Source: Parvularculaceae bacterium (GTDB taxonomy: Bacteria; Pseudomonadota; Alphaproteobacteria; Caulobacterales; Parvularculaceae). From it: 44,872 bases of DNA. This document shows, piece by piece, positions 1 through 44,872 of this stretch. The translations under genes were made by a program, and so were the position numbers. Every line of letters begins with the position of its first letter. Within the stretch, counting starts at the first letter, position 1. The stretch lies in assembly GCA_021776435.1 (NCBI GenBank), contig JAJFFW010000088.1, positions 1 through 44,872 on the forward strand, read 5' to 3'. The notes beneath the pieces were generated by a model. It had not been told where the DNA came from and ran no database searches. It saw only the letters and a list, made by a program, of their open reading frames with translations.

Positions 1-809
1 AATTTTGATGGCGCCACGCTCTTCATTAAAAAGCCCCACATCGCTGCAGAGCTGGTGCGGCCCATTACGACGCGCCCCATAAAAGACATGACGCGATTAA
101 TAACACCGGGAATATAATAGGGCTTGCCACGCTTGAGTGCGTTTAGTGCGCCGCTCACGACAGGCTTCGTTTTCATAAGCGGCGCTGGCACCTTATTGAG
201 ATCTATGTCGGTACGGTCATGGACCGCCGGTGTACTAGTTGGCCCCGGAACCAGAACTGAGACGTCAACGCCAGTTTTCTTTAACTCGTAATTCATGGCG
301 ATGCCGAGATTGAGTACATATGCCTTGGCGCCGGCATAGTTGCCGGCATATGGCGTGCCCTGAAGTGACGCAGTAGAAGACACCATCACTATACCGCCAC
401 GATCCTGACGCAGGAACCGTTCGCCAAAGTGGTGAGCGAGCAGCATGTGAGACTCGGCATTGAGCCTCAACATGGATTGCAGTTTCTCAACCGGCACGCG
501 CAGAAATGCGCCCATGTGGTCAGCGCCTGCATTCGATATAAGCAAACCGATATCAAGTCCCTGAATTGTTTCTTCAAGCGATTTTATAAATCCATCCTGA
601 GAAAGATCGAGCGCAAGAACTTTTGCATTAATTTTATGAGCGGCTTCAAGTTCGCTCGCAAGCTGTCGCATTTTCGCCTCGCTACGGGCCACGAGCACAA
701 GGTTGAATTTCTTCTCCGCTAATTGTCGTGCAAACTCAGCACCAATGCCGGACGACGCCCCTGTGACAACTGCCCAAGGACCATATTTTCGATAAAACTT
801 CTTACTCAT
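1..809 (-). CDS. Short-chain dehydrogenase/reductase (SDR), 3' end cut by window edge
   Basis: NAD(P)-dependent oxidoreductase of the SDR superfamily; substrate unknown. The frame is open from an ATG at 809 to the window edge, giving about 269 residues without a stop, so the C-terminus is missing. The cofactor motif TGASSGIG sits at residues 16-23. An NAG-type motif (SNAGAD), a catalytic Ser (MVSSTAS) and the YAGAK Tyr/Lys pair follow in the expected order, so the enzyme should be active. The type resembles the broad DltE/SadH-like SDRs. It lies downstream of an SRPBCC gene on the same strand, and an SDR/SRPBCC pair recurs at 12346-13665. The family call is secure; the specific function is not known. 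Confidence 0.88.
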   Translation of the reverse strand, partial: MSKKFYRKYGPWAVVTGASSGIGAEFARQLAEKKFNLVLVARSEAKMRQLASELEAAHKINAKVLALDLSQDGFIKSLEETIQGLDIGLLISNAGADHMGAFLRVPVEKLQSMLRLNAESHMLLAHHFGERFLRQDRGGIVMVSSTASLQGTPYAGNYAGAKAYVLNLGIAMNYELKKTGVDVSVLVPGPTSTPAVHDRTDIDLNKVPAPLMKTKPVVSGALNALKRGKPYYIPGVINRVMSFMGRVVMGRTSSAAMWGFLMKSVAPSK

Positions 810-830
810 AACAATTCCTAAACTTAACCA

Positions 831-978
831 TCAACTTGACATCGCGATTTTGATATGCTCACCGCGAAGCCGGTCGACGAAATTTTTAATGGCCGGGCGA
901 TAAGCGGCTCTTCTCATTGGGTGTGGCTCGCTGACGCCCGCAATATGAGGCCACGTAATCAAGTCACGAAGAGAGCGT
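831..978 (-). pseudogene. Possible coding remnant, perhaps the tail of a regulator
   Basis: A frame open across the gap between the SRPBCC gene and the SDR gene encodes a protein-like stretch ending in AIKNFVDRLRGEHIKIA. Its only start lies inside the SRPBCC gene in another frame. The stretch faintly resembles LysR C-termini such as those at 3270 and 11250 (RAFRGFVEDAL, RALMTFMRDRL). It may be the degraded end of a regulator, or chance. No ribosome binding site was seen. Confidence 0.18.
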
Positions 979-1470
979 TCACACATGGCGATAGCTTTCT
1001 CGCAATTTCCTGAGGTCGACGTTTGCCTCACCGGTTTCCATAAAGTGTTTGTAGCCCAGCAGTGTATCGCGGACCGCCTTTCTCAAGGTTCCTTTCATGA
1101 TCGGTGTCAAGAAGCCCGGAGAGAGCCGGTAGTCAACGACTTGACGGACAATCGTCCGCCTTTGCGGTAACTTACTCTGCACCCCGAACGTCGTTAGCAT
1201 TTTTTTGAGAGGAAAGTTCTTCCATTCATATACGTCATAGGTGTAGGATTGGCCATCATTCCATTCTAGAATGCGCTCGTATACAGTCACGTTCTTTGGC
1301 AGTTCACAGCATCGGCTAGCGCCAGCGCCGCTCGATTTCTCACCTATTATCTTCGATTTTAACACACCCGAATGGAACTCACCGACATCCACAAAGCGCG
1401 CCAAAATCGACCATGCCTTTTCCGATGTGACGTCCACAGGAACTTCATATTCAACTCGCGATAATTTCAT
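979..1470 (-). CDS. SRPBCC (START-like) family protein
   Basis: A 163-residue cytosolic protein with the helix-grip fold pattern of polyketide cyclase/dehydrase-like SRPBCC proteins, which usually bind small hydrophobic ligands. The opening (KLSRVEYEVPVDVTSEKAWSILARFVDVGEFH) parallels the SRPBCC protein at 13183-13665 (VVVSRIISAPQQAIWNTWSDFGNIDKFHP). The middle part has the typical RCCELP...VYERILEWND run. The two are probable paralogues, and both sit beside an SDR gene. The ATG at 1470 has a weak GGAT upstream. No catalytic residues can be assigned. Confidence 0.8.
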   Translation of the reverse strand: MKLSRVEYEVPVDVTSEKAWSILARFVDVGEFHSGVLKSKIIGEKSSGAGASRCCELPKNVTVYERILEWNDGQSYTYDVYEWKNFPLKKMLTTFGVQSKLPQRRTIVRQVVDYRLSPGFLTPIMKGTLRKAVRDTLLGYKHFMETGEANVDLRKLRESYRHV

Positions 1471-1591
1471 TTTTTATCCAATAGGTAGCAAAAAGGAACT
1501 TTGTCACGGCGTGAGTTGAGAGAAATCTTAAGGTAGCCGTGAAGTCGTCCCTTTTCGTTTTTAATGCTCGTTCGAAGCTGATTTCGAAATT

Positions 1592-2365
1592 CTAGTCATG
1601 GCTCGACGTCCGAACGACACCCTTGGCCTCGGTAAATCCAGTCAGTGACTTGTTGCGATAAGGCGCAACAGCCTGCCAAGTAGGATTGTGATGGACGCTG
1701 TCGAATGCCTCCTCACTCGCCCACTCAGATAGGAATAGGATTTGAAACGGAAACTCGCCGGTCACCGGCGCGACCTTCGCGAAGGTGGCAAAGAAATTCG
1801 TTCCCGCACCAACAACAACCGACCCGGCACTTCCGTATTTAGCCAAATTGGTTGGCGTATCCGGCGACTGGACAAAACTTGCAGCGTTGAGAAGGATGAA
1901 GGCATCTCCGCCTCTGAGCGCTTCTTGGGATATTACCGTTCCAACCCCGCCGCCGCCGGGGCTCGGCGCCAGTCCGGCAACGAAACGAGTGCTGGTTTCG
2001 AATTTGCCTGACCACGAATCGAAATGCTTGCTGGCGGAAGATAAATACCCGTTTAGGGCATCGGCGTTGTCAAATGCAGCAATCGTTACATACTCGGAAG
2101 GAAATTCCGAATATGCGTCTGGCAAATAGTCGTTTACTAGCTCCTTCTCGACTTTGATCGGTGCAACAATATACCCGCCGCCATGTTTTTTCATCAGCGA
2201 CGTCGTGTCAGACGTGTACTTATCAAATGATTTGCCGTGCCCTTTCGGCGTTAACAGGCTAATTATATAGGCGGTATCGTCCTCCGATTGAGCTTGGGCT
2301 GGCAACGCGGCGGCAAACATAGTGGCGGAAATTAACGCAGCGCCTGCGAGTTGTAGAAAATGCAT
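1592..2365 (-). CDS. Secreted tandem DUF1330-like (dimeric alpha-beta barrel) protein
   Basis: A 257-residue exported protein. The ATG at 2365 was chosen because it begins a clean signal peptide (MHFLQLAGAALISATMFAAA, then LPAQA and a likely cut before QSED). A longer frame to 2500 would run across the divergent LysR start. The mature part has two halves that each look like DUF1330/ABM ferredoxin-like domains. The first contains EYVTIAAFDNADALNGYL; the second contains FLSEWASEEAFDSVHHNPTW, the usual SW.S.EAF...P.Y pattern. Function is unknown; the family is often found with catabolic genes. It is divergent from the LysR gene at 2472, which may control it. The protein at 14627 is a cytosolic counterpart. 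Confidence 0.75.
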   Translation of the reverse strand: MHFLQLAGAALISATMFAAALPAQAQSEDDTAYIISLLTPKGHGKSFDKYTSDTTSLMKKHGGGYIVAPIKVEKELVNDYLPDAYSEFPSEYVTIAAFDNADALNGYLSSASKHFDSWSGKFETSTRFVAGLAPSPGGGGVGTVISQEALRGGDAFILLNAASFVQSPDTPTNLAKYGSAGSVVVGAGTNFFATFAKVAPVTGEFPFQILFLSEWASEEAFDSVHHNPTWQAVAPYRNKSLTGFTEAKGVVRTSSHD

Positions 2366-2455
2366 GACTGGACTCCATTGCAAAACGATCAAGTAACTGC
2401 CCAGCAGGTAACAACTGCAACTTCCAAAAAAAACGTAGACAGATGCAGGCCGGAA

Positions 2456-2469
2456 CTGCATATATGCAG
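2456..2469. promoter_or_regulatory. Perfect 14-bp palindrome in the LysR / DUF1330-like divergent spacer
   Basis: CTGCATATATGCAG is its own reverse complement and ends two bases before the LysR start codon at 2472. A related ATGCAG lies just upstream near 2443. The 106-bp spacer must hold both divergent promoters. Placement over the LysR ribosome-binding region suggests an autoregulatory operator; this is inference. Confidence 0.4.
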
Positions 2470-2471
2470 CG

Positions 2472-3353
2472 ATGAATTGGGAAGACCTGCATTTTTTCAT
2501 GAAGACGGCTCAACTGGGTTCGCTCGCCGACGCCGCCGGAGAGCTCGGCGTTGATGCTACGACCGTGTCCAGGCGGGTTTCCGCCCTTGAACAATCCCTC
2601 AATACCCGATTGTTTAATCGCAAGGCCTCAAACTGGACGCTTACTGCGGCGGGCGAGCGTGTGTTGCGGGCGGCTAGCGAGATGTCATCCCAAACGAACG
2701 CAATCAAACGCATCGCTTTTGCAGAATCGGAAAATGTTCAAGGTGAGATACGAATAACGTCCGGCGGTGAGTTCATGCGCGTTTTTCTCGCACCAATCGT
2801 ATGGGCGTTTTGCGAATTAAATCCCAAAATATCAGTCAGGATGATTTCCGCATCCGCTTCCTTAAACCTAGATCGGCGTGAGGCGGACATTGCTTTTCGG
2901 ACCGTTGAAACGCCGCCACAAGATGTCGTCGCGCGAAAAATCGCGGATATTGGTTTCGCCGTCTATGGCCATCATGACCTTATTGAAAAAGGGCGCCTAC
3001 AAGAGCTGCCAATAGTAACGTGGATTAACGAGAGTGACGAGCCGCCGAAATGGAGTGAAAGCGTCGTACCGAATGCGCAGGTAATCCATAGGGTCAACCG
3101 CCAGGCATTGATGTTGGACGCAGTTGTTAGCGGCGCCGGACTGGCTTTGCTGCCATGCTGTCTTGGCGACCCAGAACCAATGTTGCGCCGAACGCCTGGC
3201 GAACACGTTTGGCCAACCGCACCATTGTGGATGCTTTATCACACAGATGCGCGTAAAAACCCGCGTCTCCGTGCTTTCCGTGGCTTTGTTGAGGACGCGT
3301 TGAAATTAAAAAGAGCAAACTTAGAACGCGGTGGGCTCAAGCACGCGTCATGA
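2472..3353 (+). CDS. LysR-family transcriptional regulator
   Basis: A 293-residue regulator. The N-terminal winged HTH (about residues 1-60) has the standard pattern: DLHFFMKTAQLGSLADAA, then VDATTVSRRVSALEQSL and TRLFNR. An effector-binding domain follows from about residue 90 (GEIRITSGGEFMRVFLAP). The C-terminal segment LPCCLGDPEPMLRR closely parallels LSCFIGDPDPRVIR in the LysR protein at 11214, so the two belong to one subfamily. It is divergently transcribed from the DUF1330-like gene and probably regulates that gene and possibly the SRPBCC/SDR genes beyond. No good Shine-Dalgarno precedes the start; the palindrome occupies that place. The effector is unknown. Confidence 0.9.
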   Translation: MNWEDLHFFMKTAQLGSLADAAGELGVDATTVSRRVSALEQSLNTRLFNRKASNWTLTAAGERVLRAASEMSSQTNAIKRIAFAESENVQGEIRITSGGEFMRVFLAPIVWAFCELNPKISVRMISASASLNLDRREADIAFRTVETPPQDVVARKIADIGFAVYGHHDLIEKGRLQELPIVTWINESDEPPKWSESVVPNAQVIHRVNRQALMLDAVVSGAGLALLPCCLGDPEPMLRRTPGEHVWPTAPLWMLYHTDARKNPRLRAFRGFVEDALKLKRANLERGGLKHAS

Positions 3354-3546
3354 GAAGGAAACCGCTCGCGCACGTCTCGCGGCGAATGTTTTGCCGTGTT
3401 TTCAGTGGATGCAAACGGCCCGGATTTGTTTCTCATTATCACTCCCTTCAACGGGGCAATGGACCAAAACGCTCTGTCGCCAATATACCTCAGCCTGTCT
3501 CATAAGTGCCGACACGTTAATCGGTCGCGTTGCATCTTTATCGCGA

Positions 3547-3557
3547 ATGTGCGACAT
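3547..3557. promoter_or_regulatory. Weak candidate BlaI-type dyad
   Basis: ATGT-GCG-ACAT, a short dyad about 35 bases upstream of the BlaI-like start. BlaI/MecI repressors bind TACA/TGTA-type dyads, so this is a possible operator, but the match is poor and could be chance. Confidence 0.2.
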
Positions 3558-3589
3558 GTGACGCTTCAATACGTCAAAGGACACGCCCT

Positions 3590-3976
3590 GTGGGAAAGCC
3601 GTCGGATTCCGAACTTAGACTCCTCCGCCAACTGTGGCGCGCGAAACAACTAAGCGCACGGGAACTGCATGATGCGACCGTCGGCGAGACCCGATGGTCC
3701 TATTCCACAACACGCAAAACGCTCGACCGCATGGTCGAAAAAGGGAGTGTACGTGTCGAACTGGTCCATGGATTAAAGACCTTTGTTGCCGCCACGTCCA
3801 AGCTTGAGACAGTGGCGAGCCTCGTTAACGACTTCGCGCGCAATGTGCTGGATCTGGATGGTCCGTTGCCGGCGGCGACTTTCGCGCACAGCAAAGTTGT
3901 CGACCCCGATGAAATCGAGGTGCTCGAGGCGCTGCTCGCTCAACAACACGACGAAAATGGAGGGGACCATTCGTGA
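3590..3976 (+). CDS. BlaI/MecI/CopY-family transcriptional repressor
   Basis: A 128-residue winged-helix repressor with the BlaI opening GKPSDSELRLLRQLWRAK, then SARELHD and WSYSTTRKTLDRMVEKGSV (recognition helix and wing). The GTG at 3590 was chosen: AAAGGA at 3576-3581 precedes it at good spacing, and the length then matches the family. A TTG at 3530 in the same frame would add an unrelated 20-residue leader. The stop overlaps the GTG start of the M56 gene by four bases, so the pair is translationally coupled. In the known Bla/Mec systems the M56 partner triggers cleavage of this repressor. The C-terminal half is family-typical only in length. Confidence 0.85.
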   Translation: MGKPSDSELRLLRQLWRAKQLSARELHDATVGETRWSYSTTRKTLDRMVEKGSVRVELVHGLKTFVAATSKLETVASLVNDFARNVLDLDGPLPAATFAHSKVVDPDEIEVLEALLAQQHDENGGDHS

Positions 3977-5340
3977 CCGCTGACGTTGTTGTGCTAACAA
4001 CCGCTCTTACTTTGTTGACCGTAATTGTGTGGAGTTGCGTCGTGGCCGTCGTTGACGCGCTGGCGCCGCCCCGCGTCGATGATCGACAGGAAGGCATATT
4101 GCTGGCGTTAATGATCGCGCCGACAATCGTTGGTGTGGCCGCGATGGTTGCGGAAAGCGTTTCGCCGAGCGTGACGTTTACGTTTACGAGCCTTGAAAAT
4201 GCTGGTGTCCTGGGCTTCCACGAAGCTATGCAAGACGCGGCCGCCAACAAGCGCGCCGTCGATTGGATGAAATGGGCGGCGTTTTTGGGTATGGGCGTTT
4301 ATGTCGTCGGCGTGGTGGCGTTCATTGTTCGATTGACCATTCACACTGTGCGCCTGCGTCGCGTCGCCGCTCACGCGAAGCCGATGAACCATGATTTGGA
4401 TTGCGATATCGCAATCACGTCTGAAGCCGTTCCGCCCTTTGTGAGCTTACGTGGTCGGATTATTGTTCCAAGCAACCTCATCGAGACTTTGACTGAGTGC
4501 CAGCTCTCAATGATTATCGATCACGAACGCGCGCACGTCCGCCGCGGAGACCCATTACTATTCCTGGCACTGTCATTCGTTGACGCGCTGTTCTGGATCA
4601 ATCCCTTTGTTCGACGGCAAACAAGCCGTTGCCGTCTGGCTGCCGAGATCGCTTGCGATAACGCGGTCACACGCTCAGCGCCCCTCATGCGAGATGCCTA
4701 CGCTATGACACTAGTGACGGTGTTGAAACAAGGCGTCGGGAAAGCGTTTGCATCTACCCCGACGTTATTCTCCACTCGGAGTAAAAGCGAGCATCAAATC
4801 AGAATCCGTCGAATCATGGCGAGAGTCGCGCCAGAGTGCACTCGAGGCGGGGTTGCAGTATTGGTAGGGTTAGCGGCGATGATGGCGCCCTTGGCGATCA
4901 TTCAATTCGCAGTTGCTCAATCCACGTCGAGCCAAACGCCCAACTTCTCTGTCGCTCCGGTCGAGGGGCGGCTGATGAGCGGTTTCGGGGAATATAACCA
5001 TTCGGTCACCAAGGCGCTCGAGGACGGTGTGATTATAGCCGCACCGTTGGAAACACCTGTCGTTGCGCCAGCCGCTGGCCGCGTCGTCCTCATCGCGTCT
5101 CACCCGGACGGCTATGGCGATTTCTTTTTGCTTGATCACGGCGACGGATACGTTGCGGGCTACGGACCGCAGAGAGAATTAGAAGTGGCCGTAGGTGACC
5201 AAGTCATCGCAGGGCAGACCATCGCCCACGTCGCTTCAAACAATCAAGGTATTGCACCGTTTCTCTTTATTACCGTGCTAAAGGATGGAGAGCCGGTCGA
5301 TCCAGCGAGCGTCATAAGCATTCCTAGCTCCCCTTCATAA
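3973..5340 (+). CDS. BlaR1-like M56 membrane metallopeptidase with degenerate LytM domain
   Basis: A 455-residue integral membrane protein with a GTG start overlapping the repressor stop. Transmembrane segments lie near residues 5-28, 42-60 and 103-122. The M56 zinc site follows: HERAH at 184-188, then WINPF and a third-ligand AEIACD (E225). A further membrane segment spans about 293-315. The remainder is a LytM/M23-shaped domain: the GVIIAAP...TPVVAPAAGRVV strand pattern, VAVGDQVIAGQTIAHV, and a closing DGEPVDP. The M23 metal ligands are gone. The HxxxD positions read E350 and I354, and the HLH positions read FLF (430-432). BlaR1 itself carries a penicillin-binding sensor at this place. The protein is therefore probably a sensor-protease acting on the adjacent repressor through a non-catalytic wall-recognition domain. 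That role is inference. Confidence 0.83.
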   Translation: MTADVVVLTTALTLLTVIVWSCVVAVVDALAPPRVDDRQEGILLALMIAPTIVGVAAMVAESVSPSVTFTFTSLENAGVLGFHEAMQDAAANKRAVDWMKWAAFLGMGVYVVGVVAFIVRLTIHTVRLRRVAAHAKPMNHDLDCDIAITSEAVPPFVSLRGRIIVPSNLIETLTECQLSMIIDHERAHVRRGDPLLFLALSFVDALFWINPFVRRQTSRCRLAAEIACDNAVTRSAPLMRDAYAMTLVTVLKQGVGKAFASTPTLFSTRSKSEHQIRIRRIMARVAPECTRGGVAVLVGLAAMMAPLAIIQFAVAQSTSSQTPNFSVAPVEGRLMSGFGEYNHSVTKALEDGVIIAAPLETPVVAPAAGRVVLIASHPDGYGDFFLLDHGDGYVAGYGPQRELEVAVGDQVIAGQTIAHVASNNQGIAPFLFITVLKDGEPVDPASVISIPSSPS

Positions 5341-5767
5341 AGGAGTCGCATGTATGATGCAGAGCGTAAATCGAAAATCATATGGCTGCTGACGTAAATG
5401 GGAAGTAGTGGATGGTTGCGCTCTCAGAGACTGGCAAACTGGCCATTCCGTTTTCGATCAATCATGATGTTTATGCATTAGAAAAATTGAAAACGGCCTC
5501 GTGGACGCGCCGGCAACACGGTTAAACGTGTACATGGAGTAGTTTAACGATTCGCGATTGCCTTCCATCATAAAATTGTTATTCTTGGTACAGATGTAAT
5601 CGCTAAGTGAATTCAGGAGAACGCAAAACCAATAGTCGATCGCCGGGTCAAATGGGGGCGACCACACTCTCGCACGCATGGGCCAGAGCATCGCATCGCG
5701 AAAAATGGCGTTGATTTTAAGGTTTGCCATTAGAGCAAATAATCCAACTGTTTAATTGGGGAAATGT
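5341..5767. other. Gene-poor spacer of 427 bases
   Basis: No recognised gene. A 90-residue open frame runs on the minus strand at 5458-5730 (start MANLKINAIFRDAML). It has no clear ribosome binding site, no recognisable domain and no homologue I can name, so it is not called as a gene. The promoter of the DUF2306 run probably lies near the right edge. GGGG at 5757-5760 is the likely Shine-Dalgarno of the next gene. Confidence 0.5.
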
Positions 5768-6634
5768 ATGAGTGAAAATGTATCGGCCGGGGGATTGGGG
5801 CCAAATTCCATTGCAAACGCGGTCTTAAAAGGATCGGCAATGCTTTGGTTTCTGGCGGCCGTCATTGGCCAATGGATTTTCGTATATTATGTAGCGGGCT
5901 ATTACGGCCCCGCGATTTTGCAAGGGGGTTTGGAGGGTTTGAAAGAAACCCACCTGCCAGGTGGGTATGTTGCTGGCGATACGATCGGAAATTTGGCCGT
6001 CGCCGCGCATCTATTCCTGGCCGTCATTATAGTCGGCGGCGGGCCGCTTCAGATTATGCTGGGCGCCATTTTATCCGGCGGCGGCCCGTTTCAGCATTTT
6101 CCGAAAATCCAGGCTGGCGTTCGATCCTTTCATCACTGGAATGGGCGTCTATACATATTGGCGGTTTTCACGACCGCTATTGTCGGTCTCTATATGATCC
6201 GGACCCGCGGAAACGTCGGGGGCTTGGTTGGAGAAATCGCTGTTAGTCTTGACGCCGTCCTGATCATGGTCTTCGCCGCCATCGCCTTGCGCTGTGCGAT
6301 TGCCCGTAACATTGATGCGCATCGCCGCTGGGCCCTTCGCCTGTTCATGGTGGTGAGCGCCGTCTGGTTTTTCCGGATCGGATTCATGTTCTGGATGATG
6401 CTCACCGGCGGCCTCGGTGTCGATCAGGAAACGTTTACGGGCCCGTTTCTTTCTTTCTGGTTTTACGGCCAATATCTTGTGCCTCTTGCCGTTCTTGAAT
6501 TCTATTTCCGCGCGCGGGACCGAGCCGACGCCTCAGGCAAGTTCGCAATGGCAGCGGTTCTCCTTGTGCTGACTGCTGCGACGGGCATTGGAACTTTCGC
6601 GGCCTATATGGGCATGTGGCACCCTCTTCTTTAA
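5768..6634 (+). CDS. DUF2306-family integral membrane protein
   Basis: A 288-residue polytopic membrane protein. The layout matches DUF2306: HLFLAVIIVGGGPLQIMLG, then FHHWNGRLYILAVFTTAIVGLYM, then IDAHRRWALRLFMVVSAVWFFRIGF. These are membrane helices carrying conserved His/Arg residues (the HxWxGR and HRRW signatures). The family's biochemical role is not established; the conserved histidines have suggested heme or quinone contact, but I cannot show that. The ATG at 5768 was taken over an in-frame TTG at 5756, since GGGG precedes it. It is first in a same-strand run that continues to 9627. Confidence 0.78.
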   Translation: MSENVSAGGLGPNSIANAVLKGSAMLWFLAAVIGQWIFVYYVAGYYGPAILQGGLEGLKETHLPGGYVAGDTIGNLAVAAHLFLAVIIVGGGPLQIMLGAILSGGGPFQHFPKIQAGVRSFHHWNGRLYILAVFTTAIVGLYMIRTRGNVGGLVGEIAVSLDAVLIMVFAAIALRCAIARNIDAHRRWALRLFMVVSAVWFFRIGFMFWMMLTGGLGVDQETFTGPFLSFWFYGQYLVPLAVLEFYFRARDRADASGKFAMAAVLLVLTAATGIGTFAAYMGMWHPLL

Positions 6635-6707
6635 GCTGGTCAGGTGGTGCGCGGGCATCAGTTCACAGGCGCCCAAGTTGAATGAAGTAAATTTCGGAGA
6701 TCAAAAA

Positions 6708-7442
6708 ATGACAGACCACGCCGCCGAAAAATCACAGCGTGCTGATGCGAGGTTAGCTGGCTTTTTATACCTAATTGTCGCGATTACTGGCACTGTGAGC
6801 ATAATGTATGTTCCGTCAAAACTAATAATTTGGGGAGATGCAACCGCAACGGCCAATAATATTATGGCTTCTGAATCATTATTCAGAGTTGGTATGGTGA
6901 GCGGGTTTATTTGCTATACGGTTTTTGTGTTTTTGCCTTTGGTTTTATACAAGTTACTCAAACCCGTTGATAAAAATCACGCTGTGCTTATGGTGATTTT
7001 GGCGCTAATCAGCGTTCCAATATCTTTTATATACCTACTGAACTGGCTTGTTGTGCTGTCCCTTTTAAGTGGTGCTGAATACTTGAACGTGTTCAATGCA
7101 GATCAAATAAATGCCTTGGCGATGATTTTTTTGAAATTTTATAACAGTGGAATTCTTGGTGTCGAAATATTTTGGGGGCTTTGGCTGTTTCCTTTCGGTT
7201 ATTTGGTTTTCAAATCTGGTTTTCTCCCCAGGATTTTAGGCATCCTCATGATGCTCGGTTGTCTTGGCTATCTCGTAGAATTTACTGGCTACACATTATT
7301 CGCGGCGACCTACAAAGACAGCATTCTTTCTACCTATGCAACATTGCCGGCCGCTTTGGGAGAATTTGGAATTATACTGTGGCTTTTGATCGTGGGTGTA
7401 AAACCCCGAAAGCTGGATAAAGTGAAAAAGGTACGATTGTAG
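6708..7442 (+). CDS. DUF4386-family membrane protein
   Basis: A 244-residue membrane protein. ADARLAGFLYLIVAITG and a second-segment ATANNIMASESLFRVGMVSGFICY match the DUF4386 signature, followed by further hydrophobic helices to residue 235. Function unknown. The ATG at 6708 has GGAGA seven bases upstream; a longer in-frame start at 6588 lies inside the DUF2306 gene and is rejected. The gene is visibly richer in A and T than its neighbours (many tta, aat and att codons), which suggests separate acquisition. Confidence 0.75.
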   Translation: MTDHAAEKSQRADARLAGFLYLIVAITGTVSIMYVPSKLIIWGDATATANNIMASESLFRVGMVSGFICYTVFVFLPLVLYKLLKPVDKNHAVLMVILALISVPISFIYLLNWLVVLSLLSGAEYLNVFNADQINALAMIFLKFYNSGILGVEIFWGLWLFPFGYLVFKSGFLPRILGILMMLGCLGYLVEFTGYTLFAATYKDSILSTYATLPAALGEFGIILWLLIVGVKPRKLDKVKKVRL

Positions 7443-7561
7443 AATGAAGATTTGTGGCCACGAAGCGGCAATATCCGTATGGCGCCATGACCATGCCCGC
7501 CCGACGACTTAAAGCTTTTTGATGACAGAAAGTTCACGCAACAACAAAAGGAACTCAATTG

Positions 7562-8587
7562 ATGTTTCGAATTTTCATCTCCATTATTGCTGGTTTTTTG
7601 CTGATCAGCGCCGCGCAGGCGCAAGACGCGCCACAGGTGCCGCCCTATAAAGCAGCGGAGTTCTCCGCTGAGTTTCCATATGAATCAAAGTTTATCGACG
7701 TGCGCGGCTCAAAGATACACTATATCGACGAAGGCGAGGGTGACACCTTTTTGTTTCTCCATGGGAATCCGACATCGAGTTATCTGTGGCGTAATGTCAT
7801 GCGTTATGTGAAACCGCATGGTCGAATTGTTGCTGTCGATAATATTGGCTTCGGTAAATCTGATAAACCGGATGTAGACTATACCCTACAAACCCATATC
7901 GAATATACAAATGCTTTTATCGACGAGCTTGGACTTAAAAATGTTATTCTTGTGGTCCATGATTGGGGGTCGGCGCTAGGTCTCAATTATGCCGCCACAC
8001 ATTCCCGCAATGTTAAAGGCATTGTTATGATGGAGGCGCTTATACCACCGACATTTCCAGCGGAATCAGTAGATATTTTCGGTCCAGCGGCGGATATGTT
8101 TCGCAGTTTCAGAGATCCAGAAATGGGCCGTGAGCTGATTATCAATCAAAACGTCTTTATTGAACAGTTTTTGGGGAATGCCGCCGTTACGCGATCTATG
8201 CCTGACGAGGTTGTCGATGTTTATCGCGAGCCGTTTCTCGAGCCATCAGCCCGCGAGCCGATATACGTTTGGCCGCGTGAGCTCCCAATTGGCGGCATCC
8301 CTGCGCGAAATGTTGAAGTTTTTGAGCGTTATGGCAAATGGTTGAAAAAATCCCGCACGCCAAAACTTCTACAATATGTTTCGCCTGGCGGCTTGGTTTC
8401 GCCTGATCGCGCTGATTGGGCCGCAAATAATTTTCGCAATATTGAAACGCAATTCGTCGGTTATGGTGCCCATTTCATTCAGGAAGACAATCCGCAAGCG
8501 ATCGGTCGCGGCATTGTCGATTGGCACCGGCGTAACTTCAAGCGAAAACGCGACTGTTCCTTTCTATCTAAATGCGGGCCAGGATAG
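7562..8587 (+). CDS. Exported haloalkane dehalogenase (HLD-II type)
   Basis: An alpha/beta hydrolase predicted to cleave carbon-halogen bonds, giving alcohol, halide and a proton. It has 341 residues starting at ATG 7562 (AAAAGGA upstream), with a signal peptide likely cut after AQA (residue 20). Motifs match DhaA/LinB-type enzymes. HGNPTSSYLWRN gives oxyanion/halide Asn69. HDWGSALG gives nucleophile Asp134 and halide-binding Trp135. The acid Glu158 lies in MMEAL, and the base His304 in GAHFIQEDNP. Spacing from nucleophile to acid is 24, as in DhaA. REPFLEPSAREP and WPRELPI are also family signatures. Odd points are the export signal and a Lys/Arg/Cys-rich 15-residue tail after the usual end. 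The substrate cannot be read from sequence. Confidence 0.88.
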   Translation: MFRIFISIIAGFLLISAAQAQDAPQVPPYKAAEFSAEFPYESKFIDVRGSKIHYIDEGEGDTFLFLHGNPTSSYLWRNVMRYVKPHGRIVAVDNIGFGKSDKPDVDYTLQTHIEYTNAFIDELGLKNVILVVHDWGSALGLNYAATHSRNVKGIVMMEALIPPTFPAESVDIFGPAADMFRSFRDPEMGRELIINQNVFIEQFLGNAAVTRSMPDEVVDVYREPFLEPSAREPIYVWPRELPIGGIPARNVEVFERYGKWLKKSRTPKLLQYVSPGGLVSPDRADWAANNFRNIETQFVGYGAHFIQEDNPQAIGRGIVDWHRRNFKRKRDCSFLSKCGPG

Positions 8588-8637
8588 CCTAAACTTCATT
8601 AGGCCTTTCAATTCACTACACAGCGAGGAAAATCTTG

Positions 8638-9627
8638 ATGCGAATATTTTTGATTCTGGTTATCGTCACTGGGGTATTTGCAGCATTGTGGTTCGGCGGC
8701 AGAGAAGCCCGCTTTTATTTTGGCCCCTCAGAACGATTGCTTTCGAAAACAGGGTATAACCTCAGCAATTTGGGCGCCAACCAATCGATCTCACAGTATC
8801 GCTTTGCACCTATGTATCCGTTCTGGAGTGATGGCGCGGAAAAGAGCAGATCAATTTATATCCCGCCGAGCGCCAAGATAGACACATCAAATCAGGATCG
8901 TTGGAATTTTCCGATTGGAACGCGCATCTGGAAAAATTTCGAACGCGATAATGTCTTGGTGGAAACACGAATGTTATACAAATATGGGACGCGACCCTGG
9001 GATTGGGATATGGCGGTTTATCTCTGGCGAGATGATTTCACTGACGCTGATAAACTCGCGACCGGTAAGGCAGATGCGCATGGAACAGAACATGATATTC
9101 CATCACCTTCGCTATGCATTACATGTCATGGATCTGGTGAGCAGCGGAGACCGCTTGGAATAACCGCCATCCAATTGCCATACGAACATGGCTCCTTGCT
9201 ATCGCTGACACAGCTGGAAAACGAGGAACGCTTAACAAAACCACTCGCGTCAGCCCCCCAAATTCCAGGCGATGACGTCACACAAAAGGCGCTCGGTTAT
9301 CTCGACACGAATTGCGGCAGTTGTCACTCAGACGGATCAACGTTCGTCTCGAAGGACATTCCCTTGCGGCTCAATTTGACGATAGAGTCTTTGGGCTCAA
9401 TTGAAGAAACAAATGCCTATAAAACTACGATAAATAAGGTGCCTAATTTCAAAGGCCTCGATACGGATGTTTACATCAGCCCTGGTAGTCCGGAAAAGAG
9501 CTTTCTATACAAACGGCTGACAACCCGGGGCGACATCTGGCAAATGCCACCTCTCTCAACCGAAACAGTCGATGATGAAGGCGCTCAAGTGATCCGGGAA
9601 TGGATAGAAAGTATGTTGGCGAATTAA
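8638..9627 (+). CDS. SO2930-type di-heme c-type cytochrome
   Basis: A 329-residue exported protein starting at ATG 8638 (GAGGAA seven bases upstream). An N-terminal hydrophobic segment (MRIFLILVIVTGVFAALWF) acts as signal or anchor. Two CxxCH heme sites are present: CITCH near residue 160 and CGSCH near residue 229. The stretches YPFWSDGAEKSRSIYIPP, WNFPIGTRIWKNF, VETRMLYKYG and YLDTNCGSCH fit the SO2930 family. The C-terminal part (SPGSPEKSFLYKRL...MPPLS) is the usual cytochrome c-like closing piece. It is expected to pass electrons in the periplasm; the partner is unknown. It is 50 bases downstream of the dehalogenase and probably co-transcribed. Confidence 0.83.
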   Translation: MRIFLILVIVTGVFAALWFGGREARFYFGPSERLLSKTGYNLSNLGANQSISQYRFAPMYPFWSDGAEKSRSIYIPPSAKIDTSNQDRWNFPIGTRIWKNFERDNVLVETRMLYKYGTRPWDWDMAVYLWRDDFTDADKLATGKADAHGTEHDIPSPSLCITCHGSGEQRRPLGITAIQLPYEHGSLLSLTQLENEERLTKPLASAPQIPGDDVTQKALGYLDTNCGSCHSDGSTFVSKDIPLRLNLTIESLGSIEETNAYKTTINKVPNFKGLDTDVYISPGSPEKSFLYKRLTTRGDIWQMPPLSTETVDDEGAQVIREWIESMLAN

Positions 9628-9776
9628 AGTTCGGAGTGAAGGGAAAAACCAGGTTACGACACAGAGCTCTATTTATCCATGACTGTCGTGTTTGGATGGC
9701 TAGGGTTTGAACCCAATTTAGCTGGTTGATTTGTTTATGCAAAGCGTGATTCACGCACCCCTTTAGGGAGGCGTAG

Positions 9777-10196
9777 ATGGCGCGATTTGATCTGAGTGAT
9801 GAAGAATGGGCGGTGATTGAGCCATTGTTGCCGAAACAAAGCCGTGGACCACAACGTAAAAATGACCGCCGTGTGCTGAATGGCATTTTCTATATTCTGC
9901 GAACTGGTGCGCCATGGCGCGATTTACCGGTGCGTTATGGCCCGCGCACAACCGTTTACAATCGCTATGTGCGATGGGGTCGGCGTGGCGTCTGGAAAGG
10001 TATCTTTGATGGGCTCGCAAAAGAATGCGATGACGCGCTCATCTTCATAGACGCCTCCATTGTTAAAGCCCATCGCTCCGCATCCGGGGCAAAAGGGGGG
10101 AAGAAGCGCAAGCGATCGGGCGCTCGCGCGGCGGCAGGACCAGCAAAATACACGCATTGGCCGATCATTGCGGCAGACCGGTCGCCATCGCCCTGA
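9777..10196 (+). CDS. IS5-family transposase, first frame (orfA)
   Basis: The 139-residue N-terminal half of the DDE transposase. ARFDLSDEEWAVIEPLLPK and RRVLNGIFYILRTGAPWRDLP form the IS5 N-terminal domain (DUF4096). IFIDASIVKAHRSASGAKGG carries the first catalytic Asp. After about residue 108 the frame becomes unrelated (KKRKRSGARAAAG), while the -1 frame continues the family sequence. The switch lies at the A4G6 tract, 10091-10100. This is either programmed -1 frameshifting, as used by several IS elements, or a disabling mutation. Confidence 0.85.
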   Translation: MARFDLSDEEWAVIEPLLPKQSRGPQRKNDRRVLNGIFYILRTGAPWRDLPVRYGPRTTVYNRYVRWGRRGVWKGIFDGLAKECDDALIFIDASIVKAHRSASGAKGGKKRKRSGARAAAGPAKYTHWPIIAADRSPSP

Positions 10197-10528
10197 CGCC
10201 CGGCAATGTAGCCGATATCACCATGGCCAAGCTGATCATGGATGCGGTCGCCGCCCCCAAACGCTTGCTGGCCGACAAAGCTTATGATGCGGAACATTTT
10301 CGAAACTATCTTCACAGCCGTAATATTGATGCCGTCATTCCCTCTACCGCTTCAAGGACAGTCCCATATCCTCTCGACAAACAGGCCTATAAACGGCGTA
10401 ACATCGTCGAACGGTTCTTTTGCAAGCTCAAAAACTGGCGGCGCGTCGCAACACGATATGATCGACTTGCTCGAAACTACATGTCAGCAATCGCCCTCGC
10501 AGCAATCATTATCGAGTGGGCAATATGA
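10091..10528 (+). CDS. IS5-family transposase, second frame (orfB)
   Basis: The C-terminal half of the transposase, read in the -1 frame from the A4G6 tract. EEAQAIGRSRGGRTSKIHAL is the normal continuation of orfA. LTPGNVADI, LLADKAYDAEHFRNYL (second Asp) and YKRRNIVERFFCKLKNWRRVATRYDR (catalytic Glu and the Y-R-K signature) complete the DDE domain. A start-bearing frame exists only from 10157, so production probably depends on frameshifting with orfA. All catalytic residues remain, so a fused product could be active. Confidence 0.82.
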   Translation, partial: KRGEEAQAIGRSRGGRTSKIHALADHCGRPVAIALTPGNVADITMAKLIMDAVAAPKRLLADKAYDAEHFRNYLHSRNIDAVIPSTASRTVPYPLDKQAYKRRNIVERFFCKLKNWRRVATRYDRLARNYMSAIALAAIIIEWAI

Positions 10529-10611
10529 GTCCCCTACCTAACAGTATTGCCATTTCCTTATCTGTCATAACCGTCTAAAATCCGCACCAATTCACAACTA
10601 AGGACTACGAA

Positions 10612-11046
10612 ATGAAATACATGGTTATGCTTTTTTTCTGTTTTTATTCACTACAGGGTTATGCAAGTGAAACGGCTGAATTGACGTCCGCAGAATTGAA
10701 AAGTAAAGTTGTAGAAATTAATAATGCACAAAATAAAGTAATGATGCTCGGTTCTACGACGGCAGATGTTGATGTTTTATTTTCTTTGTATACAGAAGAT
10801 TTTGTTTACATACATGAGATATACGGCGGCACATATACAAGAGAACATCTATATAACAACACCGTGAAATATTTGAAAAAGGGCGGCTACAAAAGAGTTG
10901 ACGACAGATATAAGATTATTCGCATGATACCTGGACTAAATGCGGTTGCTGTTGAACGACTTGAAACAGATGACGGCGCAAAGCACCTCGCAGTATTTGA
11001 GTTTGAAGGTTCAAAAGTCAAAAAAATTACAGAATACTGGGAATGA
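10612..11046 (+). CDS. Secreted SnoaL/NTF2-like protein
   Basis: A 144-residue protein with a signal peptide (MKYMVMLFFCFYSLQGYASE) and an NTF2-like fold pattern. A helical start is followed by DVDVLFSLYTEDFVYIHEIYGG, then GLNAVAVERLE and a closing strand pair KHLAVFEFEGSKVKKITEYWE. Such domains bind small ligands or catalyse simple isomerisations; no activity can be assigned. AAGGA lies eight bases before the ATG. Base composition is much richer in A and T than the rest of the window, and it sits just after an insertion sequence, both consistent with lateral acquisition. Confidence 0.7.
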   Translation: MKYMVMLFFCFYSLQGYASETAELTSAELKSKVVEINNAQNKVMMLGSTTADVDVLFSLYTEDFVYIHEIYGGTYTREHLYNNTVKYLKKGGYKRVDDRYKIIRMIPGLNAVAVERLETDDGAKHLAVFEFEGSKVKKITEYWE

Positions 11047-11213
11047 CTTCGCATCAAAAGCCTGCAGGAATGTACGAGTCTGTGAGACACCTTTAGTATT
11101 TGAAAATCAAAGGAGGTTTCGGAATGGATCAGATGGAGCGTGAGGTTCAGCGGCGGAGGCCATGATCGCCAAGCGCAAGCCCTTGGAAGGCGACGACGAT
11201 TCGTAGAGCGTCT

Positions 11214-12092
11214 TCATGCTGCAAGCTCACCTCTAAAGAGCGACGCCTTTTTCTTAAGTCTGTCGCGCATGAATGTCATAAGTGCACGCACGCGAGCGGT
11301 GCCGCGCAGATCTTCGTGCGTCAAAATCCACAAATCCCTGCCGCGCAGGGCTTTGGCGGGTGGAACGCGTATGACTCGTGGGTCCGGGTCGCCAATGAAA
11401 CACGATAACATTGTCATGCCCATTCCGTGTGCGGCCATATGCAACTGGGCCAGATCGTTAAAGGCGTGGTGTTTGATTTGCGCCTCCCGTTCGGAACTCT
11501 CCTGAATCCAGCTGGGGTGGCGGCTACGATCTTTCCAACCAATCCAGTGTCGGTCGCATGAGTCTGGATGATCCGCCAAATATTGTGCACTTGCATAGAT
11601 CGACTTTGCAGAATTAACAACTCGTACACCAACTAAACTTTCAGGTGGATTATTTGAGAACCGAAAAGCGACATCCGCCTCGCGTTTCGACAAATCTCTG
11701 AGTTCGCTCGTAAAACCTAAATTTAATCGGATACTCGGATAAGCCTCCGCAAAAGCGGCGATCTCCGGCGCAAGAAAAGTATGGAAAAAGCTGCCAGGCA
11801 TCGTGATCCGAATATCACCTTCCAAATTCGCATCTTTGCCAATCACAGCCCGTTCGGCGGCCGCAAGTTCCTCTTCCATACGTTCGGCGACATCACAGAT
11901 GCGCACGCCGTAAGGCGTACATACTTGGCCAGTAGGCGATTTCTCAAATAGCGCCACGCCCAACGAAGCCTCATAGGCGGCAAGTCGCCGGTTGATGGTC
12001 GAATAATTGACGCTAAGCGCGCGTGCTGCCGCTGCGACAGATCCGTTCCGGCGCACCGCCAGTACGATTCGCAAATTATCCCAACTAACCAT
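11214..12092 (-). CDS. LysR-family transcriptional regulator
   Basis: A 292-residue regulator starting at ATG 12092 (MVSWDNLRIV); the in-frame TTG at 12107 lies inside an inverted repeat and is less likely. The N-terminal HTH reads RIVLAVRRNGSVAAAARAL, then NYSTINRRLAAYEASLG and VALFEK. The ligand-binding domain begins GDIRITMPGSFFHTFLAPE and is close in layout to the LysR protein at 2472. It is divergent from the SDR gene at 12346, separated by 253 bases, and presumably controls the SDR-SRPBCC-DUF427-DUF1330 run. The effector is unknown. Confidence 0.9.
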   Translation of the reverse strand: MVSWDNLRIVLAVRRNGSVAAAARALSVNYSTINRRLAAYEASLGVALFEKSPTGQVCTPYGVRICDVAERMEEELAAAERAVIGKDANLEGDIRITMPGSFFHTFLAPEIAAFAEAYPSIRLNLGFTSELRDLSKREADVAFRFSNNPPESLVGVRVVNSAKSIYASAQYLADHPDSCDRHWIGWKDRSRHPSWIQESSEREAQIKHHAFNDLAQLHMAAHGMGMTMLSCFIGDPDPRVIRVPPAKALRGRDLWILTHEDLRGTARVRALMTFMRDRLKKKASLFRGELAA

Positions 12093-12098
12093 AGTGCT

Positions 12099-12123
12099 TT
12101 TTTGCAATATTGATTTGCAAAAA
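12099..12123. promoter_or_regulatory. Inverted repeat upstream of the second LysR gene
   Basis: Arms TTTTTGCAA (12099-12107) and TTGCAAAAA (12115-12123) are perfect over 9 bp with a 7-base spacer. They lie immediately upstream of the LysR start in the divergent region. The size and AT-rich dyad form suit a LysR-type binding site. Function is inferred. Confidence 0.4.
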
Positions 12124-12181
12124 TCAAGACTCCCCAGCGCAAAGGCGAACCCCTATCTCTGCTAAACAAGTTTCAGACACC

Positions 12182-12303
12182 ATGAGGAATGCTGCGAAGT
12201 TCCATCAGTTTAACAACACAACCGTGTTCCACGAACGCGTGAAGGAATTCTGCAGTCCCGCCATGGCCGACTAGGAAATCATCAACACCAATTATGTATC
12301 CGA
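12182..12303 (+). pseudogene. Short open stretch with one internal stop, unidentified
   Basis: An ATG at 12182 opens a 30-codon frame (MRNAAKFHQFNNTTVFHERV...). It meets TAG, then continues in frame with EIINTNYVSE to a second stop. The composition looks protein-like and may be a decayed gene end or a leader peptide. I cannot name a family. It lies between the divergent LysR and SDR genes. Confidence 0.15.
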
Positions 12304-12345
12304 GTAAGCAGCTGCGAACGCTAGCGCCACAATGAGCAGGTAATC

Positions 12346-13098
12346 ATGAACCGTTTCGAAGACAAAGTCGCCGTCGTCACTGGCGGCGCCTCCGGCATTG
12401 GTAAGGCGATCACCGATCGCCTAATCCAGGAAGGCGCAAAAGGCGTTGTAGTGATTGGACGCACCGCTGAAACCAATGCGGACATCGCGCGTACGCATGG
12501 CGATCGGGTCCGGATCGTACAAGGCGACGTACGTGACAGGAAAATACATGAGTTCGCCGCTATGGCGGCAATTGAGGCATATGGAAGAATTGATGTTTAT
12601 GTGCCCAACGCTGCGGTCGGATATGTTCGACCTTTCGAGACGCTTGAAGAAGCCGAATTCGACGAAGTGTTGGGCTGCGATTACAAGGCTGTCGTCTTTG
12701 GCGCACAGGCGACAATTCCACATATGAATGATGGCGCCGCAATCGTTTTGATTTCTTCAATTGCCGGATTTAAGGGCATGGCGGGCATGACGGTCTATTC
12801 AGGCGCCAAAGCCGCTATTCGTCAGTTGGCGAGAACGCTTTCGGTCGAGCTCGCGCCCCGCAATATCAGGACAAATGTTCTAAGCCCGGGAGCGGTTGAA
12901 ACGCCGGCATGGGGCAAACTCGGCCCCTCACGCCAGGAATTTGAAGAGTCCATGCAGCCAATGATTGAAACAACGCCGCTGAATCGTGCGGCACGCCCTG
13001 GGGAAATGGCGTCCATTGTCGCGTTTCTTGCGTCTGACGATGCCTCCTTCGTTACCGGCGAAGAGATTGTCGCCGATGGAGGACTGACACAAACTTGA
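12346..13098 (+). CDS. Short-chain dehydrogenase/reductase (SDR)
   Basis: A 250-residue classical SDR, the usual full length. TGGASGIG at residues 12-19 binds NAD(P). The NAG motif is varied to NAA (PNAAVGYV). The catalytic Ser is in LISSIAG, and Tyr/Lys are in YSGAKAA. LSPGAVETP and the end FLASDDASFVTGEEIVADGG are classic. An oxidoreductase acting on a hydroxyl or keto group; the substrate is not deducible. It is first in a run of four same-strand genes controlled from the divergent LysR region. Confidence 0.92.
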   Translation: MNRFEDKVAVVTGGASGIGKAITDRLIQEGAKGVVVIGRTAETNADIARTHGDRVRIVQGDVRDRKIHEFAAMAAIEAYGRIDVYVPNAAVGYVRPFETLEEAEFDEVLGCDYKAVVFGAQATIPHMNDGAAIVLISSIAGFKGMAGMTVYSGAKAAIRQLARTLSVELAPRNIRTNVLSPGAVETPAWGKLGPSRQEFEESMQPMIETTPLNRAARPGEMASIVAFLASDDASFVTGEEIVADGGLTQT

Positions 13099-13182
13099 TT
13101 CGCAAACACAGACTGCCAATGAAGGAATTGCATGCAAAATGCGAGATCAAACAATTTAGAGAAAAGATGTGGAGATCAAATA

Positions 13183-13665
13183 ATGCCAAAAGTAGTAGTA
13201 TCCCGTATAATTTCGGCGCCTCAACAGGCCATCTGGAACACATGGTCGGATTTTGGAAATATCGACAAATTCCACCCCGCGGTAAAGACGTCGACCATTA
13301 TCGGTAGTCCGAAGGATGGAAAGGGCGCAATGCGCCAATGCGAATTTTATGATGGTTCGTCAATTAAAGAACGCATAACGGTTCACAACCCTCTGTCCGC
13401 AATTGGATGGATGCTGACGACCCCGCCTGGCCCCATAAAAAGAGGCGATGCGCTGGTTGAACTGCAACCGCGCGGTCCATCGGAAACGATTGCGACGTTC
13501 ACTTTAACTTTCACCATGAAGATGGGGCCAGTTGGTTGGTTGCTTGGCAATCTCGTTGTCAAAAGAGTCATGAAAAAAACGCTCAATCAATTGTTGCAAG
13601 GCCTCGACGATCATTTGAGAACTGGCCAGCGGGTCGGTAAAGATGGTTTGCTGCAGGCGGCCTGA
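13183..13665 (+). CDS. SRPBCC (START-like) family protein
   Basis: A 160-residue protein with a helix-grip fold. SRIISAPQQAIWNTWSDFGNIDKFHP is the SRPBCC opening, and GKGAMRQCEFYDGSSIKERITVHN follows. The ATG at 13183 was chosen over an upstream in-frame ATG at 13132 because GGAGAT (13171-13176) precedes it at good spacing. It is probably a paralogue of the protein at 979-1470. A ligand-binding or cyclase-like role is possible; none is proven. Confidence 0.83.
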   Translation: MPKVVVSRIISAPQQAIWNTWSDFGNIDKFHPAVKTSTIIGSPKDGKGAMRQCEFYDGSSIKERITVHNPLSAIGWMLTTPPGPIKRGDALVELQPRGPSETIATFTLTFTMKMGPVGWLLGNLVVKRVMKKTLNQLLQGLDDHLRTGQRVGKDGLLQAA

Positions 13666-13735
13666 TCAAAGCCCGCTCCGGCCTTCTGGAAATCTTCTAA
13701 ACACAACTCAATTTGTTGACTGTGAGAGCTCATAT

Positions 13736-14575
13736 ATGTCTGACGTTGGTGATATTGCCTTGCGGCCGAGCGGTAGTTCGGTTCCGTTCGGCCGGCAGGA
13801 GATTGTCCTTTTTCCTTCGCCAAAGCGAATAACAGCGCAACTGAATAGCAAAACATTTGCCGATAGCCGCGATGTCATCGTTCTTCACGAAAAGGGGTAC
13901 CGTCCGGTTTGGTATTTTCCTCGTGCAGACGTCGATATGGCGCTTCTTTCTCCGTATGCTCAAACGTCGCATTGTCCACGCAAGGGCGATGCGGCGTACT
14001 ACGGTGAAAAAAGTTCTACAGAGGACGCCGGACCGATCGCATGGTCTTACGAAGATCCCTTACGGAACATTGAAGAAATACGAGACCGCATCGCATTTTA
14101 CTTTGATCGCATCGACGATTGGCGAGAAGATGGCGAAATAGTCCGGGGTTCTGTGCCTGACCCGTTCGTCCGGATTGACGTTCGTTCTGTCTCGGATGTT
14201 GTCGAAGTCTTGGTTGGCGGAGAGCTCATTGCAAAATCGATCGCGGCGAAAATGCTTTATGAAACTGGCCTGACGTCGCGCATTTACATCCCACCCAAAG
14301 ACGTAAAAACGAGATATCTGATACGTTCCGACACAGCAACGTATTGCATTTATAAGGGCGCTGCGTCCTACGCACATGTCGAAGTTGGTAACGATCCGAT
14401 TAAAGATGCGGCGTGGCGTTACCGTGATCCAAAGCCGGAAAGCGTTCAGATCAAAGATCATTGGTGCTTTTGGCTTGAAAAAGTTGACGAAATCCGCATC
14501 GGCGGCAGACTGGTCGCAAAACCAGAAACCGTCCCCAAGCACTACAATAAAAGCTCTGAAACAACGCCGATCTAA
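13736..14575 (+). CDS. Tandem DUF427 protein
   Basis: A 279-residue cytosolic protein with two DUF427 domains. In repeat 1, PVWYFPRADVDMALL, GDAAYYG, IAWSYEDPL and IAFYFDRID are in order. In repeat 2, SRIYIPPKDVKTRYL, TYCIYKGAASYAHVE, AAWRYRDPKPESVQIKDHWCFWLEKVDEI. Both keep the G-x-A-x-Y core and the acidic W-Y/P-D stretch typical of the family, which has no settled biochemical role. The start at 13736 avoids overlap with the SRPBCC gene ending at 13665; GAGAG lies upstream. The N-terminal 30 residues contain no recognised motif. Confidence 0.85.
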   Translation: MSDVGDIALRPSGSSVPFGRQEIVLFPSPKRITAQLNSKTFADSRDVIVLHEKGYRPVWYFPRADVDMALLSPYAQTSHCPRKGDAAYYGEKSSTEDAGPIAWSYEDPLRNIEEIRDRIAFYFDRIDDWREDGEIVRGSVPDPFVRIDVRSVSDVVEVLVGGELIAKSIAAKMLYETGLTSRIYIPPKDVKTRYLIRSDTATYCIYKGAASYAHVEVGNDPIKDAAWRYRDPKPESVQIKDHWCFWLEKVDEIRIGGRLVAKPETVPKHYNKSSETTPI

Positions 14576-14626
14576 CGTACCTCGCGGCGCACATATAATA
14601 GTTCAACAACAGTAAGGAAAACAAAG

Positions 14627-15274
14627 ATGACCGAGTTCACATTTGAAGCGGGAAAAGCTATCGAAATCGCATTCGCTTCGATACGAAAAGGTTTTGAGAT
14701 GCAGATTCAGGATGAATATTTCCCGAAAGCCATGCCCCTAATCCAGGAATATGGCGGACGGCCGATCGGTCGCCTTGCCGTTGAAAGCACGCCGTTTGGC
14801 CACATTCAATGCGACGTGGTCATGTTCTTCGAATGGCCAAGCGTTGATGCTTACACGAAATTTTGCGCTGATGAACGCTTTCAACCTATAAGGGCGATCC
14901 GCGATGAAGCAGCGGCGTATTTGAACAACGGCAATTTCTTCTCGGTCGAGAACACAGTCACCGCTTCACTGGACTCGCAAAAGGTTTACCCTTTATTCGG
15001 TGCGTGGGTTGATGCAAAGCGCGCTGAGAACGTCATGATTTTTCAGCAAAACGTGGCGACGGTACAAGAAGAGATCGGGGTTAGAAACCTTGTAAGATTT
15101 GAGCATTTGGCAAGTTCTCCCGGGCCGTTTAGGCCTGATTTTGTCGGTCTGACCCAGTGGCCCGGCGCCGATGAATTCCAACAGTTCATAATGTCGGAAG
15201 TTTACCGGGAGAATGTTCATCACCGCGACCTTGGCGCCAAGCGGTTCGACCTGTTTGTGACCAAATCCCAATAG
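14627..15274 (+). CDS. Tandem DUF1330-like (dimeric alpha-beta barrel) protein
   Basis: A 215-residue protein without a signal peptide. Half 1 has YFPKAMPLIQEYGGRPIGRLAVEST and VVMFFEWPSVDAYTKFCADERFQPIRAIRDEA, the strand-helix pattern with F.W.S.DA...F..DE. Half 2 has VATVQEEIGVRNLVRFEHL and LTQWPGADEFQQFIMSEVY. It is probably the counterpart of the exported protein at 1592-2365. AAGGAAA precedes the ATG. It is last in the SDR-SRPBCC-DUF427 run. Function unknown; such domains often bind or turn over small aromatic or oxo compounds. Confidence 0.7.
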   Translation: MTEFTFEAGKAIEIAFASIRKGFEMQIQDEYFPKAMPLIQEYGGRPIGRLAVESTPFGHIQCDVVMFFEWPSVDAYTKFCADERFQPIRAIRDEAAAYLNNGNFFSVENTVTASLDSQKVYPLFGAWVDAKRAENVMIFQQNVATVQEEIGVRNLVRFEHLASSPGPFRPDFVGLTQWPGADEFQQFIMSEVYRENVHHRDLGAKRFDLFVTKSQ

Positions 15275-15722
15275 GTTGATCGAAAGTCATTGCGTAGTTG
15301 GCCTCACCAGTTGAGCGATTGATAGAAGTTGGTTCAATGCGTCGCTTGTCGACTGTTTAGACGGGCGACGCTATCCTCCAGTTCCATCTAAACACCTTAT
15401 CTCGGTGTCCATCAAACCGGGGACAGGCCAAGTATCGTACTCGTTTCAAAGCTGTCGCGATTGCATAACTTCAGAAGGCCTCAAGCCAGATTTTCCAATT
15501 TCTTCCAAGATCAACCTAAATGCGCTATCTGGCGACCGGCACAAGGTTCGATATCGCTTCACGAAGGGGAGCCACTCACAAGTACCAATAAAAACAACTC
15601 TTTACGTTAGAATCACGACGCGGCCCCATTTTGATTCTCGAACTTTTCTGCTGATTTTTTTTCACTCATTCGTCGGTGCACTGGCCAGCACCCGGCAAAA
15701 AAGAAAGCGCAAAGCTGGTCGT
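15275..15722. other. 448-base spacer with probable mobile-element debris
   Basis: No gene is called; open frames here look like noise. Two points stand out. At 15532-15580 a stretch including TTCGATAT..C...CACGAAGGGG.GCCA is repeated, with changes, at 17415-17458 on the far side of the AbiE genes. At about 15396-15425 the run GGTGTCCATCAAACCGGGG resembles the end sequence of some transposons; I recall this from memory and cannot check it. The region may be the scar of an insertion. Confidence 0.35.
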
Positions 15723-16580
15723 TCAGCTTCTGGAATTGATGAGCTTGTGCAATTTGGATTCAAAAAACCTGTTGTTCCAAAGCTTCAACGTCTCAGCCTC
15801 TGCTGAGCGCAAGAAACGATCAACATCGCTCTTTGCCTCGCTCCAATCGATTGATCGAATACGTTTAGTCAATTCGGTTTCGAGCCATGAGATATCTACG
15901 GTGAGTTTATTTTCATCTGACCAGGGGCCGAACTGACGGAGAGCCGCTTCCAAGTGAGGCAAGTTTGGCGAAATACCCTGCGCCACATACCACGAGAAAT
16001 CGAACCAATCGCGCCCTTTTAAGAATTCTCGACACAGCAGCGCGTGAATCTTGAGGGCAAAATTTGATTCGAGATTCTGATGGCGCACTTCGTAGTCAAC
16101 CGGAAAGTCGAGATACGAATATTTGTCCGTGGAATGTTCCGGCGGCTGAACATCAATCTCCAATTTTATCTTCAGCTTTCTACGCGGATCTCGTTTTCCG
16201 ATCGACAAATCTAACTGATTGACAATCGAATTATCCTTAATGACAGCGTTACGGATTCGACTGTCCATCTGCTCTTTGGTAACCGTTTCGGGCTGCAGGC
16301 CATATTCTTCAAACGTCTCTGTAAGAACTTTCAAGAAAGGCGCCCAGTCGAATTTCAAGTCAGGTTCCAACAGCATGAAATCTAGGTCTTCAGAAAAGCG
16401 GGGTAGCTTGTGAAGAATGCGCAGGCTGGTTCCGCCCTGGAAAACGGCCACGTCAAAAAACTTCGCCCGCCAGAGCCCATAGAGGGCAATTTCCTGAATA
16501 ATTTCCTTGGTTGCATTCTCTTGCTCGACTTCATTGGCGGCCTCGTAGCTAGCCAATCGGGCACTGATAATCTCATTCAT
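15723..16580 (-). CDS. abiEii: AbiEii-family nucleotidyltransferase toxin (type IV toxin-antitoxin)
   Basis: A 285-residue nucleotidyltransferase-like toxin. Residues 47-68 hold the signature GG-TS (49-52), then SEDLDF (63-68) with the metal-binding acidic residues. LKIKLEIDV gives the third acidic strand, and KIHALLCREFLKGRDWFDFSWYV is the C-terminal K...R.KGRD motif. AbiEii toxins stop growth and, in phage-defence settings, cause abortive infection; some family members modify tRNA. The ATG overlaps the abiEi stop (ATGA), giving a coupled operon in the usual antitoxin-first order. All key residues are present, so it should be functional. Confidence 0.9.
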   Translation of the reverse strand: MNEIISARLASYEAANEVEQENATKEIIQEIALYGLWRAKFFDVAVFQGGTSLRILHKLPRFSEDLDFMLLEPDLKFDWAPFLKVLTETFEEYGLQPETVTKEQMDSRIRNAVIKDNSIVNQLDLSIGKRDPRRKLKIKLEIDVQPPEHSTDKYSYLDFPVDYEVRHQNLESNFALKIHALLCREFLKGRDWFDFSWYVAQGISPNLPHLEAALRQFGPWSDENKLTVDISWLETELTKRIRSIDWSEAKSDVDRFLRSAEAETLKLWNNRFFESKLHKLINSRS

Positions 16581-17269
16581 AATTGTGCCCCCTTTTTCGA
16601 AGCCATGTGGTTTTCCTTCATTTCGCGCATATCCGTTTCAAGTCGTGACAGAAACGCATTCGTGGATTTATGTTTATACACGCCCTTTAAGGCGGGGAAT
16701 TCTTTGATGCGTGTCTGAACAAGGTGAGTCTCGTCAATTCGTAGTCCGGTTTGTAGCCAATCGAGACTTGTCCATTCCTGCTTCCTGTGAGCGACCATAT
16801 CCATCAACGCCCGCAGCGGCGACGCCACAAGCACAGCTTGGTCGCTGATAACGTGTCGATGAACGCCCGCGAGGAAATCCGATTTGTGAAGCGCCAACGG
16901 ATTGAATTCGAAATGGCCAAAGTCCGGGTGGTCAATCTCTTTTGATTTTCGTCCCGGGGTCACGCTGACAGTTGTGTAAACGGCTTCTGGAATCCAGCCA
17001 TGAAAGGCTAGCGCCGTTTCCATAGAGATATAGCTGCCGATAACGAGAATCTGAGCGAGCGCAAAAGGATGAACCGGATATTTGCGGTGTGGCGCCGCCA
17101 AAACATATAAGCCCCGCTTAATTCGTACGAGGTCGCCCGACTGCAAGGCGCGCTTCACTTGGCCATAGCGTCGGTCATTGCTACCGCCTAGAATGCGGCC
17201 AATTTGCTGGTCGCTCAGAACCCGGTCCGCGTAACCGGTGCTAGTAATATGTGAAACCAACGCACTCAT
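16577..17269 (-). CDS. abiEi: AbiEi-family antitoxin / transcriptional repressor
   Basis: A 230-residue protein with an N-terminal winged HTH (about residues 15-60; DQQIGRILGGSNDRRYGQVKRALQSGDLVRIKRGLYVLA, the GxxxR.KRGLY pattern of AbiEi). A C-terminal antitoxin domain follows (SYISMETALAFHGWIPEAVYTTVSVTPGRK). In studied AbiE systems this protein represses its own operon and counteracts the toxin without a stable complex. AGGAATTTT provides the ribosome binding site before the ATG at 17269. A perfect dyad lies 12 bases upstream. Confidence 0.88.
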   Translation of the reverse strand: MSALVSHITSTGYADRVLSDQQIGRILGGSNDRRYGQVKRALQSGDLVRIKRGLYVLAAPHRKYPVHPFALAQILVIGSYISMETALAFHGWIPEAVYTTVSVTPGRKSKEIDHPDFGHFEFNPLALHKSDFLAGVHRHVISDQAVLVASPLRALMDMVAHRKQEWTSLDWLQTGLRIDETHLVQTRIKEFPALKGVYKHKSTNAFLSRLETDMREMKENHMASKKGAQL

Positions 17270-17281
17270 AAAATTCCTAAT

Positions 17282-17300
17282 ACTGTCACAATATGACAGT
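17282..17300. promoter_or_regulatory. Perfect dyad, probable AbiEi operator
   Basis: ACTGTCA-CAATA-TGACAGT: two perfect 7-bp arms around a 5-base spacer, 12 bases upstream of abiEi. AbiEi proteins are known to bind inverted repeats before their own gene, so this is the expected operator site. Only one such dyad was seen. Confidence 0.6.
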
Positions 17301-17603
17301 TACGAGAATTATTCATTAATTGCAAGATGACCGCCCTTTCCCAAATGGCCAGGGCGACCGCCATTCACAAAATCACCGTCATTTCCTGTAAAACTGCCCG
17401 GAATTCGGCCTTTGGCGCCTGACAAAGAGTTCGATATGCGTGCACGAAGGGGCGCCATCGCTCAAAACTATCTCTCCCTCGTTTCAAGATTCTCCGTCGT
17501 CCGGGCGCGCGCCGGGCGGCACCATGGCGGTCCGGCAAGATTGATCCGGGTTCAATGTCCTTATCCTGAGCCAGACGAAAGACCCGCTTTTTCGCATCAT
17601 GCT
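17301..17603. repeat. Intergenic repeats between abiEi and rpoD
   Basis: At 17326-17395 a loosely repeated unit occurs three times: GACCGCCCTTTCCCAAAT, GACCGCCATTCACAAAAT and a decayed third copy CGTCATTTCCTGTAAAAC. Such clustered repeats resemble the multiple end repeats of IS21-type elements, though that link is only by resemblance. At 17415-17458 comes the second copy of the block at 15532. No gene and no clear terminator for rpoD were found in this spacer. Confidence 0.35.
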
Positions 17604-19595
17604 TTAATTGTCCAGGAAACTGCGAAGCTTCCGTGACCGGCTCGGGTGTTTGAGCTTCCTCAGCGCCTTCGCTTCGATCTGGCGGATACGTTCGCGGGTG
17701 ACCGAGAATTGCTGACCGACCTCTTCAAGAGTGTGATCCGTGTTCATACCGATACCAAAACGCATCCGCAGCACCCTCTCCTCACGCGGCGTGAGGGAGG
17801 CCAGAACCCGGGTGGTTGTCTCTCGCAGGTTCGACTGAATGGCGGCGTCGATGGGCAGGATCGTGTTCTTGTCCTCGATAAAGTCGCCGAGGTGGCTGTC
17901 CTCTTCGTCGCCAATCGGCGTTTCAAGGCTGATTGGCTCCTTGGCGATTTTCATCACCTTACGGACCTTTTCAAGAGGCATAGAGAGCTTTTCGGCAAGC
18001 TCTTCCGGGGTCGGTTCCCGGCCAATTTCGTGAAGCATCTGACGCGAGGTTCGCACGATCTTGTTGATGGTCTCGATCATATGCACAGGAATACGAATGG
18101 TGCGCGCCTGGTCGGCGATCGAACGGGTAATCGCCTGGCGGATCCACCAGGTGGCATAGGTCGAAAATTTATACCCACGACGGTATTCAAATTTATCGAC
18201 CGCTTTCATCAGACCGATATTGCCTTCCTGAATGAGATCCAGGAATTGCAGTCCGCGATTGGTGTATTTCTTCGCAATGGAAATGACGAGACGCAGATTG
18301 GCCTCGACCATTTCCTTCTTGGCAATGCGCGCTTCGCGCTCGCCCTTTTGCACTGTCTGTACGATACGCCGGAAATCAGCGACGGTAAGGCCAGTCTCGG
18401 TCGAAAGATTACCGATCTCGTCGCGGATTGTGTTGATCTGATTTTCACCACGGGTGACAAAGTTCTGCCAGCCCTTCGACTTTTTCTCTCCGATACGATC
18501 AAACCATTCCGGGTCAAGCTCGGCGCCGACATAATCGTCGAGAAATTCCTGGCGATTGACGCCATAACTGTCTGCCAGGCGGACCAGCTTCCCCTCAAGC
18601 GCCATCAAACGGCGATTGATATCATAGAGCTGTTCGACGAGCGCCTCGATGCGCTGGTTGTTCAAGCGCACGCCGCGCACACGCTCGACAATGTCTTTTT
18701 GAAGCTTCTTGAAGCGTCGCTTTTGCGAAGCCGAAAGGTCTTCACCCTTCAGTTGCTCTTCAATCATGATGTCTTGAAGACGGCGCAGTTTTTTATAATC
18801 GTCCGAGATCGCTTCGAAATTCGCCATCACCTCGTCACGAAGTTCCGCCTCCATGGCGGATAATGAGAGCGCGCCCTCATCAAATTCATCCTCTTCTTCT
18901 TCGCCGCTCTCCGCCTTTTCCGCCTCTTCTTTCTGGACACGTTCGGCGACATCAGGCTGGGTCATGTCCGGTCGAGCTTCCGGGCCACCCCCATAGGTGG
19001 CGTCGAGGTCGATAATATCGCGGAGCAAAACGCGACCTTCGTTGAGCTCGTCACGCCAAACAGTGATCGCCTCAAAAGTGAGCGAGGATTCACACAAGGC
19101 CTTGATCATGGTCTCGCGACCGGCCTCGATGCGCTTGGCGATGGCGATTTCACCCTCGCGAGACAATAATTCAACCGAGCCCATTTCGCGCAAATACATC
19201 CGCACCGGATCATCGGTGCGATCTGCGGCGGCGCCGGTATTGGTCGTAACGGTCGTCTCGGCTTTCTTGGCGAGCGCCTTACCTTCAGGAGCGGTATTTT
19301 CACTATCCGCTTCCGTTTCAGCACCGGTCGCAGACGCTTTGTCCTCTTCGGTCTCGTCGTCTTCGTCCGTTTCGACGACCGTGATCCCCATTTCGGAGAG
19401 CTTCGCCATCACATCTTCGATCTGCTCTGAAGCAAATTGTTCCGATGGCAATACCGAATTCAACTCATCATAGGTGACATAGCCGCGCGTTTTCGCTGCT
19501 TTGATCATCTTTTTTACGTCGGCATCAGATAGGTCGAGGATTGGGCCATCCTTGACTTCCGCTTCCGTGGTCTCTTTGACCGCCTTCTTCGTCAT
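17604..19595 (-). CDS. rpoD: RNA polymerase primary sigma factor RpoD (sigma-70)
   Basis: The housekeeping sigma factor, directing RNA polymerase to -35/-10 promoters. It has 663 residues from ATG 19595 (an in-frame GTG at 19604 abuts the dnaG stop). Region 1.1 lies at about residues 20-90, followed by an acidic Asp/Glu-rich linker. Region 1.2 begins at [11 protein letters not shown]; a non-conserved acidic insertion follows. Region 2 has [55 protein letters not shown]. Region 3 follows, and region 4 has [15 protein letters not shown] and [25 protein letters not shown]. It is four or so bases off dnaG with AGGTG as binding site inside the dnaG end, so translation is coupled. Confidence 0.97.
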
Positions 19596-19604
19596 GCTTT
19601 GCAC

Positions 19605-21563
19605 CTACCGATTGGACTTTTTTCCAACGCTTGCTTTCATGCGTTCTAAAACATCGTCGAGCTGCTTTGGCGAATCCATTTCCGCCTCAGATCCTGTGCG
19701 GGATTTGCTCGCGTTCATTATCTCTTTTTTAGCCGCCGCCGCCGCTTTCCAAAGAGTGTCTCCTTCAGTGAACATCTGAGATGCAGCGCGCTCCACCTCC
19801 TGCTTGAAAGTCGTTTCAAACAGATGGTGCGCAAGGGCATTTGCAAATCCCCATTCCGCTTCGTCAATCTCAGCTTCCGGACGCAAGTACCTCTCTTTTT
19901 TGAGCTGATCGTCGTTAAAGACGCGCTCCATCGTGGTGACTGCACCGGTTGTGGAGAGATGGCTCTTGAGCGCCGCCCTGTCAAGGCCGGGATCAGCCGC
20001 AAGGGCGTCAAGAATCGCCCCTAAGACCCCCCTGAGCCCTGAATCTTCGACTCGAAGACCTAGAAAGGCAGATTCCTGGCGTTCAACGAGAGCGGGGTGG
20101 TTCAGCGCAGCCAGGATGAGTGACGCCTCTCGCCGCCAGTCCGACGGTGCGGCGCGCCTTTTGAGGTCCGCGCTAGGGCGCAGGGGTTGCGAAGGATGGC
20201 GTGTCCCACCTCCATTCCTGCCCCCCCCGGGATTGCGCTGCCAGTTTCTTTCCCCCACTGCGCTGCTGTCCCGATGACTTCTCGCTGGCGGCGAAAAACG
20301 CGCACTCAGCCGATTGGCGAGATCATCGCCATAGGCGCCCCGGACATCGCGGTCGGCGATGGTTTTCACCAATTCGCGTAGATGCGCACGCAACGCGGCG
20401 CGGCGTTCCGGCGTATCGAGCGCATGCGACTCCACCTCGCGCGCCCATAACACATCGACCAGAGGCAGTCCCTGATCCACAACGGCTTCAAATGCGCCTG
20501 CACCCGCCGCCCGTATCAAGTCATCCGGATCATGACCTTCTGGCAAGAAACCAAACGAAAGCGACTTACCGGGCTTTAAGAGCGGCAACGCCCGGTCGAT
20601 TGCACGATGCGCGGCGCCAACGCCAGCGCGGTCTCCGTCGAAACACAAAATTGGTTCATCGGAAACACGCCACAAAAGCGCCAACTGGTTTTCCGTAAGC
20701 GCCGTACCCAGAGGCGCAACTGCGCACTTTATGCCCGCCCCCCACAGCGAAATCACATCCATGTAACCTTCGCAGACAATGATTGCGCGACCCTCTGTCG
20801 TCGCGACCTGCCTGGCTGGGGCAAGATTGTATAAAACTGATCCTTTGTGAAAGAGCGGCGTTTCAGGAGAATTTAGATATTTGGCGCGCGCATTAGGATC
20901 AAGCGCCCGCCCTCCAAATGCAATGACCTGACCACGGGCGCCGAGGATCGGAAACATGATCCGGTCACGAAAACGATCATAGCTTGCACGGCCGTCTTCC
21001 GGTTTGATGAGCAACCCCGCGTCGATCAAGATTTGTTCCGTAAACCCCTTATTGATGAGATAATCTTTTAACCCAGACCGCCCCGCAGGGGCGTATCCTA
21101 TCCCGAACGCTTCAATCTGTTCACCTGATACCTCTCGGCCCTTGAGATAGGTCGCAGCCTCACGCCCATCGGCGCGGCGCAGCATCGCGCCAAAGAAAGC
21201 CGCAGCGGCACCGCACGCTTCCGACAAAGACAGCGCGCGTTCCGCATGCGCTGCATCGCTCGGGCTTTCCTTCGGCAACTCCATCCCTGCATCTTCAGCC
21301 AGGAGCGCGACCGCTTCATGAAATGAGAGTTTTTGCGTTTCCTGCAAAAAAGCAATCACATCGCCATGCTTGCCGGAGGAAAAATCGTGGAAAAAACCCT
21401 TCTGATCATTGACGAAAAAAGACGGAGTTTTCTCCTTGGAAAAGGGCGAGAGCCCCGCCCACTCATTGCCTTGTTTCTTGAGTTTCACATACCGCCCGAT
21501 GACATCAGAAGGCCGTAGGCGGGCTTTCAGCTCATCGAGAAATTCCGGCGTGAAACGGGTCAT
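19605..21563 (-). CDS. dnaG: DNA primase DnaG
   Basis: Synthesises RNA primers at the replication fork. It has 652 residues. The N-terminal zinc-binding (CHC2) domain is recognisable (EWAGLSPFSKEKTPSFFVN, FFHDFSSGKHGDVIAF), but its zinc-ligand positions read Ser, Ser, Asp and Ser instead of Cys/His/Cys/Cys. The catalytic core is normal: VIVCEGYMDVI and CFDGDRAG give the Toprim Glu and Asp residues. The C-terminal DnaB-interaction part is poorly conserved and rich in Arg/Gly around residues 415-450. It is followed directly by rpoD, the common macromolecular-synthesis pairing. Confidence 0.96.
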   Translation of the reverse strand: MTRFTPEFLDELKARLRPSDVIGRYVKLKKQGNEWAGLSPFSKEKTPSFFVNDQKGFFHDFSSGKHGDVIAFLQETQKLSFHEAVALLAEDAGMELPKESPSDAAHAERALSLSEACGAAAAFFGAMLRRADGREAATYLKGREVSGEQIEAFGIGYAPAGRSGLKDYLINKGFTEQILIDAGLLIKPEDGRASYDRFRDRIMFPILGARGQVIAFGGRALDPNARAKYLNSPETPLFHKGSVLYNLAPARQVATTEGRAIIVCEGYMDVISLWGAGIKCAVAPLGTALTENQLALLWRVSDEPILCFDGDRAGVGAAHRAIDRALPLLKPGKSLSFGFLPEGHDPDDLIRAAGAGAFEAVVDQGLPLVDVLWAREVESHALDTPERRAALRAHLRELVKTIADRDVRGAYGDDLANRLSARFSPPARSHRDSSAVGERNWQRNPGGGRNGGGTRHPSQPLRPSADLKRRAAPSDWRREASLILAALNHPALVERQESAFLGLRVEDSGLRGVLGAILDALAADPGLDRAALKSHLSTTGAVTTMERVFNDDQLKKERYLRPEAEIDEAEWGFANALAHHLFETTFKQEVERAASQMFTEGDTLWKAAAAAKKEIMNASKSRTGSEAEMDSPKQLDDVLERMKASVGKKSNR

Positions 21564-21785
21564 GGTGCGATAAAGATTCTATTGCCAACAGTGCAAGCGG
21601 ACGTGAATTCAGATCAGCGCTATTTTCATTACAATAGCATGAGAAACCAGGCGATATTGTACGCGACAGGCGCAGGATCACACAGGTTTTCCACAGGTCC
21701 GGATCTGTTCCTGATATTCAAAAGTGGTGGAAGCCGATTAATTAAGGCGGATTGAAGAGCAAGAACCGCTGAGTGAATTTTCCAA

Positions 21786-22244
21786 CTACCCCAGCGCTTT
21801 TTTCATCAAGGCGCCGGCGAGAGAGAAATCCATCGCCCCGGAATAACGTTCTTTCAGCGCATTCATGCATTTCCCCATATCTTTCAGGCCGCTGGCTGCG
21901 TATTCACTGATCACTTCAGCAACTGCGCCTTCGATTTCTGCTTCGGAAAGCTGCTTGGGAAGGAACTCCCGAATCACTTCGATTTCAGCTCGTTCCTGTT
22001 CTGCGAGGTCCGGACGCCCGCCATCTTCATACGCTTTTGAGCTGTCTTCACGCTGCTTCACCATTTTCGCTAGAATGGCGAGGATTTCCTCATTGCTAAC
22101 GCCCTCGCAACGGTCAACGCCACGCGCAGCAATGTCCCGGTCCTTAATAGCGGCGTTGATCAGGCGCAGCGTCGAAACGCGCAGCTTCTCATCTCTGGCC
22201 TTCATCGCCGCTTTTAACGCGGTATCGATTTTCATTCGCAACAT
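21786..22244 (-). CDS. GatB/YqeY-domain protein
   Basis: A 152-residue protein, the standard YqeY length: two helical halves with KAAMKARDEKLRVSTLRLINAAIKDRDI, then AEIEVIREFLPKQLSEAEIE and MGKCMNALKERYSGAMDFSLAGALMKKAL. It is related to the tail domain of GatB, which contacts tRNA during amidotransferase action; the stand-alone protein has no settled role. The ATG at 22244 has GGAGAAG upstream. It lies upstream of dnaG on the same strand (222-base spacer) and is divergent from carA; it often neighbours dnaG-rpoD in related bacteria. Confidence 0.88.
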   Translation of the reverse strand: MLRMKIDTALKAAMKARDEKLRVSTLRLINAAIKDRDIAARGVDRCEGVSNEEILAILAKMVKQREDSSKAYEDGGRPDLAEQERAEIEVIREFLPKQLSEAEIEGAVAEVISEYAASGLKDMGKCMNALKERYSGAMDFSLAGALMKKALG

Positions 22245-22349
22245 TATGCTTCTCCAGTTCGCCGGTTCACGTGGCGAAGGTCCCGCCTATGCTCCTGCGC
22301 ATATTATTAAGCCACTGTTTTTATTGGGTAATTAAACTATTATCCGTTC

Positions 22350-22378
22350 TTGACCCTGTTAACGCTTTCACCTAGCTT
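22350..22378 (+). promoter_or_regulatory. Candidate sigma-70 promoter of carA
   Basis: TTGACC at 22350-22355, a 17-base spacer, then TAGCTT at 22373-22378. The -35 is strong and the -10 modest. A short CCGGC/GCCGG hairpin (22380-22399) follows. Placement about 90 bases before the carA start suits a leader. Confidence 0.35.
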
Positions 22379-22469
22379 CCCGGCAATTTGGCACGCCGGA
22401 TGGTTCCTCGATTTCGACCGTCTCCGGTTACAACGCGTTAATATTTGAGTCAGAAACAGATATGCGCCC

Positions 22470-23639
22470 ATGCGAGTAAGTCAAGAGTCCGTTGTAAGGA
22501 AAACCGCAGTGTTGGTTCTCGCCGACGGAACCACGTTTTTCGGTTCCGGCCTCGGCGCAAGTGGTGAAGCGGTCGGCGAGGTTTGTTTCAACACCGCTAT
22601 GACGGGTTATCAAGAGACCCTCACCGACCCATCCTATGCGATGCAGATCATCGCATTCACCTTCCCCCATATCGGCAATACCGGCGTTAATGGCGAAGAC
22701 GTTGAAAATGCCTCCCCAGAAGCCGCAGTGGCGGCGCGCGGCGCGATATTCCGCGCGCCCGTCACCAGCCCATCGAATTATCGCGCACAACTTGACTTAT
22801 CGGCCTGGCTAAAACGGCGGGGCCTTATCGGGATTACTGACGCCGACACCCGCGCCCTAACGATTCACATTCGCGAAAACGGGATGCCCCATGCGGTAAT
22901 CGCACATAATCAGGCAGGTCGGTTTGATATCGGCGCTATGACTGAACGCGCCCGCGCCTGGGCTGGCCTTAAGGGACGTGACCTCGCAATGAGCGTTACA
23001 ACTCTAAAGCCCTACAATCACGACGAAGGGGGTTGGCGTTGGGGCGAAGGCTACACCAGACGCGCCGCAAAAAATCCGCACGTCATAGTTGTTGATTTCG
23101 GCGTTAAAAGAAACATCTTACGCCAACTTATCGAAACGGGTTGCCGCGTCACCGTTGTTTCCGGCTCAACCAACTTTGAAGAAATAATGGTCCAGGCTCC
23201 GGATGGTGTCGTCCTTTCAAACGGACCGGGGGACCCAGCCGCAACCGGTGTATACGCCGCGCCTGTCGTCCGCTCACTGATCGATGCTAAAATTCCTTTA
23301 CTAGGTATTTGTCTCGGTCATCAGATACTGGCGTTGGCCGCGGGCGCCAAAACCACAAAAATGACCCAGGGCCATCATGGCGCTAATCATCCGGTCAAAG
23401 ATCTGGCGACGGGTAAAGTAGAAATCGTCTCCATGAATCATGGCTTCACTGTCGACAACGTATCGCTGCCTGCAAATGTCAAAGAAACCCATGTCTCGCT
23501 CTTCGACGGCACAAATTGCGGGATTGCACTCAAGGATGCGCCAGCCTTTTCGGTGCAATACCATCCGGAAGCCTCGCCCGGCCCGCAGGACAGTTTTTGT
23601 ATTTTCGAGAGGTTTGTTGATGGGTTGCGCGCCGTCTGA
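22470..23639 (+). CDS. carA: Carbamoyl-phosphate synthase small subunit (glutaminase)
   Basis: Hydrolyses glutamine to supply ammonia to CarB for carbamoyl phosphate, the precursor of pyrimidines and arginine. It has 389 residues. The N-terminal small-subunit domain opens with [34 protein letters not shown]. The class I glutaminase domain has [12 protein letters not shown], the nucleophile Cys281 in GICLGHQ, then HHGANHPV and the His/Glu pair in [11 protein letters not shown]. All catalytic residues are present. The partner carB is about 7.3 kb downstream at 30923, with eight unrelated genes between. Confidence 0.97.
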
Positions 23640-23656
23640 GCGCCTTCACAACTGAC

Positions 23657-24337
23657 TCAGCATACCCGTTTCGATGAATGGGCCAGCTCAGGCGAGAAGC
23701 CTAAGCCATACTGGTCGAGATAGGAATCAGCCTCAGCCCAGTACCGATCGGCGATCTCCACCGAATGGGCGAGGTTTTCGCGAAGCGATTTCTGCGTGCT
23801 TGGCGAACTCGCCAAATAGAGCCGGTTTCCATGAAGCGTCCAATTGATCGGTTCGTAAGTCGCCAGAACTCCAGTCGTCAGAACTCCTTTGGCGATCGTA
23901 TTTGTGCAATAGCCGCCATAAGCTGGCTCAAATCGCGACGTGTTCGTGGTGAACTGATTATGGTTTACTGAAGAAGCGAAATATTTCATCGCGCCATTAT
24001 AATGCCCCGTGAAGTTAGGGCTGCCTTTCACGGACATATGCTCGGCAAAAAAGCCGACAGGACTATAGCCCTCGATTGCAATACTGGTTTCAGATTTTTT
24101 TGATACCGGTGAAAAGCCTTCAGCGACAGCCCTATCCTTAGGTGAAGCAACGGGCAGGACCAGCGCCGTGTGCGCAGGTTCTGCAACTGCTTCGAGGGAA
24201 GCTTGCAACACGGCCATGTCATTTTCATAAATAGCTTCGGGCAGAGACTGGTTTTGAGCGGCGACCGGCGCCGTTGCTATTGCGAGGACAGCAAGAACAC
24301 TGGCAGCGGCGACGAAACGCGATTTCAGGAATTTCAT
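23657..24337 (-). CDS. Exported YHS-domain protein
   Basis: A 226-residue protein with a signal peptide (FVAAASVLAVLAIATAPVAAQ) and a YHS-like domain in the second half: AIEGYSPVGFFAEHMSVKGSPNFTGHYNGAMKYFAS, then RFEPAYGGYCTNTIAKG and a tail domain (LYLASSPSTQKSLRENLAHSVEIADRYW). This matches the family with ..GYDPVAYF...G...Y.GA.Y.F.S..N...F...P..Y.P.YGGYC. YHS domains are thought to bind metal, but the role here is unproven. The final residue is Cys. It is convergent with carA, 17 bases apart. Confidence 0.82.
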   Translation of the reverse strand: MKFLKSRFVAAASVLAVLAIATAPVAAQNQSLPEAIYENDMAVLQASLEAVAEPAHTALVLPVASPKDRAVAEGFSPVSKKSETSIAIEGYSPVGFFAEHMSVKGSPNFTGHYNGAMKYFASSVNHNQFTTNTSRFEPAYGGYCTNTIAKGVLTTGVLATYEPINWTLHGNRLYLASSPSTQKSLRENLAHSVEIADRYWAEADSYLDQYGLGFSPELAHSSKRVC

Positions 24338-24508
24338 AATACGGGTCTCCTCTGACTGCCTTCAAAAGATAGGCCTGTCAGCGAACACGTACCAATCACG
24401 CTTGATCAGCACCGATCACAAGACTTGTATTGGCGCGTGATGAGCTTTGCACGATCGACACACAGTCATAAGGTTTCCTTCCTTGTCGACAAGCGCTATC
24501 AAAAGGGC

Positions 24509-25183
24509 ATGAGCCAGACCCCTCCCCCCTTTCAAGTCAAGGTCGTGCCGGTCACGCCTTTCCAGCAAAATTGCTCGATTATCCGTGCGCCCAGCGGAGT
24601 CGCCGCAGTCGTCGACCCCGGCGGTGAACCTGAGAAAATTCTTAAAGCGGCGGAAGAATTCGATGCTCGGATTGAAAAAATCTGGCTCACTCACGGCCAT
24701 CTCGATCATGCAGGCGGAGCCGAGGCGATCAAACGAGCCACGGGTGCATCCATCGAGGGTCCGCACAAAGAAGAAATCTTCTGGCTTGAAAAGATCGAAG
24801 AGAGTGCCCGGAAATACGGAATGCCCGGTGGTGAGAACTGCATGCCTGATCGTTGGCTTGACGAAGGTGACGTGCTGACGCTCGACGGGCTTGAGTTTAA
24901 AACCGCCTTCACACCCGGACATACGCCTGGACATGTGGTCATCTACCATGAAGGCGCTCGGATTGCTTTCGTCGGTGATGTAATTTTTGCAGGGTCCGTC
25001 GGTCGTACCGATTTTCCACGCGGCGATCAGCAGACTTTGATCGACTCGATCATTTCAAAACTCTGGCCACTCGGTGACGACATGCAATTTGTTCCCGGTC
25101 ACGGGCCAATGTCCACTTTTGGCAAAGAACGCCAGACAAACCCATTCGTATCGGACGCCGTCCTCGCGCGCACCCCGCGTTAA
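24509..25183 (+). CDS. MBL-fold metallo-hydrolase (glyoxalase II-like)
   Basis: A 224-residue two-zinc hydrolase of the YcbL/glyoxalase-II-like group. LTHGHLDHAGGA is the HxHxDH motif; TPGHTPGHVVIYH, FVGDVIFAGSVGRTDF and FVPGHGPMSTFGKER give the remaining metal ligands. VTPFQQNCSIIRAPSGVAAVVDPGGE is the typical opening. The start at ATG 24509 was picked because homologues begin near SQTPPPFQVK. An ATG at 24440 would add 23 unsupported residues, though the ribosome binding site is poor for either. Such enzymes split thioesters such as S-lactoylglutathione; the true substrate is unknown. Confidence 0.85.
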   Translation: MSQTPPPFQVKVVPVTPFQQNCSIIRAPSGVAAVVDPGGEPEKILKAAEEFDARIEKIWLTHGHLDHAGGAEAIKRATGASIEGPHKEEIFWLEKIEESARKYGMPGGENCMPDRWLDEGDVLTLDGLEFKTAFTPGHTPGHVVIYHEGARIAFVGDVIFAGSVGRTDFPRGDQQTLIDSIISKLWPLGDDMQFVPGHGPMSTFGKERQTNPFVSDAVLARTPR

Positions 25184-25495
25184 TGCGAAGCCTCATTTAG
25201 AGCGCCGGGCTAAAAAGTGGTCCTTCGACAAGCTCAGGATGAGGTCCGGTTTTTCGCGAAACCGGCGCGACCACAAACAAAACTATAGCATCGGGCGATC
25301 CTGATTTATCGCCCGATGCGATAGCGCCCGCAAATTTCCTTTGGTTCCTTGACGCCTAAATTGGGATTCCGCCACCAGAAGTATATCCTGATTTTTTATA
25401 CAACTTTTAATTGAATTGCTTTTTACTACACACGTTAATTGGATGTTTTACCGAACCAATTGATGCTGACTCTAGGATCCAGCGAAGAGGACGCA
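25184..25495. other. 312-base spacer with a repeat and a hairpin
   Basis: No gene. At 25220-25244 the run CCTTCGACAAGCTCAGGATG occurs, a sequence I recognise as a common dispersed intergenic repeat in many proteobacteria. At 25288-25319 lies a perfect hairpin (separate entry). The right end is AT-rich and probably contains the promoter of the RraB-like gene. Confidence 0.55.
25288..25319. terminator. Strong perfect hairpin downstream of the MBL gene
   Basis: Arms GCATCGGGCGAT (25288-25299) and ATCGCCCGATGC (25308-25319) pair perfectly over 12 bp with an 8-base loop. No T-run follows on either strand, so it is a possible terminator, processing site or repeat-type hairpin rather than a clear intrinsic terminator. 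Confidence 0.4.
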
Positions 25496-25873
25496 ATGAT
25501 TGATATCATTAGCTTTTTTCGGATGAAGACGAATGCCAAGGGCTCACCCAAGGCCAACGATCAGTTGCGGGCGAAGTTAGCCTATTATGGCGATGCAGGC
25601 GTTGCGAAACGTCATGTCGCGCACTATGCTTATCCACTTGAAGGCTCTGACAATAGGTTGATTCGCCCCATAGCGGACGCCCTTCAAGCACGGGGGTTCT
25701 CAGTCAACAAAGCCTCTCTTGGAGGGTTGGCCATCGAACATCTTAGCGACGTGGCTTCAGAAGAATTTGACATGCTAACAGCTGAATTATCCGGATGGTT
25801 CGCAGCCAAACAGTGGGAATATGATGGCTGGGAATGCGCCATTATCTATGTTGAAAGAAAACAAGCATGTTGA
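25496..25873 (+). CDS. RraB-like protein (regulator of RNase E family)
   Basis: A 125-residue protein. GDAGVAKRHVAHYAYPLEGSDNRLIRPIADALQARGFSV followed by an Asp/Glu-rich helix and WEYDGWECAIIYVE fits the RraB fold, in which a small acidic protein binds RNase E. The ATG at 25496 has GAGG nine bases upstream; an earlier ATG at 25463 lacks a site. If the assignment holds, it may tune mRNA decay, but RraB relatives in alphaproteobacteria are not well studied. Confidence 0.6.
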   Translation: MIDIISFFRMKTNAKGSPKANDQLRAKLAYYGDAGVAKRHVAHYAYPLEGSDNRLIRPIADALQARGFSVNKASLGGLAIEHLSDVASEEFDMLTAELSGWFAAKQWEYDGWECAIIYVERKQAC

Positions 25874-26006
25874 GGAAACGCTGATCAGGCATGCGTCCAC
25901 TGCGGCCCGGTTAAAACGAATACCGTCCCAAACAACAGACTTACTCCTCTCTCCGTGTAGGGCAATCACCTTAAACGAACACGAAGAATGCTGCGAACGC
26001 TCTCGC

Positions 26007-27008
26007 TTACTCGTCACCTTCAGTTTCAAGCAGAGCCTGACCGATTGTATTTGCGTCAGTACCAAACCAAACCGAGTCTGACGGCGCATGGTAATGCATG
26101 TGACGCACCGTCCCACCGCCCGAGGGGATCGGTGTCTCGCTGAAGAATTTTTGTGTCTCCGGGTCAAACCCAACAAGGAGATTCGGTTGCGGCCCTGTCG
26201 CCACCACCCAGATGCGGCCATGACTGTCGGACGCCATACCATAGGGTCTCGCATTCTGGCCTGACGGCAAACCCCACTCATCAATGCTATTTTTGTGCGG
26301 ATCATAAACGCCAAGCTGGCCCATCACATAATCCACATACCAAACCCGGCCATCGGCGGTCACCTCCAATCGGCGTGGGCGCGCTTCTTCCCGAGGCAAC
26401 ATAATCTCCTTGAGAGTCAACGTCGCCGGATCGATTTTGGCAAGTTTGTTTGTTCCGAACAGTGCTGTCCAGACGGCTCCGTCTGGTCCGATTTTAATGC
26501 CGTAGGGTCGCGAACGTTCAGTCTTCGGCGCAATAAGATCGACCTTGCGTGTTTTCATATTCAACCGGCCAACGAGGTTTCCGCCCTGGACTGTGAACCA
26601 GACATTTCCAATTCCATCAAAGACCAGCGTATGCGGATCATGTGCAACCGGATCTGGCATCGGAATCTTTTCAAGTTTCCCGGTTTGCGGGTCATAACGA
26701 CCAATGATGCCTTTGCGGTTTCCGGCATACCAAACGATTCCCTCTTCATCGACGATCAGATTGTGAGGGCCGGACCCTTCCTCCAGGGTGATTTTGGTCA
26801 TCTCTCCAGTCTGAACATCAAAATGCGCGAGATAGCCGTCACCCTGACCGACGAACCAAACAGAGCTCGCGCTTTCCGCATAGGGATCGCGCGGGCGCGA
26901 CTCTTCCCAAGGCACATGCCATTCTCTGATATTTACTGTGCTTTGCGCAAAGGTCGCCGTTGGCGCAGTGAAGACCATAAAAACCAGTAACCAATCAAAC
27001 CTGCGCAT
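26007..27008 (-). CDS. Exported beta-propeller of the virginiamycin B lyase (Vgb) family
   Basis: A 333-residue protein with a signal peptide (LLVFMVFTAPTATFA then QS). The mature part has repeated propeller units of the form G-x-IGRYDPQTGKLEKI, with DPHTLVFDGIGNVWFT, RSRPYGIKIGPDGAVWTA, ARPRRLEVTADGRVWYVD and ARPYGMASDSHGRIWVV. Vgb linearises streptogramin B, but most homologues of this type, especially exported ones, have unknown substrates. A His-containing unit (GGTVRHMHYHAP) is in the last blade. No neighbour hints at its role, and antibiotic resistance should not be assumed. Confidence 0.78.
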   Translation of the reverse strand: MRRFDWLLVFMVFTAPTATFAQSTVNIREWHVPWEESRPRDPYAESASSVWFVGQGDGYLAHFDVQTGEMTKITLEEGSGPHNLIVDEEGIVWYAGNRKGIIGRYDPQTGKLEKIPMPDPVAHDPHTLVFDGIGNVWFTVQGGNLVGRLNMKTRKVDLIAPKTERSRPYGIKIGPDGAVWTALFGTNKLAKIDPATLTLKEIMLPREEARPRRLEVTADGRVWYVDYVMGQLGVYDPHKNSIDEWGLPSGQNARPYGMASDSHGRIWVVATGPQPNLLVGFDPETQKFFSETPIPSGGGTVRHMHYHAPSDSVWFGTDANTIGQALLETEGDE

Positions 27009-27131
27009 CGCCTACTCCCCTTATTCGAACATCAAAAAAGTTTCCGATGCCGTGTAAATTAACACACTCATGGCATTCTAACAAATTCCCACCAGAGTGG
27101 CGCCAAGTTCAGCAATCTTTTAACGCTATGC

Positions 27132-27554
27132 TTACTGAATGACCTTCCGTAACAGGACGAAATGCTCATCCCAGCCAACATCGTGATCGGCTGCCGCCGA
27201 AAATGCTTTATCCCCAACATTCTCGAAACCGTCATGGATGAGCGTCAGGACCGTGCCGTCCCCCACAGATTCAAGTGTCCACTTACAGGTGGTCTCTATC
27301 CCGTTGAGCTCTTCATGAGTGAATGTGTACACAAGTCGCTCATAGGGCTTTGCCTCTAATACGCGGCCCCAGCAAACTTTTTCAGTTTCTTTACCCGGCG
27401 TATTGGACATTAACTCAAAGCCCTTGCCTTCTTGCAAAGTTCCGTCACTTCGATGAAACCATTCAGACAATTTGCCAGGGTCAGTCAAAAATTTCCAAAC
27501 CCGTTCGCGCGTCGCCTTCAGAAATACCGTTTTGATGATTACTGGATTGGTCAT
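27132..27554 (-). CDS. SRPBCC/AHSA1-type protein
   Basis: A 140-residue protein of the Aha1-C-like SRPBCC group: TVFLKATRERVWKFLTDPGKLSEWFH, then GKGFELMS, VCWGRVLEAKPYERLVYTFTH and WTLESVGDGTVLTLIHDGFE. The start at 27554 overlaps the stop of the ArsR gene (ATGA). ArsR-AHSA1 operons are a common pairing in which the regulator controls a ligand-binding partner; the ligand is unknown. A longer in-frame start at 27602 lies within the ArsR gene and is rejected. Confidence 0.87.
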   Translation of the reverse strand: MTNPVIIKTVFLKATRERVWKFLTDPGKLSEWFHRSDGTLQEGKGFELMSNTPGKETEKVCWGRVLEAKPYERLVYTFTHEELNGIETTCKWTLESVGDGTVLTLIHDGFENVGDKAFSAAADHDVGWDEHFVLLRKVIQ

Positions 27555-27874
27555 GTTTCTCTCTCCACAACTGCTTTGAGCTTCGTGAGGTGTTCGTCCC
27601 AAAATTGTTCAAATTGATTGATCCAATCCGCAGCGGATTTTAGAGCATCCGGATTGAGTCGGTTAATCCGCTCACGGCCTTTATTCTCGACGCAGACGAG
27701 TCCCCCCTGTTTGAGGATTGCAAGATGTTTGGCGATCGCCGGGCGCGTCATATCAAATTCAACGACAAGATCGCCGATACGTCGCGGACCCTCCGCCAGC
27801 ATGGCGATAATCACTCGCCGTGTCGGATCCGCCAGGGCGCGAAAGACTGGTTGAGAGGAGTGTTGTGAGTGCAC
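27551..27874 (-). CDS. ArsR/SmtB-family transcriptional regulator
   Basis: A 107-residue winged-helix regulator: PVFRALADPTRRVIIAMLAEGPRRIGDLVVEFDMTRPAIAKHLAILKQGGLVCVENKGRERINRLNP is the textbook pattern. There is no CVC metal site, so it belongs to the non-metal SdpR-like branch that pairs with AHSA1 proteins. It is coupled to the downstream AHSA1 gene. Candidate operator repeats lie just upstream (27882-27918). Confidence 0.93.
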   Translation of the reverse strand: MHSQHSSQPVFRALADPTRRVIIAMLAEGPRRIGDLVVEFDMTRPAIAKHLAILKQGGLVCVENKGRERINRLNPDALKSAADWINQFEQFWDEHLTKLKAVVERET

Positions 27875-27881
27875 AATATAA

Positions 27882-27918
27882 AACCCTTTGGTTGCACATT
27901 TATTAGATACCTTTTGGT
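27882..27918. promoter_or_regulatory. Two related dyads, candidate ArsR operator
   Basis: AACC-CTTT-GGTT at 27882-27893 and ACC-TTTT-GGT at 27909-27918 are similar short dyads with centres 26 bases apart, just upstream of the ArsR gene. Spacing suits binding of two dimers on one face of the helix. Inferred from position only. Confidence 0.4.
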
Positions 27919-28048
27919 TTCATGTCAATAATGTAAACTTTCCTTTTTTCAAATCACAAGCTAGCTTCGGCTCGCTGTGCATTCCGCTTCAAGCAGGGGT
28001 TTGTCTATACGGAATGCGCCTTACATAAATCTTCCAGGAGCCAACCGC

Positions 28049-30718
28049 ATGACCCGTCATCTCGCGCTCGCCTGCGCATCCGTCCTCGCTCTCTCAGCCT
28101 GTCAGAATGCATCCGAAAATTCGGGTGCAGCGTCATCGACAAAGAGTGATGACCTCACCTCGGCCTCTCAAGACCGTGATATTCTTCCCGCTTCAGCCAA
28201 GCCGGTTTCCTATGAGATCACCATTACGCCGAACCTAGAAACCAAGACATTCACAGGGGAAGCGACGCTCGTCTTCGACGTGGTGAATGAAACAGATCAA
28301 ATCATCGTCAACGGACTCGACCTTGAAGTCGTCGAAGCGCGGATTGACGGGGCGCCGGTGGAAGCCGATGTGCAGGCTGACAGTCAACGCATCGCATTCA
28401 TCTCTGCGGCTCCAATTGCCACGGGACAGCACACGATCACAACGTCCTATAGCGGTATAATTTATGAACAATCCGCCGGACTTTTCCATGTTGAATATCC
28501 AGCTAAGGACGGAGAGCAACTGATGCTCGCCAGCCAGTTCGAACCAGGAGATGCTCGCCGCCTGGCGCCGATGTGGGACGAACCCGGCCTCAAAGCGACA
28601 TTTAAAATGTCGGTAATAGCCCCTGAGGAGATGAGCGTAATTTCGAATACGCCTGTCGCCAGAACCACCGCAGAGGAGAATGGCCAAAAGCGGATTGATT
28701 TTGAACCCACACCGAAAATGTCGTCCTACCTGCTCTTTCTTGGCATGGGCGACCTCTCTCGCATCTCACAAGTAGAGGATGGCGTCGAGCACGGCGTGGT
28801 CACCAAAGCTGGCGACCAAGAAAAAGGACGCTTTGCTCTGGACTCGTCAGTGGCCCTTCTACCCTACTTTAACGATTATTTCGGCGTTCCCTATCCATTG
28901 GAAAAACTCGATCATATCGCCGTACCCGGCGCGGGTGGCTTTGGCGCCATGGAGAATTGGGGCGCGATCATGTATTTCGAATCCGCCCTCGTACTCGATC
29001 CAAAACTATCGACCCCAAGGGACAAGCAGCGCGTGTTTGGCGTTGTTGCGCACGAAATGGCGCATCAATGGTTTGGCGACCTTGTCACCATGGCGTGGTG
29101 GAACGACCTCTGGCTCAATGAAGGCTTCGCCTCGTGGATGGCCAGCAAATCGACCGACAACTTTCATCCTGCATGGAATCCCTGGCTGCGGGCGGCTGGC
29201 GGACGCAACCGGGCAATGTCAATCGACTCATTTTCTTCGACTCATCCGATCGTACAAAACGTCCGTAATATCGAAGAAGCCAATCTCGCATTTGACGCCA
29301 TTACGTATCTTAAGGGCCAGGCCGTCATTCGTATGATTGAAGCCTATGTGGGCGAAGATGCCTTCCGCGAAGGCGTCCGTGCTTATATGCATGATCATGC
29401 CTACGGGAATACAACGACTGCGGATCTTTGGCGCGCATTAGAAGCGGCGTCCGACGCCCCTATTCGCGATATCGCTCGTGATTTCACAACACAACCCGGC
29501 GTGCCATTAATTAACGTAAGCAGTGTCGTTTGCGACGATGCGCGCGATGTCAGCGTCGTAACCCTTTCCCAGGGCCGTTTCGCCGCAGACGAAGCTTCAA
29601 AAGCAGAGGAGCTCGTCTGGCAAGTTCCTGTGACGGCGACCACTGTCGGGAATACGAAGACAGCGCGTACGACGATATCGGGAGCGCAACTGCAGGAGAT
29701 GAAGGTTGAGGGCTGTGGCGCCGTTAAAATCAACGCCGCAGAAACATCCTATTTCCGCACAAACTACGAAGCGGGTGCTTTTGATGCGCTCGACTCCTCA
29801 TGGACATCCCTTGATGCGGCTGACCAGCTTGGCCTGCTGAATGACGCCTATGCACTCGGACAGACGGGCGACGCCCCTTACGGACGTTTTCTAACTCTAT
29901 CTCAAAATGTCACCACCGACGCCGAACCGCTTATTCTTTCAAATGTCGCCGCCAATCTCAGCGCCATTGACCAACTCTATACAGGTCGCCCCTCAAGAGA
30001 GGCATTTGCAGCCTTCGCCCGTGAACGACTCGGGCCTGTGCTTGATCATCTCGGATGGGAAAAAGCCAGCGGCGAAAGCGATAACCTGGCTTCCCTGCGT
30101 GCGAGCTTAATCGGAACCCTCGCACGACTAGGCGATGAGGCAACGCTGAATGAAGCGCATCGCCGTTTCGCCCTTTATGAAGAGAACCCGGACGCGGTCG
30201 GCGCAGATATCTTGAGGACGATCGTTTCTGTCGTCGCCTCTAACGCCGATGAAGCGATGTTCGAAAAACTTTTCAAACGTGCTCAGAATGCTTCAAGCCC
30301 ACTTGAACAAAGACTTTACCTCTTTGCGCTCACCGGCGTTCGCGATGAAACACTCGCCGCAAAGGCGCTCGAATTATTTCTAACGGCTGACGATGTTCCA
30401 ACACAACTACGAGCGCGTTTGATCTCGGGGGTTGGCAATCAACACCCTGAGCTGGTTTGGTCATTTTACATTGAACGGCGCGCCGATGTTGACGCTCTGT
30501 TAGACCCTTTAAGTCGGCACGGTTATCCGGCTGGCCTTGTCGGTAGTTCCTTAAACGTTGAGACCGCTGATCAGCTTGAAGCCTTTGCTAAGGACAACCT
30601 CCCAGCGAGCGCCGGGGCGGCAATCGCCCGTACAGTGAACCGCATGCGATATCGCGCCCAGATACGAGATTTGCGCCTCCCTGAGCTCGACGATTGGCTG
30701 GCTGAGCACGCTGGCTAA
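28049..30718 (+). CDS. M1-family zinc aminopeptidase, lipoprotein
   Basis: An 889-residue exopeptidase removing N-terminal residues from peptides. The lipoprotein signal (HLALACASVLALSACQN, lipobox LSAC) places it on an envelope membrane. The M1 motifs are complete: the GAMEN exopeptidase site at 299-303, the zinc site HEMAH at 335-339 and the third ligand Glu358 in LNEGF. A C-terminal helical ERAP1-like domain fills residues about 560-889. The ATG at 28049 has CAGGAG eight bases before it; an earlier in-frame start at 27977 would spoil the lipoprotein signal. It resembles puromycin-sensitive/M1 aminopeptidases of Caulobacter-like bacteria. Confidence 0.93.
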   Translation: MTRHLALACASVLALSACQNASENSGAASSTKSDDLTSASQDRDILPASAKPVSYEITITPNLETKTFTGEATLVFDVVNETDQIIVNGLDLEVVEARIDGAPVEADVQADSQRIAFISAAPIATGQHTITTSYSGIIYEQSAGLFHVEYPAKDGEQLMLASQFEPGDARRLAPMWDEPGLKATFKMSVIAPEEMSVISNTPVARTTAEENGQKRIDFEPTPKMSSYLLFLGMGDLSRISQVEDGVEHGVVTKAGDQEKGRFALDSSVALLPYFNDYFGVPYPLEKLDHIAVPGAGGFGAMENWGAIMYFESALVLDPKLSTPRDKQRVFGVVAHEMAHQWFGDLVTMAWWNDLWLNEGFASWMASKSTDNFHPAWNPWLRAAGGRNRAMSIDSFSSTHPIVQNVRNIEEANLAFDAITYLKGQAVIRMIEAYVGEDAFREGVRAYMHDHAYGNTTTADLWRALEAASDAPIRDIARDFTTQPGVPLINVSSVVCDDARDVSVVTLSQGRFAADEASKAEELVWQVPVTATTVGNTKTARTTISGAQLQEMKVEGCGAVKINAAETSYFRTNYEAGAFDALDSSWTSLDAADQLGLLNDAYALGQTGDAPYGRFLTLSQNVTTDAEPLILSNVAANLSAIDQLYTGRPSREAFAAFARERLGPVLDHLGWEKASGESDNLASLRASLIGTLARLGDEATLNEAHRRFALYEENPDAVGADILRTIVSVVASNADEAMFEKLFKRAQNASSPLEQRLYLFALTGVRDETLAAKALELFLTADDVPTQLRARLISGVGNQHPELVWSFYIERRADVDALLDPLSRHGYPAGLVGSSLNVETADQLEAFAKDNLPASAGAAIARTVNRMRYRAQIRDLRLPELDDWLAEHAG

Positions 30719-30741
30719 TTCTCAAATCTCACAACAATGAG

Positions 30742-30773
30742 AACCGGCGCGGCCTTAGGGCTGCGCCGGTTTT
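30742..30773 (+). terminator. Intrinsic terminator after the M1 peptidase gene
   Basis: Stem AACCGGCGC (30742-30750) with GCGCCGGTT (30763-30771), extended inward by a G-T pair and GCC/GGC around a TTAG loop, followed by a T-run at 30770-30773. It lies 24 bases after the stop codon. Confidence 0.8.
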
Positions 30774-30922
30774 ACATGAATGCCGGCATAAACCGCAATT
30801 AGCGCTTTCCCCCGGCCACGGTTTCAAATAAGACGCTCCCTTAGCCAGAAATAGCAAACTGTTCCCGCCGCGCACGAGCCAGCATTCGCCGCGTCGGGAG
30901 CGATCGCGCGCGAGTTTAGTGA

Positions 30923-33900
30923 ATGCCCAAACGCACAGACATCGCCTCCATCCTCATCATCGGAGCGGGACCGATCATCATCGGCCAGGCTTGCGAGTTT
31001 GACTATTCCGGCGTCCAGGCCATCAAAGCGCTGAAAGAGGAAGGGTATCGCGTCGTCCTGGTCAATTCCAATCCAGCGACGATCATGACCGATCCAGAGC
31101 TCGCCGACGCCACCTATATCGAACCAATCACACCTGAGTTCGTTGAAAAGATCATCGCAGCCGAACGTCCCGACGCACTCTTGCCGACCATGGGCGGCCA
31201 AACGGCCTTGAATTGCGCATTGCAGCTTGAACAGTCAGGGGTTCTCGCAAAATACGGCGTCGAGATGATCGGCGCACGCGCTGACGCGATCGAGAAAGCC
31301 GAGGATAGAGAGAAATTTCGCGCAGCGATGGACGCGATTGGGCTGCAGAACCCGCGGGCCGCTGTCGCCACCTCCCCACCGATCAAAGACGAAAACGGGC
31401 GCATCAGTGGATATGATCGGGTCAAGGGTTTTACCGCCGCAATGGAGGTTATCGAAGAGATTGGTCTGCCGGCTATCATACGTCCAGCCTTTACGCTCGG
31501 CGGCACTGGGGGCGGCATCGCATTCAACCGGGAAGAATACGAACACATCGTCCGTGCCGGGATCGAGGCCTCTCCCATTGGGCAAGTGCTCATCGACGAG
31601 AGCCTTCTCGGCTGGAAAGAATACGAGATGGAAGTCGTGCGCGACCGTAACGACAACTGCATCATTATCTGTTCGATCGAAAATATTGACCCGATGGGCG
31701 TGCATACAGGCGACTCTGTGACCGTTGCTCCGGCGCTCACGCTCACAGATAAAGAGTATCAGATCATGCGCTCCGCTTCGATCGCCGTTCTTCGTGAGAT
31801 CGGCATTGAAACCGGCGGCTCAAACGTACAGTTTGCAGTCAATCCGGAGGATGGCCGGCTCATCGTCATCGAAATGAACCCGCGGGTATCGCGATCATCG
31901 GCTCTCGCATCAAAAGCCACTGGCTTTCCGATCGCCAAAGTCGCCGCGAAACTCGCTGTCGGTTATACACTGGATGAACTTTTAAATGACATCACCGGCG
32001 CCACGCCTGCATCCTTCGAACCGACCATCGATTACATCGTTACGAAAGTCCCCCGCTTCGCATTTGAAAAATTCCCCGGCGCTGAACCGCTATTAACCAC
32101 AGCCATGAAATCTGTCGGTGAAGCGATGGCGATCGGTCGGACATTCCAGGAATCCCTGCAAAAAGCGATGCGATCGCTTGAGACAGGTTTGACTGGACTG
32201 GACCCAATCGAAATCAAAGGCCTCAGCGAAGGTGATGATATAAACGCATTTCGCGCCGCCCTCGCTGCACCGACCCCTGACCGGTTGCGGGTCGCAGCAC
32301 AAGCCTTTCGTTTTGGCCTGCCGATCGAACAGGTTCGTGCAATTACCAGCTATGATCCGTGGTTTCTTGAACAAATCGAAGGCATCATCGAAGCCGAGCG
32401 TGTCTTGGAACGCGATGGATTACCAGCGGATGGAGAGGCCCTTCGGAAAATAAAATCCATGGGCTTTTCCGATAAGCGCCTTGCCGCACTGGTCGGAGGG
32501 AGCGAAACTGAAATTCGTACGCACCGTCACCAACTGAAGGTTCGTCCAGTTTATAAACGTATCGATACTTGCGCCGCAGAATTCGCCGCAAAAACACCTT
32601 ATATGTATTCCGCCTACGAACCGCCTACTAACGCCATAGAACAATGCGAATCCGCGCCGTCGACTCGCAAAAAAGCGATCATTCTGGGAGGCGGTCCCAA
32701 CCGCATAGGACAAGGCATCGAGTTCGATTATTGTTGTTGTCACGCGGCTTTTGCACTGGCTGAAATTGGTGTCGAGTCGATTATGGTCAACTGCAACCCA
32801 GAAACGGTATCAACCGATTACGACACGTCGGACCGCCTTTATTTTGAACCCCTCACCGCCGAAGATGTACTGGAAATAATCTCTAAGGAACAAGAATCAG
32901 GAGAGCTTCTCGGCGTCATCGTACAATATGGCGGACAAACACCCCTGAAGCTTGCGGAAACCCTTGACGCGATGGGTGTGCCTCTTCTGGGAACGCCCTA
33001 CGACTCCATCGATCATGCCGAAGATCGCGAGCGGTTTCAAAAACTCGTTCGCCAGCTCGGTTTACGCCAACCTGAAAATGCAACGGCGCCCTCAAGAGAG
33101 AGTGCGCCAGAGATCGCTGAACGCGTTGGATACCCTCTCGTTACGCGGCCCTCATATGTCCTGGGTGGGCGTGCAATGGAAATCATTCGCGACCGGGAAG
33201 GACTGGAACGGTATTTAGCGACAGCGCAAATCGAGATCAGTCAAGATCAGCCGCTATTGCTCGATCAATATCTGCAAAATGCCATTGAGGTCGATGTCGA
33301 TGCTATCTGTGACGGCGATGACGTCTTTATCGCCGGCGTGATGGAGCATATCGAAGAGGCGGGTGTACATTCAGGCGACTCAGCGTGTTCATTGCCACCA
33401 CATACCCTTCCAGATGCAATCATTCGCAAGCTGGAAACCGAGACGCGAAAACTCGCTATTGAGCTGGGTGTAATCGGATTGATGAATGTTCAGTTCGCGG
33501 TCAAAGATGGCGAAATCTATATCCTCGAAGTCAATCCGCGCGCGTCGCGGTCTGTGCCGTTCGTCGCCAAGGCGATTGGCCTGCCCGTAGCGGCCATCGC
33601 CGCCAAGGTGATGGCGGGCGTAAAGCTATCCGCTTTCAACCTAAAAGCACCGACACCAAAACATACCGCCGCCAAAGAAGTCGTTTTCCCATTCTCACGC
33701 TTTCCGGGGGTCGATACGGTGCTGGGACCGGAAATGCGTTCGACCGGCGAAGTGATGGGTATCGACCGGGATTTTGACCGCGCACGCGCGAAGAGTCTGC
33801 TGGCGGCGGGTTCGCGCATTCCGCTTTCTGGACGCGTTTTTATTTCGTTGAAGAACTCAGATAAACAGTCGATGTCCGGTGCGGCGCGGAAATTAATTGA

Positions 33901-34228
33901 GATGGGTTTCAAAATCGTCGCAACCTCAGGAACCGCGGACTATTTCATCTCTCAGGGCCTCGCTGTCGAACGAATCAATAAAGTTCTGGAGGGGCGACCC
34001 CACATTGTTGACGCCCTAAAAAATGGCGAGATCGATTTAATTTTCAACACAACCGAGGGGGCTCAGTCGATAAAAGACTCCAGATCGATCCGAACCACGG
34101 CGCTAACCCAGAAGATTCCATGCATCACGACAGACACCGGCGCCCGTTCAACAGTGCGTGCTATAGAGGCGATGCTTGCAGGAGAACTTGAAGTTGCACC
34201 ACTTCAGTCTTATTTTCAGGATAAGTGA
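30923..34228 (+). CDS. carB: Carbamoyl-phosphate synthase large subunit
   Basis: Makes carbamoyl phosphate from bicarbonate, ammonia from CarA and two ATP. It has 1101 residues, the full family length. The first half (carboxyphosphate domain) opens with [21 protein letters not shown] and has the ATP-grasp core GGTGGGIA and [23 protein letters not shown] linker oligomerisation region lies at about 400-560. The second half (carbamate phosphorylation) repeats the plan with [19 protein letters not shown] and [21 protein letters not shown]-terminal MGS-like allosteric domain (from about 960, with [14 protein letters not shown]) would respond to UMP/ornithine-type effectors. Confidence 0.98.
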
Positions 34229-34236
34229 GCAGGTGA

Positions 34237-34271
34237 CGGCCACGAGTTAACGCGTGGCCGCGCTATTTTTT
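34237..34271 (+). terminator. Intrinsic terminator after carB
   Basis: CGGCCACG (34237-34244) pairs with CGTGGCCG (34253-34260) around an 8-base loop, followed a few bases later by a T-run at 34266-34271. It lies directly after the carB stop and before greA. Confidence 0.75.
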
Positions 34272-34334
34272 ACGCTCTACTTCAATCTCTTACGAGATTA
34301 TGCTAAGGTTTTGCATATTAAGAAAGTGCGGACG

Positions 34335-34808
34335 ATGGAGAAAATACCGATGACGGCGGCAGGTTATGACCGCCTCGACGCCGAGATCAGACGGCTAAAA
34401 AATCAAGAACGCCCTGCGGTTATCCAAGCGATCTCTGAAGCGCGCGCTCATGGCGACCTATCCGAAAATGCGGAATATCATGCCGCAAAAGAGCGCCAGG
34501 GCTGGATCGAAGGCCAACTTATTGAATTAGAAGCGACTATTTCCCGTGCTGAGGTCATTGATTTCACCAAATTGACCGGAGACACAGTTAAATTCGGCGC
34601 AACCGTCACGCTCATCGACGAAGATACCGAAGAAGAGAAAGCGTGGCAGATTGTTGGCGATTATGAAGCGGATGTGAAATCTGGTAAAATTTCAGTCTCC
34701 TCACCGATCGCGCGCGCCTTGATTGGGAAGGCGGAAGGCGATTCGGTTGAGGTGGTAGCGCCCAGCGGCGCACGCGCTTATGAAATCACCAAGGTTTCAT
34801 TTCAGTGA
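34335..34808 (+). CDS. greA: Transcription elongation factor GreA
   Basis: Rescues backtracked RNA polymerase by stimulating transcript cleavage. It has 157 residues, the usual length. The N-terminal coiled coil carries the tip with the acidic [15 protein letters not shown] motif (two catalytic Asp/Glu residues), opened by [23 protein letters not shown]. The C-terminal FKBP-like domain has [23 protein letters not shown] and [22 protein letters not shown]. The start at 34335 is the first ATG giving the normal N-terminus; a longer in-frame start at 34254 lies next to the terminator and is rejected. Confidence 0.97.
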
Positions 34809-34876
34809 CGCCATCTTTTGCCGTTACATTTTAAAGCGCTGAGATCTTCTTCTCATACCGGACGGAACGCCTGGGG

Positions 34877-35419
34877 TTAATTCTCCTCCGGCGAGCCTGT
34901 TTCGATGCGCCTCGCCAGACGCTCGACCTGTTCGAGGATCACGCCATCCACCGGGGCGGCCCAGTTTTCAAGACCATCCACCACATGGCCGCCGATAGAG
35001 TAAACGACCGTTATCTCTGTGCCGTGGTCCACGACGCTAAGCCTCCACGTCATAGCGCCATCCACCGCGAGACCCTGCAATGGGCCAAGCGCCCCGCGAA
35101 GACGCAATAGCTCGCCCGGCTGCACCAGAACCACGGTTAAGTGTTGAACCGATCCGCCATCATGCAAGTTTTCACAAAAACAGCCACCCGCTTTTGGTTC
35201 AAGGTAAAAATTCCTGGCATCCCCAGAGTAAGAGTGATCCTTGCTCCACCAATGCTCCGGCTTGAGGAGTTCGTCATAGACTGCGGCAGGCGCCGCAGCG
35301 ACAAAATGGCTGATATTCACCTCGAAGCCATTCTGCTCCGCCCGGACCACCTCACCGGACGCAGAGTTAGAAACAAAGATAAGGATGGACACCAAACCAA
35401 AGATGGTGCGCATGATCAT
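34877..35419 (-). CDS. Exported SRPBCC-type protein
   Basis: A 180-residue protein with a signal peptide (MIMRTIFGLVSILIFVSNSASG) and an SRPBCC-like body: FVAAAPAAVYDELLKPEHWWSKDHSYSG, GGCFCENL, LLRLRGALGPLQGLAVDGAMTWRLS and TEITVVYSIGG. The ATG at 35419 is six bases after AAGGAGG, which is decisive; an in-frame ATG at 35437 precedes that site. Ligand and role are unknown. It is the only SRPBCC protein of this window with an export signal. Confidence 0.75.
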   Translation of the reverse strand: MIMRTIFGLVSILIFVSNSASGEVVRAEQNGFEVNISHFVAAAPAAVYDELLKPEHWWSKDHSYSGDARNFYLEPKAGGCFCENLHDGGSVQHLTVVLVQPGELLRLRGALGPLQGLAVDGAMTWRLSVVDHGTEITVVYSIGGHVVDGLENWAAPVDGVILEQVERLARRIETGSPEEN

Positions 35420-35624
35420 CTCAACCTCCTTTTCCATAGAACGTATTCGGGCCGCGAATAGCCGTCAATTTGCCCCACACAAATTGCTCAAACGTCAACC
35501 ATCTCGCACGCTTGCCCTTGCCTGCCCTTTCCTCTATAGACCGCCGCTCATTTAGGAATTCCATACCGCCTCACCGGGACCCGCCAAGTTCCAGAGTCGC
35601 GGCTCTTTTGCATGAGGCTCCGTT

Positions 35625-36296
35625 ATGGCTCAAGTCGATGTCTTTTACTGTGAAATTCGCGAAACCACTGGCACTGGCGGCGCACGCGCCACCCGCCGTG
35701 ATGGCTGGGTGCCCGGCATACTCTATGGCGGAGGCGAAGACCCCATAGCGATACGCCTGCGGAGCAAAGAAGTTTCGTTGGCCTATCATGCCGGTCGTAT
35801 GAAAACGCACCTCGCCAATATCAAAGTGCCCGGCCAGAAGAACCTACAGCCGGTCCTGTCGCGTGAAGTGCAAGTCGACCCGATCAAAGGGTTTCCAATT
35901 CATGTCGACATGATGCGTATCGACGACAAAACTCGCATTAATGTTGAAATTCCCGTACGCTTCACGAACGAGGAATCCTCACCGGGTCTCAAACGCGGCG
36001 GTGTCTTGAACATCGTTCGTCATGCTGTCGAAGTTTTCTCACCCGCCATGTCCATTCCGGAGTTTTTCGAAGCGGATGTATCTTTGCTCGACATTGGCGA
36101 CTCAATACATATTTCATCGATCGCTTTGCCTGAAGGTGTGACACCGACGATTACTGATCGCGATTTTACGATCGTTACGATTGCTGCGCCATCCGGCATG
36201 CAGAGTGAAGATGACGACGAAGTCGTTGACGGAGAAGCCGAGGCCGAGGCCGAGGCCGAAGCCGAAGCCGAAGCCAAAGAAGGCGAAAGCGAATAA
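35625..36296 (+). CDS. rplY: 50S ribosomal protein L25 (general stress protein Ctc type)
   Basis: Binds 5S rRNA in the large subunit. It has 223 residues, the long CTC form. The N-terminal L25 domain (FYCEIRETTGTGGARATRRDGWVPGILYGGGEDPIAI) is followed by the TL5-like C-terminal domain (IPVRFTNEESSPGLKRGGVLNIVRHAVEVFSP). The end is an acidic low-complexity (Glu-Ala) tail encoded by tandem six-base repeats at 36235-36275. GAGG lies eight bases before the ATG. It is followed by pth, a widely conserved pair. Confidence 0.96.
   Translation: MAQVDVFYCEIRETTGTGGARATRRDGWVPGILYGGGEDPIAIRLRSKEVSLAYHAGRMKTHLANIKVPGQKNLQPVLSREVQVDPIKGFPIHVDMMRIDDKTRINVEIPVRFTNEESSPGLKRGGVLNIVRHAVEVFSPAMSIPEFFEADVSLLDIGDSIHISSIALPEGVTPTITDRDFTIVTIAAPSGMQSEDDDEVVDGEAEAEAEAEAEAEAKEGESE
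36235..36275 (+). repeat. Six-base tandem repeat in the rplY tail
   Basis: About seven units of A(A/G)GCCG encode the (Glu-Ala) tail of L25. Units fall into AAGCCG and AGGCCG types, so the array is not perfect, but it could still change length by slippage without shifting the frame. Confidence 0.8.
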
Positions 36297-36329
36297 GCGC
36301 TTTCTTCGCTCTCGCCTCACGGAGCGCGC

Positions 36330-37052
36330 ATGTTATTGCTGGTGGGCCTTGGCAATCCGGGTGGCAAATATGTGCGCCACCGCCACAATGTGGGCTTCAT
36401 GGCTGTGGATGCGATCGCAGATGCGTGCCGTTTCGGATCAGCTCGCTCTAAGTTTCAAGGAGAGATCCGCGAAGGATTTCTCGACGGTCCTGACGGGCGT
36501 GCCAGAGCGCTTATTTTAAAACCGCTCACCTTCATGAACGAATCCGGTCGTGCGGTGGGCGAAGCCGCGCGATTTTACAAGATCGCACCGGCGGACGTCA
36601 TTGTTTTCCACGACGAGCTCGACCTTGCCCCAGGGAAACTCCGTATAAAAACTGGCGGAGGCAACGCTGGCCATAATGGCCTCAGATCGATTGAGGCTCA
36701 TCTGGGGAATGGATTCAAGCGTGTACGTATCGGTATCGGACACCCGGGTGATAAGTCGAAAGTCACGAGCCATGTACTCAGTGATTTTTCGAAAGCCGAC
36801 GAAACTTGGTTACAGCCTTTCCTCAAGGCTGTCGGGGCCGCCGCATCCTCATTGGTGAATGACGAAGCCCGCTTTGTCAGCGATGTTGCACAGCGATTGC
36901 AGCCCCCCAAGAAGGAGGCGCCGCTATCCGGAAGCAAGGAATCCTCGACATCAGCAAAACAACCCGACACCAAAGAGCCATCGGCGAATGAGGCGCGGCC
37001 GCGCGGCCCGCTAGCAGAAGCCCTCCATAGACTATTAGGCAACCGCGATTAA
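36330..37052 (+). CDS. pth: Peptidyl-tRNA hydrolase
   Basis: Frees tRNA from peptidyl-tRNA that has dropped off the ribosome. It has 240 residues. VGLGNPGGKYVRHRHNVGFMAVD holds the catalytic His, KPLTFMNESG contacts the substrate, HDELDLAPGKLRIKTGGGNAGHNGLRSI gives the catalytic Asp and Asn, and RVRIGIGHPG follows. A 45-residue disordered tail rich in Pro, Ser, Lys and Glu (from about residue 193) goes beyond the E. coli enzyme, as is common in alphaproteobacteria. GGAG lies five bases before the start; it is 33 bases after rplY. Confidence 0.97.
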   Translation: MLLLVGLGNPGGKYVRHRHNVGFMAVDAIADACRFGSARSKFQGEIREGFLDGPDGRARALILKPLTFMNESGRAVGEAARFYKIAPADVIVFHDELDLAPGKLRIKTGGGNAGHNGLRSIEAHLGNGFKRVRIGIGHPGDKSKVTSHVLSDFSKADETWLQPFLKAVGAAASSLVNDEARFVSDVAQRLQPPKKEAPLSGSKESSTSAKQPDTKEPSANEARPRGPLAEALHRLLGNRD

Positions 37053-37153
37053 GCCGAGACCCTAAGCTATTGTCATACGAACGGAACACTACCAAAATTC
37101 TCGAATCAGAGTGAGAACGCTCATATCAACGCAAACTGAGGGACCGATCACTC

Positions 37154-38434
37154 ATGGAAGCGCTCGAACATCTCGCTCTGATTTGGTGTGGCGTTTTCGT
37201 CGCGGTCTATCTAGCGAATAAGACAAGACTGACGCCGGTATTATTCTATCTCGCCATTGGCGCGGCCTATGTGAATGTGGGCGTACTGCCCTTGGAGAGC
37301 AACGAATTCATCCGTGGCTTTGCCGAAGTCGGCATCATCCTCATCATGTTTGCGATCGGCTTTGAGGAGAAAACCTCAGCCTTCATTTCAAGTGTAAAAC
37401 GGAGTTGGGGCATCGCTTTTTTCGGCGCCATTGCTCCATTTTGTGCGGCGTTCTCAATCGTTAAAGTGTTTTGGGGCGATACGGATGCCGCATTAATGGC
37501 GGGTCTTGCGATGAGTGCAACGACAGTTTCGCTAACCATGGTCTCACTGAAAAGCGAAGGTCTTCAGAAATCACGCGCGGCGACATGCATCATAACGTCT
37601 GCCGTACTCGACACTATCGCATCTCTCGCGCTGATTGCAATTTTAGCCCCGATCGCCGCCGGCGAGGCTTCGCTTTCCTTCGCCGCAGTTGCATGGATCG
37701 TCGCAAAGGCAGGCGCATTTTTCGCCGTCATCATTTTTCTGGGTCTTTGGGTGTTGCCGCATGAGCTGCCAGACATTTCACGCCACTTCAAGTTTCTCAA
37801 AAACTGGGGTGTGCGCGATTTTTTTGTTTTCGATCACGGCAAGCACGCCGTATTGGCAGCCCTGACACTAGCCCTTTTGGTTGGCCTGTTGGCGCATGCA
37901 TTTGGTTTTCACCCCGCAGTTGGCGCCTATATGGCTGGCCTCATACTCAAAGAAGAATATTTCAACCTCATCCCGGACCAGACGGCGGTTAGTTTCGAAA
38001 GAGTCAAAAGCGTTATCGACAATGTGGCGTTCTCCTGGATCGGACCTGTTTTTTTCGTAGAGCTTGGAACTAAAATCGTCTTCAACTGGGACCTTATGGT
38101 CGCGGTCATTCCGCAGGCGGTTATTCTGATCGTTGCAATGTTCCTTGCCCAGACCCTGTCCGCCTCATTAGCCGCGCGTTATACTGGCGCCTTCGCCTGG
38201 CATGAGAGCGTTATGATCGGTTTCGGAATGCTGGGGCGCGCCGAACTTGCTTTCGTGGTTCTCGACATCGCATTCGTGCAGGAAAAGATTATTTCTGAAG
38301 AAATTTTCTATACGCTTATGTTAACAGCATTCTGGCTGAACGTCGCTGTTCCCATCACGATCGCATGGTGGAAACCTTATTACGCAGGCGAGAAATCCAT
38401 GGGCTTCCTCGCCCGCCCTAAAGAGTTGCGATAG
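37154..38434 (+). CDS. CPA2-family cation:proton antiporter
   Basis: A 426-residue polytopic membrane protein (about 12 helices) related to Na+/H+ and Kef-type exchangers. TPVLFYLAIGAAYVNVGVLPL and FAEVGIILIMFAIGFEEK form the first helices, and LAMSATTVSLTMVSLKSEGLQKSRAATCIITSAVLDTIASLAL is the core ion-site helix. There a single Asp stands in VLD, where electrogenic members have two acidic residues. No RCK/TrkA domain is attached, so it is not a complete Kef channel. GAGGGA precedes the ATG. Ion choice (Na+ or K+) cannot be read from sequence. Confidence 0.85.
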   Translation: MEALEHLALIWCGVFVAVYLANKTRLTPVLFYLAIGAAYVNVGVLPLESNEFIRGFAEVGIILIMFAIGFEEKTSAFISSVKRSWGIAFFGAIAPFCAAFSIVKVFWGDTDAALMAGLAMSATTVSLTMVSLKSEGLQKSRAATCIITSAVLDTIASLALIAILAPIAAGEASLSFAAVAWIVAKAGAFFAVIIFLGLWVLPHELPDISRHFKFLKNWGVRDFFVFDHGKHAVLAALTLALLVGLLAHAFGFHPAVGAYMAGLILKEEYFNLIPDQTAVSFERVKSVIDNVAFSWIGPVFFVELGTKIVFNWDLMVAVIPQAVILIVAMFLAQTLSASLAARYTGAFAWHESVMIGFGMLGRAELAFVVLDIAFVQEKIISEEIFYTLMLTAFWLNVAVPITIAWWKPYYAGEKSMGFLARPKELR

Positions 38435-38535
38435 GCGCGTTTTAAAAACGTTGACACCACCCCAGTTTACCCCTGCTCCTTTCTGCGCTAGGCCCTGCGC
38501 TCGCTGAGACTGGCAGCGTCAACAGGAAGATTGTT

Positions 38536-39633
38536 ATGGGTTTCAAATGCGGGATTGTCGGGCTTCCAAACGTTGGTAAATCGACCCTTTTTAATGCGCT
38601 AACCAAAACTGCGGCAGCGCAGGCGGAAAACTATCCGTTTTGTACAATTGAACCCAATGTTGGTGATGTCGCAATGCCGGAGCCACGGCTTGACCAACTT
38701 ACGGAAATTTCTAAATCAAAAGAGATAATCCCGACCCGCATGCAATTTGTCGATATCGCCGGCCTGGTGAAAGGCGCATCGAAAGGGGAAGGACTCGGTA
38801 ACCAGTTTCTCGCCAATATCCGTGAGGTGGACGCCATTGTTTATGTCTTACGATGTTTCGACGATGATGATGTCACACATGTATCTGGCAGGATTGACCC
38901 GATTTCAGACTTTGAGGTCGTCGAGACCGAACTGATGCTCGCAGACCTCGAGAGTCTCGAGAAACGCCGCGCCAATCAGGAAAAAAAAGCCAAAGGTCAA
39001 GATAAAGAAGCGAAAGCCTCGCTCGTGCTTATCGACAAGGCGCTCGACCTATTACGCAATGGCAACCCTGCGCGAACTGCGGAAATATCTTTGGAAGAAG
39101 AAAAGGCCTGGAAGAGTCTGCAACTCCTGACGACGAAACCGGTTCTTTTTGTCGCCAATGTGGATGAAGGCTCTGCAGGCTCAGGCAATTCTTACTCCGA
39201 AGGGGTTGAAGAACGCGCGAAGAAAGAGGGCGCTGGAACAATTGTCATTTCAGCTAAAATTGAAGCCGAACTGGCGCAATTGTCAGATGACGAACAAAAA
39301 GAGTATCTCGAAACGCTAGGCCTGAGGGAACCAGGTCTGACCCGCCTGATCCGGGCTGGTTACGACCTGCTCGGGCTGCAAACGTTTTTCACAGTCGGCC
39401 CTAAGGAAGCACGTGCTTGGACCGTCAGAAAAGGCGCTACGGCGCCCCAGGCCGCCGGAGTCATTCACACTGATTTTGAACGCGGTTTCATACGGGCGGA
39501 GACCATATCATTTGCAGATTATATAACTCTGCGCGGCGAACAGGGCGCCAAGGAAGTTGGCAAAATGCGCCTTGAGGGTAAAGACTATATCGTTCAGGAC
39601 GGCGACGTGATGCACTTTCGCTTCAACGCCTGA
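38536..39633 (+). CDS. ychF: Ribosome-binding ATPase YchF (OBG-type)
   Basis: A 365-residue P-loop NTPase that prefers ATP and binds the 50S subunit. [14 protein letters not shown] is the P-loop, [23 protein letters not shown] the switch II DxxG, and the usual NKxD is varied to NVDE (VANVDEG), as in YchF proteins. A coiled-coil insertion lies around residues 135-170. The C-terminal TGS domain ends [24 protein letters not shown] precedes the ATG; a TTGACA at 38451-38456 may be its -35 element, with no good -10 visible. Confidence 0.97.
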
Positions 39634-39880
39634 CACGGGTCTTTCGACCGCCAGCCTTAACGTTCAAAACGCGTATTTTGAGCCTTTCGTAGCTGACCAC
39701 AAATTAACTTATCCCCGCCTTCACAGGGTCGGGTATCATCGCAGCCGCACAAGAGTGCCGCTCTTTGAATCTGTGAATTTTTCGCCTCAACCATAATGGA
39801 TGCAGTTGCAACTGTTTTGGCCCTAAGACCCGCCAACATTTTTACTAAAGATTAGAGTCTACAACCTTAGGTTGCTTAGT

Positions 39881-40615
39881 ATGGTTTATACTTGCATAAA
39901 TTGTCCCTTAGAGGTTGAAGCGATCAAAAACCCAACAAGAGTTAGGTTTTCGATCAATGGCGGCCCAGAACATGTGAGCAAAAACTTTTATTTTAACGAT
40001 AAAAGCCTCACCGTCCGCAGCACCATTCGGGTTGAGAGAGGCGACAAAATTACGACACGCATTGAGTACAGTTCGTCTTTCAGCGGCGTTGTTGAAGACT
40101 CTTTTGATGACCGATTTATCGTTCCGCTAAATCCAGCGCCGTCCAAATCAGCGGTCGTTTCTTCAAAGAAAGGATCAGCAGAATACGCCGGGCTGTTTCC
40201 GCCTGGTCGAACGAGCAAAAACAGTAGGACAACCAGCTTTGTCTTCCCACTCGATGGCGAGACGCCGTCTTGGGCGCGTCTCTCCTCAATTCATTCTAAG
40301 CGGGGGGGTGGCGAACGCCATCGGCTATCGATTATGACGATTGCCGCCATGGACATCGACGCGATCCGCAGCGTGTGGCTAAGCATAGATGAAATGCGTT
40401 GGGTCGCTCGTGTAGCAAGTGCTGGAAAGAAAACGGAGAAGACAATGCTTGTCATCCTATTAAATGGCTGGCAACTTCACATGGCGGCGATTTATGGTCT
40501 ATCCATTTCCATTCTTTTCAATGGGCAAGAAGAATGGGCTGTCAACGGACCCGCTGCACCGTTTCTCAAGCATCTCGACATTTTCGCACCGGAAATTGAA
40601 TTTCTTAGCGCTTAA
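39881..40615 (+). CDS. Hypothetical protein
   Basis: A 244-residue protein starting at ATG 39881 (MVYTCINCPLEVEAIKNPTRVRFS). I recognise no domain. An N-terminal CINC pair, a beta-rich first half (residues about 1-85), a low-complexity Ser/Lys linker (about 90-140) and a C-terminal half with a hydrophobic helix (MLVILLNGWQLHMAAIYGLSISILF) are visible. It has no signal peptide. The end overlaps the end of mtnP by 11 bases, tail to tail. No good ribosome binding site was seen, but the length and codon use support a real gene, perhaps lineage-specific. Confidence 0.55.
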   Translation: MVYTCINCPLEVEAIKNPTRVRFSINGGPEHVSKNFYFNDKSLTVRSTIRVERGDKITTRIEYSSSFSGVVEDSFDDRFIVPLNPAPSKSAVVSSKKGSAEYAGLFPPGRTSKNSRTTSFVFPLDGETPSWARLSSIHSKRGGGERHRLSIMTIAAMDIDAIRSVWLSIDEMRWVARVASAGKKTEKTMLVILLNGWQLHMAAIYGLSISILFNGQEEWAVNGPAAPFLKHLDIFAPEIEFLSA

Positions 40616-41480
40616 GAATTCTTCCGGCGATGTTGGAAAGTTTCCTGCACATCTCCGCATCACGGGCGTCTGGCGAAGTCATTACAGCAATATCGAGCAC
40701 AGTCTCCACACCGAGTGGAGACGGCGTACGTTCAGGCCCGAGCTGTACGGCCACCTCAGCGATGAGCTGACGCGCCAAATTTGTATTTGATTGCATCGTC
40801 TCGAGAACATCGGCGACTTCAACCGCTTTTTTCTCTTCCCTCCAGCAATCATAGTCAGTGACCATGGCGATTGAAGCGTATGGGAGCTCAGCCTCGCGAG
40901 CGAGCTTGGCTTCCGGCATGTTTGTCATACCGATCACGTCGCATCCCCAGCTGCGATAGAGTGTCGACTCAGCAAGGGATGAAAATTGAGGACCGTCGAT
41001 GCAAACATAGGTTCCCCCGCACCGATAGGGAATGTTGAGCGCCTTACACCCATTTTCAATTTCGACAACGAGTCCGGGGCAGACAGGCTGCGCCATCGAC
41101 ACGTGCGCCACAAATCCGGGGCCGAAGAAAGACTTCTCTCGATTTGTCGTCCGGTCAAGGAACTGATCAACAATGACGAACGTTCCCGGCGCCAGTTCCT
41201 CTCGAAACGATCCGCAAGCGGAAAGAGAAATCACATCCGTTACACCAACTTGTTTGAACGCATCGATATTCGCCCGATAATTGATCGCGTCAGGCGGGAT
41301 ACGGTGCCCTGCCCCATGGCGCGATAGAAACACAACATCGACGCCTCCGATCTGACCTTTGACGAGAGCGTCTGACGGCGCCCCCCACGGGGTATCGACG
41401 CTAAAACGCTCAGCACGATCCAACCCGTCGATCGCGTAAACTCCCGATCCGCCAATTATACCGAGCACTCGACGTGTCAT
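40605..41480 (-). CDS. mtnP: S-methyl-5'-thioadenosine phosphorylase
   Basis: Splits methylthioadenosine to adenine and methylthioribose-1-phosphate in methionine and purine salvage. It has 291 residues. LGIIGGSGVYAIDGL, SRHGAGHRIPPDAINYRANI, SACGSFREELAPGTFVIVDQFLDRT, YVCIDGPQFSSLAESTLYRSWGCDVIGMTNMPEAKLAREAELPYASIAMVTDYDCW follow the PNP/MTAP pattern; the MTNMPEA motif marks methylthioadenosine choice. The ATG at 41480 has GGGAG six bases upstream; a longer in-frame start at 41510 is rejected. It is on the same strand as petABC but beyond their terminator. Confidence 0.95.
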   Translation of the reverse strand: MTRRVLGIIGGSGVYAIDGLDRAERFSVDTPWGAPSDALVKGQIGGVDVVFLSRHGAGHRIPPDAINYRANIDAFKQVGVTDVISLSACGSFREELAPGTFVIVDQFLDRTTNREKSFFGPGFVAHVSMAQPVCPGLVVEIENGCKALNIPYRCGGTYVCIDGPQFSSLAESTLYRSWGCDVIGMTNMPEAKLAREAELPYASIAMVTDYDCWREEKKAVEVADVLETMQSNTNLARQLIAEVAVQLGPERTPSPLGVETVLDIAVMTSPDARDAEMCRKLSNIAGRILKR

Positions 41481-41514
41481 GATGATCTCCCGAACTATTG
41501 GCTTTAACAACTAA

Positions 41515-41546
41515 CAAAAAAAGCCGCGGACGAAAACATCCGCGGC
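41515..41546 (-). terminator. Intrinsic terminator after petC
   Basis: Arms GCCGCGGA (41523-41530) and TCCGCGGC (41539-41546) pair perfectly over 8 bp with an 8-base loop. On the minus strand the stem is followed by a run of seven T (41515-41522 read as A on the plus strand). It ends the petABC transcript 27 bases after petC. Confidence 0.85.
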
Positions 41547-41573
41547 CAGCACTTTTATGCGAGTACGATTATC

Positions 41574-42494
41574 TTAGTGGTCGGCTTTGGACCAGATTTC
41601 TTTGTAAGACCAGTAAAGAATGCCAGTCAGAATCAGCAGATAGGCGAGCGACATGATGCCAAGCTTCTTACGGGCTTCCATCTTCGGCTCAGACGCCCAA
41701 GTCAGAAACTCCGAAACATCGCGCGCATATTGTTCTACAGTCTCAGGGGTGGCCTCATCGGCATAGTCGATTATGCCGTCGAAGAGCGGCGGCGCCATAG
41801 CCAACACCCCTCCGGGAGGGATTTCTACGCCATGAAGCGGGTGGCCCTCTTCATTGAGAAATTCCGGCTTCAAGAGTTGCGACATATCGCCAGTAAAATA
41901 AGGGTTATAATACTGCCCTGGTGCGACCGTTACCGTCGCCGGTTCGTCTTCAAATCCAGTAAGAAGGCTATAGATATAATCCGGACCGTGATGGCGCGCC
42001 TTAACGATCAATGACAAGTCAGGCGGAAAGGCGCCGTTATTCGCAAAGCGCGATTGTTCATCATTGGCAAATGGGTTCGGAAAGCGATCAGAGGGCAGAC
42101 CAGCGCGCATGAACATGTCGCCCGTATCATCCGGTCCATCCTCGACTTGATACTCACCTGCGATGGCTTTGACGATCGGGTTTTCGTTTGAATTCGAACA
42201 ATCAACTGATTCCGGCACGCCTGCAGGACATTCGGCAAGATAAAACGGGCCACCCTTTTGCCCGAGGTTTCGGAACGAGACCTGTTTCATCGAATGGCAG
42301 CTGGCGCAAATGGTTTTATAGACTTGGTAACCGCGTTGCAGCGCATCCTTGTCATAGGTTCCGAACGGGCCATCAAAATGCCAGTGATTGTGAATGGCCG
42401 GTGTCGTTTTTCCGCCAGCGGCGATCGCCGGAGCACTACTCGCAAAAACGAGTGCCGCAATAATCAGGGTACAGCGTATCTTCATTCGTTCCAT
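41574..42494 (-). CDS. petC: Cytochrome c1 of the bc1 complex
   Basis: Carries electrons from the Rieske protein to soluble cytochrome c. It has 306 residues with a signal peptide (ALVFASSAPAIAA). The heme site CASCH lies in YQVYKTICASCHSMKQVSFRNL, near residue 66. NEEQSRFANNGAFPPDLSLIVKARH-type sequence (here NDEQ) is the classic c1 stretch, and PGGVLAMAPPL carries the likely Met ligand. EQYARDVSEFLTWASEPKMEARKKLG precedes a single C-terminal membrane anchor. Full family length. Last gene of the petABC operon. Confidence 0.96.
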   Translation of the reverse strand: MERMKIRCTLIIAALVFASSAPAIAAGGKTTPAIHNHWHFDGPFGTYDKDALQRGYQVYKTICASCHSMKQVSFRNLGQKGGPFYLAECPAGVPESVDCSNSNENPIVKAIAGEYQVEDGPDDTGDMFMRAGLPSDRFPNPFANDEQSRFANNGAFPPDLSLIVKARHHGPDYIYSLLTGFEDEPATVTVAPGQYYNPYFTGDMSQLLKPEFLNEEGHPLHGVEIPPGGVLAMAPPLFDGIIDYADEATPETVEQYARDVSEFLTWASEPKMEARKKLGIMSLAYLLILTGILYWSYKEIWSKADH

Positions 42495-42504
42495 TGTCGC
42501 ACCC

Positions 42505-43779
42505 TTATTCCGACGCAGCGTTAGCGGAAGACAGATCCGGCTTTTTCAGCACGGATTCTGAAATTGACTTAGGCAAAGGCTTCGGTTTTTCCAGCAGTCC
42601 CAGAAGCGGAAGGATGATCAGGAAAAATGCGAAGTAATAGGCTGTCGCGATCTGCGCGAGGACCACATAGGTCCCCTCAGCGGGTTTACCACCGAGATAA
42701 CCAAGAGCGACACTGGCCACTACAAAAATCAAAAACCACAATTGCGAAACCGGACGATAGCGCATGGAGCGCACTTTCGACGTGTCGAGCCATGGCAAGA
42801 AAAACAACACGATGATCGAAGAGAACATCACGATAACGCCGCCAAGCTTCGACGAGATAAAGAAGAAGTCAAATGTGATGGCGCGCAACATGGCGTAAAA
42901 AGGCAGGAAATACCATTCCGGCACAATGTGCGCCGGCGTCGAAAGCGGATTCGCTTCCTTATAGTTGTCCGGGTGCCCAAGTGCGTCCGGATTGAAAAAG
43001 ACGAACGCCGCAAACAGCACCAGAAACGCAACGATCGCGAAGCCGTCTTTCACCGTGTAATATGGATGAAACGGTAATGTATCTTTCTTGGTCTTCACCT
43101 CAACGCCAGTTGGGTTGTTATTGCCCGGTATGTGCAGCGCCCAGATGTGAAGAATGACAACACCAAAAATCGCGAATGGCAGCAGGTAATGAAGGCTGTA
43201 AAACCGGTTCAAAGTCGGATTATCAACGGAGGGCCCACCCCAAAGCAGCTGCACGATAGAATCACCGATGACCGGCACCGCACTAAAAAGATTGGTGATT
43301 ACGGTGGCGCCCCAAAATGACATCTGCCCCCACGGAAGCACATACCCCATGAACGCCGTCGCCATCATCAAGACGAAAATAACCACGCCCAGAATCCACA
43401 GCATTTCACGAGGCTCTTTGTAAGAACCATAATAAAGCCCGCGAAACATATGAACGTAAACAGCGATGAAGAACATCGAAGCGCCGTTTGAATGCATATA
43501 GCGCATCAGCCAACCATAATTCACATCACGCATGATGTGCTCAACGCTGTCGAACGCCATCGTGACATGCGGTGTGTAATGCATGGCCAAGACAACGCCG
43601 GTGATGATCTGAATCACCAAAAAGATCGATAGAATGCCGCCAAACGTCCACCAGTAATTCAGGTTTTTCGGAGTCGGAAAATCGACAAAGCTATCATGGG
43701 CGAGCCTCACGAGCGGCAGACGCTTGTCGAGCCAACGCTCAACAAACGAACCGGGGCGGTAAGTGGATTCGTGACTCAT
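42505..43779 (-). CDS. petB: Cytochrome b of the bc1 complex
   Basis: The membrane core of complex III, with both quinone sites and two b hemes. It has 424 residues. [27 protein letters not shown] opens it; [30 protein letters not shown] and [20 protein letters not shown] hold the four heme His residues. [14 protein letters not shown] is the quinol-oxidation PEWY loop. Eight or so helices are visible. The acidic-free tail ([18 protein letters not shown]) is short. It is 10 bases from petC and 12 from petA, in the normal alphaproteobacterial order. Confidence 0.98.
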
Positions 43780-43791
43780 CGACGATGTCTC

Positions 43792-44370
43792 CTAGCCAAT
43801 TTTGATGACGGTGTCGGTGACGAACGCATAAGGCGGCACCTTGAGATTTTCCGGAGCCGGGCCTTTTCGAATACGGCCGGCAAGATCGTAATGCGAGCCA
43901 TGACACGGACAGAACCAGCCATTGAAATCACCGCGGCTTTCTCCCCGGTCAGTGCCCAAAGGCACGCATCCTAAATGTGTACAGACACCGACGACGATCA
44001 TCCATTCGGGCTTGAGGCGACGATTGGAATCATCTGCTGCTGCTTTGTCGCCTATATTGGCATTACGAGCCTCATCGTCCTTCAAAGCGCTCAGCGGCGT
44101 TTTTTCCGCCTCAACAACTTCTTCTGGGGTTCGATGGCGGATAAAAACAGGTTTGCCCTGCCAGATCACTTTAATCGCCTGCCCTACGGCAATAGCCGAG
44201 ATATCGACTTCCTTTGTCGAGAGAGCGAGCACGGAGGCGTCAGGATTCATCTGTGCGACAAGTGGCCATACAGCCCCGGCCGCACCTACGGCTACCGCTG
44301 AGCTGGCAAGCAAGTGTATAAAATCACGGCGGGTCGGTTCGCCGTCCTTAGTCTCGGTCGTTGCGTTCAT
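43792..44370 (-). CDS. petA: Rieske iron-sulfur subunit of the bc1 complex
   Basis: Takes electrons from quinol through a 2Fe-2S cluster. It has 192 residues. A twin-arginine type start (TRRDFIHLLASSAVAVGAAGAVWPL) is used as the uncleaved membrane anchor. CTHLGC and CPCHGSHYD provide the two Cys and two His cluster ligands, and GPAPENLKVPPYAF closes the domain. An insertion of about 25 residues (AEKTPLSALKDDEARNANIG...) before the cluster is typical of alphaproteobacterial proteins. It is first in petABC and divergent from the methyltransferase gene. Confidence 0.97.
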   Translation of the reverse strand: MNATTETKDGEPTRRDFIHLLASSAVAVGAAGAVWPLVAQMNPDASVLALSTKEVDISAIAVGQAIKVIWQGKPVFIRHRTPEEVVEAEKTPLSALKDDEARNANIGDKAAADDSNRRLKPEWMIVVGVCTHLGCVPLGTDRGESRGDFNGWFCPCHGSHYDLAGRIRKGPAPENLKVPPYAFVTDTVIKIG

Positions 44371-44537
44371 CGCATCATCGCCTCTTGCTGGCGCCCCGAC
44401 TTGATGGAATCACGGGGGTGTTTTGGATCGCGGGTGTCTCGCACGTCTTTTCGACAAAGTCCAGATGTCATGAACCTGCGGCGAAGCGTCGCGAAGGCGA
44501 TACTCTGGCATTTAATAAAGTTAGGAAACCCAGTTTC

Positions 44538-44872
44538 ATGCGCCTCGTTCTTTATCAACCAGACATCCCGCAAAATGTAGGGGCTGCTATCCGCATAGCG
44601 GCATGTTTCGGCGCACCCCTCGATATCATCGAACCTTGTGGTTTCCCGCTTAGCGAAAAAAAGCTCCAAACGGAGATATCACGGGTCGCCATGGATTATG
44701 GCGCAATGAAACCGGCGACGATTCATCCGGGATGGAAGACCTTTTCAGAGTCACCTGCAAGGGAAGAAGGGCGGCTGATCCTGTTATCGACGGGCGGTGC
44801 GATTCCGCTCTACGATTTCAACTTCCACCCCAGTGATCTCGTCATGGTCGGACGAGAGAGCGCCGGCGTTCC
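44538..44872 (+). CDS. trmL: tRNA (cytidine/uridine-34 2'-O)-methyltransferase TrmL-like, 3' end cut by window edge
   Basis: A SPOUT methyltransferase modifying the wobble position of tRNA-Leu. The first 111 codons are present: MRLVLYQPDIPQNVGAAIRIAACFGAPLDIIEPCGFPLSEKKL is the family opening (N-x-G-x-x-x-R), then AMDYG and LILLSTGGAIPLYDF, and VMVGRESAGV enters the SAM-binding knot (GRESAGVP). The rest is outside the window. It is divergent from petA; this neighbourhood is common in alphaproteobacteria. The start is the first ATG giving the conserved beginning. Confidence 0.92.
   Translation, partial: MRLVLYQPDIPQNVGAAIRIAACFGAPLDIIEPCGFPLSEKKLQTEISRVAMDYGAMKPATIHPGWKTFSESPAREEGRLILLSTGGAIPLYDFNFHPSDLVMVGRESAGV

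Follow-up and report, generated by a model that had tools for sequence, protein, structure and literature searches.

A BlaI-linked M56 membrane protease with a non-catalytic M23/LytM domain, a candidate BlaR1-like receptor in a Parvularculaceae bacterium

Introduction

Signalling of the BlaR1 type has been known chiefly for its detection of beta-lactam drugs. The sensor of BlaR1 resembles class D beta-lactamases but has a much slower turnover (PMC7593790), and its EL1 loop has been proposed to occupy the sensor groove until displaced by a beta-lactam (PMC9834060). The window analyzed here, a stretch of 44,872 nucleotides from a Parvularculaceae bacterium (GCA_021776435.1, contig JAJFFW010000088.1), carries a gene pair of this layout in which an M23/LytM domain stands in the place of the sensor. 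What might such a receptor detect, when the domain that faces the wall appears unable to cut it? A sequence-only reading of the locus had suggested a cell-wall sensor that binds rather than cleaves. We found no functional study of M56-M23 proteins in the open literature, where the architecture is mentioned once, in one sentence of an M23 review that estimates combinations of M23 with other catalytic domains at <1% of M23 proteins (PMC9662197).

Results

Organization of the gene pair

3576-3581, + strand: ribosome-binding site AAAGGA, 8 bp 5' of the GTG start (from the sequence)
3590-3976, + strand: gene for a BlaI/MecI-family repressor of 128 aa, GTG at 3590 to TGA at 3976, with a winged-helix N-terminus (Pfam)
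3973-5340, + strand: gene for an M56 membrane metalloprotease-M23/LytM fusion of 455 aa (Pfam, AlphaFold model and fold matches)

The sequence-only reading had described a Bla/Mec layout with a four-base overlap, and its coordinates proved right. The repressor and fusion genes share the bases GTGA (3973-3976). The repressor covered positions 2-115 of the 115 positions of Pfam Penicillinase_R (PF03965, E 6.9e-16), and the fusion matched Peptidase_M56 over residues 54-279 (E 1.2e-23). A frame or start error was ruled out, as the reading frame was open and both domains were complete.

The repressor also gave a profile match to MecI (1sd6, E 1.1e-12). Comparison of a profile from 17 BlaI partners with structures 1sd4 and 1okr aligned F98 of the window BlaI with Phe102 of S. 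aureus BlaI (1sd4), the P1' residue at the known cleavage site (PMC9834060); this position was Phe in 16 of the 17 partners and Leu in the other. A peptidoglycan dipeptide has been reported to bind BlaI directly (PMC3305447), so that a second input derived from the wall is conceivable.

The M56 protease half retains the BlaR1 catalytic set

4162-4263, + strand: extracytoplasmic loop, residues 64-97, between TM2 and TM3 at the place of BlaR1 EL1 (homology and model)
4522-4536, + strand: HERAH zinc motif of the M56 protease, residues 184-188, invariant in 22 fusions
4768-4770, + strand: F266, 23 residues past Y243, the predicted counterpart of BlaR1 Phe284 at P1' of the autocleavage loop
4846-4923, + strand: TM4, residues 292-317, with a signal-peptidase-like A-V-A-Q motif at its end (AxA in relatives)

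The intact HERAH motif, noted earlier from the sequence, proved to be part of a complete set. Residues H184, E185, H188, D193, E225, D229, Y243 and R277 showed no variation among the 22 fusions; their BlaR1 counterparts are His201/Glu202/His205, Asp210, Glu242/Asp246, Tyr261 and Arg294 (PMC9834060). Thus, the gluzincin zinc site (HExxH and ExxxD) and its supporting Asp, Tyr and Arg are all present. The profile alignment to BlaR1 stopped short of the autocleavage loop, and the match of F266 to Phe284 rests on spacing, the distance from Y243 being equal to that between Tyr261 and Phe284. The F266 position was Phe in 20 of the 22 fusions and Leu in two. In the M56 partners, the autocleavage loop reads small-small-x-Phe, similar to the cut-site sequence of BlaI, as would be expected if one active site cleaves both.

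In an AlphaFold2 model (22 sequences in the alignment, mean pLDDT 77), residues 10-275 fold as S. aureus BlaR1 (8ext, residues 1-291; Z 16.5, rmsd 3.6). The model helices 3-29, 37-63, 79-134 and 291-318 correspond to four TM helices with an extracytoplasmic domain past TM4, a topology assigned by homology. The loop of residues 64-97 was 59% identical to that of the nearest orthologue, L051; residues 65-90 had low confidence in the model, and binding of an EL1-like loop to the groove is not readable there. TM4 of the window protein and of nearly all fusions resembles a signal peptide, with Arg before it and AxA after it. The AxA motif lies after or near the end of TM4 within an otherwise poorly conserved stretch. 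The signal peptidase SpsB cuts BlaR1 at an equivalent place (PMC9834060), and shedding of the sensor may therefore be general.

The C-terminal domain has an M23 fold without an active site

4954-5322, + strand: non-catalytic M23/LytM domain, residues 328-450, with five active-site positions replaced (fold and conservation)

The claim that no penicillin-binding sensor follows the protease was borne out. A C-terminal penicillin-binding domain with SxxK was absent, the C-terminus being occupied by an M23 domain (Peptidase_M23, residues 351-444, E 3e-18), and the NCBIfam models BlaR1, MecR1 and blaR1_generic scored far under their cut-offs. The EnvC, ActS and NlpD models were among the best family matches, yet these also fell far under cut-off. 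The LytM-like shape read from the sequence was recovered by structure prediction, in which the region of about residues 320-450 folded as M23, with StM23 (Z 18.1) and the LytM domain of EnvC (Z 17.6) as matches in model comparison.

According to the roles of M23 active-site residues given in a review (PMC9662197), catalysis requires zinc ligands from HxxxD and the second His of HxH together with two catalytic histidines. All of these are replaced in the window protein, the zinc ligands by E350, I354 and F432 and the catalytic histidines by P399 and F430. Positions 350, 354, 430 and 432 were those singled out in the sequence-only reading; P399, the equivalent of LytM His260, adds a fifth lost position.

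The non-catalytic domain is conserved in an orthologue

The nearest orthologue, L051, is encoded in a genome of a different genus (G259) and was 61% identical to the window protein (E 4e-179). It carries D350, I354, P399, F430 and F432, having lost the same five positions, and is the sole orthologue known with full five-site loss; its genome bin is 84% complete with 3% contamination, and its contig could be misassigned. In the tree, the two proteins formed a fully supported clade within ligand-intact relatives. Most simply, the five-site loss would predate the split of the two lineages. A single-genome artefact or chance pattern was excluded by the same five losses in another genus.

The M23 domains of the two proteins were 64% identical, compared with 68% for the cytoplasmic part of M56 and 40% for TM4 and the linker. 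Fourfold-degenerate sites in the M23 part were only 28% identical, that is, randomised. NG86 estimates for the M23 domain were dN 0.24 and dS 2.2, a ratio that is rough because dS is near saturation. Since 64% identity persists at saturated synonymous sites, the sequence comparison gives a clear indication that the dead domain has been kept by purifying selection. Identity and codon statistics likewise excluded a pseudogene in decay.

M56-M23 fusions are common in related bacteria and have probably lost catalytic residues stepwise

Searches of the family, order and class indicated that M56-M23 fusions are common in the bacterial order of the window, and most of those examined directly follow a blaI gene. 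They occur in a short form of about 450 aa and a long form of about 730-950 aa with an additional C-terminal tail. A single-sequence scan of named genomes gave no matches; an alignment scan gave a few distant named fusions (Kordiimonas, Aliikangiella, Duganella), together with many stand-alone M23 genes that served as controls. In a 385-genome sample of the class, only the window's own genome matched at E <= 1e-30. Plasmids gave partial matches only, the best among the matches listed being to the M23 domain.

The three zinc ligands were kept in 44 of the 47 fusions read, the exceptions being the window protein, L051 and L032, and some ligand-intact fusions may still be enzymes. In L032, a long-form fusion (G023), the M23 domain has collapsed: about 67 residues can still be recognised and the motifs are gone, apparently a separate loss. 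These results altered the earlier picture in part: the pair is not a one-genome oddity but belongs to a common M56-M23 family, and most relatives have intact ligands. Such homologues had been named as evidence against a binding role. They do not overturn it, since the domain is conserved and has lost the same positions in the close orthologue.

The equivalent of LytM His260 was Gln in 21 of the 47 fusions, versus none of 92 stand-alone, ligand-intact M23 domains, all of which had His (80 from the scan of named genomes, eight from related genomes of the order and four from the window's own genome). The Gln rows required three changes on the tree, and a constraint to a single clade was rejected (p-AU 2.2e-6, an indicative value, as the group was defined after the first tree had been seen). 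On this analysis, Gln at the His260 position appears to have more than one origin. In L053 (G083), the zinc ligands are retained and only the general-base His of HxH is lost, to Gln (TQLHIE). Together, the repeated Gln and the loss in L053 suggest that catalysis was probably weakened several times where M23 was fused to M56. With zinc ligands mostly kept, a catalytic His lost in nearly half of the relatives and all five residues gone here, the sensor seems to have shifted from enzyme towards pure receptor in the lineage of the window, a course comparable to that of BlaR1, whose class D beta-lactamase-like sensor has a slowed turnover.

Other arrangements were also seen. In G028 (L039) and G006 (L043), one blaI gene is followed by a tandem of an M56 gene (531 and 540 aa, respectively) and an M56-M23 fusion (473 and 475 aa). 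The window's own genome has a second blaI-M56 pair (L001, C123:63658-65600) in which a long charged C-terminal tail replaces M23.

Operator and promoter of the operon

3530-3558, + strand: predicted blaI operon promoter, -35 TTGCAT (3530-3535), 17-bp spacer and weak -10 GACATG (3553-3558), a layout shared with relatives
3550-3565, no strand assigned: predicted BlaI operator TGCGACATGTGACGCT, two mismatches to the family consensus TGCGACANNTGTCGCA, overlapping the -10

A palindrome, TGCGACA-N2-TGTCGCA, was found 5' of blaI in 19 loci, with two or fewer mismatches in 17 of them, and in 13 of the 19 a -35 and a 17-bp spacer precede a -10-like hexamer that lies within the palindrome. A site with two or fewer mismatches would be expected by chance about 0.0015 times per 200 bp (22 places in the 2.96 Mb of the window's own genome). 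The orthologue promoter reads TTGACT-17-GACATA. In the window, the right half of the operator is weak and the -10 is poor, and a generic sigma-70 scan missed the promoter.

The exact local operator form, TGCGACATRTGNCGC, occurs once in the window's own genome and once in G259, each time at the blaI promoter; all one-mismatch sites for it lie within open frames. The genome of each relative had 0-4 copies of the palindrome with one or no mismatch, and most of these lay at the blaI promoter. A wider regulon was considered and rejected, because all but two of the other operator-like sites in the window's own genome lie in ORFs, and the two that fall between ORFs have no matching -35. A conserved palindrome over the promoter that is nearly unique in each genome makes the circuit look autoregulatory, as far as sequence can tell. 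No target besides its own promoter was found, and the system may thus adjust its own level; the receptor may itself be the output, or the output may lie in genes whose operators are too diverged to recognise.

No conserved wall-gene partner adjoins the operon, the neighbours being housekeeping genes or genes of no assigned role (MetRS, M20 peptidase, acyl-CoA synthetase). Downstream, genes for DUF2306, DUF4386 and an alpha/beta-hydrolase (window 5756-8587; G259, L067 859-4521) form a block common to the orthologue only, which may have been co-inherited or transferred. Upstream, a gene for a DUF1330-containing protein (1592-2500, - strand) is divergent from one for a LysR-type regulator (2472-3353, + strand), the start of which is overlapped by the longest ORF of the former.

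Discussion

On balance, we think that the locus is probably a BlaR1/BlaI-type switch of one receptor and one repressor, with a retired M23 peptidoglycan endopeptidase as its extracytoplasmic sensor. The repressor would bind the conserved palindrome over its own promoter and keep the operon low. Judged by homology and the model, the fusion would be an inner-membrane protein that exposes its M56 site to the cytoplasm and carries the M23 domain on the periplasmic side. A stem peptide of peptidoglycan, or a wall-bound partner protein, might fill the vacant M23 groove, and its occupancy could displace the TM2-TM3 loop as beta-lactams do EL1 in BlaR1. The conserved sites suggest that M56 would then cut BlaI just before F98, and its own chain at F266 or nearby. 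Derepression and turnover of the operon would follow, and signal peptidase might shed the sensor past TM4. The link between the M56 protease and cleavage of the repressor, proposed earlier, appears stronger now, given the conserved operator, the cleavage-site Phe and the complete BlaR1 catalytic set.

The dead groove could instead serve as that of an EnvC/NlpD-like adaptor, either binding and activating a wall amidase or similar partner or sensing it, while M56-BlaI only sets the amount of the adaptor. Degenerate LytM domains are known amidase activators (PMC9662197), and EnvC was prominent among both the fold and the family matches. However, degenerate M23 proteins of the NlpD and EnvC types are already encoded elsewhere in the genome (L198, which has N/N/Q, and L204), and the complete protease and repressor pair would be superfluous for an adaptor; we regard this role as unlikely. 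The comparison with EnvC and NlpD in the sequence-only reading therefore stands in its more general part, binding rather than cutting, which accords with the conservation of the non-catalytic domain in L051 under purifying selection, but EnvC/NlpD is one option only and a BlaR1-style groove is at least as likely. It seems improbable that the M23 domain is a released product, with TM4 as an internal signal peptide that is cut after AxA to yield a soluble periplasmic M23 protein. The AxA motif of nearly all fusions and the cleavage of BlaR1 by SpsB would fit such a release, but the BlaR1 cut has been proposed to act in turnover and not in delivery, small residues past TM4 also occur in some M56 proteins of the family that lack M23 (L024, L026), and a domain released from the window protein would be inactive.

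The loss of all five active-site residues, and the collapsed domain of L032, might also be taken to mean that the M23 domain is a functionless, decaying remnant. This is very doubtful, as the domain is nearly as well conserved as M56 at randomised synonymous sites, both frames are open, and I354, P399, F430 and F432 are common to the orthologue. That same conservation of the replacements (E/D350 included) could be read as a metal-free or novel-chemistry enzyme using the acidic residue 350, F430 and F432. We give this hardly any credence, because M23 proteins that lack part of the catalytic set have been described as having a binding role (PMC9662197) and aromatic and aliphatic replacements fit binding better than catalysis.

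Returning to the switch with a retired endopeptidase as sensor, a broader proposal is offered more tentatively. M56-M23 proteins could be widespread, undescribed BlaR1-like receptors for the cell's own peptidoglycan, with a hydrolase-derived sensor that lost catalysis repeatedly and stepwise, is fully dead in the lineage of the window, and signals to its own promoter through BlaI cleavage. If M56-M23 receptors do read peptidoglycan, they would show what a BlaR1-type machine may sense outside antibiotic resistance. The window offers a clean test object: the sensor domain is fully dead and the protease intact, a cut site in the repressor is predicted, and the operator occurs once in the genome.

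EnvC, NlpD and DipM are cell-division proteins that control amidases. Their LytM domains resemble that of the window in having an M23 fold with a lost metal site, kept for binding, whereas the window domain is carried on an M56 protease beside BlaI; to our knowledge, neither setting has been found for a LytM domain of the EnvC/NlpD/DipM type. The M56-M23 relatives share the two domains in the same order and, in the relatives fetched, the same operon and operator, but nearly all keep their zinc ligands, unlike the window protein and its orthologue.

The BlaR1-BlaI and MecR1-MecI systems of S. aureus differ from the window pair in that their sensor is penicillin-binding and not M23/LytM, and in gene order, blaI being the first gene of the window pair. 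Moreover, the pair has no visible beta-lactamase or mec-type target, and its only recognisable operator is its own. The likeness otherwise extends through a repressor paired with an M56 protease, the TM topology, the fold over residues 10-275 and all catalytic residues, to an autocleavage-type Phe, a Phe at the BlaI cut site, a palindromic operator and a small-residue motif past TM4. In both systems, too, the sensor descends from an enzyme that acts on the wall or on antibiotics and has reduced catalysis; M56-M23 receptors, if they read peptidoglycan itself, would be a second case of such an enzyme turned sensor.
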